A stretch of 64,000 nucleotides of DNA from contig OX439039.1 of NCBI GenBank assembly GCA_949317995.1, forward strand, positions 71,558,002 through 71,622,001, given 5' to 3'. The stretch comes from Acholoe squamosa (taxonomy: Eukaryota; Annelida; Polychaeta; Phyllodocida; Polynoidae). Position numbers and translations under genes: made by a program. Of the stretch, positions 1-64,000 are shown in pieces; positions within the stretch are counted from its first letter, which is position 1; each line of letters starts with the position of its first letter. The notes beneath the pieces are model-generated. The model worked only from the letters and a program-made list of their open reading frames with translations, was not told the DNA's origin and did no database searches.

Positions 1-939
1 CTGTTTCTATGAAGTGATGTTGAGAACAGACGTCCTGATAAGTATCAGGCTCGCCCTCTCCAGCCCGACAGGGTACGTTGAACTGGTATCAATAGACGCT
101 GGCCGAGGCTGGATAAGTGTACGCGTACAGTAGTTACCTGAACAGGATGTGGGTATACAAAAATGGGTTAGTGCGGGCTGCAGATAAGGGCGTTAGGCCT
201 TTAGGGGTGGCCATTTTGAGATGACAATCCATGACAGTGGGGAGGGGGGAGAGGGGGGGGGCAGATCGACAAGCTATTGGGCCGAAGCAAAGATTATTAT
301 CTTTTGGTTTGATCCGGGGTTTTGATATAGACAAGGTCTAAAATACTACCATAACAAGGAGGATTCTACATTGTACTACGTTTACACTCGACCCCTGATG
401 TTGCAAAATTACCACCCCCACCGGCAGCCTCTGCTTGCACCCTTCCTGTCTATACACAGCTGAGTACACACCCCACCCCTACCCCCACATTACACCCTCA
501 TGGCACATCTCTTGCCCTGGCACGACCAGGGTAGGTGCATCATCTTGCATCACATTTTTGAATTACCTCCGGCCATGACTACCTCTTAAACAAAATATAG
601 TATTTCTTTAATATACTTCCATCAGCTTTGTGTAGCTTTTGAAACTGTTGTTCGTGTCACGTGTGTGATGGGAATGGAGGGACTGGGCCTGGGGTACGAG
701 TGGGTGGGGTGAAAATGGTGGGTTAGGGGGTGGGGATGATTAAGTGGCTTCCCTGTATCATGTGTATGCAGCAGGTGCGAACAGGTGCCTCTGTCCTAAA
801 AGGTGTATCAGAAACTTCATCAAGCATTACATACATGTAGGACAAGTTTTACACTGAAAATAGTGGTTGCCACACACGCTCCTTTGCTTATTTCAATGAG
901 TGACATATGACGCAGTATTCTTATTGTATAATGAAGACC
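1..939. other. Non-coding stretch, nothing recognised
   Basis: No open reading frame with protein-like composition is seen on either strand. The sequence holds short G-rich runs (around 240-262 and 715-740) and AT-rich patches, but no clear terminal repeats, tRNA-like boxes or splice-bounded exons. Best read as intergenic DNA upstream of the GC-rich patch at 1.5-2.3 kb. Confidence 0.5.
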
Positions 940-1365
940 GGGGGGGGGGGGGCACTGACTCTTTGTAGGTCACCCTCAACTGCCGCCCTACCTCCCTATC
1001 ACTCAGTAATCTTGAAATCTGACCGCCCTACTTGAGTGGGAAAGATGGACTTTGACCACCCTCCTTTTTCAACAATCCCAAATAGTGCCTGGAGCGCCCA
1101 CCCCTCCAAGCCTCTATCCTTAACCAAACTATTGTCCTCATGCATTTGTATGAAGCAGATTTTTTTTTATTGACCAGCAATGTGTTTCTTATGGCATTGT
1201 ATGTATAAACAATACACTCTGATGGAAAATCACCGCCCTGCTATTAGGGACTTCATGGGAATCTACCGCCCTACCTTTTTTGGATCTCTAGGAAATCCAC
1301 TGCCACCACTCCCGAGAGTCAGGCTGCAGTCAGTATCCAAATCATGGGCAAGTGCCCCCCCCCCC
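940..1365. mobile_element. MITE-like element with poly-G/poly-C termini (copy 1)
   Basis: The element starts with 13 G followed by CACTGACTC. It ends with AAGTG followed by 11 C, so the ends are inverted repeats of the form G(n)CACT. Inside are at least five copies of a motif close to ACCGCCCTACCTTTTT (for example near 977, 1021, 1056, 1231, 1266). The second copy at 13025-13432 has the same ends, a similar length (about 410-430 bp) and the same habit of repeating an ACnGCCC-T(n) motif. No transposase is present, so it would be non-autonomous. The superfamily is not known to me. Confidence 0.5.
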
Positions 1366-1499
1366 TGGAATGAAGAACATGTTTTCAGTGATTCTAGTAA
1401 GAGGGTCTATGCCCTACTAGTATGTCTTAAAAGCAGTTAAGTAACTCTTAACAATTCACATTTGGCAGAGGTTCATTTCAGGGACTACTGTGAGTGAAC

Positions 1500-1850
1500 A
1501 TGTCACCGCCTTGCATGAACGCTCGCCATTTGTATGCCTCTAAATGCCCTTGGCAGAGCGCCATCTTTTATCTGTCTCCCCCATGGGGCGGGGTGAAGGG
1601 TGGGGCCTGGATGGTGGCTTCCAATAAATAAACCATTTATGCCACCCCTATACAACCCCTAGTCTTTGAACAAGTCTGGAGCATGACCGCATCTTGGCCC
1701 CTTCTTCAGAGCCCCCATCCTCGTCGGGGCATTGTTATTTAAATTAGTTCTTTCCAATTATGAATTGAGGGTAGCCAGGAGGCACATTTTCCTTTGTCTG
1801 GCGCGAGGGGGCGCTGGGGCGGTCGATTCAGCAGCGACGTAGGGAGTGAG
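1500..1850 (+). promoter_or_regulatory. Possible promoter of the downstream host gene
   Basis: A GC-richer patch in an AT-rich region. It contains GCGCCATCTT at about 1558 (YY1-like), GGGGCGGGG at about 1585 (Sp1/KLF-like) and a CpG-rich stretch near 1800-1835. It lies directly upstream of the candidate non-coding exon ending at 2310. There is no TATA box at a defined place, as is usual for broad metazoan promoters. This is an inference from composition and the downstream splice donor; no transcript evidence is available. Confidence 0.3.
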
Positions 1851-2310
1851 TGCACCACCACGGCCACCACCACTGCACCACTACACCACCACCACTGGAG
1901 AGTGGCCCCCATGTGTGTGTGTGTGTAGGAGGGAGTGTGTGTGTCAGTCTGGGAGTGCTTAGGGTGGCTACTCTTCTGCCCGTGTTCTCTCTCCGGGCGC
2001 TGACACCCATACCCGCCAACGCCGCCACCACCGCCGCTGCTGCTGCCACCGGGACCCTTACTAAGCATATAGGTGGTGGAGGGAGCGCCAGGAGAGGCTG
2101 ACAGCAAGAAGGAGTTGTGGGGAATGTACAGCAGCCACCATATTATAGAGACAGGGGAGGAGGCATTACAACATTGGGAAGCAGGCAGTGCCAGCTATGG
2201 CAGCCTCCTTTACTACCACTAGCCGACTACTACTGACACTCCAACACCAATACCCACATACTCAGGCCGCCGCCGCCTGCCCGGTCACTCTAGGGCCGGC
2301 TGCAGTCAAG
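1850..2310 (+). other. Candidate 5' non-coding exon 1 of the host gene
   Basis: The stretch ends with GCAGTCAAG followed by GTAAGGAATG, a strong metazoan 5' splice-site match at 2310/2311. It is GC-rich, with CCACCA and GCCGCC runs, unlike the AT-rich DNA after it. The next plausible acceptor on the same strand before the coding exon is the pyrimidine-rich tract ending CTACAG at 27759. Joining the two gives a 5' UTR, since reading from the ATG at 2188 across the junction soon meets a stop. The left boundary is a guess. Alternatively this belongs to another gene or is not transcribed. Confidence 0.35.
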
Positions 2311-2859
2311 GTAAGGAATGATCCAGTGTTGTGGTTCGCTGGCCGCACGGCAAGTTACCAGGGGCAGAGGGGGCTCTTGGACGAGCATTAATGGGGTCGG
2401 GGGAGGGCTGGGTGTCTGGGACCGTGCACGGCACGTGTAGGACGAGGAGCAGGGTGATGATGCAGGGGGTTGGCAGGAGCAACCTAGGGGGAGGGTTGAA
2501 AGAAGGCAGGGCACAAGGGCGTCCGTCGTATGGGTATGGACAGCGCCTGCCAGCCTGTAGCCTGTAGGTTTTGTCAGTGATATACATCGGGCGGTGACCT
2601 ACATTCAGAGGCTCTATAAATATGGTACTCCGGCAGCAGAAGGTGGTGGCGGTGGGCAGTGCGCCGTTAGTGGTGTCAGACTCAGTCTGTCTGCGGGTTG
2701 GGTTTTCTTGGTAAAATGGGGGCGGTGTGTTACGAGCACAACATTGTTGTCATGTCTTGGACTCGTGCTTAACATGAGTCATGTTATCGTGGGCTGGCCC
2801 CACGTGTTTTAAAGGTACAGCAAGAGACACTAGAGACATGCCACATGACTAACATCGGT

Positions 2860-3125
2860 AACCCCTTCATTAACGCTTCAAGTTCAATCATGTCATTGGC
2901 ATGGGTTGTCATGATGCATGAATGCATCCCTGGAAAATCAACTTTTCATGACTGCATTAATGCATTATCCCCATATATAGTTATGGCAATTCTAGGGTCG
3001 GCATGATATAATATGAATGCAGCCCTGGCAAGTAGACCCACCTGGCAAATCATGTCATTCATGGTGCCCATCAATTGACATGATCTTATGGTGATCCATG
3101 AGTGCATGTACTGCATTTAAAGCTT
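2860..3125. repeat. Decayed copies of the CATGATGCAT repeat family
   Basis: Contains TCATGATGCATGAATGCA followed by CCCTGG (about 2909-2935), the shared signature of a family scattered through the window. Other occurrences are near 10390-10580, 20540-20760, 21310-21430, 30480-30850, 37590-37690, 38905-38985 and 42760-42965. The better-kept copies at 5322-5818 and 30689-30844 have ends flanked by TTAA, so the family is probably a TTAA-inserting MITE. Ends are not clear in this copy. Confidence 0.4.
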
Positions 3126-3914
3126 TAGAAGACTCCTATCCTACATTGGTATATGATGATTGTAGGATTATTCAGGGTTGTGACCGTGTAATGTATTGAT
3201 ATCGTGATATAATATTACCATGGTAGGTCTATAAATAGCCAGGCTCAGTAGCTACAATGTCAATGTGAATGTCCAGTGTTATGGATATATGTGGTGTCCT
3301 AATGCAACTGTCAAGATTGATATTCTACACGATCTTCTATTCAGGGGTTTCTTATTCTATCAAGCCATACAATACATTTTGCACGATCTTCTATTCAGGA
3401 GTTTCTATCAAGCCATACACTGTGTGCCGACTTGAAATTAGAATTTAATCCCTCTTTACTTAGTCTTAGTTGATGTAAATAACATGTTCGTTTCGGGTAC
3501 CTAGCTAAACTGGAGCCGACCCTTATTTCCTCTGTGGTATTTCATAAAGTTTTGATGATTTCCATTGCTCTTTGGACCAAAATCGATAAAACAATTCATT
3601 GATAGAATTCTTTTTTCTTTTTTTTAACAATTTTGAAGAAAATGCATGTTTTTCGATCATTTTAGTGACCCATTTGTCTTTGTGACATTAAAAACAATAG
3701 ATGATACTTTAGAGTTTAATTAGATATTTTGGACTCCAAAATTTGCTCAAAAATAGGGGGTGCACCCCCTCCTTCATGGCCGCGCCCCCTCCTTTTCCAA
3801 ATCCTGGATCCGCCACTGCATAAACACAGTCATATTCATAAGTTCCCACCCTATCCATATGCATGATCCGTGCCAGCTTGTATACATTATGAACTTAATA
3901 ATCAGTCCATATAT

Positions 3915-5216
3915 GGGTCAATCCACTGAAAGTGGGCACTTGTCCATGGTAGAGCGTCATTTTTAAAAACTAAGAATTAGATCATGAAACTTAATTTTAT
4001 TGATAGCCCTATATCTTGGCTCTTAGGAAAGGTTCATTCAAGTCACTAACTCCCAAGCGGTCAGTTTTTATTGCAAATATTCAAAATTATGAAAATGTAA
4101 TGGGCGTGAGCAAAATGAATTCTTCTCTACATCACAGAAATATTTATCAGAACTACATGATTTTCAGTTAGGATATTTGACAAAAGGTCCCAAAGCCACA
4201 CTATGAAGAAAATAGGAAAAAAAGATGGAGATTTACAATACATAAGGAAATAATATGAATGTAATGGGCGTGAGCGTAATGGGCGTGAGCGAAACAACTT
4301 TCCCAGGCTTCAGACAGCAACTCAGCAATATAACCTCACCCAGAATTAATCTAGGCAATAAAAATAATCTAAGAATACTTATAGGATGCATTTGGAATGC
4401 ATCAAGCCTGCCAACATGCTTGCAGTGCATTTTACTCACGCCCATTACGCTCACGCCCATTACGCTCACGCCCATTACATCTGTCAGTTAACCCCTCTTT
4501 TTGGCATAACCAAGGCATGTAGAGACTCCAGTCTTTTTTTAAAATGACTTATTAACAATAGATCTTCAAGTTAGGCTGGTTGAAAGAAAGAAAACTTTGA
4601 TAGTATTTGTCCTGGATGCAGAAATTTGAATGTAATGGGCGTGAGCAAAATGGACTTGAAAATACGTGAATATGTACTGCACAGTCATGCCTGCAAGTAG
4701 ACCCTAAGTTTCTGTACCAGAAAATCTCCTATGATGACCCTAATCTTGGTGGGAAATAAGAAGATTGAGGGTAGTGTTTTAGTAGGCCTACCAGTGTACT
4801 TTCATTTTGCTCACGCCCATTACCGCACCTGTATTTGGTTATGGAAATGAACAGGGGAAAAGGAATGCCAACCAGAGCACCTCCAAACAACATGAAAATG
4901 TTAGATAGGACCCCCCACTAAGGAATAGATAAAATTATATTGGTCTGTTGCTGTTTGGCTTGATGGTATAGACCCTGGGATGAGGTGGAAATTGAATAAA
5001 AAGGCAATTTGTGGCCATTTTTGAACTTTGGGCCACCATATCTAAAAAAATAGCAGGCCGACATATGTAAACTTGCCCTTCTTTTGAAGCCCAAGGTGTT
5101 TTCTTTGAAATGAAACCAGAAATAAGAAGAATGGTTACTTTCTTTTTATTTTACAGCCCCCTGTATCCAAAAAAGACCAAAAAAGACCCAGGTGCCCACT
5201 TTCGGTGGATTGACCC
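3915..5216. mobile_element. 1.3-kb DNA transposon-like element with internal copies of TAATGGGCGTGAGC
   Basis: The ends are inverted repeats of at least 25 bp with one mismatch, beginning GGGTCAATCCAC at 3915 and ending GTGGATTGACCC at 5216. ATAT flanks both sides (3911-3914 and 5217-5220), a likely 4-bp target duplication. Inside, the 14-bp word TAATGGGCGTGAGC occurs eight times, with one base changed in one copy. Forward starts are 4098, 4262, 4277 and 4633. Reverse starts are 4434, 4449, 4464 and 4809. The pairs can fold into hairpins. There is no transposase-like reading frame, so it is non-autonomous. The superfamily is unknown. The internal words may be transposase-binding sites, or the scars of a second element inserted inside. 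Confidence 0.65.
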
Positions 5217-5321
5217 ATATAATGATTGGTCCATGTATAATAATGCCAACGTGGGTAGAGAGGATCCGAATTATTCATGCCATGTATAATAGCCTAATGA
5301 TGTGCAGGGTGAAATGATTAA

Positions 5322-5818
5322 CCATTTAAGAGCAGCATGGTGCCTGAGAAATATCCTCCTTCCCTGGTCGTCATGATGCAACAATGGCTGTCTCAGAGAT
5401 GTCAGAGTTTCAGATTTTCTCTGATTTCAGAGGTTCAAAGGTGATATTTTACTACAGAAATAATAAGATTTTTTTTTTAAATGAATATTTTATGATTCTG
5501 ATATTTCTTCAAGATACACCCAACCCTAAGTGATTAATTTTGAAGGTATTTGTCACTCTGATTAGAGTATAACCCCCCTTTTGAAGTGCCTCAAAATAAT
5601 TTTCAAAGTTTCGCCAAATATCGAACTGACATCTCTGCTGTCTACAGTAGTGCATTCAAGTATTGTGCCATCACTTTGGGATTGTTTCTACCTCATGGGG
5701 TCGACATGATACATAAATAGACCCACCATTGCTGCATTCATGTAACATAACAAATGTGGTGGAAGTAATATGTACCAAGGGATGTAGTGAATGAATGGCG
5801 TATGTAACATTTAAATGG
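5322..5818. mobile_element. TTAA-flanked MITE, CATGATGCA family
   Basis: The left end TTAA|CCATTTAAGAGC (TTAA at 5318-5321) mirrors the right end CATTTAAATGG|TTAA (TTAA at 5819-5822). TTAA target sites are known for piggyBac and Kolobok type transposons. The interior holds CATGATGCAACAATG and other words of the family seen across the window. No coding sequence. About 497 bp. Confidence 0.5.
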
Positions 5819-7889
5819 TTAATAAGCAGGCCACGTCAGCTGTGTATCGTGATGATGACACGGTCACAGGTGTCAGTAATCCTCACCAGATGTATAAACA
5901 TTAATGGTGTCATCAGATTAACTTGTGGAAGGTGACGGGTTTTTACATGTGCAGCAAATTTTATACAAGGTAGCCCCCCCCCCACCTTAACCCTTTAATA
6001 GCTGGACAGATGGGAGGGCAGGTTATCTTTGCTTCCTATCCCAGATACATATTATCTCATGTGTGATGAAAAAACAAATCAGACTATTAAGAGATTTTTT
6101 ATATCGCCCGATGTCCCATTCAAGGCATTAGAAAGATAGTAGCATACCAACTTAGTAATTACGAAAGTAATTGAGTGGAAAATGGTACATGAAGATTAAG
6201 GAAGGCATGCGTTGAACACGAAGGTAGAAAAGAAATAGCCTTTGAGAACTATTGACTCTCAACGTTTGTGAGGATACTGAAATGGAACCGTAACAGAGGA
6301 TAAAACAGTAGGTGTGTAGTCAAGACCCTTGAAATTATAAGTGCACATGGGAAAATATGAATTATGCAGCGAACATGTATTATGCACTCAATCAACCTAA
6401 TAATAATGCAAAATTATTGAGGTCATTGATATGCATCTCTCTGGTATAATTGAGAGCCTCTGTGCCAAAATCTTCATTTGTTGCCCTTTATTCCTCAAAA
6501 GGCCCAGTAATTGAGGGATGACTCGAATCATCTTATTTGTATGTTATTATACGACAATTATTATATTATTATTTAATGACATCACAAAGAGACGTCTGAA
6601 TGTACTGATGATTCAAAACAGGTTCAATATTAAAAAAGGATATCACCCTCTATAGAGCCTGTATAAATTAAAGAATAAAAACAGACAAACAATTCTTTGG
6701 ATATGGCCAAGAAACCTGTGTTACAACACAACAATTATAGCTCCTATTAAGAAGTTAAGAATATTTCCCTGATGTTGCTCAAACCGGAAGCGACCCACAG
6801 GTACATGTACCCCTTATCGAGCTAATAGTTGGTGACCTGATTAGTTACTGTTATCATGCAACGTAGCCAGCGGTGATAATATTGCTGAGAAAGATGGAAA
6901 AAAAATTATATACTCTATGTCTAAATAGTTGGTTAAACCAACTGGGGGTTTCCTTAATGAGTTAAGAACATTATATTATTTGCAGCAGATATTAGAGCTC
7001 TTGAATGAAATCACAGATTGTTGTTTGTCCAAGGTGGTTAACTAGGCTCAATCAATAAGTTATCAGTAGGATGGTTTTGAAATCTACAATAACTGGCGTA
7101 TCTAGAATGAAATGCGCCCGGACCAGAAGGCAGTATCTACTTCTCCTATCAGTGGCTACTAAGAATATGCTGATCAACAACTGCATATTGCAGTAGTTAC
7201 TGCTGAAATACTTCCAAAACAGCTGACTCTACACTGCATTTTCAGTCTAGACTCAGTAGTGTACTGACTATCAGCTGAGTATGCACTGCATTTCAGGCTA
7301 GAATCAGTAGTCTACTGACTCTCAACTGAATGTTAATAGATACCAGAAATGTCACACTGTGCAGCAGCATAGATGCAGTAGTCTACTGACCATCTACTGG
7401 TATGACTCTGTCCATTCATGCTTCTAAGACAGTCCATAGTGTGAGTGTCAGTATGCTTGTGAACAGCAATCAAAATATTCAGTAATGTAATAATGGAACT
7501 ATCCAGTGTTTGTGCAGACAAGCATACTTCACCCCTTTGCATATGAATATCTTATTCAGTGCCAGTAATGGATACATATGGATGTTGGGGTGTATGACTG
7601 AGTAATTACTCACTGACTTTATGTAGGGCACAAATATACTGAATCATCAAGTAATCTTTTGGTCCCCATCATAACACTTTTTTTACATAGTATACATGTA
7701 TCATTGATAATTACAAAGTGCTTGTCTCATCACCTTTCAGTTAACTGAAAGGCATTATACTATAGCAGCACTCTATAGATATGTCTACTCTTACCCTTTG
7801 GCTATGGTAAGAGTTACCCAGAACTACTAAATCAATACTGCCCTAGCCCCCTCCTACATGATTCACATGCACTACTAGGAAGTACATGA

Positions 7890-9012
7890 TCTCTCTCGTA
7901 GAAGGCGCAGCCCGTTCAGAAGGCGTACCCCCCACCCAGAGAAGGCTGGTTCGCGTAGAAAGCGCACCTATCTCCTCTGAATTGGTATTTTGAAAAACCT
8001 CAAGCTCAGGCAGTCTGGTCCGCATATAAGGCGCACCTGGGACTCCTTGCAAAAGGGGATAGCCTTAATAAGGGCAGAGGATTAGTCAGGTATGATGCTG
8101 ACCATATATTTTTTTTGAATACCACAAATGAGGTTTGAAGAAAAGTAGAACTTCATTCTGACATTGTAGCAGTTTTTTTTGTTTCTTTTTCTACATTCAA
8201 GCATTCTATCAATGTTGTGGCATGTGAGTGAATGAATTTAAATCACCACATTATCTAAACATAGTTTGAACATCTGTTCCTAAGTCAAACATATAGCAAG
8301 TGTATGTGAATGGTATACTTGCTCCGTCAGGTGGCACTTCTAGGAAATATTCCTGTAGTGGCACAATATAGGCCTACCTCATGAGTGGGAGACAGGGGAC
8401 ACATTGATCCATATCTGTTGCCACTCTCCACTAGGTTGTATTCCCAGTACTGTAGTTATAAACAGATTTAAGGTTATGTAGGGGCATATCCATGCTTTGA
8501 TCACTGATTTACATGATACTTTTCATGTTATCGTGTCAATAGGTCACCATGATGTGGTTGGTTTGTCCCAAACTGTGTCAGAAGATAGTATGCATTATAC
8601 TCCAAACTTCAAACTGTACCCTGTTCATGATCATTTATAATCATGCATTCAATAGGAATAGTTCCCAGAAGTGCCACCAGATGGAGCCAGTATACCATTC
8701 ACATACACTTGCTTTATGTTTGACTTAGGAACAGATGTTCAAACTGTGTTTAGATAATGTGGTGATTTAAATTCATTCTCTCACATGCCACAACATTGAT
8801 AGAATGCATGAATGTAGAAAAGGAAACCAAAAAATCTGATGCTACAATGTCAGAATTAAGTTCTACTTCTGGTCTCACCTCATTTGTGACATTCAAAAAA
8901 TCATATGCTCAGCATCATAACCATTTTTCCCAATTGAGATATCGGAAAAACCCGCGTATAAGGCGCACCTCCAACTCAAGGCAGCCTTGCTCCCGCATAT
9001 AAGACCCATGAA
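7890..9012. mobile_element. Element with repeated TATAAGGCGCACC motifs, split by a foldback
   Basis: The words GTAGAAGGCGCA, CGCGTAGAAAGCGCACC and CGCATATAAGGCGCACC lie on the left (7898-8045). CGCGTATAAGGCGCACC and CCGCATATAAGACCC lie on the right (8952-9008). This block is missing from the sister copy of element A (its equivalent site is near 25190), so it is an insertion. TAAGGCGCACC motifs are known from eukaryotic ISL2EU-type transposons; that assignment is from memory and tentative. Exact ends are not certain. Confidence 0.45.
8091..8919. mobile_element. Foldback element with about 265-bp inverted arms
   Basis: The left arm 8091-8353 and right arm 8654-8919 are reverse complements with few mismatches. 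They meet at a spacer of about 300 bp. The ends read TA|TGATGCTGA and TCAGCATCA|TA, which suggests a TA target duplication as in Tc1/mariner-type MITEs. It sits inside the GCGCACC-motif element and is therefore younger than it. No protein is encoded. Confidence 0.7.
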
Positions 9013-9035
9013 CGATCTGATTCACACATAGCTGA

Positions 9036-9110
9036 TGGGGGCGGTGGCTCAGGGGGCTAATGCGTTGGTAGAGTAATCAGAAGATCCCAAGTTCAAATCC
9101 AGCAAGGACC
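9036..9110 (+). repeat. tRNA-like segment (pol III A and B boxes) inside element A
   Basis: GGTGGCTCAGGGG fits the A box consensus TGGCNNAGTGG. AAGTTCAAATCC, about 40 bp on, fits the B box GGTTCGANTCC. The same segment is on the minus strand at 25109-25187 in the other copy of element A, so it was already part of the parent element. It is too diverged and lacks a clear acceptor stem to be called a working tRNA gene. It could be a SINE captured early, or element A could itself be derived from a tRNA-related sequence. Confidence 0.5.
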
Positions 9111-9314
9111 ACCTAGAAAGGCATTGGTAGTGCCAGTACTAGAACAGTGGCTGCTTCTTTTATGCTTCTACCTGCCCCCAGCAGTAGTTTTCAGTATGAT
9201 CTACTGCTATAGCAGCAGCCATGCAGTAGTGCTGATTGAACACCTCCCCAACCCCATATATGGTCATGCAGCATTAAATAAGTAGATACTGTTCAAATGC
9301 TGCCATCTAATTTA

Positions 9315-9547
9315 CCGTAATCTCCCACGTATAAGACGCAGTGCGCGTATAAGACGCACCCCTAACTTGCCAATGGCTGTTTCGCGTATAAGACGCACAT
9401 CTTAAGGCTGAAATTTTTAAGATTAGTACATTTATATAGTAAAAGTACCCCTCGTATAAGACGCACCCCAAACTTCAGATAATCCTATAAGACGCACCAG
9501 GCACTTGTTTGGCGTAAAAAACGCGTCTTCTACGCGGGAGATTACGG
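9315..9547. mobile_element. TA-inserting MITE with CGTATAAGACGCAC motifs, copy 1
   Basis: The ends CCGTAATCTCCC and GGGAGATTACGG are inverted repeats flanked by TA (9313-9314, 9548-9549). Inside, CGTATAAGACGC-type words recur about six times. The sister copy of element A reads through here without the MITE (TCATTTACATAATTGGG near 24889-24905 on the minus strand), an empty site that confirms a TA duplication. No coding capacity. The motif style recalls ISL2EU elements; this is not proven. Confidence 0.75.
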
Positions 9548-10374
9548 TACCTAATTGGGACAACTGATTCAATTCCGACTTAGCGGGATACATTATTGAC
9601 CAATGAGAAAATTCCTTTCATTCACTACCGACTTTTCAGGGTGCATTACGTAACACCTGGTACCCATCAGCTCGCTGTTATCAGTCCTTATCTCACAAGG
9701 TATCAGCTTAAGCAGGGGTCGTCCTACTAAGGAACACGCTAAGGCCATATACTGCTTGTATGCTGCCAATACTACTGTTCTACTACTGTACACTGCTGCA
9801 AGTTTTGTGGTGCTGAGCAGTAGAATGCCAGTAGATGCTGATACAATACTGTTTCTGATGTTGCTTTCACACTGAATCACTACTGTCACACCACACTGTT
9901 TCCCAGCTGCTTTAGTGCTGCTTTTTTACTTTAATCATTCTCCAAAATATAGGTCATAGGGACCTCATAGCCAAATTGGGTTCGCCAGCTTATCTGACAT
10001 AAATGATATTTAACATTTGATGTTATAGGGGTAGATAGATAGTGAATGGCTTTAGTGATATCATTCGGATGGGAAGAATTTCTTTTTGTAGTTGAAATTT
10101 TCTTGGCACCCCATGGAGGAATCCCTCCCCCCACGCGTTGTTAAACAATGAGCACTCCCTCATACAACCCACATGTGTACAGTAATTGCTATGCCACCTT
10201 GATAAATTCATATTATAAATCGATGTACTGAGGTGCTAGAACAAAATATATATGGCCCCTATATGTGAGAAACTAATTACAAGAGGACAAAGGTATTGGA
10301 TCTCTGATCCTACATACAGGTAGTTCCAATTCATTGCAAATAGCACGTACACAGCCCCTATTTATTGATTCCAA

Positions 10375-10600
10375 TAGCCCTTTAAAGGCCGCTGATGCAT
10401 GGGTGCATCATGTCCATTGGTCATCATGATGCACCAATGAAGTGCTTGTGAGTCTGCTCGGCAGCACCTCATTGGGGCATTATTGACCTTCTGGGAGTGT
10501 ATCAGTCCCATAGGGTAGTCATGATGCATGGATGTAGCCCTGGCGAGTTACTCGCCAGGGCTACATTCATGCATGATGGCATTAGAGGTCCTTAAACAGT
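10375..10600. repeat. CATGATGCA-family repeat with a perfect hairpin
   Basis: Begins CCCTTTAAAGGCC and contains GTCATCATGATGCACCAATG and a hairpin whose arm is TGTAGCCCTGGCGAGT, immediately followed by its complement (about 10533-10565). The same words in the same order occur at 30689-30844. Right end not sharply defined. Confidence 0.45.
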
Positions 10601-13024
10601 CAGTGGTCAGTCGGGAGAAGTTTTGAGAAGATCAGTGATAAGAGATAAGATAAGGGTCCAATTGAGGCCTCCTACTTCTGACCCCTGGTTTACAAATCTC
10701 TCTATGTTTCATAAAGGAGTTATTTCTTTTACTCAATTGGCTGTATTTTTTCTACATATCCTAAGGTTTAAAAATTCCTGATTTATTTTCGATTTTTCTG
10801 TTCATTTTCCATCTAATCTTTCAATGATTTTGTTATTTTGATAAATTTCTCTCTTATTTTCTATGACCCATATGTTTAGAGCCCCACTGCCCATGCCCAC
10901 ATCACCCTCCCAGCTGGGGAGGTTTCAGAAACGACTGACGACTGACTGTAAAGGGTTGAATTAGATGTCACCTTGTATGGGGGCGTCAATTACAGAACCT
11001 ACCACAGGCTTGTTCAGTCTATATCAAGCACTTCTACAAGTGTAGAATTGGCTGCATTATTGACTTTCTTCACCCAATGTCGGTGCGCGTGACTGTCAAT
11101 GTTTGGTTGACACTAGACCATTGTACATGTGTTCGACATGGGCATTCATCTACATCACAACCTGTCCAATGCATTTCCATCTCACAAGCATTCCCTGCCA
11201 TCTACAGGAAGCACATACACTGAAAATTACCAAAAATATCATTGGAGCTTATATTTGAAACGACTGATTGAGAAAAAACCTGAAGGGAAACCCCCATATT
11301 GTTGGGCCCCTATATAGATATAAAATCAGCACCGGCCTCAAACTATGAATTTGAATTTTCATGGGCTATGATTTGAAATACTGCTAATAATTTCTCGCCT
11401 TTTCTCTCAATATCAACATGGTTGAGGTTTTCTCCTTAGCCACTTGGTTTACGATATCTACCGGTACTGTGTTTAGGCTACACTCTACTGGGCTCTACTC
11501 AGTCAAAAATTTCACTGCAAAGTATGAAGTTCTGCAATCCTGATTTATTTTGGGAAGAACATATATTTCATATTTTTATCATTTACGAACTAGATAAAAA
11601 ATATCTTACATAGATACACGTTAAATGACACCGAGTAAAGTCTATAAAAGAGTCTCTTCCTGCTCTTTGGATGATATTCAAAACGATTAAGTCTTCTTTT
11701 CAATAGGGTTGGCTCCAGTATTGGGAGAACCCTGCCCTACAGTATGTCTGTGCAGGGTAGGTCAGTGAGAAACCGTCAGTGAAGACCCTAAGATATGACC
11801 ATGGTCCATGGTGCAGTGTAAGACATGTCATAGACATTAGATTCCCCGGGTAATATCCTCAGAGCTCCAACCAGATGATGAATGGATACGGAGTGACTAG
11901 GAATATGAAAGCCTCTGAACGAGCTCCATGTTGTCATTAATACGCAATTGCCATTACCTCAAAGGCATCTTTCAGAAATGATAAAAATGCCTCCGACACC
12001 AGGCAATCTAAGAAGCCATCCTTCACTTGATGTGCTGTAGAAGGGGTAATCTATCACCTGGTTATTCTCAGATCTAACATTATAAACTGTTAACTCATGG
12101 AGAATGACATGATGCCTTAAGGCTTATTGCCTATTTGTCATCAGGATGCGATGACACAGTGCCTGTGAGCAGCTCATCTTTCCTGTATCATGACATGCTT
12201 TAAGGGTAATATGATATAAGGGATTTCTGTATGGTGTTTTAGGGTATGATGCTTTAGGGTGATATGATCAGGGATGTTTTTAAAGGGTTTTCATGTTCCA
12301 AAGTGTTCTATACGAAACCTTCAATGTGTTCTATACAAAACCTTCATATTATGGAGTTGGCCAATGAGTCTAAATTTAGCATTTCAGTGATATTTGTGCT
12401 CAATCATATCCATCATAGGCATAAGGACAGGGATGGAAGTATTCAGGGGTTTCCCAGATTTCAGGTCCCAAAGCCCTATAATTTCATATACAAATTCAAT
12501 ATTTAGAAGAGTTTTTATGGAGCATTTCAGGGATTTTTGGCCTTGGCGACTTTCATCCATGTAAGGCTTTTACCTCAGTAAAGGTGAACACAGCACTGAC
12601 TGTAGTCTGTACATAGGCAAATGTCATGTTTCACTGAAGTACTGAAGTTCTACATTGTACATTTATTTAAATAGAGGGTTAAGAGGGGCTGATTTTGAGG
12701 GAAGGGGCATCTCAGGTCACCATATTGGTGATGACGCTGATGTTTGGTCTTGTACACAGTATGCCTGTTTTTACACTTGGTCTATATATAAGTACCAATG
12801 CCACATGATATCATTTTTTTCAGTATGATGATCAAGGGCAACCAGTGTGCTGGTTTTCAAAGAATTGTAGACAGAATTATAAGAACTATAGAACACTGCT
12901 TCTCTTGTAAAGTGTCTATAGAAAACCAGGTCCTTGACAGAATCGAGATACCCCCAAAATGTACACAAAGACCCCTTTGTGTGCCCCCCCCCCCGATCCA
13001 CCATAATGATAAAAAGGACGCCGT

Positions 13025-13432
13025 GGGGGGGGCACTGAATGTTTGATTGTTGGTACAAACTGCGAAACTACAGCCCCCCCCCCCATTTTTGGCCATTTCA
13101 CAGCCTCTTAAAATAGAGCTCAATTTTTACAGCCCCCCCCCCCTTTTTCTGAAGCAGTCTGTTAACAGCCCCCATTTTTGGAGCCCTCTTCAATGTAAAT
13201 TAAGGTACCTTGACAACAGTACTCAGGAATTTAACAGCCCTGGAGTGATTACATAACATATTCAAGTTACTTCCTTTCCATACAAGTTATAGGTATCAAC
13301 AGCCCCCTAATCTCAAAATGTAATCCAATCAACAGCCCCCCTTTTTACCCCCTTTGACGCATCGACAGCCACCTCTCCATTGGGTCGGTGCCACAGTTGG
13401 TACCCAAACCAAGGCTCAGTGCCCCCCCCCCC
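13025..13432. mobile_element. MITE-like element with poly-G/poly-C termini (copy 2)
   Basis: Starts with 8 G then CACTGAATG and ends CTCAGTG followed by 11 C, giving inverted ends G(n)CACTGA. At least eight internal repeats of an ACAGCCCCC(C)-TTTT motif are spread through it (around 13068, 13101, 13127, 13155, 13232, 13299, 13332, 13365). Homologous in plan to 940-1365. A separate C run at about 12985 lies just outside. Confidence 0.5.
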
Positions 13433-14500
13433 TGGGAAAGACGCCTCCTCTTGCAAGGAAGGAGAGCACAATATGAGAAGCCACTTAATAGAAAGACACT
13501 CTGACTCTAGGTGCACAGATTATCTTTTCTAGTGGGCTGCTTTCATTGTCGTGATATGGATCTCACCTTTTATCCAATGTTAACAGTCAAGCTCAAAGGG
13601 TGATTCATTAGCCTCTGCATGAAAAAAATATGCACTGGGTTTTTAATAAGTGTTGGTCTTTAATCATCTAGGGCATGACATGTATCTTGAGCACTAAAAA
13701 TTGATCATGAATAAAATCTGCTTTGTTTTACGGCTAGATATGATCATCCGTCCAAATCTATTACCGGTAGTACCAGGGTGGTTAATCACAGTGATACGGT
13801 ATCATGCAGTCTCCATCTTGCTGCCTTGTCTTCAGGCTCATAGAGCTATCTCTGCTGGGTGGAGGGCGCCCCATTCAATCTGTACAAAGCCTGTCATTTC
13901 ACTTCCCCTCTACCTTGATGAGTGAGATACAGTGGAGCTACTTTTGGAGGCCTGATTGCCCTATCTGTTCCCTACTCTATCAGAAGAGATAAGTAGTTTT
14001 GAGATAGTTCTAAGGGAAAACTATGGCTTAAAGATCATAGTAGAGTATGTGGAACGCTGCAAGAACTGTCTATGCGGTGCACTTAAAGAAAATTAAGATG
14101 AAGGTTGAAAATTTACATATACATGTATGATGTAGGAAGTATTGCCGCATATTCTCTTGTGTATTTTGCACATATCATAGGCCCTTAAGGTTGCTCCAGT
14201 AAGGCCCTCATTCAAAAATATATGCCATGGTGTATGATTATACAAGACGTTCTATCGACCATAGACTAATGTTGAATATACACACTAGGTATGTATTATG
14301 TGCGTATAACAAGTGCCCAAGCTTGCTAGATGACCCCAGAGCAGTGCCACCCAAAGACAGTGAATGACCTTTTGTGGTTTGATCCAAGGTCATACCACAG
14401 GTCTCATTAAGCTTGGCTTTTAAGAAAAGGACATCAAAGAAAAGCGTCTCAGAGTGGCCTCAAATTGGGGAGATTAAGGTCTTGAGTCAGAGGAGGTTAA

Positions 14501-15190
14501 TGTGGGTCGCTACTATTGGATTTGAGCCTACTGCGCATGTCCCTGCCCATATAGGTTAACTTTATCAGAATGAGATCATTTTTGGTAGGCACATACCTAC
14601 ATATACCATTAATGTCTGGGGGGATTCTGATCAAAATTGTCCATTTTATAACCATTTTAAATTTTGGCATATTAACATCCAGATTTTTCTCATCATTCTC
14701 TCAAACTCCTTTGCACCTTAGAATTATAGCACATACAATACCAATACAATGCTATAGAAGTGGTAGGCTATTGACAGTGACCGAGGGCATATAATGGAGC
14801 AATTTTATGCCAAGTATGTGTACATTTTACCCATTATGCAGTGCTTTGAATATGGGTTTTTGTCAGTTTTTCTAATACTTTTTTATTTCAAATGGCCAAA
14901 ACTCCAAAATTATGTGCGGGACCCCACAGAAAAAGTACTTTTATCTAAAGGCAAATTATCTGAACAATATCTTAAAAAGTTTAAGACAAATCTAGTGGTT
15001 GAAAATATGATTTTTTTTTTGTTTTTGTTATGAAATAATAGAAAATTTACCCTTCTCTTTTCCGAAAATTGAGAACTTTTCCCAGAATGCCATGATATGG
15101 AGTTAAAATCAAAAATTCTTAATAAATAAGGATATCAGACTATTTACCATGGGGGATTTCATATCTCTGTATTAGATAGTTATGACTGTA
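14501..15190 (+). mobile_element. TTAA-type element, truncated copy
   Basis: Begins TTAA (14497-14500) then TGTGGGTCGCTACTATTGG. The interior (about 14600-15190) is colinear with 17150-17640 in the same orientation, sharing for example GGCCAAAACT and TTTCATATCTCTGT. The right inverted end is missing. It is a second, older or deleted copy of the element at 17117-17835. Confidence 0.6.
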
Positions 15191-17116
15191 TTCATAAGTC
15201 TATACTTTCATATGAAATACATTGATATGATCGACTTTCATGAGTTTAGCGAGATTGTTTGACAAAAAATAGTTTGGAGTGTGCATTTATGCCTTTGTCT
15301 CTAAAACTGCATCATAGAGAACCCGTGGGAAAAAGTTGGCGTAACTGTCTATATCATCAAATTTTCCCCATGAGTTAATGTGATTGATACATGTAAAATA
15401 TCGTAGGGTGGAGGAAAAATCCTCGTTAATCTTTTGAAAATCGACTGAACCCAATTGTACCTAAACTTCCATAATGTTAATGATATCAGGAGACGTCCTG
15501 CCACCTCAAAAAACAACAATAAAAACAACAACAAAAAACACAATGTTAATGATAAATATGATGGATCGACACACGCGGCTAGCTTTTGGCTATTTTTCTC
15601 GTGAGATTAAGGCAGGCACTACCCTATCACTGAATGGTATGCCCACGACAAGTAGGCTTATGAGAATGGCTCGCTCCCGTGTGTGCATCGTTATTACAGG
15701 GATGTAAGTCTTCAGGATTTATCAGGATTTCCTGATTTCTGAAAGTTTTGAATGCCATGTACTTTCCTTATACAAGTGGTAAGAAGGGCTGTTTGGAAAA
15801 ATAGAAGGCTTTTATATCAAGTAAATGTATAGCTTCCTGATTTTTGCCTATGCCTGACTTACATGCCTGTTATTACATGGACGCAATATCTGCATTTAAT
15901 TGAATTATTTTCATTTTGAAAATAATTCATTCACATGTAACACCACGTGCTAGAATTTTGTCCAAATCGTACTCAGTGACCCATAGACCCTGTCCAGGCA
16001 GTACACACGGCCTCCACACACCTGAGACGTACTACAAGTATATACTTCAACTTGATAGCTTATTGGGAGTGCTCAGCCGTGACCAGGCAGTACACACGGC
16101 CTCCATAACCCCTTACAGGCAACATGATTTTTTTATTAGTCATGCCATACAATAACCCCTTACAGACAGCATGCATACATAGTTCTATGGTAACTACATT
16201 CCTTAACCATAATAAAATAATTCATGCTGTGAAAATTTCCTTAAAAAAGATCCTAAACTCCTCAAATTTGCGCCTCCTCGTATAATTCCTGCTCTTGTAC
16301 TGCAGCATCTGTCGGCCTGTCAAATTATGAAAAATGACTGCAAAGATTTGACGAATATAGGCGATGCACATGGTGACATATGTTTATGATGTGATAATAA
16401 TGTGATAATTGTACATTACTGTATTCCCTTAGTATGTACCACCTCCCAAGTAGCAAAATGGGTACATTTTAAACTGTTGCATGTATTGCATAGAATTTGT
16501 CATTTGCAATTTTTGTTTTCGAATAATAAAGATATTCACAATTTGATTATCAATATTAGCATGTAGAAATAGATAACATGTAAGTGATAATATATGGTGG
16601 TCTCCCAAGGACATACCCTTCAGGGTAACACCGGTAGAAGTACAGGTAAATTACACTTAGCACCAGGTCTGAGGTGCAGTTTGATAGTATCAACCAAAAG
16701 TACCTCTTATTACCAGATAATTATCACACATTTGGACATTACCAGATAAGTATACTACATCTAAATAGAGAATGAATAATCTTCAAAAATTAGTGCTGCC
16801 CTACAATACCATCGCCAGGTTACATTGAAACTAATTACAAGTCAAGAACCTGTGGTATCTTCTAGGAAATTAAGTTACAAAGATTTATGAATGGATAAAG
16901 TGGATGTCAATGAAGTTACCTGGTAGTTCAAATCCATTTGCACAATAACCCTAACAAACTGACTTCATACAGTTAAAAAAAAAAGATAATGCAAAAGCCA
17001 AGACTTAAAACCAAAAGAGTGTTCACACCTGGTCCTACAGACTTGAGCTCGCAATGAAATCGCCACTAGGGCCCACCTCAGTTGGGTGGAAAATGCAACA
17101 ATTTACAATATCTTAA

Positions 17117-17835
17117 GGTGGGTCGCTACCATTCAAATTTTATGTCATTTTATGACACTTTGAAATTTTAGGATATTTACATCTAATTTTTTTTTTCATT
17201 TTTTTCCAACAATCTTTTGTACTTTATAATTATAGCCCCCATATGACAATGCTATAGAAATGGTAGGCTGTTCACAGTGACTGAGGGCATATCATGGAGC
17301 AATTTTTTACCCATCATGCAGTGCTTTGAATATGGATTTTTGTCAGATTTTCCAATACTTTTTTAATTCACATGGCCAAAACTATAAAATAATGCATAGG
17401 ACCCCATATCAAAATTACTCTTATTGAAGAGCAAATTATCTGAACAATATTCTGAAGAAGTTTAAGAAAAAATCTAGTGGTTGAAAATATGAATTTTATT
17501 TGTTTTTGTTATAAAATAATAGAAAATTTACCTATCTCTTTTCCGAAAAATGAGAAATTTTATTAATTAATAAGGATATCAGACCGTTTACCATGCGAGG
17601 TTTCATATCTCTGTGTTAAATAGTTATGACAAAAAAATTCTCAAATTTGAGACACATTTTCTCTAATTTCTAGGTGAAGATTAAAATACTTTTATTTTTC
17701 AAAAATCTGTAGAAAAAAAAGTAGCTCTGGACCCCCTACTTTTCTTTTCATAGTCTTATTCTAGATGGTTTTTTGTACCTCATGGAGAAAAATGGAGAAA
17801 ATCTAGGATCTTTGATTCAATGGTAGCGACCCACC
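17117..17835 (+). mobile_element. TTAA-inserting DNA element, complete copy
   Basis: Ends are GGTGGGTCGCTACCATT and its exact complement AATGGTAGCGACCCACC, flanked on both sides by TTAA (17113-17116, 17836-17839). A TTAA target is characteristic of piggyBac and Kolobok superfamilies. The interior is AT-rich and non-coding (719 bp). A related copy lies at 14501-15190. Confidence 0.7.
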
Positions 17836-19833
17836 TTAAAGCTTTTCCGTGGCAGTATCTATTATTCATTATGATTTACGTTTTTTTTAACTATAAAAGC
17901 AAGCCCTATCATTTCAAATAAAGAGATGTCACGAAGTACATTGTTGTACACATAGACTTCAATCTGAATTTTTTGAGCCGTGGCGACATTTACCTTTAGC
18001 ATCTTTAATACATTAGTACCTCATCGAAATTGTAATTCTGAATTACTCAGATTCCCAAAGAGTTATGATGTCTCTGGGACGATTAAGTAATTCCCTTTGA
18101 AGTTAGATGGCATTGTAACTTGGAATAAGGACGAAGATCTGTATTGTTGCTCCCTCAAACTACTGTTATCATTTCATTTACAACTGTAATTTCACCAAGC
18201 CTTTGGTTTTCCTGAATTGTATTGTAAGACCGTCACATAAAGAAGAGTGACTTGATGCGATCTCTCGGAAAAAGAAAATTTTAATAATTGTCTTGAACGT
18301 CAGTTGGTATTGATGTATTTGAATACGGCTCACCTAGTGTAAAAGGGACAAAATAACTTTTGCATTTCAATTCCTTGTCTTGTACTGAACATGAGATGAT
18401 TTAAGGAGGAAATTTTGCTATGTGACTGTGACCCTGATTTAAGTAAGGGAAGGAAATCTAACAGAGCCTGATTACATATATTCAGACGTGATTTTCTGAA
18501 ACAGGGTAAAGTAGAGCATCCTGAAGTTAACATATATACATAGAAAAGGGACACGGTTTGGTAGATTTGAATATGAGGCGCTGAATATGAGGGCTGACGT
18601 GTTGTCATTAATGTAAAACCAAGAATAATTACATATATGTTCAATGTCATTTATAGATGGCATATCGTAGAACACACTCAAGTAGTAATGACTTAAGATA
18701 TACGTGTTAGCAAGTATCCTTGTAGACTGTTTACATGTGAGAAAGTTGTTTGGCGACATAGATTCTATATAACTCACATAGGCAGGGAAGTTTCATTTGT
18801 TTCAGTCTTCCTCTATTGCACGACCCTATTATGAAGCTGGCAGACCATTCTGAAGTAAGCGTGGACACATATAAAAAGGATATATGGCTTGATACATTTG
18901 AATATGGTGTCAGATGGCCGTTAGTATTTTCCTTAACCTTTTACATTAATCAACATTCAGACAAGAATCTTGATTAATCGAAGATTTGGCTATCAGACAA
19001 AAAAGGTGGGGCGCTAGTTTTGCAGTTGGTACATAACATCAGAGTAAGTACCTCCTTGTGCACCCAGATAGAAACCTTTATGGGGTTTCTAGATGGTTTA
19101 CATGCCCAACGGAGGAGGGCATCTAAATTGCGAAGGAACCCCATAAAAGTTTCTATCCAACTTTAATAGAATATGATACTTTTATTTCCCAGGGTTCTAC
19201 AGACAACCTCAAATCCTGTCTTCGCATTAGTCGGTTCAATCTATCATGTTCTAATCAAGACCAAACACTTTGATACGGTACCAGGATATCACCGGATCAG
19301 GTGACAAGTCTGAGACTTCACCCTCGGTGTATAAACCAAATGAAGCCCTGTAGCTTCAGAGCTAGCCAAGTTCAGATGGCTTTGTTATGGCCATTAGAAG
19401 GCAATCCTCTTTGTCCTCTGTCCCCTAGTCTACCCTGCTGGGCCCTAAAGATAAGGACATTAGCCAGCAATAGATGTGGTAGACATACTAAGCTGGAGGC
19501 CTTACCAAAGAAGATTGTGTTCTGTACTGGCCAGTGGTCATTGCTGTAACACCTGCATTATGCGCTGCTACTTCTAGACTAATTAAAGACTTACTGTGAC
19601 TCAAAGAACTGGAGGCTCATATCGTCGCCCTAGTGCAAGAAGGTTGTCAGTGACACTAAAGATTTTAATTACTGCTCTTGCAACGTTCTTGTACTAGGTA
19701 GGTTTGATATAGTATTTATACCGCAGAAAGTAAAAACCCCAGCTGGGACTTATAGCATTTCCGCCCACTTTCCCAAATTTGGTTCACAGTAAATACGTGG
19801 CTGTGTCGTATATTCAGAGGTTTACTTTAATAA

Positions 19834-20132
19834 GGCCACCCTTAAAGATATGTTCGTTTCCTGTCCAGAGGGTGGGATTTTTCAGACCAATGAGGGAGGG
19901 AGGGGAAAAAATTATATTAGGAAAATATTTTTATTTGTCATGAACATTGTAAGTTGGGATGGGATGAATTTGCCATCACATTTTAAGATTTAGTGATTGG
20001 AAACCTAGATTCTTGTGTTGATAAAAGAAAAAAAATTCAGAACTCAGGAAATCTTTTTCTTATTCTTACAAAAAAAAAGAAAAAATCCACCAGGCCTCTG
20101 GACAGGAAACGAACATATTTCCAAAGGTGGCC
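19834..20132. mobile_element. TAA-flanked MITE, PIF/Harbinger-like
   Basis: Inverted ends of about 38 bp start GGCCACCCTTAAAGATATG and end with the near complement. They share the core TATGTTCGTTTCCTGTCC. TAA stands on both sides (19831-19833, 20133-20135). Three-base TWA duplications are typical of PIF/Harbinger. 299 bp, non-coding. Confidence 0.7.
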
Positions 20133-20304
20133 TAAGTGACTAAAGGAATAAAGCTATATCATTCTATAATTGTAAACAGCGATGTACTGCTTATGGATTG
20201 CGCAGATTATCTATTCTGCTTGGCTCCTCAGATTAGAAACAAGGGAAAGCTATGGTAGGATAGTGTGATCAGCCAGAGAGAAACGTTGATTCATACAATT
20301 CTGT

Positions 20305-21974
20305 ATGGGGGATCCTTTTAGCTGAGTTCCCAGGGATTACTTCCACGCCCACAACCAAATGAATGTATAAGCCGCTCGCTCTAGATTTCTAGCAGGTTTT
20401 ATGATTAGATTGGGCAGATGGTTGCTAGGATACCGGGTGTATAGTATGATATGGAGGCACATGGGGGCTTTTAGTATCTGTACAGTGAATTACAGAAGCC
20501 ACATACAGAAACCACATGACGAGTTCTGCTAATGCATCACCATTGGTCGTCATGATGCATGAGTGCAGACCTGGCCGTGTGTGCTTGCGAGTACATGGAG
20601 CCCAAAATTGCATGTTTGGCCTCACTTGCCTATTTTACTGAAAGTAGGTTACAGTATATCAATCCCATAAGGTCAGCATGACGCATGAATGTAGTAGACA
20701 TTGTGGGTTAACTCACCCATGTACCATAACACTCAATGGGCATGATGCATTAAAACATTTGTGGCCCTTAGAGGGATTATCATTTCACACACTGTGCTGG
20801 GGTATGGGGGGGGGGGCATAGTAAAAACATATTACATTATGAGAAGGACATTATATATGCTGTCAGGGGAATCTGAAATAATAAAAAAATTGATATTGGG
20901 TCCCTGATATGAAGTCGACATTACTACTACTACTAGGGACTTTATTCAGAATGAGCCACGCAGATATAATTTCTTTCCCAGTGGAGAGAAGTGAGGGGAA
21001 TTCTTCATAGAAACGTTAAATTATGGGAGACTGGCCTGGTGAATTTTAGATAAGCCAGAAGTCCTGATTGTATTTATGCTGGGTAGTCAGAAATGTAGCT
21101 GTTACCAGTATTTGATTATGTGCTCTCATAGAAGACTGTTAGAAGGATGCTGCACGAGCGCTTATTAGAATCTGTTTTTTATGATTTTCATATAATGCAT
21201 CGCTAGGTCTATGGATTAAATCGTGTATATGTTATATACTTTGTGTTAAACTTTGTGCACATTATTAACAATTTAAGAGTCACATATTGATTTAAATGTA
21301 CATTAATTTGTCATTTTAATGCGTGGATGCATCTTCTCAGGGCTCTTGTCTCTCTCAGTGCATCATTCCTACCCAGGAATACTGGCAGGGAATGATGCAC
21401 ACATGGTGTTGGCGAGTTATTCTCCACTGTAGCATCGGTGCTTCATGATACCTTCTCAACATTGAGTCCTCATCCTAAATGATTTAATCAGTCAGAGAGA
21501 TTTGCGAACAAGGTACACCATGAGTTGATCTAGGACCTGCTTTTGAGCAGCTCAGTTCTGAATTGATATGATAAAATCTCCCCTATAAGGTGCACTCTCT
21601 ATTCAGCCAGATTCTATAAGGTGCAGTGAGGGGCCATCCATCAATGTTAAAATAGTGGACCCATGCAAATCACAAGAATGACTTGTCTGACCTTCAAATT
21701 TTCAAGATTCCTGAAGAATCCTATGCTTGGATCGTGATGCATTAATGCATTAGCACAACTGGTTATGTGGCTCCTGTAAGTGGCTTCTTTAATTCATTGT
21801 ACAGACACTAAAAGCCCCCATGTGCCTCCATATTATAGACACCTGGTATCCTAGCAACCATCTGTCCAATATAATCATAAAACCTGCTAGAAATCTAGAG
21901 TGAGCGGCTTATACATTCATTTGGTTGTGGATGTGGTAGTAATCTCTGGGAACTCAGCTGAAAGGATCCCCCAT
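20305..21974. repeat. Inverted-repeat structure, arms of about 195 bp
   Basis: Arm 20305-20500 is the reverse complement of 21782-21974 with few mismatches (shared words GGGGGATCC, CTGAGTTCCCAG, AACCAAATGAATG, GTTGCTAGGATACC). The 1.28-kb spacer contains CATGATGCAT-family fragments and a G run at about 20808. It may be one foldback element or two opposed copies of a 195-bp repeat. No target duplication was recognised. Confidence 0.6.
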
Positions 21975-22248
21975 ATTATCAGTATAGCGAAAGACTTATC
22001 CAAACCTGCTCATGCTGAGCAATTGTGACGTTGTGGTTAGTATATGATGGGGCTCTTAACCATGGGTTGTCCCATCTCAGCACATTTGTCCTTTTGTCCC
22101 TCTAGTTGAGTTTGTAATTTGAGAAACTCACTGTGTGGCTCACCACTAAGAGCCTCACAAGCCTCACAGGAAGAAATTTACGGCTTTTTAGACCCGAATC
22201 TGACCAGGTAGATAAAACAGGGGGCAAGCTTCTGCACTACACTGCATA

Positions 22249-22475
22249 CCGTAATCTCCCCCGTATAAGATGCGCTGCGCGTATAAGACGCACCCCAAAC
22301 TCAGCACATGCATTTTCGCGTATAAGACGCACATTTTAAGGATAGAATTTGTAAGATTAGTACATTTCTATAGAAAAATTACCCCTCGTATAAGACGCCC
22401 CTTGAAAAAATCCTATAAGACTCCCCAGCATTTTGTTTGGCGTAGAGGACGCGTCTTCTACGCGAGAGTTTACGG
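22249..22475. mobile_element. TA-inserting MITE with CGTATAAGACGCAC motifs, copy 2
   Basis: CCGTAATCTCCC at the left and GAGTTTACGG at the right, flanked by TA (22247-22248, 22476-22477). Internal CGTATAAGACGC words and the TACCCCTCGTATAAGACG block match the copies at 9315 and 25403. Non-coding. Confidence 0.75.
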
Positions 22476-22512
22476 TAGTATTTATACGCGTGGTAGTGTA
22501 TAGAGTAGTAGA

Positions 22513-23478
22513 GTATTATCGTCACCCTTGGTGCTATGGGAGGCTATATCTTTGCCAGAAATAAACAGAGGGCAATATAGACATGAGAAATCAAAAGGCC
22601 AAGGTCTTTCCTATGATGTGTTGAATCCATTTTTGAGCATGGCCATTGAAAGTGTGAAAATTTCCCTTTGGAAAAAATTTCATTTATTCTCCATTGACCA
22701 AAATCCTGGGTTTATGAGGTAGTATACCGGAGATGGAATTTGAATATTTTTTAGATATAGAAACAGGCGTTATTCTGGCACATAAATTGTTTAAGGGGGT
22801 TCAGCATGAGTCAATTACCATAGAAAAATGTATTTTGAGTATTCTATTCGTAAATATCAGTTAAATAAGAAGGGTGACGATAATACCTTCCAAAATAATC
22901 CCATATCTGGTATTTTCGTCATACAGCACAGGGGATACCCCTTATAGCAGCAGTGATTGATGATATTAGATTATTTAAACATTCGTCATGCTTCAAAAGA
23001 CCTCCCATACCACTGTGGAAAATCCCTTAGCCATATGAGGTCACTGGTTCACTTTCTGAGGGAGCATTTATTTCTTATCCTCTTCTGCTCATTTCAATAC
23101 TGCTGGAGATTTGAAAATATATATTGCCGAACCAATTTCCCTGGCCATTAAGACCATATGGATGCAAGAATAACCCTCATTTGATGAAGAAATATGTATT
23201 CTCAGTGATGTCAGCATTGTTGCAAATATCTATTAGTATTTAGGGGTTAATTAGAATTTATTACAGGGGTGACGATAATACAGGACTGGTGACGACAATA
23301 CCAGCCAAAAATTATCTCAGAAAAATAATGATTGCTCCCTTAATACTAAGGCTATAGGAGTGAAAGACAGCAGAATGGAACCACAAGACGATGGGCTCCA
23401 AGCAGAACCTCTCAGATACAACGAACCTCAGTAGACAAAAAATCTGAGGGAGATTGCCCACTAAGGTGACGATAATAC
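22513..23478. mobile_element. Candidate element with repeated GTATTATCGTCACC termini
   Basis: GTATTATCGTCACC at 22513-22526 faces its complement GGTGACGATAATAC at 22873, 23268, 23288 (one base changed) and 23465. The outer pair would bound an element of 966 bp. An inner pair would bound about 370 bp. No coding sequence. Either one element with internal copies of its terminal motif or several nested copies. Confidence 0.45.
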
Positions 23479-24676
23479 CAGTCACTACTCTACATTCATA
23501 TTGTCTTGATAGTGTTAGAGAGGCATGATGCATATTGTATAAGATTCTTTACATGTGTATTGAATATCCACCTGTGCCCTAGGTCATCAGGTGCCTGTAA
23601 TTTGTAGCCATTGTTTTCCAACTTAGCTCGCAGTGTTTCTACAAGACCTCTCCTATACCCTACTATCAGGCAGCAGTGAGGGTAAACTCAGACCGTTTGT
23701 ATACACCAAAAGTGATACCACCTTCTTACTGCTGAGAAAATAGGCATTACGTTTGGAAGGCCGTGGGTCGGCCATTTTTAACCCAGAATAGAGTGTTATT
23801 CTATTGATAGCACTGGCGTCTCACCATGGTGTAAGGTGGGAGGTGGGGGAGGGGGGGTAAGGGTGAGGAGCATCAGCAGCACAAGTGTCCTCTCAGTCAG
23901 GTAGTGGTAGTGCTATAAGACACAGCAGAAGGCCAAATTGAAAGGAACCGCTGCTGCAATACTAATAGACAGAAGGTGCCAGAGAAATGCAGTCAAATCC
24001 CGCATTGCAATGTGCAATTAGTTAGATGTACCGGTAGGTCTGGTTTGTATGAGCACATCGAGGGATAGGCCTGTCTGGCCTACGAGTACATTGTATCATA
24101 GGCCTGGCTTCTCTACAGCATAATGTCAAAGTGCCCACCTTCCCCACTTTACCTTCTTCTATTTTTGGAATGGTACCACCAAATGTAATAAAACTTGCAC
24201 ATATCACTTCCTGAAACATTTCTCTGCAACCCTACCTTGTTGTAAGCACATGATATAAATCCCTTTGAGTCATTTTCGGACAGTTATTGTCTGAAAGTTT
24301 TTAAAACTTCATCAAAGTTCCCACCACAAGGAACTGGAAGTAGAAATCATATCACAACAAACCTCCTCTATCTTAGGTACCCAAACTGTAAACAGTGGGC
24401 CTTGACAGTAACCAGCAAAGGGACTTTCCTGTGCACATGCTCAGTGAGGCACTTCCAGGCAAAACAAAAATGGTTGTTGATTCAATACAGTCAGGAAAGT
24501 GATAGATTCAACTTGGATTCTGACCAGCCAGTAAATTCAAGGTAGTACCAGTCATTTATCTGATAATACCAAGCACTAGATTTAAATGTGGAGATGCCAA
24601 CAGTATAAAGAGAGATACTGAAAAGGGGACCAGCCACAGTTTACAGACTCCTCAATTCTCAGCCAGTTACTGAGAC

Positions 24677-26371
24677 CCCGGACCAAAATGCAGTAGAAAA
24701 TCAGTATTTAAACAGTAGAAAAACAGTGGGGTGTGACAGTAGTGATTCAGTGTGAAAGCAGCATCAGAAACAGTACCATATCAGCATCTACTGGCATTCT
24801 ACTGCTCAGCACACAAAACATGGCAGCGGTGATTCAGTAGCAGAACAGTAGTATTAGCAGCATGCAAGCAGTATTGAATCAGTTGTCCCAATTATGTAAA
24901 TGAGGTGGCAGCATTTAAACAGTATCTACTTATTTAACGCTGCATGACCATATATGGGGTTGGGGCAGTGTTCAATCAGCACTACTGCATGACTGCTGCT
25001 ATAGCAGTAGGTGAGCAGTAGATCATACTGAAAACTACTGCTGGGGGCAGGTAGAAGCATAAAAGGAGCAGCCGCTGCTTTAGTACTGGCACTACCAATG
25101 CGTTTCTAGGTGGTCCTTGCTGGATTTGAACTTGGGATCTTCTGATTACTGTACCAACGCATTAGCCCCCTGAGCCACCACCCCATCAGATATGTGGAGC
25201 TGTCATTACTCCCTAGTAGTGCATGCAACTCATATAGGAGGGGGGCAGTATTGATTCAGTAGTACTGGGTAACTTCTATCATAGAAGAAGGTAAGAGTAG
25301 GCATGTCTTATAAAGTACTGCTATAGTAGAATGCCTTGCATTTTATTGATGTTAAGGTGATACGACAGCAGCTTTGTAATTATCAATGATACATGTATAC
25401 TACCGTAATCTCCCGCGTAGAAGACGCGCTGCGCGTATAAGACGCACCCCAAACTTTTAATGCTGATATTTGTAAGATAAGTACATTTCTATAGTAAAAG
25501 TACCCCTCGTATAAGACGCATCCCAAACTTGAAAAAATCCTATAAGACTCCCCAGCATTTTGTTTGGTGTAGAGGACGCGTCTTATACGCGGGAGTTTAC
25601 GGTATGTAGGAAAAAAAGTGGCATGATGGTGACCAAAATAATACTTGATGATTCAGTACATTTATGCCCTACATAAAGTCAGTGACTAATTCCTCGCTTT
25701 CACACACCCGAACATCATGTGTATCCATTACTCAATAACATAACCATATATGCAAAGGTATAATTATGCTTTTCTTAACAAACACTGGATAGTTTCAGAA
25801 TTTTATAACTGAATCTTTTGATTACTGTTCACAATCACAGGGCTTTTGACAGGATTTTTTGCAATGCGCCAATTGCACACTTTTTAGCAAATACAATGCG
25901 CCATTCTGTAAATGAATGGCCTTTCTAGCCATTTAAATGCGACATTTAAGCATTAAATGCGTGTATTGCGCACTGCGCAGCCCTGTCAAAAGCCCTGCAA
26001 TCATACTGAAATTTACACTATGGACTGTCTCAGAAGCATCAGGTCAGTAGCCCAATAAATACTCGATGAATGGACAGAGCGATACCAGTAGATAGTCAGT
26101 AGACTACTGCATCTATGCTGCTGCACAGAGTGTGACATTTTTGGTATCTATTAAGATTCAGTTGAGAGTCAGTAGACTACTGATTCTAGCCTGAAAGTGC
26201 AGTGCATACTCAGTTGAGAGTCAGTACACTACTGAGTCTATACTGAAAATGCAGTGTAGAGTCAGCTGTTTTGGAAGTATTTCAGCAGTACCTGCTGCAA
26301 AATGCAGTTGTTGATCAGCATATTCTCAGTAGCTACTGATGGGAGAAGTAGATACTGCCTTCTGGTCCGGG
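24677..26371 (-). mobile_element. Large non-autonomous element 'A', minus-strand copy
   Basis: Inverted ends CCGGACCAAAATGCAGTA (left) and its near complement ending TTCTGGTCCGG (right), with GACC just outside both ends, a possible 4-bp target duplication. Colinear with the reverse complement of 7118-9930. It carries one TA-inserting MITE (25403-25602) at a site that is empty in the plus-strand copy. It contains the tRNA-like segment at 25109-25187. No transposase. Confidence 0.7.
25403..25602. mobile_element. TA-inserting MITE with CGTATAAGACGCAC motifs, copy 3
   Basis: Ends CCGTAATCTCCCGCGTA and GCGGGAGTTTACGG, with TA on both sides (25401-25402, 25603-25604). The plus-strand copy of element A shows the uninterrupted site TTACATAGTATACATG at about 7683-7698. 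200 bp, non-coding, with the same internal block as the copies at 9315 and 22249. Confidence 0.75.
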
Positions 26372-27759
26372 ACCAGAACCCAGAAATGCTATTATCTGGG
26401 TTCGTAACAGAACTAATCGAGGGACTTATTTCAGACCACCCTACTGTGAATCATATTGTCACTAGCCTAATAGCCTCTAAGGGAATATAATATCAGACTA
26501 CCCAAAATAGTTCCTTCTGTGAAATTTTTGTTGTCAATTGTACCCATTAAGATGATTGTTTACCCAGGTATGTAGTAGTACGCAGTTGTTCAATGGAAGC
26601 ACACACTAGGTGTATTGCTGCATTGGGGTATACATTTACTGGGTATAGACGATTTGCGTAGTTCTATCCATAGGTGATCGCGGGAAGCATGGGGGAGAAC
26701 GTATATGTGTGCACGACAGTCGAGTTTTTTTATAGCCTACCCCTTTGCTTCCCTCTCTCATATATGACCCCAAGGGGGCTAAGGAGGACTTGTGAATTTC
26801 GAATAACGTCTATTGCACCTACTAATATACTCCACTGCAGTAGTTTGCACCCATTCTAGTTCAATGTGCTTTGTTGTCACATATTGATGGAAGATACAGA
26901 AATCGTACACAGGCGATACCACCATATTTGAAAGCACCGTCCATTGATAAAAACTCACTTCAAGTGATTTGGGATATTGACATGGAAATTAAGTCGATTA
27001 TGATATAGTATTTATAGAAGAATTCACATTGTTCCTGTGCTTATTAACTTTGTGTCTCCGCCCACTTGAAACTACCCATCCAAACAGGTCTCACTTCTTC
27101 CTAGCCCGTTTAATACCAGAGAAAATATCATATTTTAATTATTTTGGCCACGGCAGTATGTTGATAATAAAAGGGAACATTTTTTTCCACATAAAGTAGC
27201 CCTTCAGGAACCTATCAGCATCACTTGATATCCCCGAGCTTCACTTCTAATACTGCCAAGTATTAGACATGTGACATTGTAGAGCCTCTTTAGTTTAGAA
27301 TGACGTCATCACTGATTAAGTTACATACACTGGTCCTGGGCTGTAGGTATGGTTTCAGCTCAGGTTAGAAAATGATGAGCATCCCTCTCCATGTAGGAAT
27401 ATTGAGACTTAATGGACCATATGGCAGTTTAATGCGCTTTACCTGTTTGTCGCTATCATGTGTGAAATGTTGTCTAGGCGAGTAACTCGCTAGTGGCTAA
27501 GTGCTGTATTTGTCCAGCAGAGCCTATCATATTGGATGATACATTCCCAATAGGATCCGCTTGCAAATTGCACCAGTTCAGCAGCACTGAATTACACAGT
27601 GATGCTGCAATGGTGGTTTAACATGAAAAATAAAATTGATTTTGAAACCTTAAGACTTAAATAGTTAGGAATTCTATAATGACAGCCTCTGAGAATGTAA
27701 AGCTATATTCAACCATTTACCATTTTTAACCATACGCCTTTTTTTCTCATTTCCTACAG

Positions 27760-28051
27760 ATAATGACGACCGTGTAAAAGTGGAATCTGCACATGTGTTG
27801 GCCACCCCACCCTATCGCAGTCTCCTGCTGCCCTGTCTATATTAGGAAGACTGGATGTGACATCTGAATGGACTGTGTTAAAGCCCTCCGGTAAGCCACT
27901 GACACTAGAGGAGCACATGCCTGTATGGCAGTGTTGACTATGAAAGGTAGTCACAGCAAGACTGTTTAACAAATGGTAATGGACAATTTCTGTGGTTAAC
28001 TTGGAGGAGAGTGACATTGGTTGTTATTAGATATAAAGAGATAGCAGCACC
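27760..28051 (+). other. 5' UTR part of the coding exon
   Basis: A pyrimidine-rich tract ending TTTCCTACAG at 27759 is a good 3' splice site. From here to the ATG at 28052 the sequence has several short upstream reading frames. An in-frame TAA at 28034-28036 closes the frame just upstream of the chosen start. This supports 28052 as the true start and this stretch as untranslated leader. Confidence 0.55.
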
Positions 28052-30241
28052 ATGCAGCACCCGGCTTTTAACGCGCAGCATGCCCAGATGCTTCTGGCAA
28101 GGGGTATGATGGGGCCTCTGCCTCAGAGGCCTCCTGGGGCTATGTACAGACCTACAAATGGCCTGTTCCAGGGCCCTGACCATGGACCGCTTCCTCCAGG
28201 TGCAATGGGATCAAGGATGCGCCACCCGCATCCAGGACCTGGGTCGGTTATCCGCCACATGGGTCAGCATATGGGGCAGCATGTTCCACAACATGCGCCT
28301 CAGCCTACATCACATCTGCCAATACATGCTCCAACCTCTCACCATGCACCGACCCAGGCGAATGGAGCGGCCGCGTCATCCATGCAGGGTCAAGGACGCT
28401 CCTCTGGGCAGGCTCGGGGTCAGGACACTCTACACCGTATCCACCATTTGGCTGCCCAGGCTGTCAATCTACCTGAATCTATGCAGACTAGGGTAGATAG
28501 TGCCAGTACTAAGGGCATCTTTGGTTGGACACAAGTGGATGGGATAGACTTACCTTTCCTACTCAGAGACGAAAAGAAATACCTCGCAGTGCGCATGGTT
28601 GAAATGAAGCTATTGTCCAAATACCCGAGCACATATCCAGAGGAGCTCAAAAGCAGACCACCCCTAATGAGTCACTATATTACAGAAAATGAGGCCAAAA
28701 TACTCAATGAGATTAACAAAAACCACTGTGGAGGAGAGTATGGACAGCACTTGTTTGTCACTCAGGATCTGATTGTCAAAATGGCAGACTTTGAGGACTT
28801 TTACAATATTGTAAAGAAGCATTTCCCTCCCAGTCTTCTTGCTCAGTTACCTCAACAAGCACAGTTGTCTACTATCTCACAGGAGAAGAAAGTAGATGGG
28901 GGCTGGATCCAAATGAACAACACTGTTGTACCTTATGTAATTAGGGGCAAAGCCCGTTATGTACCCCTATCTGTTATTCGCTATGCGGCTGGTCTCCTAA
29001 CTGATGTAAGAGTAGAAGGGGAGGGCCCGAAGGAGGAGGAATGTAGCTATCTCAATGACTGCTGTAAGACTGCAGGAGTGGAATTCAACTTTGTCAGGAC
29101 AACAAAATTGGTGATGCTTGACCTTGTGCAGCGTCTGTGCAATAATACCATTAAACTAGCAGAGCTTCCGAAGGAGGACCCTTTTAGTCAGGCAGAGTAC
29201 CATGGTTCTCTTGATGAGGACAGCAAAGATGAAAGTCTCTCAAACTCTGGAGGAAGTATGTCTCTTTCCACAAACCAAATGCCATACCCAGGAATATCTC
29301 CAGGTAGTAGAGGTGCATCATCCAATGGACCCAGCCCACCCTCTGCTGCCAGTGGTACACCGGTATCGCAAGCCGCCTCCTCAGGTGGTGCAGTGCCCTT
29401 CTGGATGAACCAGCACCTCGGTATATATCCGGGGGCACCAGGAGGATTCCCTCCGGGTGGTGGTCCTCATGGAGGACTGCGTGGTCCAGGACGTCCCCCT
29501 CATGCCCCGGGTATACCTCCCCAACATCAGAGCTCACAGGCTGCTCTTGCCAACCACATTCCCAGTTCAAGCAGACCTTCCAGCCAGGGCTCCCATATTT
29601 CTCCCACAGCCAGCCAGTACCAACCCAAATCCAATGAAGTCAATAACAATTCTTTTGGCGGTGCACAGCGTCGCTCCTCACATGAAGCTATGGACCTGAG
29701 TCGAGAACTGGCTAGCCCTCGGGAGAAGAAGGATTCTAGTAATCCCCCAACACCCTCTGGAACACCTCTTGGTCGTACCCTATCTTCCTCTTCCCTGCCA
29801 CAAGCTACCACCCCAGTGCCTAGAACTAGCAGTGCTGGGTCTGCAAGTGGTGGAGGCATCCACAGGAGTACTCCAGACGGTTCTCCACATGCCATGCTAC
29901 CGGGCGTGCCCCCCGGAGTAATCCCAACTCTTCATCCAAGCCTGCAGGTAGGCCCTGATGGGCACCCTGTGCTTGGTAGTCTAGTGCCCCCTGGACATCC
30001 CGGATGGCATCCCATGATGAACAATCCAGCAGAATATCACAAGATGGTGCAGATTATGCAGCTTCAAGCCATGGCTCAACAACAGCAGCAACAACAACAC
30101 CAGCTCCAACAGCAACTGCAGATGTTGGAGCAACAACATCAGCATCAACAACGGTTAAAACAGCATGAGGCCATGTCGAAGGCCTCTCGACCTGGTCCTC
30201 GACAAGATGCACCACGTTCTGCACCAACTGGTGCACCTCAG
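28052..30241 (+). CDS. Large nuclear-type protein with SKI/DAC-like modules, exon encoding residues 1-730
   Basis: The ATG has an A at -3 (CACCATG) and an in-frame stop 18 bases upstream. Residues 1-150 are rich in Pro, His, Gly and Gln. Module 1 (about 154-258) begins GWTQVDGIDLPFLLR. Module 2 (about 280-365) begins GWIQMNNTVVPYVIR. Both continue with a Tyr and a run of aliphatic residues, so the two are related. Their order of elements recalls the SKI/SNO/DAC fold, but that is inference. Residues 375-660 are Pro/Ser/Gly-rich and disordered, with EAMDLSREL at 545-553. Residues about 670-715 are Gln-rich and likely helical or coiled coil. The exon ends CAG|GTAAAG in phase 0. A transcription or chromatin cofactor is the likeliest role. 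I do not recognise a named orthologue. Confidence 0.85.
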
Positions 30242-30933
30242 GTAAAGTTTCCCATTTTCGCCTGTAAAACTGTAAATACAATTATCTAGCCATGAATATG
30301 ATGTCCAATCGCTCATTCAATCACTCCATGCGAAATTGCTATGATAATAACGTGACTCTACCATGGCAGGTTGTACATTGTACAATTTGCCTTGATAAAA
30401 ACATAACGACTTCTTGGTGATTTGATGAATACTGATGTACATTGACATGACTTTTACATGACATATTGCTCTCGTTTTCTCCGACCTCTTGTTCGAATAA
30501 TGCATGAATTCAGCTTCAATGGTGCTGCATCCATGCATCACGCCAATCCATAATTGATCATACATTCCCAGAGAGTTGGAATGATGCACCAATGCAAGCC
30601 CACAAATTACCGATTCTGATCTGGTGCCTCATGGCTGAGGGCAAATGGCAACAAAACTATGAATAATGCATTCCTCATTGGTTTAACCCATTAATGGCTA
30701 CTGATGCATTAATGCATCATGCATATTGGTCGTCATGATGCACCAATGAAGTGCTGGCGAGCAGTATCGCCAGCACTCCTGGAGTATATATGTATCAACC
30801 CCGTAGGGTAGGCATGGGCATGATGCATCAACGGCCTTTAAAGGGTTAAATTAAATGTAGCAGTGTGATTACCATGATAGAAAAGAAATTGTAGCTGTGA
30901 TCTTATCTCTTATACTTCCATTTTCTTTTTCAG
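30242..30933 (+). other. Phase-0 intron of the host gene
   Basis: Donor CAG|GTAAAG at 30241/30242 and acceptor CTTTTTCAG at 30933, 692 bp. Both flanking codons are whole, and the reading frame continues without interruption into 30934. Without splicing the upstream frame ends at 30289. The intron carries CATGATGCAT-family repeats at about 30490-30610 and 30689-30844. Confidence 0.85.
30689..30844. mobile_element. TTAA-flanked CATGATGCAT MITE inside the intron
   Basis: Left TTAA|CCCATTAATGGC and right GGCCTTTAAAGGG|TTAA give imperfect inverted ends and a TTAA duplication. The interior has GGTCGTCATGATGCACCAATG and a GCTGGCGAG/TCGCCAGC hairpin, as in the copy at 10375-10600. 156 bp, non-coding. 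Confidence 0.5.
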
Positions 30934-33900
30934 ATCCGAGGGCGCAGTGCAAGTACCAGCACTCCACCCCAACCTGGGCCTAGTGCTCAGCAACCTGGAG
31001 GTTCCAAGCCGCCATCAGCCCCTCCAGCCCAAGGAGGATCTGTGAATAAGTCATCTTTAACCCAGGCTGTTATACAAAGGGTGGAATTCCAAGGAAAAAC
31101 CCTGTCCTGTATTGTCAAAGGAGAGCGCAAGGAGTACTATGCACTGGTTGAAGCACTATCCCGAGTCTACTTCCCAAATTGTACTTTGGAAGATTTCCAG
31201 TTTGCTCTTGAAAAGTCTCTTCAAGTTCCTCTAGTGGGACTTACTGAGGAGGAAGAACGATCTTTCATTAGTTTCTACAATATTCCAACAAAGACATTGA
31301 TGTGCAACAAGGTCATTAGATTGGCAGAGTTCCAAGAGCTCATTCCCCAGCTCAAAGCTATGTTCAGAGATAAGCTGTCATCGTCTGCGAGTGAAAACCT
31401 CTCCGACACTGCTATGCCACCACGAGGCACAGTGCTCGTGTCTACTCAGAGTGGCAAGGACTCCAAGCAGAGTTCCTCAGGTGAAGCTAAGGAATCGCCA
31501 TCATCCTCAACACCTGGGACTCCAACCGTTAGCAGTGACGCAGTCGGAAAGATATCGGCCGCTCTGAAGGCAGCTTTGGGGAAGAGGCCTGCACCGTCTG
31601 ATAATGACAGCACTGATGGGCAGGATAGTCCTGGGCCATCAAAACAACCTAAAGTTAGCATCGAAGATGCAGTAAACCGTCTCAAGCAGTTCCAGGCTGA
31701 GCAGAAAAGTAAACGCAAGTCCTCGAAACCCGCGCGAAGAACAGGTTCCCAGTCACCAACTTCAGACACTCCGACTGAATACATGGCAAGATCTCCTGAC
31801 ACTGATATCCAGAGTGTCACTGAAAATGAAAATGAACCCCTTGAAATCACTGATAAGGAAGAAACAGCTGATAAGGAAGGAAGTTATAAGGGGACAGATA
31901 GGAGTGAACCAATGGAGGTGGATAGTTCAGAACCTGTAGAATCAGAAAGCAAGGAAAGTGTCTCAGAATCTTCAGCATCACAGCAAGAAGCCACAGATTT
32001 GTCCAGTGTGAAAGTGGCATCTGAAGCAGTGCCAGAAACACCCAGAATAACTGGTGAAGAAGAAGCTGTAAATTTAAAGTCTACCATAAATGTAGAATCT
32101 ACCGTCAATGTAGAATCTACCGAACAGCTCACTGCAGCTAATATGGCACTTGACTTTTCTAGTAAGTCAAAGGAGGACAATCCATGTGATGAAACAGTGA
32201 AAGATGCTGATCATGCTGAGACCCAGAAGGACAAAGATGTGAAGACGTCCACCCAATGGTGGGCGAATACTCAGCCAGAGACTGCCTCAGAGGATTTGCT
32301 GCTAAATGAAAGTAAATCTTTAGGCACAGCTACAGATGAAGCTGAAATTGGAATAGATTATTCAGCCAGTAAGCCCGATCAATCAGACAAATATGTTGAT
32401 GCTAAACATAGTTCATCTGGCAGTGGTGACACAACGGAGGTGCTAAATTTGGCAGTTTCATCGAATAGTGTTGGTGATACTGCCAATATTCAAACACCAA
32501 TTTCTAGTGATGAGAAGGTTGATACAGACTCATCGACAGTTACCAAAGATGATATTCCACAAAAGGAACAACCCCAATCTGGAGACTTACCTGCTATACC
32601 TTCAGGAGCAACTATTAGTGTTGAAAGCTCTGCAGAGGAGAATAAGAGTGATATTCCCTCTGTAGATACCAGCAGAGTAGTAGACACAGAGGAAACAGGT
32701 GACAAGGTGCTTTCTGAACAACCAGTTGATATGCATAGTACTCCCGCAGCTCGGTACGACATTGTTTCTGAAGTTGACACATCCGCTTTAGCGCTAGGCG
32801 TCACAATGCCTGTTAGTGCAGAGTCAAGGCTTGAATTTGCAGAAGCTCAATCTGCTTCAACTACTGTCACTAGTGACAGAGAGCTTTCCATGGAGGACCA
32901 GGGTTCTGTCTCAACTAATGTGAATGAACTGAATGAACCTCAGCCTTCTGATGAGTGTCTAGAATCTACCTCTAGCACCTCACAGGAGGTACAAATAACT
33001 AACATTGATGACAGTCAGCCAAACCAGGATAAATTGCCAGAAATTGACGTATCTAACCAATCTAGTGCTGCTCAAAGTGAAACCACAAATAATACCCAGT
33101 CTTCTGATGCCGATGCAGTGAAACAAATTCCAAATGAGGAACCTATAAATCTGGCTGTGACCGATAGTAATGATGATATGGAGGTCACAGCTAGTGACGA
33201 TACTACACCACTCAACCTTGCCACAGTCCCCAGCACTCAGCAGGACAGGGATATCTCCCCTATGGAGACTACCACTGACATTAGAGAACAGGATCTATGT
33301 GCTGAAACTGCAAATCTAAACCAAAGTGAAAATTCCAAAACCTCTGATAACTTTGGCGTAGATGATACTCAGCAACTTAAAACTGTGACTGATATTGGCA
33401 TGACCCAAGGAAACCCTTCAGATGATAAAATCAATTCTAGTAAAACAGATGAGAGTGTTTCACCTGTTTCAAGTGGTGCCCCCTGTGAGCTTCTCCCAGT
33501 TACCAGTTATGATGATTTGCAGCAATCTGTGTTAGACCAAATAGGGGATCAATCAAAAGTAGAGGAGGAGTCTCCCTCAATGTCAAATTTTAACGAGAAT
33601 GTTGAGGTTGAAGATGAAAGCAGCTCTCAGCAGGGGGATATGGCTGTTAACCTTGAGACCACACCCACAATAACTGACACTGATCATGCAATATTGAATA
33701 CTAAAGGTAGCAATCTCTACATAGATGAAGGCAGCAGCACAGCCGCCAAATTATCATATGAAAGCGTGCAAGATGATAGTGATGGCCCATTCCCCTTTGC
33801 TATTGATAGTCAAGGCAATACATCTACCGCAGCACTTACTGGTGAGGCAAAAAAGCAAGAGGTGGGTAGTATTGACACAAAGTGTTCTGAAAATAATGAT

Positions 33901-36321
33901 GTGAGATCGGAACCAATACCTGCAGAATCCACAGTAGAAGTGGCTCATAATGCCCCTATAATGGACCTGTTCCCTGGTTTGGATGAGGATGATGATGGTG
34001 ACGAGGATGAAGAACAAAATGCACAGGATGGTTTCATAAAATGTTCTGGTGTTTCAAAGAGTACACCAATAATTACAGATGTTCCTGTACCCACCATACA
34101 AAGAGACACTGTTGGGGAAACATCAGTTGAGGACAATCTAAATAAAGAACAGGGGGCCGCATTGGTTGTGGACAATACAAGCGATTTTAAACCAACGATT
34201 TCCAGTACCAGCAATGAGTCAGCCAATATGGTTAGTCCAGAACCTATTACCAAAACCATTGGGGAGGGGGCAGATTCTCAAATTAAGGATACTGCCATTG
34301 TACTTCCCACTGAAACCATTCAGGAGGAGAGTGCAGATAATAAATCAGTAGACAATACAGAGTCATGTACCACTATGCAAGTAAAAGAACAGAATACTGA
34401 GGATAAGACCCCAGAGGAGAAAATTAGTACATGCAGTACAGGTGTAACTGATGCAGTAGTAATTGAAAAGGATTCTGTTAACACCACCGTAGAGGAGAAC
34501 GCAGGTGAGAATATAGTGAATATGCCGAGCTCACCTGTTCCAAATGAAGCTCCTGTTATTGAGAAACCTGTCGATGATGCCCCTCTGGACGAGGATGTCT
34601 CAATTAATATTAGTAGTAGTGACACAAAAACCTCAGAAATCGAAACCAATGCTGACGGTGCCGACGTCCCTAAGGATGTTGATTCTAGTGATATAAACAT
34701 GGGAAGTGCGTCAGTTTCAAATAACCAGGGAAATGATCATGTGGCAATAGACACTATGGAAGATACCCCAACTTCTAATGATAAAAACCTTGTTGATATT
34801 GAACAGGCTACCGATCTATCAGCCCCTCAAAATACCTCAGAAATTACAGACTCTGTTGGATTAAATGTTACAGAAGAGCAGGGAGTTGAGAGTATGGATG
34901 TAAGTGAGGAAACTAGTATTAATAAAGAGGAAGAGGATCCTAGTGTTTGTATAGAGAAAAGTGACGTTGCCATGGATACGGCAGAGGGTGAGAGTGGGAT
35001 TGTGAATACAAATGGTGCCAGTTTGGATAATACTAAGTCTGTCGATATAAATGTTCATGTTAGTGAAGGCTCATCCATTGATTTAGTCATCCAAGGTTCT
35101 GATACTAAATGTATCAGTGGTGGTAATGAGAGCAGCAGCAATGTAGGGGAATCAAAGGAAATCAACATTGGGCCCTCTACTGATGTCTTAACAGAACCCA
35201 GCTGTAGTGCCGAAGGAGTTACATCAATGGAGTACACAAATGAAGAGTCAGCAGCGGACGTTAGCTATCCAGCGAGTGCTACTACTTCTACCACTATAGA
35301 AAAAATCAATATTGAAACCCCAGCATGCACAGAGAACCAGCAACTTGAGGATGTAGCAGATACACAGGGTAGTGAAATACAAGGAGACAGTTCTGAGAAC
35401 GCCCACAGTAGTACTGAACAGTGCCCCTTGTCATCTGACACAGCTCTCAACATTCAGGATGCCCAAGTAAATGACACCACCCCACAGGGGGACCTGGGAC
35501 CAGAGTCCTCAGAACCTATAGATTCTAGTTCTATGGAGGCTGAGGAAGATATGGAGGTTCCTGACTCTGACCTGGAGGCTAAACTACTAGAGTCCCCTCC
35601 AGGGTCCAGCTGCTATGATGCTCCTGGTGAGGGTCTGGTAGACAGCAGCTCCCTGCCTCCTCCTCCTACTACTACTACTGAGGCAGCTGATGTCAGCAAT
35701 GTCCCTCATGATGCTCCTGCTGACGTCACTGTACCTGAGATGGTCGAGTCTAGAGAGGAGGACGCTGCTATGGTACCAGAGGCTATTGCTCAGGACCCCC
35801 AGTTTGACTCTCAGAACCCCCAGTCTGACTCTCAAGCCTCCCAGTCTGAGGAGGCCTCTCAATCTCAAGATGTCTCTGAACAGGTCTTTGAGACCAAAAA
35901 AGTGTCTGAATCTGAGATGTCTCACTCTGAAAAGGTCGAAGCTTCAACCCAGGAGGGGACAGGGCATTGTGCAGAGGAGGACAAAACCGAGCAGGTTGTC
36001 CCTTCTATGGATCCCACCACAAACTCTGAGGATCAAGGCAAAGAGGCCACTAATATCCCTGATGATCAAAAGGAACTTGTCACAGATGCCTCTGATGATC
36101 AAGGGGAACAGGCCATAAATGTCACTGACCATCAAAAGGACCCTGTTACAAATACCTCTGAAGCTCAAGGGGATCAGGTCATAAATACCCCTGTGGAAGA
36201 GGAGAGTAATGTTGTACTGACTGTCACTAGTAGTAAGCAGGCCGCGACAGAGAGTCTCGAAGAGAAGCCAAGTCCCGCGAGGGAATCTCCCAAAGTAAAT
36301 GTCAGTAATGTGGATTCATAA
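30934..36321 (+). CDS. Large nuclear-type protein, exon encoding residues 731-2525
   Basis: Continues the frame from 30241 and ends with TAA at 36319-36321. A third possible module (about 775-876) runs from VIQRVEFQGKTLSCIV to FQELIPQLKAMF. It includes an E-rich turn and CNKVIRLAEF, which resembles the end of a SKI/DAC domain. A basic cluster KSKRKSSKPARR (988-999) is a likely nuclear localisation signal. The remaining roughly 1500 residues are acidic and rich in Ser, Thr, Asp and Glu, and almost surely disordered. Short motifs like TDLS, PINLA and PLNLA recur. Near the end, five 11-residue units (about 2431-2485) of the type DQKELVTDASD follow each other. The codons stay open for 5.4 kb with protein-like composition. 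It could be split further by undetected introns, but none is needed. Confidence 0.85.
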   Translation: MRGRSASTSTPPQPGPSAQQPGGSKPPSAPPAQGGSVNKSSLTQAVIQRVEFQGKTLSCIVKGERKEYYALVEALSRVYFPNCTLEDFQFALEKSLQVPLVGLTEEEERSFISFYNIPTKTLMCNKVIRLAEFQELIPQLKAMFRDKLSSSASENLSDTAMPPRGTVLVSTQSGKDSKQSSSGEAKESPSSSTPGTPTVSSDAVGKISAALKAALGKRPAPSDNDSTDGQDSPGPSKQPKVSIEDAVNRLKQFQAEQKSKRKSSKPARRTGSQSPTSDTPTEYMARSPDTDIQSVTENENEPLEITDKEETADKEGSYKGTDRSEPMEVDSSEPVESESKESVSESSASQQEATDLSSVKVASEAVPETPRITGEEEAVNLKSTINVESTVNVESTEQLTAANMALDFSSKSKEDNPCDETVKDADHAETQKDKDVKTSTQWWANTQPETASEDLLLNESKSLGTATDEAEIGIDYSASKPDQSDKYVDAKHSSSGSGDTTEVLNLAVSSNSVGDTANIQTPISSDEKVDTDSSTVTKDDIPQKEQPQSGDLPAIPSGATISVESSAEENKSDIPSVDTSRVVDTEETGDKVLSEQPVDMHSTPAARYDIVSEVDTSALALGVTMPVSAESRLEFAEAQSASTTVTSDRELSMEDQGSVSTNVNELNEPQPSDECLESTSSTSQEVQITNIDDSQPNQDKLPEIDVSNQSSAAQSETTNNTQSSDADAVKQIPNEEPINLAVTDSNDDMEVTASDDTTPLNLATVPSTQQDRDISPMETTTDIREQDLCAETANLNQSENSKTSDNFGVDDTQQLKTVTDIGMTQGNPSDDKINSSKTDESVSPVSSGAPCELLPVTSYDDLQQSVLDQIGDQSKVEEESPSMSNFNENVEVEDESSSQQGDMAVNLETTPTITDTDHAILNTKGSNLYIDEGSSTAAKLSYESVQDDSDGPFPFAIDSQGNTSTAALTGEAKKQEVGSIDTKCSENNDVRSEPIPAESTVEVAHNAPIMDLFPGLDEDDDGDEDEEQNAQDGFIKCSGVSKSTPIITDVPVPTIQRDTVGETSVEDNLNKEQGAALVVDNTSDFKPTISSTSNESANMVSPEPITKTIGEGADSQIKDTAIVLPTETIQEESADNKSVDNTESCTTMQVKEQNTEDKTPEEKISTCSTGVTDAVVIEKDSVNTTVEENAGENIVNMPSSPVPNEAPVIEKPVDDAPLDEDVSINISSSDTKTSEIETNADGADVPKDVDSSDINMGSASVSNNQGNDHVAIDTMEDTPTSNDKNLVDIEQATDLSAPQNTSEITDSVGLNVTEEQGVESMDVSEETSINKEEEDPSVCIEKSDVAMDTAEGESGIVNTNGASLDNTKSVDINVHVSEGSSIDLVIQGSDTKCISGGNESSSNVGESKEINIGPSTDVLTEPSCSAEGVTSMEYTNEESAADVSYPASATTSTTIEKINIETPACTENQQLEDVADTQGSEIQGDSSENAHSSTEQCPLSSDTALNIQDAQVNDTTPQGDLGPESSEPIDSSSMEAEEDMEVPDSDLEAKLLESPPGSSCYDAPGEGLVDSSSLPPPPTTTTEAADVSNVPHDAPADVTVPEMVESREEDAAMVPEAIAQDPQFDSQNPQSDSQASQSEEASQSQDVSEQVFETKKVSESEMSHSEKVEASTQEGTGHCAEEDKTEQVVPSMDPTTNSEDQGKEATNIPDDQKELVTDASDDQGEQAINVTDHQKDPVTNTSEAQGDQVINTPVEEESNVVLTVTSSKQAATESLEEKPSPARESPKVNVSNVDS

Positions 36322-37365
36322 GGAAAGCAATTTTGTATTTTGTGATGAGCCAATAACATATCGGGTTAGAATGTGATGAATGCAATTGGATTGTATTTTT
36401 AACTCGAAAAGAGTTATCAGTACGGCTTTCTATGTTTGTACACTCAATAAGTGTATTTTTTCTCTAATCATGGCTATTTATGAGGTTTCTGAATCACCTG
36501 AGGGAATTGAATCTGACAGTCAAAGTAAGGACATGTGTATTTTAATGTTATTCATGATCTCAATACCAAATGGAGAGATGAGAGACCCATCAGACTTGCA
36601 TAACAATAGACAAAGAGACATTTTGCTTTCAAAATCATGTACTACATGTACTAGGTGCGTGTATATGGTTAGTACCCTGCTTTGATGAAGTGAACATAAT
36701 CAATGTATGTTCAAGGTGCTTATATTTTGAAGTCACACAGCTTCCCGATAAATGAAGCTTCAGTGTTTGGTTTTAAGTATTGTATGTCATGCAAGAAGAG
36801 ATCTGTACATACCATTTCATGTTTCATGATATGCCGATTGGCTATAGTATAGATAGATGTATTATAACATTCAAAGAGACTCCAAGCAGGCAAACTGGGC
36901 TTTGCTTAGAGTTTAGGTTTATGCAGTCAGCAACTGTATTTTATAACTTATTTATGACGAACCGTATTTATGCAACTTACATATTACCCAAGAGACTAGA
37001 GAGTTCTGTGTACATACATGTTATATATCAAGACAACTTACATACCTAGCATTATTATGATATACTTGTATGTGCGTCTTCCAGGTTACAAGTATATAAC
37101 ACATGTAGGGTTGTGTCAAATAGAGATATTAAAGACAATATTTATACATTTTAAAATGTGTTCAAATCATTATGTGTTCTATAATGCACTGGTAAAGTAC
37201 CAAGTTTATCCTATTTATTGCCCCCAAATCCCACTCTTCCAAACAATTCTCCAACGAATGATTCATTCAAAAACAAATGACACGGAATTATTTCTTTTGT
37301 TTGGCAAATCCTGAAAAGCTTCCTTTGTATGATGCTATTGTGCCAATAAAATTGTTAAACTCAAA
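36322..37365 (+). other. 3' UTR of the host gene
   Basis: AT-rich, non-coding, with T-rich and TGTA-containing stretches. It ends near the first good polyadenylation hexamer at 37345. No transposable element is recognised within it, in contrast to the DNA after 37.6 kb. The length of about 1 kb is normal for a metazoan gene. Confidence 0.55.
37345..37350 (+). terminator. Polyadenylation signal AATAAA
   Basis: Canonical AATAAA about 1 kb after the stop codon, in TGCCAATAAAATTG. Cleavage is expected 15-25 bases downstream. Confidence 0.55.
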
Positions 37366-37742
37366 CTCAACTCAATTATTTCAGACAATATAAAGTTCAA
37401 GAAATTTGGTACGCCCCTAACTACGATATCAGTTTACCCATATCAGTGATATTGATCTAAGCTTGAAGGGTCAGCATAAAGCAAAATATACTGCGACAGT
37501 GGCACTCTGCCAATGGGAGAAAATGTGAACTCAGCAATGCATTGTTAGCAAGTCTTCTGGTCTGTATTTTATTCATGGAACATGCCCGCCCTTTAGGGTT
37601 GACAAGATACATGGATGCAGATCTAAAGAGTGGCCTAGCCAGACCTGCATTCATGCATCTTAAGAACAATTGGCCTAGTGCTCTTTTTGGCCCATAGAGG
37701 ATTGAAATTACCTACTAATAAATCTATCTACCTCTTATTTAT

Positions 37743-37880
37743 TAACTAAGTAATGTACGAGCTAACAGGCACCTCATTGCTTGTATCGTAGGATATCTTA
37801 ACTCGTGGCCTGTGGCCACTCGTTACAATATCCTACGATACAAGCAATGAGGTGCCTGTTAGCTCATACCTTACTAAGTT
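37743..37880. repeat. Near-perfect hairpin, arms of about 67 bp
   Basis: 37743-37810 and 37813-37880 are reverse complements with only a few mismatches. The shared core is GAGCTAACAGGCACCTCATT followed by GCTTGTATCGTAGGATAT. The spacer is 2 bases. It could be a small palindromic MITE or a transcribed hairpin. It lies about 380 bp past the gene's poly(A) signal. No target duplication was recognised. Confidence 0.7.
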
Positions 37881-38004
37881 TATTACACGATTAATCAATA
37901 AATAATCAATAGAATATCAATAAAAACAAGTTGAAAACAAAAATCCTTTCCCGGGACTCGAAGGCTGCCATAGGCATAGTGTGTGTACACACGGCGAAAA
38001 AAAA

Positions 38005-38200
38005 AAATGCGCCCGGACCGGGACTCGTCCCGCCTACCTCTAGCAGCTTAGCGCAATGCGGTAACCACCAGACCACCACGTCTCACACCTGGGCGCCCAG
38101 CAGTCGTTGGTTTGCTCTGAACTCATCCCGCAGTCGTTGCGGACAGCGGAAAACGCCCGGACCGGGACTCGTCTCGCCTACCTCTACCAGCTAACCAAGC
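38005..38200 (-). repeat. tRNA-derived repeat heads, two copies on the minus strand
   Basis: Read on the minus strand, 38090-38005 gives GTGGTCTGGTGGTTACCGC (A-box like) and, 35-40 bases later, GACGAGTCCCGGTCC (B-box like), then a T-rich run. A partial second copy (CGCCCGGACCGGGACTCGTC on the plus strand) lies at about 38152-38196. These look like tRNA-derived SINE heads or decayed tRNA genes. No intact acceptor stem is seen. Confidence 0.4.
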
Positions 38201-38222
38201 AAACACACACCGTTTCTCGTCA

Positions 38223-38295
38223 GTCCCTGTGGCGCAATGCATAGGGAGTTGGACTAGGGATCTGAGACTGCAGGTTCAACCCCTACCTTTGACAA
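38223..38295 (+). repeat. tRNA-Arg-like SINE head
   Basis: GTCCCTGTGGCGCAATGCAT matches the start of many arginine tRNAs, with a good A box. TTGGACTAGGGATC occupies the anticodon arm region. GCAGGTTCAACCCC is a good B box. The 3' acceptor strand does not pair with the start, so it is more likely a SINE head or pseudogene than a working tRNA. A 22-bp direct repeat (TCGTGCTGATATCCACCC) lies about 60 bp downstream. Confidence 0.5.
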
Positions 38296-38982
38296 TGACA
38301 TTCTCGTAGGGAGGCAGGGTTTTAAATGTGGAATTAGACATTATATCGTGCTGATATCCACCCAAAGTCGTGCTGATATCCACCCTGCATATGTTCACAT
38401 TACAGTGCAAGTTATGCAGGAATAACAGCACGGGATATCCAGAAAAAAGCACCCAAAATCACAGAAGTCGTGTAATAACAACAACTATCACAACGTTCAG
38501 TGGTATTAACTTGTGGTATCATTTGTCCCAGAAAGGTGTGGTTAGGGAGTTATCGTTATTTATCAACAGAGGTGGTGTGTTGGGGGCATTGAAACTTGAA
38601 ACCCCTCCTCAGGGGGGGTGTAAAAACTTTCGACCACTTAAATAGGGGGCTAAAAGAATTTGGCCTCTTTTTAGTAAGGGAAAACAGAGTGCATGCGACT
38701 ATAGATCAAACAGGGGCATAAAATTGTCCATGCCTCCTGCCCAGGAGAGGCACGAAATATTCAATGCCGTCGAGGGAAAGCATAAAGTTATTTGCGTTTC
38801 TGCGAAAACTCGCCCTCCCCCGCTAATAAATAATGCACACTTTCTACAAGAGCTCTAACTGATAGTGCAAACATATATCTTTTAACCATGTAAAGGTCGC
38901 AGAGTGTATGAATGCATCAGTAGTCATCATGGTGCATGAAGGCAGCTCTGTCGAGTAGTCCTGCCAGGGTTGCATTCAATAT

Positions 38983-41110
38983 CATGCTACAGTTCTAATA
39001 CAGTGACAGATGGTCATGATACAGTATTTGATTGCTAGAGACGACTGCAAGTTTGATGCATTCATTTTAGGGCAAGGGAATGAATCCTGTGTGAGCTATT
39101 TGTACCCCTAATGGAGGAAAGAAAGAAACGTCGGTCCAATACTGTCGGTCGGGCGAATTCTCACTAATCCAACTAATATTGCAAAAGTATCGAAGAAATC
39201 GGGTGGATTAGCAAACATTCGCCCAACCGATGGCAGCAGAGGCAGTGCTTTAGTCCTATTTCCAAACTACTAGCAAAACAGACATTGCCATCTTGCTGAA
39301 GGATGGGCAATCTAGCTCACAAACTCAAAGCAAACCCACATGCTTCCTTCTCCTCATACACTCAGAATCAATATTAAAAACGAAAATGCAAAATATAGGA
39401 AGATATTGATTTGAGGAACCAACAGTGTACCTGTGGGCTGGGCACCCACTACCACCCCATCATAAAAGTAGGCAATTAAAGCTCTCAGTGTGCAAATGCA
39501 TCAAGGACTCTAGATGGAAATGTAGCAAAGGTCTTACTTAATTAGGTTTACTGTCGGTCGTAAATATTTATTCGGGGTTGTAACTCAAAGTAATGGTGTT
39601 TTATAGTTTGGAGAGGAAAGCATTCAATCATTTCAGGATTTTATGAGAAGGGAAAGGCATGGGATGGAAATGTTGGCGGAGAAAGAACCAGCTCTGTCAA
39701 ATACTTGTGGAGGAAACACATACTATGGCAAAATGCTTGCAGGGGAGAGAAGTGCTATAGCATTTTTTTTGGAAGGGAAAGACCTACTTCTGCAAATGTT
39801 GGTGAAGGGAAAACGTGCTATGGAAGGAAACAGGCGATATGGCAAATAGTGGTGGAGAAAATAATCATTCATTACTTGCATGGTGCCCCTGGTGGTAAAA
39901 AGATGTCACATAGTAAACTTTGGTGCATGTCTATGAATGGAAATGAGGCTTACTTAGGTTAAAAAAAAAGAAGAATATTTCTAACTGTGAAGGAGACTTA
40001 TTAAAAGCCTATTTATGGGTGTGGAACACTAAAATCGACATGGCGACATGCTACAGTTCTAATACAGTGACAGATGGTCATGATACAGTATTTGATTGCT
40101 AGAGACGACTGCAAGTTTGATGCATTCATTTTAGGGCAAGGGAATGAATCCCGTGTGAGCTATTTGTACCCCTAATGGAGGAAAGAAAGAAACGTCGGTC
40201 CAATACTGTCGGTCGGGCGAATTCTCACTAATCCAACTAATATTGCAAAAGTATCGAAGAAATCGGGTGGATTAGCAAACATTCGCCCAACCGATGGCAG
40301 CAGAGGCAGTGCTTTAGTCCTATTTCCAAACTACTAGCAAAACAGACATTGCCATCTTGCTGAAGGATGGGCAATCTAGCTCACAAACTCAAAGCAAACC
40401 CACATGCTTCCTTCTCCTCATACACTCAGAATCAATATTAAAAACGAAAATGCAAAATATAGGAAGATATTGATTTGAGGAACCAACAGTGTACCTGTGG
40501 GCTGGGCACCCACTACCACCCCATCATAAAAGTAGGCAATTAAAGCTCTCAGTGTGCAAATGCATCAAGGACTCTAGATGGAAATGTAGCAAAGGTCTTA
40601 CTTAATTAGGTTTACTGTCGGTCGTAAATATTTATTTGGGGTTGTAACTCAAAGTAATGGTGTTTTATAGTTTGGAGAGGAAAGCATTCAATCATTTCAG
40701 GATTTTATGAGAAGGGAAAGGCATGGGATGGAAATGTTGGCGGAGAAAGAACCAGCTCTGTCAAATACTTGTGGAGGAAACACATACTATGGCAAAATGC
40801 TTGCAGGGGAGAGAAGTGCTATAGCATTTTTTTTGGAAGGGAAAGACCTACTTCTGCAAATGTTGGTGAAGGGAAAACGTGCTATGGAAGGAAACAGGCG
40901 ATATGGCAAATAGTGGTGGAGAAAATAATCATTCATTACTTGCATGGTGCCCCTGGTGGTAAAAAGATGTCACATAGTAAACTTTGGTGCATGTCTATGA
41001 ATGGAAATGAGGCTTACTTAGGTTAAAAAAAAAGAAGAATATTTCTAACTGTGAAGGAGACTTATTAAAAGCCTATTTATGGGTGTGGAACACTAAAATC
41101 GACATGGCGA
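38983..41110. repeat. Recent tandem duplication, 1064-bp unit x2
   Basis: Unit 1 is 38983-40046 and unit 2 is 40047-41110. I noticed only two differences by eye: T at 39088 versus C at 40152, and C at 39573 versus T at 40637. The junction lies at a CATG word. Each unit has a 68-codon and an overlapping 85-codon frame that resemble no protein I know; the two unit copies of each frame are identical. A small inverted repeat (39145-39230, ends TCGGTCGGGCGAAT and ATTCGCCCAACCGA) is present in both. This is either a very young duplication or an assembly or haplotype artefact. Confidence 0.85.
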
Positions 41111-41275
41111 CATGGGCTATTTTTAGGCTTAGTGACATGGGACATGAAGAATTTCTTAAAATTGACATGGTGACATGAACAATTTCCTAAAATAAACATG
41201 GTGACATGACCATTTCTTAAAATTGACATGGGGACATGGCCATTTTTAAAAATTGACATGTGACATGGGGGACCC
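41097..41275. repeat. Short minisatellite of GACATGGTGACATG units
   Basis: Five or six imperfect units of about 30-36 bp, each with AAAATTGACATGG and a second GACATG, run from the end of the tandem duplication to about 41275. Non-coding. The CATG word at the duplication junction belongs to the first unit, which may have helped the duplication. Confidence 0.6.
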
Positions 41276-41279
41276 GCCA

Positions 41280-42143
41280 TCCACACACCCCTATTTCGCA
41301 GCAGAAAAATAGCGTCCTGGATATAACCCAAAAGGTCGACAACCTAACTGAAAGTAGCATTTAAATAGACAACTACCTATTACTGGAACCAAGTTACCGA
41401 GACATCTTAAGAAGAAATAGGTCACCTCTGTCAGTTTCGATGGGTGGACTAATCGGTTCAAACATCTAAGGTGACATGAATAAGTGCAGTAATTGTCAAC
41501 ATAGAATAGAACTATGCCAAGAGGTTTACCCTTATAAAGGACAGACTACAAAACGTATATACATATAAGCCATGTTCAGGCCCCTTCACATACCTATATT
41601 ATTTTCGCAGGAATAAATTAATATAACATTCAGAGATTTGACATGCATCATTTTCATTACAGTGGAACCACAGCATCTCAACATTTTGAAAAGGAGTCTT
41701 CACTCGCCCCAACCCTTCACTTGATAGAGCGATTATCTAAGGATTTATGAAAAGGATGGGGGCCCCTGTGAAAGGTACCATAATATTTCATTTCGGCCTT
41801 TTTTGGCTCAGACATAATGGCAGAGAATAGCCTGATAATGTCATAAAAGAGGATAATATAGCCAAAGGTTACTTATTTCAGAGGAAAGTAAATTAAGGAC
41901 AGAATTGAGATTTGATGCACGTGCATGTTCAGTTATAATTATCATCCACTTAACCTGCAAAGAGGAATATCCTACTATAAATGATAGACAAGATTATAAT
42001 TGTCTCACGAGGAATTTAGCTTGCACCTATGTGACACACAGTGTCGTCTTCTCCAAAATTAGGAATTATTTGATCAACAAGCCAACAGCTTCATGATAAT
42101 TGCCGTTCGTTCCTAAGAACGAATGTCTATAGGAGAGGACCCA
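41280..42143. other. Non-coding stretch, nothing recognised
   Basis: No gene, tRNA-like box or terminal repeat recognised. AT-rich. Confidence 0.5.
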
Positions 42144-43702
42144 TTCTTAAATACAAGCTATCATAGTGGTGCTTCCTCGCTCTCCATGTATAATCCTGTC
42201 CCATAGCTACAGTACTCAGTATGCCTTTACCTGGATTAAAATATGGAAATCAGGAATGTGTGTGAGAGCTGGGAGAAGTGTGGTGCTGGTGGTATTGAGT
42301 GTAAGCGGGAGTGGAGCTGGTTCTGGCGACTTGCTCTGATAAGATGGGGACCAGCATGTCCCTGGATGTGGTTGTCATCCAGGGACAAGGTACCCATCAA
42401 GACAATGTCTTATCAGTGTGTTTTGCCACCTTTGGCATAACCAGCGAAATTTAAAATGGTGGACACACTGGATATGGGTCCAGGCTCCTATTGGTGGTGC
42501 TGGTGGTGAATCCTGGCCCTGTGTTCTAGGACTAAGCACCCCCTCCCCTCCCCACTCCTCTCCCCTCGGTAGTGGCCTTGTAAGAACATGCCTGGAACCA
42601 CTGTCCCAGCCTGGGGACCTTACCAGCATCACCAGCACCGCTCTTCTCACTGCTGGTGGTGCTGGTAGTGCCCTCTGGTAGAGCCACAGGACACAGGTAG
42701 TGTTGGATAGTGGTGGCTGAAGTGGTGATAGAGGGCACAGAAATGATCAAGGAGCCCATGTATTAACCCTTAATAAACATCACTTCATCCCTGTCATGAT
42801 TATGCTGCCCTGGTGAGTCACTAGACGTTTCAGAAGTCTATCAGGCTTAGAGGATTAGGTCATGGTGATGCCTGAATGCAACAATCACAAGTTACCTATT
42901 TATAAGGAATACATTGATACATTATTCATGACGACATAGAAGCACTATGCAGCCCTTAAATGGCCAAGGATTTTGATCTTCAAAAGTTATCATTTGGATC
43001 TTAGTGAGCATTGGGACACCTCAACTACCTAATTCTATTGTTTTCCATGTGTGTCGGCCATCTTGGTTTTAGGAAACACAGGGATCCAGGTCATATATGG
43101 TCAATTTTGATCTTCAAAAGTTATCATTTGGATCTTAGTGAGCATTGGGACACCTCAACTACCTAATTCTATTATTTTCTATGTGTGTCGGCCATCTTGG
43201 TTTTAGGAAACACAGGGATCCAGGTCATATATGGTCAATTTTGATCTTCAAAAGTTATCAGATGGATGTTAGTGACCATTGAGACACCTCAACTACCTAA
43301 ATCTATTGTTTTCTATGTGTGTCGGCCATTTTGGTTTTAGATAACACAGGGATCCAGGTCATATATGGTCAATTTTGATCTTCAAAAGTTATCAGATGGA
43401 TGTTAGTGAGCATTGGGACACCTCAACTACCTAATTCTATTGTTTTCTATGTGTGTCGGTCATCTTGGTTTTCGGAAACACTACACTACTCCCACCCCTC
43501 ACACACATTCCATGGAAGGCAATAACAGGTCCACCACCACCACTGCCACCACCAACACTAGAGTAGGAAAGCACCACTATTCTTTGCTTGACTGATTTAC
43601 ATATTTTAATCCAGGTATAGGTATACTCCATACTGTAGCTATGGGACATGATTATACATGGAGATCGAGGAAGCACCACATTGAGAGTTTGTATTTAAGA
43701 TT
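42144..43702. mobile_element. Inverted-repeat element carrying a 134-bp minisatellite
   Basis: The arms 42144-42255 and 43592-43702 are reverse complements with few mismatches (GTGGTGCTTCCTCG, CCCATAGCTACAGTA). The interior has GGTGGT/CCACCA-rich patches near both arms, a CATGATGCAT-family fragment (42760-42965), and four tandem units of 134 bp. No protein is encoded. It is probably a foldback-type or composite non-autonomous element. No target duplication was identified. Confidence 0.55.
42975..43483 (+). repeat. Minisatellite, 134-bp period, about 3.8 copies
   Basis: The word GATCTTCAAAAGTTATCA starts at 42975, 43109, 43243 and 43377, exactly 134 bp apart. The units share TGTGTGTCGGCCAT and CAGGGATCCAGGTCATATA and differ at only a few bases. 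The last unit is incomplete. Confidence 0.9.
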
Positions 43703-44435
43703 AGGTAACTTGATAACAAGTGATCTTTTTTCCTTGTATCATAATAGGAATACGCACGGCATTACAGCATTGCTGCGTTTACTTTCCTGAAAGTATGCTA
43801 TAAATTAATAAATTGCAAAACACACAACATATGAAGAGCTTTTAAATTTTGTATTAAAATCATTTTTAATATGAATACGCATGGCATTACAGCTATGCTG
43901 TGTTTAATTGGCCAAAAATATTGGATAAATTTCTAATCCACGAAATGCACGGCAATTTAACTGCTTTTTAAATTGATATTGAACTCAGATTCATGTCAAA
44001 TTAAATCTGAAATCCTACTATCTTGATCATAGATCACAGATCCTAAATTGAATCCTTTCAATTGCATCCTTAACACGGGACTCCTTGTTATAGTTTGCAG
44101 ATCAAATCCAAAAGCTTAACGAGTGACATGTTGAATTTTTATTAGCCATTTGCCCTTTGCAGATTTCAATATGTTGAGCCATGTGTTGATCATGGCCCAT
44201 TGGGGTGTACTTGGATCATCCTGTCTTCTTGGCTGATCAAACTCCAGTGCACTGTCTCATATGTCCTCTTTTCCAATGATACATAGACAAAGGTGCACGA
44301 TAATTGGTCCCCACTGAGGTTTATCACACGAGTGGTCCTTTGTATATATCTCAAGTTATTTTTGTCAGAAATGTTCAAAAATTCATTTATTTTGGTATTA
44401 GTTATCATTTTATCATTATTTCACAGAGTGACATT
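43703..44435. other. Non-coding, AT-rich, with a weak direct repeat
   Basis: GAATACGCACGGCATTACAGC near 43750 recurs as a near match near 43871, about 121 bp apart. Nothing else recognised. Confidence 0.45.
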
Positions 44436-44439
44436 TAAG

Positions 44440-47262
44440 CCAGCGATAGCAGGACCCCGCTTGCAGGTTGTCATTTTTACAGTGACCGCTGTGGAGGTAG
44501 GAGCTAGGCTCCTTCCCCCTCCACGGCACAAAGCTTGCAGGAGGCCACCATACAAGACGGCCTCAACGGAACCTATATGGCCTTAGGCCGGTAGGGGCTG
44601 GCCACCGGGGGGGACTATGGGGACTAGCCCTATACAACCCTACAACCAAGGGGACCGGCTTCAAAGCACCTTGAGGCCATAAAACGCCTCCACACATCAT
44701 GTGTGCATCCAAGCACGACCAACGGCCACCACTCTGAGCAAACAGAGCGAGCGAGCTTCTCTCTCTGATCCCAGGATTAGAGGAAAAAAGCGAGGGCCAT
44801 AAAACTGCCCATCACGCTGCCCTAAGGCCCCACCCCTCCCACTCCTGATCAGATCAGATACATAAAAAGTTATTTGATTGGAGGGTGAGGAATCCAATTA
44901 AAACAATGGATGGGGCGGGAAGATGTATAAAAGGCTAAGCACAAGACACTCAGCATCACTTCTCAAAAATGGAGCACCAAGCTACCACCCCGAGCTCAGA
45001 CTCCACCATTACCTGCGGACAGGGTACTCCCCAGGGGGATCATACCCAAGCAACAGCATCCAGTCAGAGCGTCCTGGAGGACATTATAGCTGTAAACAGG
45101 GCATGTACGGCCCAATACAGCTTTACATCTGACAGCAGCACTAATGCTGACACCCAGGGTGACATCCCAACACAACAATTTGACTCAATATCTGAGGATG
45201 GGATAGAACCAGAAACTGAGCAACCTAACGCCGGCAGGTCAGGTCAGGTGGAGGATCACATACAAATTCCTCAGGGAGTACAGCAGGGAGATGCCCCTAC
45301 TGCAGCCACTGCAGGGCCCCATAGACTTCCAGCGTGAGCCACTGGTAGAGCCTTTGTCTCACACATGTTCCTAAAAGAAAAATCTAATGGAGTATACAGA
45401 CCCATACTAAACTTGTCAAGCTTAAATGAATACACATAATATAAGCATTTCAAGATGGACCATCTGTCAGTAGTTATGAATACGGTACCAAAAGACAGCT
45501 ACCTAACCAGCATAAACATAACCCAGGCCTACTTTTCACTACTGGTAAAACTAAGGTACAGGGACCTCCTGCATCTAATACACCATGGTAAGAGATACAG
45601 ATTCACCTGCCTCCCCAATGGCTACTCCCCAGGGGCTAGAATCTTTACAAAAATCATGAAAGCACTCACAGCATGCCTGAGAACAAAACACGGGGTAAAC
45701 CTTGTCTTTTTCATAGACAACACATTAATTTATACAGCCAAAAAAAGAGGAAGTCAGAACAGCCACAATACACACACTCAGGGTGCTACAGAATGCAGGT
45801 TTTACGATTAACTTAGAAAATCTTAGAACCAACACAAAGAATTAAGTACCTGGGCTTCACACTGCACTCAACCACACTAACACTTACGATACCAAACAAA
45901 AAACAGGCTGCTATCTCACAAAAAGTGGAGGATATCCTTAAGGTACAAATATGTACCATAGGAAAATTCTCGCAGGTTCTAGGAGCCCTAGCATTCACAG
46001 AACCAGGAAATGACAGAGCAAAGGCACTTACATCATTGCGAAAAACAGGCATTAATAACAACACAGGGTAACTATGACAAATTCATCCCCCTCAGAGGGT
46101 TTATAAAACCAACCTTGAGAGAAAACCTACATTACCTGCCACTCGCAAAGAAGACATACACAGAAAAGTGCCCACAGATAATAACACTATAAACAGACTC
46201 CTTAGACACACGATGGGGTGCCTAAATCCCTGAAACATACTCTGAATATGAGGAAGAATGGTGTGGAAAGATAGAACCCCTCCACATAAACATAAAAGAA
46301 ACCCTAGCAGTCCACAGGGCACTCCTACATTTCAGAAAATCCCTAACATGTTCATAGACAACACCACAGCCATCAGCTGCCTCAACACAGGGGGATCTAG
46401 CCAATACATTCCCTGCAATAAAGCCACTGAAAGTGTATTCAGATTGGCCTGGGAAATGAACATAACATTCAAAACCACATACATTCCCTCAGAAGACAAT
46501 GTTGAGGCAGACAGGGCACCAAGAGCCTTCTCCATGGGGGGAGAATAGACACTGAGCCCCGAAAGCCAACAGAGGCCGGCCATATTCTAAAATTTCCCAA
46601 AACCTGACATTGACCTATTTGCCTCAACCTCCAATGCAATATGCAAACACTTTGTATCTCTTCATCACTACGCAAATGCATATGCAACCGATGCATTCTC
46701 TATAACCTGGTCAGGCCTGTTTGTACTCATATTTCCACCCTTTGGTATCATTGGCAGAACACGAAGGAAACTGAAGGAAGACAGACCCAGAGGGCTGCTA
46801 CTCGTACCGGAGTGGAAGACACAACCCTGGTACCCCAACCTCAAGATACTGCCCACCTTCGAGAACAGATGGACCCTAAGGGTCAACACATCAACACTAC
46901 AGTGGCCAGGGGACCAGAAGAGAATCTTCCCCATGGCCAAACAGGATGAGACTCCTATGCCTGCCCCTATCATGGCCTCCTCATGGCTTCATGGTCAAAA
47001 TCTACCATAGCCAGCTATGCAACAGCAGCAAGGAAGTGGCTAAAACACACCAGCAAAAACGTCAGTGTCAGTGTCACCCACCCTACAATACACCAATGTG
47101 TAGATTTCCTAACAGAGATCTCCAACAGTGGGGTGGGACACTCATCAGTAGCCACCACTAGGTCCCTGATGTCTTGCATAGAAGGCAGAACGTTAGGGGA
47201 GTCGTATAGTATGTATCGGAACGGGACTATAGTTAAGTACTGTTTATTACTCACTCAACCTG
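44440..47262 (+). mobile_element. DIRS-like tyrosine-recombinase retroelement, broken fossil
   Basis: In order on the plus strand: a hydrophilic first frame (about 44969-45337), a reverse transcriptase (about 45370-45860) with the DIRS/Ngaro style of fingers and palm, an RNase H-like part (about 46250-46550) with the family's 'YIPSEDNVEADRA' type ending, and the first part of a tyrosine recombinase (about 46980-47180) with its SAM-like helical region. The catalytic half of the recombinase is not seen before the long inverted-repeat element begins. The element is broken, with several breaks, and looks old or long inactive. Its outer limits are estimates. Confidence 0.7.
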
Positions 47263-48050
47263 CAGCCAATCAGAGGGCTCCATTTGGTCACATGACATGT
47301 GACGTAACAGGACCCCCCGTGGTGCATGCCCATATATGGTCATGTGACCTTGACCTTGACCTCATTTGCATAATAGGCAACGCCTCCATTTGGTCACGTG
47401 ACCTGTGACGTCACTGGACCCCCCGTGGTGCATACCCATATATGGTCATGTGACCTCGACCTTGACCTAATTAGGGTGTGCATACCGATATATGGTCATG
47501 TGACCTTGAGCTCGACCTAATTAGGGGATTACCCGTGACCCCTCATTTTGCATAATAGACCACGCCCCCTTGACCTATTTAGGGGAACGGAACTACAGGA
47601 TGCAACCAATCAGAGGCCTCCATTTGGTTAGTGACCTGTGGGTGCATGCCCATATATGGTCATGTGACCTTGAGCTCGACCTAATAAGTGGTCACGTGAC
47701 CTGGTGGTGAGTTCTTTATTTGGAAAATAGACCACGCCCCCTTTGGTCACGGGACCTACACCCTGCGCGTGGTGAGCTCCTTATTTGGAAAATAGTTTAC
47801 ACCCCCTCAGCCAATTAGAGGCCTTAATTCGTGACCCAATTATGTAAATGGGGGTTGGTTAACCTTTTTTGTATGAAAACAACACGCGGGGAGGGGGCCC
47901 TTGGGGTGGGGTGGGGGGCCCCTTAGGGTAGGGTGGGGTGGGTTGGGGTGGGGTGGGGGGGCCTTGGGGTGGGGAGGGGTCCCTTTGACAAAAAAAATAA
48001 AAAATTAGTTTATTTTTTAAGGCAAGCTAAAAGGGATGGGTTTTTACTTG
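47263..48050 (+). repeat. Left arm of a long inverted repeat
   Basis: Matches the reverse complement of about 54395-54968. It includes GCCCATATATGGTCATGTGACC, TATTTGGAAAATAG, TTGGTTAACC, and a G-rich block (47885-47990). The outer part holds tandem sub-repeats: CCATTTGGTCACATGAC at 47280 and CCATTTGGTCACGTGAC at 47386 are 106 bp apart, and a larger unit recurs after about 366 bp (47216, 47582). Palindromic GGTCACGTGACC and TGACGTCA words are frequent. Confidence 0.75.
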
Positions 48051-48873
48051 TCGCAAGTACAACATTAGTACAACGTTAAAGTAACGTAATGAGTGGGTGG
48101 CGTCACCTGTCGTTTTTTCTTTTACTTTTATTTATACTTATTCGTTCATATATCGCTCTAGTTTAAAGGACACAACTTCTTTTTTTTGCGCCTTGTACAC
48201 TTCATCATCAACAATGTATTCTAGGATGCCTGTTTGTGAGGTTAAAGCTTTTTCCAACGGATTTAGGTACTTTTTCAGTAAGTATTTACCTTGTTTACCA
48301 GTATAAACATATTTTATAACCTTGAACCTGTAGAGGAAATTCTATAATATAAATGTGAACAAAAGTAAAGAAAAATGTTGAAATTTGTTATTCGTACTCA
48401 TAATAACATTCATCCTATGAAAATCAGTAGGTAACTAATGAGGGAGTAGTGTATATTGAACTATTTGTCTACCTATGAAATGACACTCGAATAAATGTGT
48501 GGAAAAAAGAAACTCGGATAAAGGAATCGAGGGGTGCATGACCACCTAGGGGTGGTTTATTATGTAAATGAGAATTTTCATAAATAAAAGAAATTACATC
48601 TTTTTTTATTTTACCCTTATTTTTTTAAATAAAAAATTAAAAGGATGAGAGTGGTGATGATGTTAAATAAAAGAAATACTACTGTTTTTTGATGAGTGGT
48701 CAGGTTTTCTGATTGTAAAATTGATATACTCCTATCGATCTGTCTGTAAAGACATTGGATTCTCTTTAGAAAACATTGTCTGTAGAGTGCTCGGTGTTTC
48801 CATGATGAAGGTGGTAAAGGAAGTGTGAGGGAACAAAAATTTACCTTCCCTTATGTACCCGTTCGAGATAAAC

Positions 48874-49259
48874 CTCTTAACTGTGGTTTAGATTGATCAA
48901 AGACTTAAAAGAGATTTTTTCAGTGAGCTTTGCTTTGTAGGGTATCTGTTTGTTTTGATTTTCACCTCCCGTTTGATGTAGTCATGGATTGCTTAGTTCA
49001 TTAAGTACGGTTGGTCCCAGAGGGAAAAAATAAAAGGCTTAAAGGCTTTGAACCCATAGTCACACTCTTAACTGTGGTTTACATTGATCAAAGACTTAAA
49101 AGAGATTTTTTTTTTACAGTGAGCTTTGCTCGGTAGGGTATCTGATTGTTTTGATTTTCACCTCCCGTTTGATGTAGTTATGGATTGCTTAGTTCATTAA
49201 GTACGGTTGGTCCCAGAGGGAAAAGATAAAAGACTTAAAGGAATTGAACCCATAGTCAC
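48874..49259 (+). repeat. Tandem direct repeat, 191-bp unit x2
   Basis: Copy 1 starts CTCTTAACTGTGGTTTAGATTG at 48874 and copy 2 at 49065. They share CACCTCCCGTTTGATGTAGT and GTACGGTTGGTCCCAGAGGG with few differences. Non-coding. Confidence 0.85.
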
Positions 49260-49519
49260 CCACTGTGCACTTCATGAGGCTTCAAAGAAAAGCTTTGAGT
49301 TTAATTTTTCCCAATTACAAAAGACATAGAAGGTAACCCACACCCCAGGTTGGCGACAAGAGGAGGAGCAGAAAGAGGATTAACTTATTAAATGATTTGT
49401 TAGACTTAATCTGCACATTTGTAGTTACAAAAGGTAAAAACATGTACAAAGGTGGGTACGTACAAAGGTAGACATACACCCTGAGGTATTTTTTTCTGGA
49501 AGTGAAAACTATAGTTATT

Positions 49520-49575
49520 TTCCACTTTATACCATTTTCTTAAATTGGGGTGTGTCTTATATGCGAGGTACTACA
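49520..49575 (-). repeat. Fragment related to the CGTATAAGACGCAC MITEs
   Basis: TTGGGGTGTGTCTTATATGCGAGG is close to the reverse complement of the internal block of the MITEs at 9315, 22249 and 25403. No terminal repeats are kept. Confidence 0.45.
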
Positions 49576-49665
49576 GTAGGTAGGTAGGTAGGTAGGTAGG
49601 TAGGTAGGTAGGTAGGTAGGTAGGTGGGTAGGTAGGTAGGGAGGTAGGTGGGTGGGGAGGTGGGT
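49573..49665. repeat. (GTAG)n microsatellite
   Basis: About 20 nearly perfect tetramers of GTAG, decaying at the right into GGTGGGTAGG. Confidence 0.9.
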
Positions 49666-50059
49666 ACGTGTCCGCCATTTCTGCTGTGTACCCCACACCT
49701 TTGGCAGTGAGTAATCCAATTAAAAAAACTTTTGACTTTTCTCTTACAAGATTATATTTTCCCTTTGTTGTTAAGCACCCCTGTATTTTTTTGTATACAG
49801 TTTTTGAACACCTTAATCTTCTAACGTTCCATAATCCGCTTATACATGTAAGTCGTATTAAGGTAATTATCACAGTTGTTGCACCTGTTATCCACTTAAC
49901 TACACTTATTCCAAAAAAAAACATCTCCCTTTTTCATGTTGATTAATCCAGGGGTGGAAGGGGCCAGGTGAAAACAGGATTAAAGCTTTCTCTCGACTAT
50001 ATAAAGAGCCCTGATTCTTGGAAGGGTACATTACATCTGCTGTCTCCTTTGATAGTATC

Positions 50060-50470
50060 AGCGGTGGCAGGGCAGCAAAAGCAGGAGCATGTGCAGTGGT
50101 AAAAGTATGTGCAGTGGTAGCACCAGCATGTGCAGCAGCAGTATGTGCAGGTGCAGCAGCAGTAGCCAGCAGGAGCAGTAGCCGCAGTAATTACAATAGC
50201 AGCGACAGTAGTGTAGGGGTAACAGAAGCAGGAGCATGAGCAAGTGCAGCGACAGCATCAGTAGAGTATGTGTAGCAGGACCATGTGCATGTGTAGCAGC
50301 AAGTGTAACGACAGCACCAGCAGCAGAGTATGTGCAGCGACAGCACCAGCAGAGTATGTGTAGTAGGAGTATGTACATGTGTAGCAGTAGCAGAAGTAGC
50401 AGCAGCAGCAGTAGTAGCAGCAGTAACAACACCAGCAGTAGCAAAAGTAGCAGTAATAGAAAAATGTGGG
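50060..50470. repeat. GCA/GTA-rich minisatellite
   Basis: Irregular repeats of AGCAGCAGTATGTGCAG and AGCAGCAGTAGTAGC over about 400 bp. Reading frames through it only give Ser/Ala or Leu runs and are not taken as genes. Confidence 0.75.
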
Positions 50471-53422
50471 AATCACAGAGCAGAAGTAAATTGTAAGCAA
50501 ACGGTATAGGGTAGGTGGGTTTTGTTCTCTTTGTATATTTTAAAAGACCAAGTATTTTTATAGTTATTTTGCTTTTTTGGTGATTTTTATCCTCTATAGA
50601 AATATGTCAAAATTGAGTAGGAAGTCTATGGTACTATAACATAGGGAGCTGACTGGTATACGACCTATGAAAATACAGCTTTCTAGAAGTGGGGAACCTC
50701 AAGGGGGAAAAATTACAGCATGGTGACAATCTTCCCTCTTTAAAGACAAAGGTTACCCGGTACACAGAAGTTACCTGGTGACATAAATTGAAACGCATCA
50801 ATTGTTCTATTTTAATGATGGTTTTGATACTTTTTTTTGCAAAATACCACCACACAATATAATTCATCTTTTGATTTTCTACAACTTCTATTTATAGCAC
50901 AGAGATTGTCTATATACTGACATGTAGGGTAGTCCCCCATTTATGTAACTGATCGCCATAAGTCTATTAGTTTAGCCTTTTTTTTAGCTCAGCACTTGTT
51001 ACTAAAGACCCAGAGGTTGTAATAATAGGTGTCCATGGGGTTCATACAGATGTATGAAAGTTTAAACGTTCTCAGTCAAAAGGACACGTACAAAAAACAA
51101 CCACCAAGAAATAGAGCTAAAACTTCCATTGAAGTCTAGATCTACCAATAGTATTTGTGTCTTCCCAGAATTTTGGTTCCCATTGTGTTTTTTTTTTTAT
51201 TCTCTAACCAGGTTTAGTGTAAGTGTATCACTTCTAAATGGGGGTCTGTGTGCTTGAAGTGTGCCTGCATGCTTGACTGATCCTTGAACTGTGCACAATT
51301 GATTGACAGTCACATGATATCCACTCACACACTCCTCAACCACATATCTTACCTTCTCTACTGAATGTTCTAAACTAAGGAATCTGCTGAATATTGACTG
51401 ATGTCAGAATGAACCTTTAAACTGGGGGACATAACAAACCTGAGGATATTGGATTACTTTGGTCTCAAAAGTCAGACAAGATACCTTTGTTTGTTATTTG
51501 CACACAGGGTACACTGAAAGATGTACCTCCTATTGACTGGTAAAGAAAATATAGAATTACATGCATATTTTTTTTATAACTTTTAGCATTGAGTAATCTC
51601 AGTCTCAATTTACCAACATTGAAACGATACTCAGTCAAGTTGTGAGCGAATGGTCTAAAATTGAGGTAGGTGGGTTGTGTGTTTTTTATCTTTTTAAAAA
51701 AAAAGACCAAGTATTCCCGTAAAACAGTGTGTTACCATTAAAAAAGGAGTATACCTTAGAATATTGTCCACAAACTCAATAAGATTTCCTTGAGTTTTTT
51801 TACCATGGTTAAAACTCGTTGTCACTAATTACAGTCGTCCTTTGCTGTGTGCTCACATGACATGTGCGTGTTGATACATCATGTGACAGTTGATACCCCA
51901 AAAGGGAAGAAAATGATCCCAAGGAAACGAAACTTCTCAATCCACCAGAGGATAAATATCTGTTTCATCCTACACTGGTTGTGAGGATCACTGACACTTG
52001 ACACTTTCGATAAGTTTTTTTTACATAAATCCAAGAGCTAATTAGTTGTGATGATCGTCCTCGGTTCTGCGTCGAATACAACAGCAACAGCAGCACTGGA
52101 TAAGTCTGTCGGTGATCACGTGATGACGTTATGTAAGGGGAATACCCGTGCGGAATACCCCCCTCACCTTTCACAATGCTAGTTAGCTAGCCCCCTTTAG
52201 GATTCCCCCTTTTACCTGCGTACACCCGAAACTATAAGATAACATATCAATTCACCCTGTAACCACTCATTTGCCCAACCCACGATAACATCAGCTAAAA
52301 CGTTACGCATCGTTACTTATTCAAACAACGCCTGCCACAGAGCCTGGTTAAACTTTTCCCGCCAGTCGCGTTAGCCCAGCGACATCTTGAATATGCATCA
52401 ATGTATCGAAATCGACATCCGTCACATGCTTCACCTTGGTGACCGACCATTTGGTTACGCACTAAACCGTGATGCGCGTCATAACAAAAACATTAACACG
52501 TGTTAACATGACTTTTACTTAGTAAACTGACACCTACCTCAGAAGCTGTCCTGCTGCCCCGGGTAAACTATGGTGCAATGAATGTTGGTGATGCTGAAAA
52601 TAAAATGAAGTTTTACTCCTTATAACGACAAACCAAACACAGATTTATTCAAAATTCTAAATTTAAGACGTAATCTTGATAAATTACTCACAAATCGCTG
52701 ATCATGGTCACCACCATGTAGATGACAAATTGGATTTCTATATCGAAGTCCATGGTGGTGATGATGATTCGCTGATGACATATAAACTAAAATAAGAAAA
52801 ACGCCGACTTGCCCTTTTATAGTGCACTGACCCGTGGATTGCAATCCAAACTTTCGGAGTATTTTTTTACTTTTTTTTTCAAAATTCAATCTTTTCTACC
52901 GCGTTTTCAAACATCGATAGTAATACAGTACCCAAAAATCCAGTTATACACCCATATACTCCCAAAAAAAAACAAAAGGTAGGAGCAATTCTGAGCAATT
53001 ACTCGGATACCTTATAAACCATAAATTGATACACGATCTGACCATAACAGTACAGCGCCAGGACAGTATTGCCGCCTGGTGTTTTACCCATGAACTAACC
53101 AAAGCAGCAGCCAGCGTCCCTGGTAACCACCAAGCTCGCGCCTTGTCTAGGTCTATACAACTCTATGTATTGTGTTTTTGTCAAGTTAATTAAATATCTT
53201 GTCTTTTCTGTATCGTCCAACCAAGGTCAACCTTGTGTGAACCATATCAAGTGGGGTGTATTGACCAAAACCGAACTTGTGAACCATATGAGCTGTTCTA
53301 CGCTAACAAATGATCTCTATTTCAACACATTTATTAAAGTGTCATTTAATACACTACCCCCTCATGAGTTACCTAGTGATTTTCTCAAAATAAATGTTAT
53401 TATAAAAAATAAGACATAATTC
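50471..53422. other. Interior of the inverted-repeat element, no gene recognised
   Basis: The longest frames are under 95 codons and have no recognisable family. The stretch 51830-52560 is less AT-rich, with GTGATCACGTGATGACG and AACACGTGTTAACATG palindromes (E-box-like CACGTG). It could be regulatory or derived from captured host DNA. Nothing firmer can be said. Confidence 0.4.
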
Positions 53423-54046
53423 CGCCACAGGGTGCTCATTTAACGTATATGTATGTTTTAAACACCTTTTTCTGTAGATTAGAGATGAGGGTGAGTATAT
53501 AAGATCACACCAGGTAATGATATAAACAGAGATAGGCCACAGCATAAATCAGCAACACTTTATAGCTTCACAAAACAAAGTCGGCTGGCGACCGACTGTT
53601 ACAGCAGCTAGTATGCTAAGGGTAGTCGGCCCAAGGCGACTTTACCCCTACATGTCCGTGAGCTGAGATGCAAGCATGACACCTACCTCAACCTTTTCTC
53701 TAATTGAAATAATATAATTTTTTTCCCTGTAATTTCGCCACAGGGTGCTAAGCGGCATTGCCAACGACAACGCACATTTAACGTACATGTATGATTTAAC
53801 CACCTTTTTCTGTAGATTAGCGGATGAGGTGAGTATATAAGATCACGCTGGGTAATGTTATAAACGGAGGTAGGCCACAGCATAAATCAGCAATCAGTGA
53901 GTACCCTGCTATTAAAACAAAGTCGGCTGGCGACCGACTATTACGGCAGCTGGTATGCTAAAGGTAGTTGGCCCCCAGGCGACTTTACCCTTCATGTCTC
54001 TGAGCTGAGATGCAAGAACAACACCTACCTCACCCTTTTCTCCCAA
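53423..54046. repeat. Tandem pair of about 280-310 bp with TATA-like and hairpin motifs
   Basis: Copy 1 is 53423-53700. Copy 2 is 53736-54046 and has about 25 extra bases near its start. Each holds GAGTATATAAGATCAC (TATA-box-like), ATAGGCCACAGCATAAATCAGCAA or a near match, the hairpin GTCGGCTGGCGACCGAC, and GAGCTGAGATGCAAG. The regular order of TATA-like word and hairpin suggests a duplicated promoter or small-RNA unit, but this is inference. Confidence 0.65.
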
Positions 54047-54394
54047 ACCTAAAATTAAACCATCCCCATATCCTTTAATCTGGCATGTGCAGTGGTGGCA
54101 CTGAGCAAATACTGGGAAAAAATTCTCATTTACTTTAATCGTCCAACATCATAACCACACTCATCCTTTTTTTTTTTAATATTAGTAAACTCACCTCTGG
54201 TCTTAAGGTAGGGTCAACAAACCCTCTAATTTGGTCAAGGGAACGTGGTCTCTTATACAAATAAGGGGTTACATAACTGGGGTAATTCCCTAATTAGAAA
54301 TTACAAAGAAAAGTATCACAGTCATTTATATCCTTCATACTTTACATTATTTACCACAAATTAAAATTTTTTAAAAAAAATTTAATATCAATAA

Positions 54395-54968
54395 ACCCAT
54401 CCCTACCCCAAAAGGGTAGGGGTGGGTTTACTCCTTTTTTTTTCCTTTTTTTTAAAATAAACTAATTTTTTTTTTTTAAAAAGGGGGCCCCTCCCCACCC
54501 CAAGGCCCCCCCCACCCCACCCACCCCACCCTACCCTAAGGGGCCCCCCACCCCACCCCAAGGGGCCCCCTCCTCTCCCTCCCTGCCCCAAGGGTTTGTA
54601 CTTTTTTTTTAACCCCAAAAAAAAACACGTAGTTCGTAGTTAAATCGCGTGTTGTTTTCATACAAAAAAGGTTAACCAACCCCATTTAAATAATCGGGTC
54701 ACGAATTAAGACCTCTAATTGGCTGAGGGGGTGTAAACTATTTTCCAAATAAGGAGCTCACCACGAGCAGGGTGTAGGTCCCGTGACCAAAGGGGGCGTG
54801 GTCTATTTTCCAAATAAGGAACTCACCACCAGGTCACTTGACCAAATGGAGCACATGACCATATATGGGCATGCACACCACTAATTAGGTCGAGCTCAAG
54901 GTCACATGACCATATATGGGCATGCACCCACAGGTCACGTGACCAAATGGAGGCCTCTAATTGGTTGA
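54395..54968 (-). repeat. Right arm of the long inverted repeat
   Basis: Reverse complement of the inner part of 47263-48050. It begins with a C-rich block facing the left arm's G-rich block and ends near GTCACGTGACCAAATGGAGG. It is shorter because the left arm carries extra tandem units. Confidence 0.75.
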
Positions 54969-55076
54969 AACTGAAGTCTAACCACCCTAAAAAGAACCCA
55001 CTAGTGCTCAGCTTTGATAAGCATGGAGCCACACGAATATGTGTCTACTCACACTAGAAGGCCTACCTGGACAGGG

Positions 55077-55207
55077 CTGGTGTCCATATGCACGGGCACA
55101 GGCACATGTATTCCTTTGTGACGTGATGTCTAATGTACTTTTTCCGCCATGAATATGACCTTAGCTGTCGGCTTGGCGTTAAACAACCATTACTCACTCA
55201 CTCACTC
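55077..55207 (+). mobile_element. 5'-truncated non-LTR retroposon with (ACTC)n tail
   Basis: A 12-bp direct repeat ACCTGGACAGGG stands on both sides (55065-55076 and 55208-55219). The insert ends GGCGTTAAACAACCATT followed by ACTCACTCACTC, the type of 3' end with tetranucleotide tail seen in LINE- and SINE-mobilised copies of many invertebrates. No coding sequence remains. Family name not known. Confidence 0.65.
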
Positions 55208-55282
55208 ACCTGGACAGGGAGCACACCCCAGAGTGTTTGGCACCATCAAAACACCTTCCACCCCAGCCAGCTCCATCACCCT

Positions 55283-55461
55283 CCTAAGAGTTATGGCATT
55301 AAGCCATAGGGGTAGCCCACCTGTTCGCTATACTCTCTACCCGCCCTATTTCACGGGATAATCTAACTCAAAAACAGCTATGATGAATACATGACAACCT
55401 GCAAGCGAGGTCCTGCTATCTAACATAGCTACCCCTATGACTTAATGCCATAACTCTTAGG
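55283..55461. mobile_element. Small inverted-repeat MITE
   Basis: CCTAAGAGTTATGGCATTAA at the left and its near complement ending AACTCTTAGG at the right, arms of about 34 bp with one or two mismatches. Total 179 bp. Non-coding. Confidence 0.6.
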
Positions 55462-58289
55462 AATAATTCATATTAAACTACACATTGTTAGGTTTAATAT
55501 TCAATTAGCTATGTGGCCATTTGCAATGATCTAAATGGTAGTGTGATACAGCGAAGGGTTATCACACTGGGTGGTGTGATACAGAGGTTCTTGGTTATAC
55601 CTATGGGGCTGTCATATTCAACTTGAGAAAAGAGAGAAGCCTTACATTTGGAAATGCCCATAAAGCCTCTCGACAGGTGTCTCATACTACCACCATAAAA
55701 TGGACCTTTACCTTAGCAATCTGCAGGTGTGTGAGAGATTTTACAAGAAACTGTCAGGCATTTTCCTACTTAGCTTAGTTTATCAGATGTCGTAAATCTT
55801 AGATTGAGGGTTGTTTTTCAAAGCAATGCCTTAGAGTGGGCTTTTATGAGTGATAAAATGTGGTTGGTTTGCACCGACTTGCAACTATATAGTGGCAGTT
55901 TCAAAATATTATAACTCCTGATTTTAATATATCTAGATACCTGCATTTTTTCCTTGCTGGTCCTGTTGGTTTGATACTTTATAAATCAGAAAAAGAATAC
56001 CTGTTTCATTTTCTACTAGTCTCCATAAATGGGAGTATTCAAGAAAAGAGCCCCCAAGGCCAGTTGTTCGCCACAGTGGGTTGCCCTTCCAGAAGGCCAG
56101 CCACAAAAAGAAATTATCATTTATGTGAGAGGGAGAGGGGCTGTGAAGTAGGCCAAATGTATCAAGATTTGATACAAGTATAATTGGTCTCCAGTTAGTC
56201 ACCCAATCACCTGCAAATATGACTTAGAATAAAGGGGGAAAATAAGACCACATGCAGTGTGTAACGATTACGATTGAATATCGGGCTACCAGTATTACCA
56301 TCAAATGATGGTAATACTGGTAGCTTTGCAATGATTTTTCCCATGCTGTCCCATCTGTTGTCATCCGACCCTGTGCATGTGGCACATTCAAGGAAAGAAA
56401 ATATAGATTCTCCATTACATACTGGCCCAACTTATCAATCATAGATAGGCATAATCATGGAGCAGTTAATAGCATGACAGGCCTATATCTCATAGCATGC
56501 TAGGCCATAATTTCATTAGTGGTCAAGCTAGGCGTGTACCATAGTTTAGCTTTCAAATCAATAATCCAAATGGAGCAAAAGTCTAAACGACTGCATTTGG
56601 TCCAATACAATCATGCAACCTGAAGAGGATGATATAATTACGAAATTTCAATTCTATATATGAAGCATATATTAGGCACTTTTGATAGGAAGATATCTGT
56701 GTTATATTTTTCACTCATATATACACAGTTATGCCCATCTACATTATTCATAAGCACCCATTACATGTGCCACCATTGCTACTATCATGAAATGAGCCAA
56801 TTGCACTACTTCATTCTTCTCTTTTCGCTGTTTTCTTCCTTTAATTGGCACTCATGTTTACCATATCTCTGCTGATGCTAGTTGATGCATCATGATATCA
56901 ACGTCCTCAATTGGGTTTATATTACAAGATACAAAGTGGTGTGTAATTGAGTGGTTTCTCTATGAATGTGACCTAGATATTGTAAAGCTATTGAACAGCC
57001 ATACCCACTCATTCACAGACACACCAATATCTTTCAATGCTTTCTAAAGATCCACAACTATTTTTGGGGTGACCACATTAGACAGTAAAAGTGACTTTTT
57101 AACTGGAAATTTGTGACCAGATTATGGAGAGTTCTTTACAAAAAAAACACAGAGGGAATAATTCACTTCTTTCTAAAAGTGATCACATTGGCAAGGTGAC
57201 CACATCAGAGAGGTGAACATAAGTAGACAGTTGGCTGTACTTGGCAATTTAGCACTGAGCTCGAGTCTGAAGGTAGCCATGTTGGACTTAGGACACCCTC
57301 TCCCCGGAATATGATATGCGTATTACAAATATATAGAGCAGCAAAGTAAACTAAAAGCATGTACTGCTTTTATCTGATACTTCGATACATGTGCATTGAT
57401 AAGTCTAATGGATCAGGGATTCCAAGGATTTTTTTTATCATTGTGCTTTTTGTGTTATTATCCAATGATGATCTGACCGAACTCCCACAATAAGGCCAAG
57501 GCCCAACATTGTTCAAATCTCTTGAAGTAATTAGTAACCTAATTGTGAAATGGAAAAACTGTGCCTTTGAAGCCATGTGAATCAAAACCTCCATTGGGCA
57601 TGAAATTAAATGGCCTTCAATTAATAATTTTAAGAGGATGTGGTCCCTCTTTGAATGGAGGGAAAATGTCGATTCATCTTATCACTGGTGTAAAGACACA
57701 CTGGCAACTGTTTGAAATGGGCCGAGATACAAATTTTGACACTGAGGTTAGGACCTTATGTTGAGTATTATAATTATTGTATATTTGTACCTCCTTTGCA
57801 TTATGTGTAGTATATTCACCTATGCAGGGTCTGGTTCACAGGGCATAATCGTGTTTGCAGAATCAGGAAAATCTCTTTCATGAATATAGTACATACTCAT
57901 GATCGGCTATTACACATCGTTATCTAAATATAACATTTGTTATAATCTAATTTTGAACATCTGTGGAAAATGAAATGGGAAAGCTTTGTCTTAGTACTAA
58001 ATTAATGAACTTCCATTAAGCACTAAATCCTGTTAGTGATAGCGTGTCACTGTTGAAGTATATCTTATCATGATGAGAATGGGGAATTTCTAGTGAATGA
58101 TGACATTGCTTTGCTCTAGCAATACTATTGTATCAAAAGAAAAGAACTTTGAAAAATACTACTGGGGTAGGTATCTTGACAAGTTATATGATACAGTAAT
58201 TCCCATGGCACTGTTGTATTTGTATATATAATTGCTTGGGCCATACACTTAAGACATACAAATGGAATAAATTGATTTATAGTCTTCCA
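55462..58289. other. Non-coding stretch; only a short palindrome recognised
   Basis: No exon-like frame or repeat family recognised. A perfect palindrome at 56285-56324 is listed separately. Confidence 0.45.
56285..56324. repeat. Perfect 19-bp palindrome
   Basis: Arm GCTACCAGTATTACCATCA, 2-base spacer AA, then its exact complement. It could extrude as a cruciform or be a fossil of a tiny MITE. Too short for a typical microRNA precursor. Confidence 0.8.
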
Positions 58290-58866
58290 GGAGGTTAATT
58301 CAAAACTTTCTACCATCAGTCCCCCAGCAATGGTAGTGTTGGCAAATCCTGTTGACTTTATAAGACTTAATCATTCTACCCTATCTTTTTTACTGGTGAA
58401 AGCAGTCAGGCATAGCAAGTACTTTTGATTATTCACTATTGATTTTCCAAGCCTACCACCAAGGGTTGTGGTAGTGAAAGAAATCGATAGTGGATTGCCA
58501 CAGTACTCCCTGTATGTATTATTACCACTCCTCTACTCAAAAGCCGCTCATGTGTTACATTCCCTATCAAGTGATCCATTCTCCCTCCCTCGGGGGAGCC
58601 AGTACACACTATAAATAGCTCATCAGATAAAGTGGAATGATTGTTTATGTCCCTTTGTGAAAAGGGTCTTTCCAGCTATTGATTTTTTTCCAGGGTCTTT
58701 CCAGCTATTGATTTATTTGGGCCCTCTTGCCACAATGCACGGTGTGTTCTGCTTGTGTTGTGATACTGTCACATCCTACCATCAGATAAATCAATAGAGC
58801 TGAAATTTCCCACCATCGCTGGGGGACTGATTCCAACTGGTGATAGGATGTTTTGAATTAACCTCC
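58290..58866. mobile_element. Inverted-repeat element of about 577 bp
   Basis: Starts GGAGGTTAATTCAAAAC and ends with GTTTTGAATTAACCTCC. The match continues inwards over about 55 bp (CAGTCCCCCAGCAATGGT against ACCATCGCTGGGGGACTG). The interior has a direct repeat GGGTCTTTCCAGCTATTGAT (about 58663 and 58694). No coding sequence. Confidence 0.6.
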
Positions 58867-60093
58867 ATATAATGTATTTGCAGTATTCAGCAACGGGACT
58901 GAATTAATTGCATCACTCTTCCTTTTGGCAGCTGGCTCTAAATTGTGAGGTCCACGTTCTAATCTCTAGTTCTAGAGTTTATTATTGTCTGACAGAAAGT
59001 AAATACTTTAATTATTTCAAATGGGCTTCAGTAAATGCACACTGAGATAATTACAATTCCCACTTAGACAATTGCTCGCCTTAAGACTTGTGAGCAGTTC
59101 GAGGATTACTTATAGATTTCAGTTAACCATATTATTGAAGTATTGAACTGTTAACTAAACCTAATGGCTGAGTTATTCATTTCCCAACACTCCCCTTGCC
59201 CATTGACACACTTTAGAAAAGAAATTACTCGGGATTCTGAGCACCAAATGCATATATGTCAACATGGATAGAGAAATAAATAACCACGAATGATCAAATG
59301 GTCCAATTTTGTTTGTTTTTTATACCCCTCAAACCCAGGGTTCTTACCCAGTGTCCTTCACCTTAGCTTTCTTTTTACTCATATTACGTTTTGATTCTGG
59401 AATAAACATAAGTCTTTACAAAATAACATCAGTAGCATGTATCTTGAATGGGTGTTGCCCATGCAGACATTTCCAAGTAGGTTTACATAATATTGTGTGT
59501 GGTATGATGTCCATCATGCTGTAGCTGTTTATGTAATACATGTAGTGCATGTACTACCCCCTGAAATCGATTTACTATAGCATGTTCCCTGTACAGCTTA
59601 TCATTGGAACAAGCAGGATGCTTTCAGTGTTCAGTTGGCCTATTTCCCGGGGCCTATTTCATAATAGTACTAATGCCCCAGACTACATTTGTATATGGGT
59701 GATGGTAAATTACACTAAATTTTTGCTGTGGATCTACTCATTCAGAAAATGTCAGGGTAAATCTATTCAAGAGGGTGTTGCGAAATGACAGGAATTCAAT
59801 TCTGTCGGAGGTGCTATTCCCAAAGGGGAACTAACTACCCTTAGGTGATGACTTCTCCCCTGTTTTACAGCAAGGTAATAGGTTATAGAATTGATTCTTA
59901 AGTTTCTGTGAACTGCTTCCCAGTATTATTCACACAAAGAGGATTGATTCTGAGTGTAGGGTGAGAAGTTGGTTCTAAGCAGCAGACCAGCCAGGAACTG
60001 GAATGTGAGTTACGACAGTGAGAATCCATTTCCGATTCTTTTTGCAATAGCCTCTAGGTCCAGTTTGAAAACAATGATAAATGACAGGGTACT
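58867..60093. other. Non-coding stretch before the gypsy element
   Basis: Nothing recognised. The base composition changes at about 60094, where CpG-rich sequence begins. Confidence 0.45.
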
Positions 60094-60277
60094 TGTTGCG
60101 AGATCCGCGTCACTCGCGACTACCGCGCAGTGCTGCCGCATGGTGTTAAAAGTAGATACTACTGTAACTAACGTTGTAACCGTACTTCCGCATTTCCGTT
60201 ATTAAAAGAACGGTTGTTCCGGTCATGTCGTCGTCCACATGAGTTTCTCACTGAGCAGATAAACCCATCTTAAAACA
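60094..60277 (+). mobile_element. Probable 5' LTR of the gypsy-type element
   Basis: Begins TGTTGCGAGATCCGCG and ends AAAACA, fitting the TG...CA rule. It is followed at once by TGATGTCAGAAGTGAGG, which resembles the 3' end complement of a leucine tRNA, a common primer in this clade. About 184 bp, short but usual for mag/SURL-type elements. The matching 3' LTR would lie beyond the window, so the limits are tentative. Confidence 0.55.
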
Positions 60278-63200
60278 TGATGTCAGAAGTGAGGATTTTT
60301 TGACCATCTGCCAGTGGAAACAACAACAATGAACAACTAGACTTTAGTCAATAATGTGAGAGTATTTTTGAGGGTGGATGGCAGGTTGGTAAGGAGATAT
60401 TTGTGGGTGAATTTCAACAATTGAGACAACAACACTGGACCACCGGTAAGGCTGAATATTTTATTCCTAGTCAGTCAAGTCAAGTCTACAAGTCAGTCAA
60501 GTCAACATATTCAGTCAAAGTCAAGTCACTGTCAGATATTGTCAGATACAAATTGTGCCGTATTTGACATTGTCAAGTCCATGTAAAGACAATTGATGTA
60601 GTCACCCTACTTCACCAAACCTTGCCACTCTATACCTAAGCCCCTCAAATAAGCTGCCAAGTCTAGTAGGTGCCTGTCTACGGTGGTACGCACTAGTGTG
60701 TAACAGTCAAGTCAGTCAAGAGAATCAGTGACATTTTTCTTAATACATACAAAGCACTAGTAGGCCTACCCACCTCGTCAAAATGCCTAAATATCAGCCG
60801 CCAGAGCCATTCGACTTCACTAAACCGGCATCATGGCCGGATTGGAAAACCAGGTTTTCTCGTTATTTTATTCTCGAGAAGATCCGTGATGAGGAGCCGG
60901 ACGTGCAAGTTTCAGCCCTGGTATATACTATGGGCCGCCAGGCTGAACATATCTACAAGTCCTTTAAGTTTGCCGCACGCCCCGAGCCCACAGACGACGA
61001 GCCCGATCCGGTCGACCCGAAAGACGATTTCGAAACAGTTTTGAAGAAATTTGACGACTATTTTGTCCCGCGGAAGAACACCATCCACGAGCGAACAAAA
61101 TTCTACCAGCGCTCGCAGAAACAAGGTGAGTCAGTCGAATGCTTCGTAAGAAATCTGCATGAGCTTGCAGAGCACTGCAACTTCGAGGAGAAGGAAGACG
61201 AACATATCCGCGATCGTTTAATCGCCGGAATGTTAGACAAGGAGCTATCTCGCGAATTGCAGATGGAGCAAGACACCTTGACGCTTGCAACAGCTACCGA
61301 TAAAGCGCGACACAAGGAGCTCGTGGAGTCGACCCAGAAGGAAGACACGTCAGTCAATGCCGTCCACAATAGAAGCCAGGGATACAAAAAGTCAACGCGT
61401 CAGCCACAGTCAAATCAAGGTCAGTCAAGGTCAAGGTCAGGAGGTCAGTCGAAGCAGAAGTGCCCAAATTGTGGATACGTGCACAGGTCGCCAAGGCCCA
61501 ATGCCTGCCCTGCGATCGGGAAAACGTGCAAGTCCTGCCAGAAAGTCGGACACTTTGCCTCAATGTGTCGTAATAAGAGCGTCAGAGAAGTCTACGACGA
61601 TACTGAGGGAGAAGCCCAGTTTTGTGGTGCGGTGAACTTTGACAACTTCATCGGTGCCATAGACTGCGACGACAGTGGCTCAGCCTGGAAAGTCACACTA
61701 GACCTCGGAACGTCATCCGAGACGTTCAAGATAGACACGGGTGCAGACGTCTCCATAATGTCCTATTTAAACTACCTCAAAGTGAAGCCGCGACCACCCC
61801 TAAAAGACGTCAAAGTCAAATTGTCAAGCCCGGGGGGTCCACTCAGTTGTCGAGGACAGTTCATCGCCAACACCGTCTACAAGGGCCAGAAGTACAACTT
61901 CCGTGTCCTAGTCGTGGACGGATCCGGCGAGAGTCTCCTAGGACGAGGAGTCGCCCATCGCATGAACTTAGTCATGCGCATCCAAGCCGTCAGTCAGGAC
62001 ATCGGATGCCTCGAAACAGATCCAGTCAAGATCGTACTTCGAGACGATGCCCAGCCAGTCGCCGTCAACGTCGCCAGACGTATCCCCTTTCCCTTGGTCG
62101 AGAAGGTGAGGGAGGAGATAAAGCGCCTAACGTCTCTAGGCATAGTAAGGAAGATCACCAAGCCAACACCATGGTGTGCTCCCATGGTACCAGTCCTGAA
62201 GAAGTCCGGCAAGGTCCGCCTCTGCGTAGACCTGAAGAAGCTGAATGTCAACGTCCAACGAGAACGCTTCGTCCTGCCGACCTTGGATGATCTAACCTCT
62301 AGACTCACAGGCGCTGCAAGGTTTTCATGCCTCGACGCAGCAAGCGGATTCTACCAGATCCCGCTAGACGAGCGGAGTCAAGAGCTGACTACTTTCATCA
62401 CTCCGTTCGGTCGCTATTGCTTCCGACGCCTGCCATTTGGCATCACATCAGCCCCCGAGATCTTCATGCGGAAGATGCTCGAAGCCCTGGAGGGGTTAGA
62501 TGGAGTCTTCATTTACATGGATGACATCCTTGTATATGGGAAGGACGATGCTGAGCATGACGATCGCCTGTCCAAAGTCGTCAAGACACTCGATCGTGTC
62601 GGTCTTAAGTTAAACCATGACAAATGCTCATATAAGAAGAAGGAGCTCAAGTTCCTTGGGCACGTCTTCAGTCAAGATGGCATTCGGGCAGACCCCGATA
62701 AAGTCCAAGCCATAAACCAGATGCCGCCGCCTACATCTGTCACCCTGCTACGTCAGTTCATGGGAATGGTGCACTACCTCGGATCATACCTGCCCCACCT
62801 GAACTCAGTCACCGGTCCACTGAATGATTTACTGAAGTCAGACCGAGAGTGGACCTGGGATGCAGCGCAGGAAGAAGCCTTCCGTGCGACAAAACAGCTG
62901 ATCGCTTCAACGCCTGTTCTGTCGTACTATGACGTCACCAAACCAGTCATTGTCAGTGCCGATGCCAGCTCTTATGGCCTAGGAGGAGTCCTCCTACAAG
63001 AGCATGGCAGAGCGGTGAAACCAATTGCCTACTGCTCTCGGACACTGACCACCAGCGAGAAGAGATACGCCCAGATCGAGAAGGAGTGTCTGGCCAGCGT
63101 CTGGGCGTGCGAGAAATTCGACCGATACATCCGCGGACATGGAAACGTCACGGTCCTCACGGATCATAAGCCGCTTGTGCCACTCATCAACACCAAAGAC

Positions 63201-64000
63201 CTGGACGAAGTGCCTCTGAGATGTCAGAGACTACTCATGAGGTTGATGAGGTACAACATCAATGCCAAGCATGTCCCGGGTAAAGAGATGCTAATCTCAG
63301 ACGCACTCTCGCGGAGTCCACTTGTCTCGACCCTGTCCTCAACAGTCGAGGATGTAGAAATGCACGTCCAGTCAGTCGAGTCAACCCTTCCTGCATCAGA
63401 CGCCAAGAAGGAGGAGCTTCGCACTGCAACAACCAATGACCCGGTCCTCCAGTCAACTATCGTCTACACGCTGACTGGGTGGCCGAAATACGAGAAGAAT
63501 GTCCCAGACAACCTCAAGAGCCTGTATGCACATCGTGCATCACTGTCAGTCACAGATGGACTACTTGTGTTCGCCTCAAGGATTGTCATTCCAACTTCCA
63601 TGAGGCCGGAAATACTTGCTCGAGTCCACGACGGTCACCAAGGAATCACCAAATGCCTCGAGAGAGCACGTCTCGGTGTTTGGTGGCCTGGAATCACTAA
63701 TGACATCAAGAGAATAGTTAGCATGTGCAGCCACTGCACTGAGCACAAGCCGACACAGAAGCGCGAGCCGCTCATGTCTACACCATTGCCACAAGGGCCT
63801 TGGTTGCGAGTCGGAGTAGATCTATTTGTCTTCAAAGGGAAGGACTATCTAGTCATGTGTGACTACTACTCCAGGTGGATAGAGGTCCTCGCCTTAACGT
63901 CTACCACCACCACAGCCGTCACTGGACGTATGAAGGACGCTGTCGCCCGTTTCGGTGTGCCACTAGAAATAGTATCCGACAACGGTCCGCAGTTTTCGTC
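60278..64000 (+). mobile_element. Ty3/gypsy-type retroelement, gag-pol, running off the window
   Basis: After a leader rich in AGTCAAGTC words, one reading frame starts at ATG 60783 and is still open at 64000. Parts in order: gag-like region; zinc knuckles at about 61458-61569 (CKSCQKVGHFASMC); protease (IDTGADVSIM, about 61731); reverse transcriptase (about 62080-62660, YMDD at about 62515); RNase H (about 62940-63300, SADASSYGLGG); integrase zinc-binding part (from about 63620) and the start of its core (VGVDLF, SDNGPQF). One-frame gag-pol and the short LTR fit the mag/SURL group known from sea urchins and other invertebrates. It looks whole in the part visible, with no breaks seen, so it is probably young. 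The 3' end is outside. Confidence 0.9.

Follow-up and report, generated by a model that had tools for sequence, protein, structure and literature searches.

A predicted Acholoe squamosa protein with three diverged Dachshund-homology-like modules, a candidate nuclear corepressor scaffold

The Dachshund-homology (SKI/SNO/DAC) domain is a small module of regulators that silence genes. SKI and SnoN each have one copy together with a SAND-like domain, through which SKI binds SMAD4 (PMC5992185). The relevant face of their Dachshund-homology domain is described as a protein-binding groove, of which Leu-Pro-Gln form part in SnoN, and DNA binding was regarded as less likely for both proteins because this face is more neutral; the corresponding face of DACH1 is positively charged and was suggested to bind DNA (PMC2944819). 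In SKOR1 and SKOR2 (Fussel), a Ski/Sno/Dac homology domain is accompanied by one that binds SMAD4 (PMC6382215). SKIDA1, a chromatin protein that reportedly first appears in early vertebrates, has its SKI/SNO/DAC domain at the N terminus and binds PRC2 through a conserved region at the C terminus (PMC8864842). Diverged Dachshund-like winged helices are found in the metazoan chromatin proteins INI1/SMARCB1, PHF10/BAF45a, BCOR and DNTTIP1, which are subunits of SWI/SNF or corepressor complexes with other domains; that of INI1 was first identified in the same work (PMC4509781). As far as the available text of these reports goes, the SKI/SNO/DAC and DHD-like proteins have one such module each (PMC4509781, PMC5992185, PMC6382215, PMC8864842), and no protein with several Dachshund-homology domains was among the matches listed in a search of open-licence papers.

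The gene described here lies in a window of 64,000 nucleotides of Acholoe squamosa (contig OX439039.1, positions 71,558,002 to 71,622,001), and all of its features are on the + strand. According to ORF analysis and a splice check, exon A (28052 to 30241, beginning with the ATG at 28052) encodes residues 1 to 730 and exon B (30934 to 36321, where the stop codon ends) encodes residues 731 to 2525, giving a spliced product of 2525 aa. The predicted intron between them (30242 to 30933; 692 bp, GT-AG, phase 0) keeps the frame, with the donor CAG/GTAAAG and the acceptor TTTTTCAG/AT; it was selected by eye, from the DNA alone, as the best of the listed frame-keeping donor/acceptor pairs. By composition, exon A encodes a Pro/Gly/Gln/His-rich start, modules 1 and 2 (M1 and M2), a Ser/Pro/Gly/Gln-rich linker and a Gln-rich stretch. 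Exon B encodes module 3 (M3), a basic patch and an acidic, low-complexity tail of about 1650 residues rich in Ser, Glu, Asp and Thr; the net charge is -53 for residues 881 to 1400 and -194 for residues 1401 to 2525. Neither Pfam nor a search of PDB sequences (phmmer) gave a match for the protein. No relatives of M1-M2 or of M3 were found in viral and prokaryotic contig collections, a result of little weight for this animal-like gene since only such collections were covered.

M1 (28520 to 28825, residues 157 to 258) and M2 (28898 to 29173, residues 283 to 374) form a tandem pair of Dachshund-homology-like modules near the N terminus, and M3 (residues about 774 to 876; modelled as residues 771 to 878, 31054 to 31377) follows about 400 residues downstream, ahead of the acidic tail. 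The ORF and the repeats were where the first-pass annotation had placed them, with GWTQVDG beginning at residue 158, GWIQMNN at residue 284 and M3 at about 774 to 776. That annotation had also called M1 and M2 internal repeats of each other, which is clearly the case in sequence: their local alignment score of 50 was reached by 0/2000 shuffles, and their global alignment (z 5.7) by 0/1000. Its caution over a weaker third module was right. In the all-against-all comparison that it had proposed, only the M1-M2 pair was strong; the local alignment of M1 with M3 was not significant (436/2000 shuffles; global, 22/1000) and that of M2 with M3 was marginal (46/2000; global, 129/1000), so that M3 resembles the other two weakly in sequence. 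By eye, M2 and M3 have a common tail, LCNNTIKLAEL and MCNKVIRLAEF, respectively. In our hand alignment, M1 has a longer loop ahead of the last strand, and M2 seems to lack the second helix and ends with either RLCN or TIKLAEL. A six-frame search revealed no fourth module; the two exons matched, and the next hit had an E value of 0.4.

We modelled M3 with AlphaFold2 from a three-row alignment in which M1 and M2 were its sole partners. One of the five models was confident, with a pLDDT of 84.2 and a pTM of 0.76; the other four had pLDDT values of 56.7, 48.2, 45.6 and 40.7. When the best model was compared with the PDB using Foldseek, the top 12 of 12 matches were SnoN (3eq5), DACH1 (1l8r, TM 0.68-0.73) or SKI (1sbx), all with a probability of 1.00, a TM of 0.67-0.78 and a TMq of 0.67-0.71. 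The first unrelated fold came at rank 13, with an E value of 0.96 and a probability of 0.07. In the model, M3 shows the fold that characterizes the family, a variant winged helix whose wing contains an inserted helix, and it is like SKI and SnoN in predicted fold, length and order of elements. Because of this model, its PDB matches and the joint sequence fit given below, we predict with high confidence that M3 has the SKI/SNO/DAC fold, as the first-pass annotation had guessed; for M3, the guess thus passed the structure-prediction check which that annotation had suggested. A SAND fold was also considered and dropped, as Pfam gave no SAND match and none was among the best 50 of the 98 Foldseek matches of M3.

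The sequence fit to the family was evaluated with DACH1, SKI, SnoN and SKOR1 as references. Taken jointly, M1, M2 and M3 resembled these four domains above chance, with 0/3000 shuffles fitting better (299/1000 in the control with reversed references); profile-profile tests were not significant. In global alignments, for which the figures come from the second gap setting tried, the first having given meaningless alignments for most pairs, M3 matched SKI (1/1500 and 5/1000 shuffles) and SnoN (5/1500 and 3/1000) best. Its match to DACH1 (24/1000) is no evidence by itself, since reversed DACH1 gave 46/1000. The best single match of M1 was SKOR1 (21/1500 and 9/1000), and those of M2 were SnoN (32/1500) and SKI (35/1500). 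For calibration, the structural relatives INI1 and SKI matched equally weakly (34/2000), and INI1 and DACH1 gave 359/2000. A gapless fit of M3 was reached by 0 (SKI), 0 (SnoN), 6 (DACH1) and 8 (SKOR1) of 5000 shuffles, but this significance is overstated because the register and a one-residue deletion were chosen by hand, and we therefore relied on the global alignments. Among 24 local alignment tests (three modules, four domains, two matrices), M3-SKI was the best (20/3000 and 96/3000), followed by M1-SKOR1 (103/3000 and 243/3000) and M2-SnoN (139/3000 and 105/3000); the rest were at 162/3000 or more. The SKI fold was not shown by hhalign of a MAFFT module alignment against SKI/SnoN/DACH1, by hmmsearch with a SKI/SnoN/DACH1 family profile or by per-module hhalign. 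With a hand-made module alignment, hhalign scores were matched by 40/200 column shuffles locally and 38/200 globally; single modules against a four-member profile gave 24/150 (M1), 11/150 (M2) and 12/150 (M3), and adding M3 as a fifth member gave 1/150 for M1 and 30/150 for M2.

Several hallmarks of the family were looked for. With five queries and E values up to 10, Pfam reported no match to PF02437 (Ski_Sno_DHD; cut-off, 24.5 bits), its filters dropping most weak matches; the positive controls DACH1 and SKOR1 scored 135.9 and 127.5 bits. The C-L-P-Q motif before or at helix 1 is invariant in SKI, SnoN and DACH1 and reads C-L-A-Q in the SKOR1 sequence used. It is absent from the modules, in which the hand-aligned site reads YLAVRM (M1), YVPLSV (M2) and YYALVE (M3). 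Unlike SKI/SnoN and SKOR1/2, the exon A and exon B proteins gave no Pfam match to a SMAD4-binding (SAND-like) domain at E values up to 10, a strongly diverged copy being possible. The DACH family has a second conserved region, the C-terminal coiled-coil Dachbox. Pfam reported no such match here, and only a Gln-rich stretch was present at residues ~665 to 710.

The regions outside the modules contain three candidate CtBP-type motifs, identified by pattern: AMDLS at 29687 to 29701 (residues 546 to 550) and ATDLS at 31990 to 32004 (residues 1083 to 1087) and at 34807 to 34821 (residues 2022 to 2026). The pattern [PAV]-x-D-L-[ST] thus occurred 3 times, always as A-x-D-L-S, against 0.35 expected (3/1000 local shuffles), the patterns having been picked after the sequence had been read. 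The canonical P-x-D-L-[ST] was absent from the protein, and one looser CtBP pattern showed no enrichment (3 occurrences, 1.35 expected; 155/1000 shuffles). RAI2, for which two CtBP-binding ALDLS motifs have been described, similarly has more than one A-x-D-L-S motif and disordered regions; in the available text of that report it is a protein without a folded domain whose motifs lie 21 residues apart (PMC11187106), whereas those found here are hundreds of residues apart. The basic patch KRKSSKPARR (31711 to 31740, residues 990 to 999) is, by pattern only, a candidate nuclear localisation signal.

The status of M1 and M2 needs to be weighed, since M3 alone could be a true SKI/SNO/DAC domain and M1/M2 a tandem repeat peculiar to this protein, with a different small alpha/beta fold. 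The joint AlphaFold2 model of M1 and M2 was too poor to use (pLDDT 36); together with the weak similarity of both modules to M3 and with best single-pair matches to SKI-family domains at only ~1-3% of shuffles, this speaks for such a separation. A Foldseek search with that model gave no SKI-fold match among the best 50 of 205. However, M1 and M2 by themselves fit the four reference domains at 16/3000 shuffles. In a matrix scan of the protein with four SKI-family elements, the last and informative one ranked M2 1st, M1 2nd and M3 9th of 2510 positions. With the middle helix (2510 positions) and with hairpin plus helix (2496 positions), the ranks of M1 (6th and ~9th) were in register and those of M3 (5th and 4th) out of register, and M2 came 34th and 21st; the hairpin ranked M1 25th and, both out of register, M2 22nd and M3 2nd of 2504. 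Moreover, the confident M3 model was built with M1 and M2 as the only alignment partners. We find a separate fold for M1/M2 quite improbable and, given the shuffle statistics and the clear M1/M2 repeat, consider that both probably have the SKI/SNO/DAC fold; the earlier guess of this fold for M1 and M2 is supported by the sequence statistics and not by the structure model.

Another question is what the modules would bind. They could be DNA-binding winged helices, making the protein a three-module reader of DNA or nucleosomes instead of a protein-protein scaffold. Structurally, the domain is a variant winged helix, and DNA binding has been suggested for DACH1 and demonstrated for INI1 (PMC2944819, PMC4509781), the latter binding double-stranded DNA by NMR (PMC4509781), and three modules could provide avidity. 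M1 fits INI1 (33/2000 shuffles; reversed INI1, 267/2000) at about the level of the INI1-SKI pair, and also fits SKOR1. M2 (324/2000) and M3 (797/2000), however, do not fit INI1, and an INI1-like assignment for all modules was rejected on this basis. In addition, the modules are neutral to negative (M1, -2; M2, +1; M3, -2), unlike the positive face of DACH1/2, and in net charge, which is not surface charge, they are closer to SKI (-4) and SnoN (-2) than to DACH1 (+3) or SKOR1 (+5). A DNA reader is thus unlikely in our view. Far less probable still is a capture of Bro-N/KilA-N-like domains from viruses, a reading that builds on this fold also occurring in viral proteins: the M3 model did match uncharacterised giant-virus and Bro-N predicted structures (the first nine with probabilities of 1.00 to ~0.9), but its TMq was 0.67-0.71 to the solved SKI-family domains and 0.48-0.62 to the first eight viral proteins, and the gene has an intron and, as we judge it, the composition of an animal regulator.

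We favor, with a probability of roughly 55%, a nuclear corepressor scaffold with three diverged Dachshund-homology modules on long, probably disordered arms. SKI-like modules in this number, combined with long floppy arms, would probably make a chromatin scaffold of unfamiliar layout; SKIDA1 is comparable in carrying a SKI/SNO/DAC domain in a chromatin protein, and INI1, PHF10, BCOR and DNTTIP1 in their diverged modules, single in each (PMC4509781). By analogy with SKI and SnoN, the groove of the modules may hold protein partners, either sequence-specific factors or subunits of NCoR-type corepressors, and CtBP could be recruited by the A-x-D-L-S motifs, so that the whole protein would deliver a repressor complex to chromatin. 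We suggest only tentatively, and with some doubt, that it represents an undescribed animal family of chromatin scaffolds, in which the three Dachshund-homology modules all lack the CLPQ groove motif and one is shortened. Such a protein might act as a multivalent repressor hub whose modules bind different partners simultaneously while its disordered arms gather several CtBP tetramers. A protein with three such modules, diverged beyond the reach of Pfam, suggests that animals have more members of the domain family than are annotated, as with the INI1 domain. The protein is a concrete candidate corepressor scaffold, and its modules could reveal which groove residues are dispensable.

The window contained one long protein-coding gene, at the position proposed in the first-pass annotation. 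On the forward strand, exon A (28052-30241, open from the ATG at 28052) and exon B (30934-36321, ending at the stop at 36321) are joined by a canonical phase 0 intron (30242-30933), giving a spliced protein of 2525 residues. The two exons contain the only two ORFs found in a scan of the window for ORFs of at least 150 aa (ATG, GTG or TTG start allowed; ORFs leaving the window excluded). Their codon scores were 80.3 and 600.2, versus 30.2 for the runner-up among the listed segments, with a score that was trained on these exons themselves, hence circular for them, and that left frames leaving the window ends unscored. The protein carries three modules, M1 (residues 157-258), M2 (residues 283-374) and M3 (residues about 774-876). 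Outside them, the sequence is of low complexity ("arms"): rich in Pro, Gly, Gln and His at the protein start, rich in Ser, Pro, Gly and Gln from M2 to M3, and highly acidic past M3. Judged by its sequence, a basic patch (residues 990-999) is a candidate nuclear signal.

Elsewhere in the window, a long open retrotransposon frame on the forward strand (60744-63995), cut by the window end and by its look presumably of the Ty3/gypsy type, matched RVT_1 with a 200-residue piece (E = 1.4e-26). A decayed retroelement with broken frames (45440-47400, forward strand), which we assume from its look may be DIRS-like, retained a decayed reverse transcriptase in frame 45440-45808 (RVT_1, E = 5.5e-08). Together with the spliced regulator gene, these two elements suggest that the window is eukaryotic and animal-like. 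A near-identical direct duplication with 1064-bp spacing (38983-40046 and 40047 onward; first 300 bases 100 percent identical after rounding, first exact run 105 bases, 169 mismatches in 1300 positions with flank included) is either recent or an assembly artefact. A tandem array at 42970-43481 had 3.8 copies of a 134-bp unit with 94 percent matches. No tRNA was found in the window, and no Rfam family reached threshold there.

M1 and M2 share the core GW.Q......P...R....Y, and their alignment score was reached by 0/2000 shuffles locally and 0/1000 globally. Local alignment did not clearly show M3 to repeat M1 (436/2000 shuffles) or M2 (46/2000); globally, the values were 22/1000 and 129/1000. 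The first-pass annotation had reported M1 and M2 as internal repeats and M3 as a weaker copy; the first claim was borne out, and its division between what was seen and what was inferred was accurate, since the M1-M2 repeat is clear and M3 is weak in module comparisons. M2 (28898-29173) has two candidate ends: RLCN resembles the end of the SKI domain, and LCNNTIKLAEL resembles MCNKVIRLAEF of M3.

Searching Pfam and the PDB by sequence gave nothing useful, and scans of viral and prokaryotic contigs with M1-M2 and with M3 yielded no homologues. M3 was modeled with M1 and M2 as the sole alignment rows; the best model had a pLDDT of 84.2 and a pTM of 0.76 (pLDDT of the other four, 56.7, 48.2, 45.6 and 40.7), with three strands, two helices, a very short strand, a helix, a strand and a helix, in this order. 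When it was compared with 350,542 PDB chains, all 12 best matches were Dachshund-homology (SKI/SNO/DAC) domains, nine from SnoN (3eq5), two from DACH1 (1l8r) and one from SKI (1sbx), with a probability of 1.00, TM of 0.67-0.78 and E of 1.1e-3 to 1.1e-2; rank 13 was unrelated (E = 0.96, probability 0.07). The match of the model is specific, though every E-value is at least 1e-3, and in our judgement M3 very probably has this fold. Among predicted viral structures, the model matched uncharacterised proteins of giant viruses (Hyperionvirus, Marseillevirus LCMAC101, Medusavirus, Harvfovirus) and also Bro-N proteins, with probabilities from 1.00 to about 0.9, a hint that Bro-N and SKI/SNO/DAC may be more widely related in fold; a search of open-licence papers yielded none that mentions dachshund together with Bro-N or KilA-N.

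A joint model of M1 and M2 from single-sequence input was not usable (pLDDT 36), and a Foldseek run with it gave no SKI-fold match among the best 50 of 205 rows. Sequence evidence was therefore required for these modules. Residues 156-258, 282-368 and 775-870 were each aligned with DACH1, SKI, SnoN and SKOR1 under one global setting. The summed score of the 12 pairs was reached by 0/3000 shuffles, that of M1 and M2 alone by 16/3000, and that obtained with reversed references by 299/1000. Per 1000 shuffles, the strongest pairs were M3 with SnoN (3), SKI (5) and DACH1 (24; 46 with reversed DACH1), M1 with SKOR1 (9), and M2 with SnoN (21) and SKI (29); M2 with DACH1 was the weakest pair (757). 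For scale, INI1, which has been described as structurally related to SnoN and SKI (PMC4509781), gave only 34/2000 against SKI and 359/2000 against DACH1. When the protein was scanned with a matrix for the closing strand-helix element of the family, M2 ranked 1st, M1 2nd and M3 9th of 2510 positions; matrices for three further elements told less, and M2 and M3 often fell out of register in them. Profile-profile tests of the modules against the SKI family were not significant, nor were most local alignment tests against family domains. The proposal that the modules are SKI/DAC-like is supported for M3 by the predicted structure, and for M1 and M2 it leans on the joint alignment fit and their mutual repeat; in our judgement it is likely that all three have the fold.

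The protein is not classed as an orthologue of SKI, SnoN, SKOR or DACH because the CLPQ motif, invariant among the solved SKI, SnoN and DACH1 domains, is absent from M1, M2 and M3, and Pfam reported neither PF02437 nor a SMAD4-binding domain for it (controls: DACH1, 135.9 bits; SKOR1, 127.5 bits). Leu-Pro-Gln is described as lining the SnoN groove (PMC2944819). In a hand alignment, helix 2 seems to be missing from M2, and the loop ahead of the last strand is longer in M1. The protein belongs with the broader set of animal chromatin proteins that carry Dachshund-like winged helices, a set described as taking in INI1, PHF10, BCOR and DNTTIP1 (PMC4509781). No protein with several Dachshund-homology domains was found among the literature matches listed (open-licence papers).

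For the SKI domain, loss of DNA binding has been described, with R-Smads, NCoR and Skip as its binding partners (PMC5992185); the positive face of DACH1 is described as suiting DNA (PMC2944819) and INI1 as binding it (PMC4509781). Since the net charges of M1, M2 and M3 (-2, +1 and -2) are nearer to those of SKI and SnoN (-4 and -2) than to those of DACH1 and SKOR1 (+3 and +5), protein binding, by analogy, would be the first choice over DNA binding. The arms contain three [PAV]-x-D-L-[ST] motifs (AMDLS, ATDLS and ATDLS; 0.35 expected, 3/1000 local shuffles), none of them the canonical P-x-D-L-[ST]. Two looser patterns were enriched (6 versus 1.24 expected, 1/1000 shuffles; 8 versus 1.58, 0/1000) and another was not (3 versus 1.35, 155/1000), all patterns having been framed post hoc on a sequence already read. 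ALDLS motifs of RAI2 are reported to bind CtBP (PMC11187106), and PxDLS motifs in fly repressors to recruit it (PMC9890238). A coherent, still hypothetical model is that of a scaffold protein whose modules would bind protein partners and whose A-x-D-L-S motifs in the arms would be candidate CtBP recruiters.
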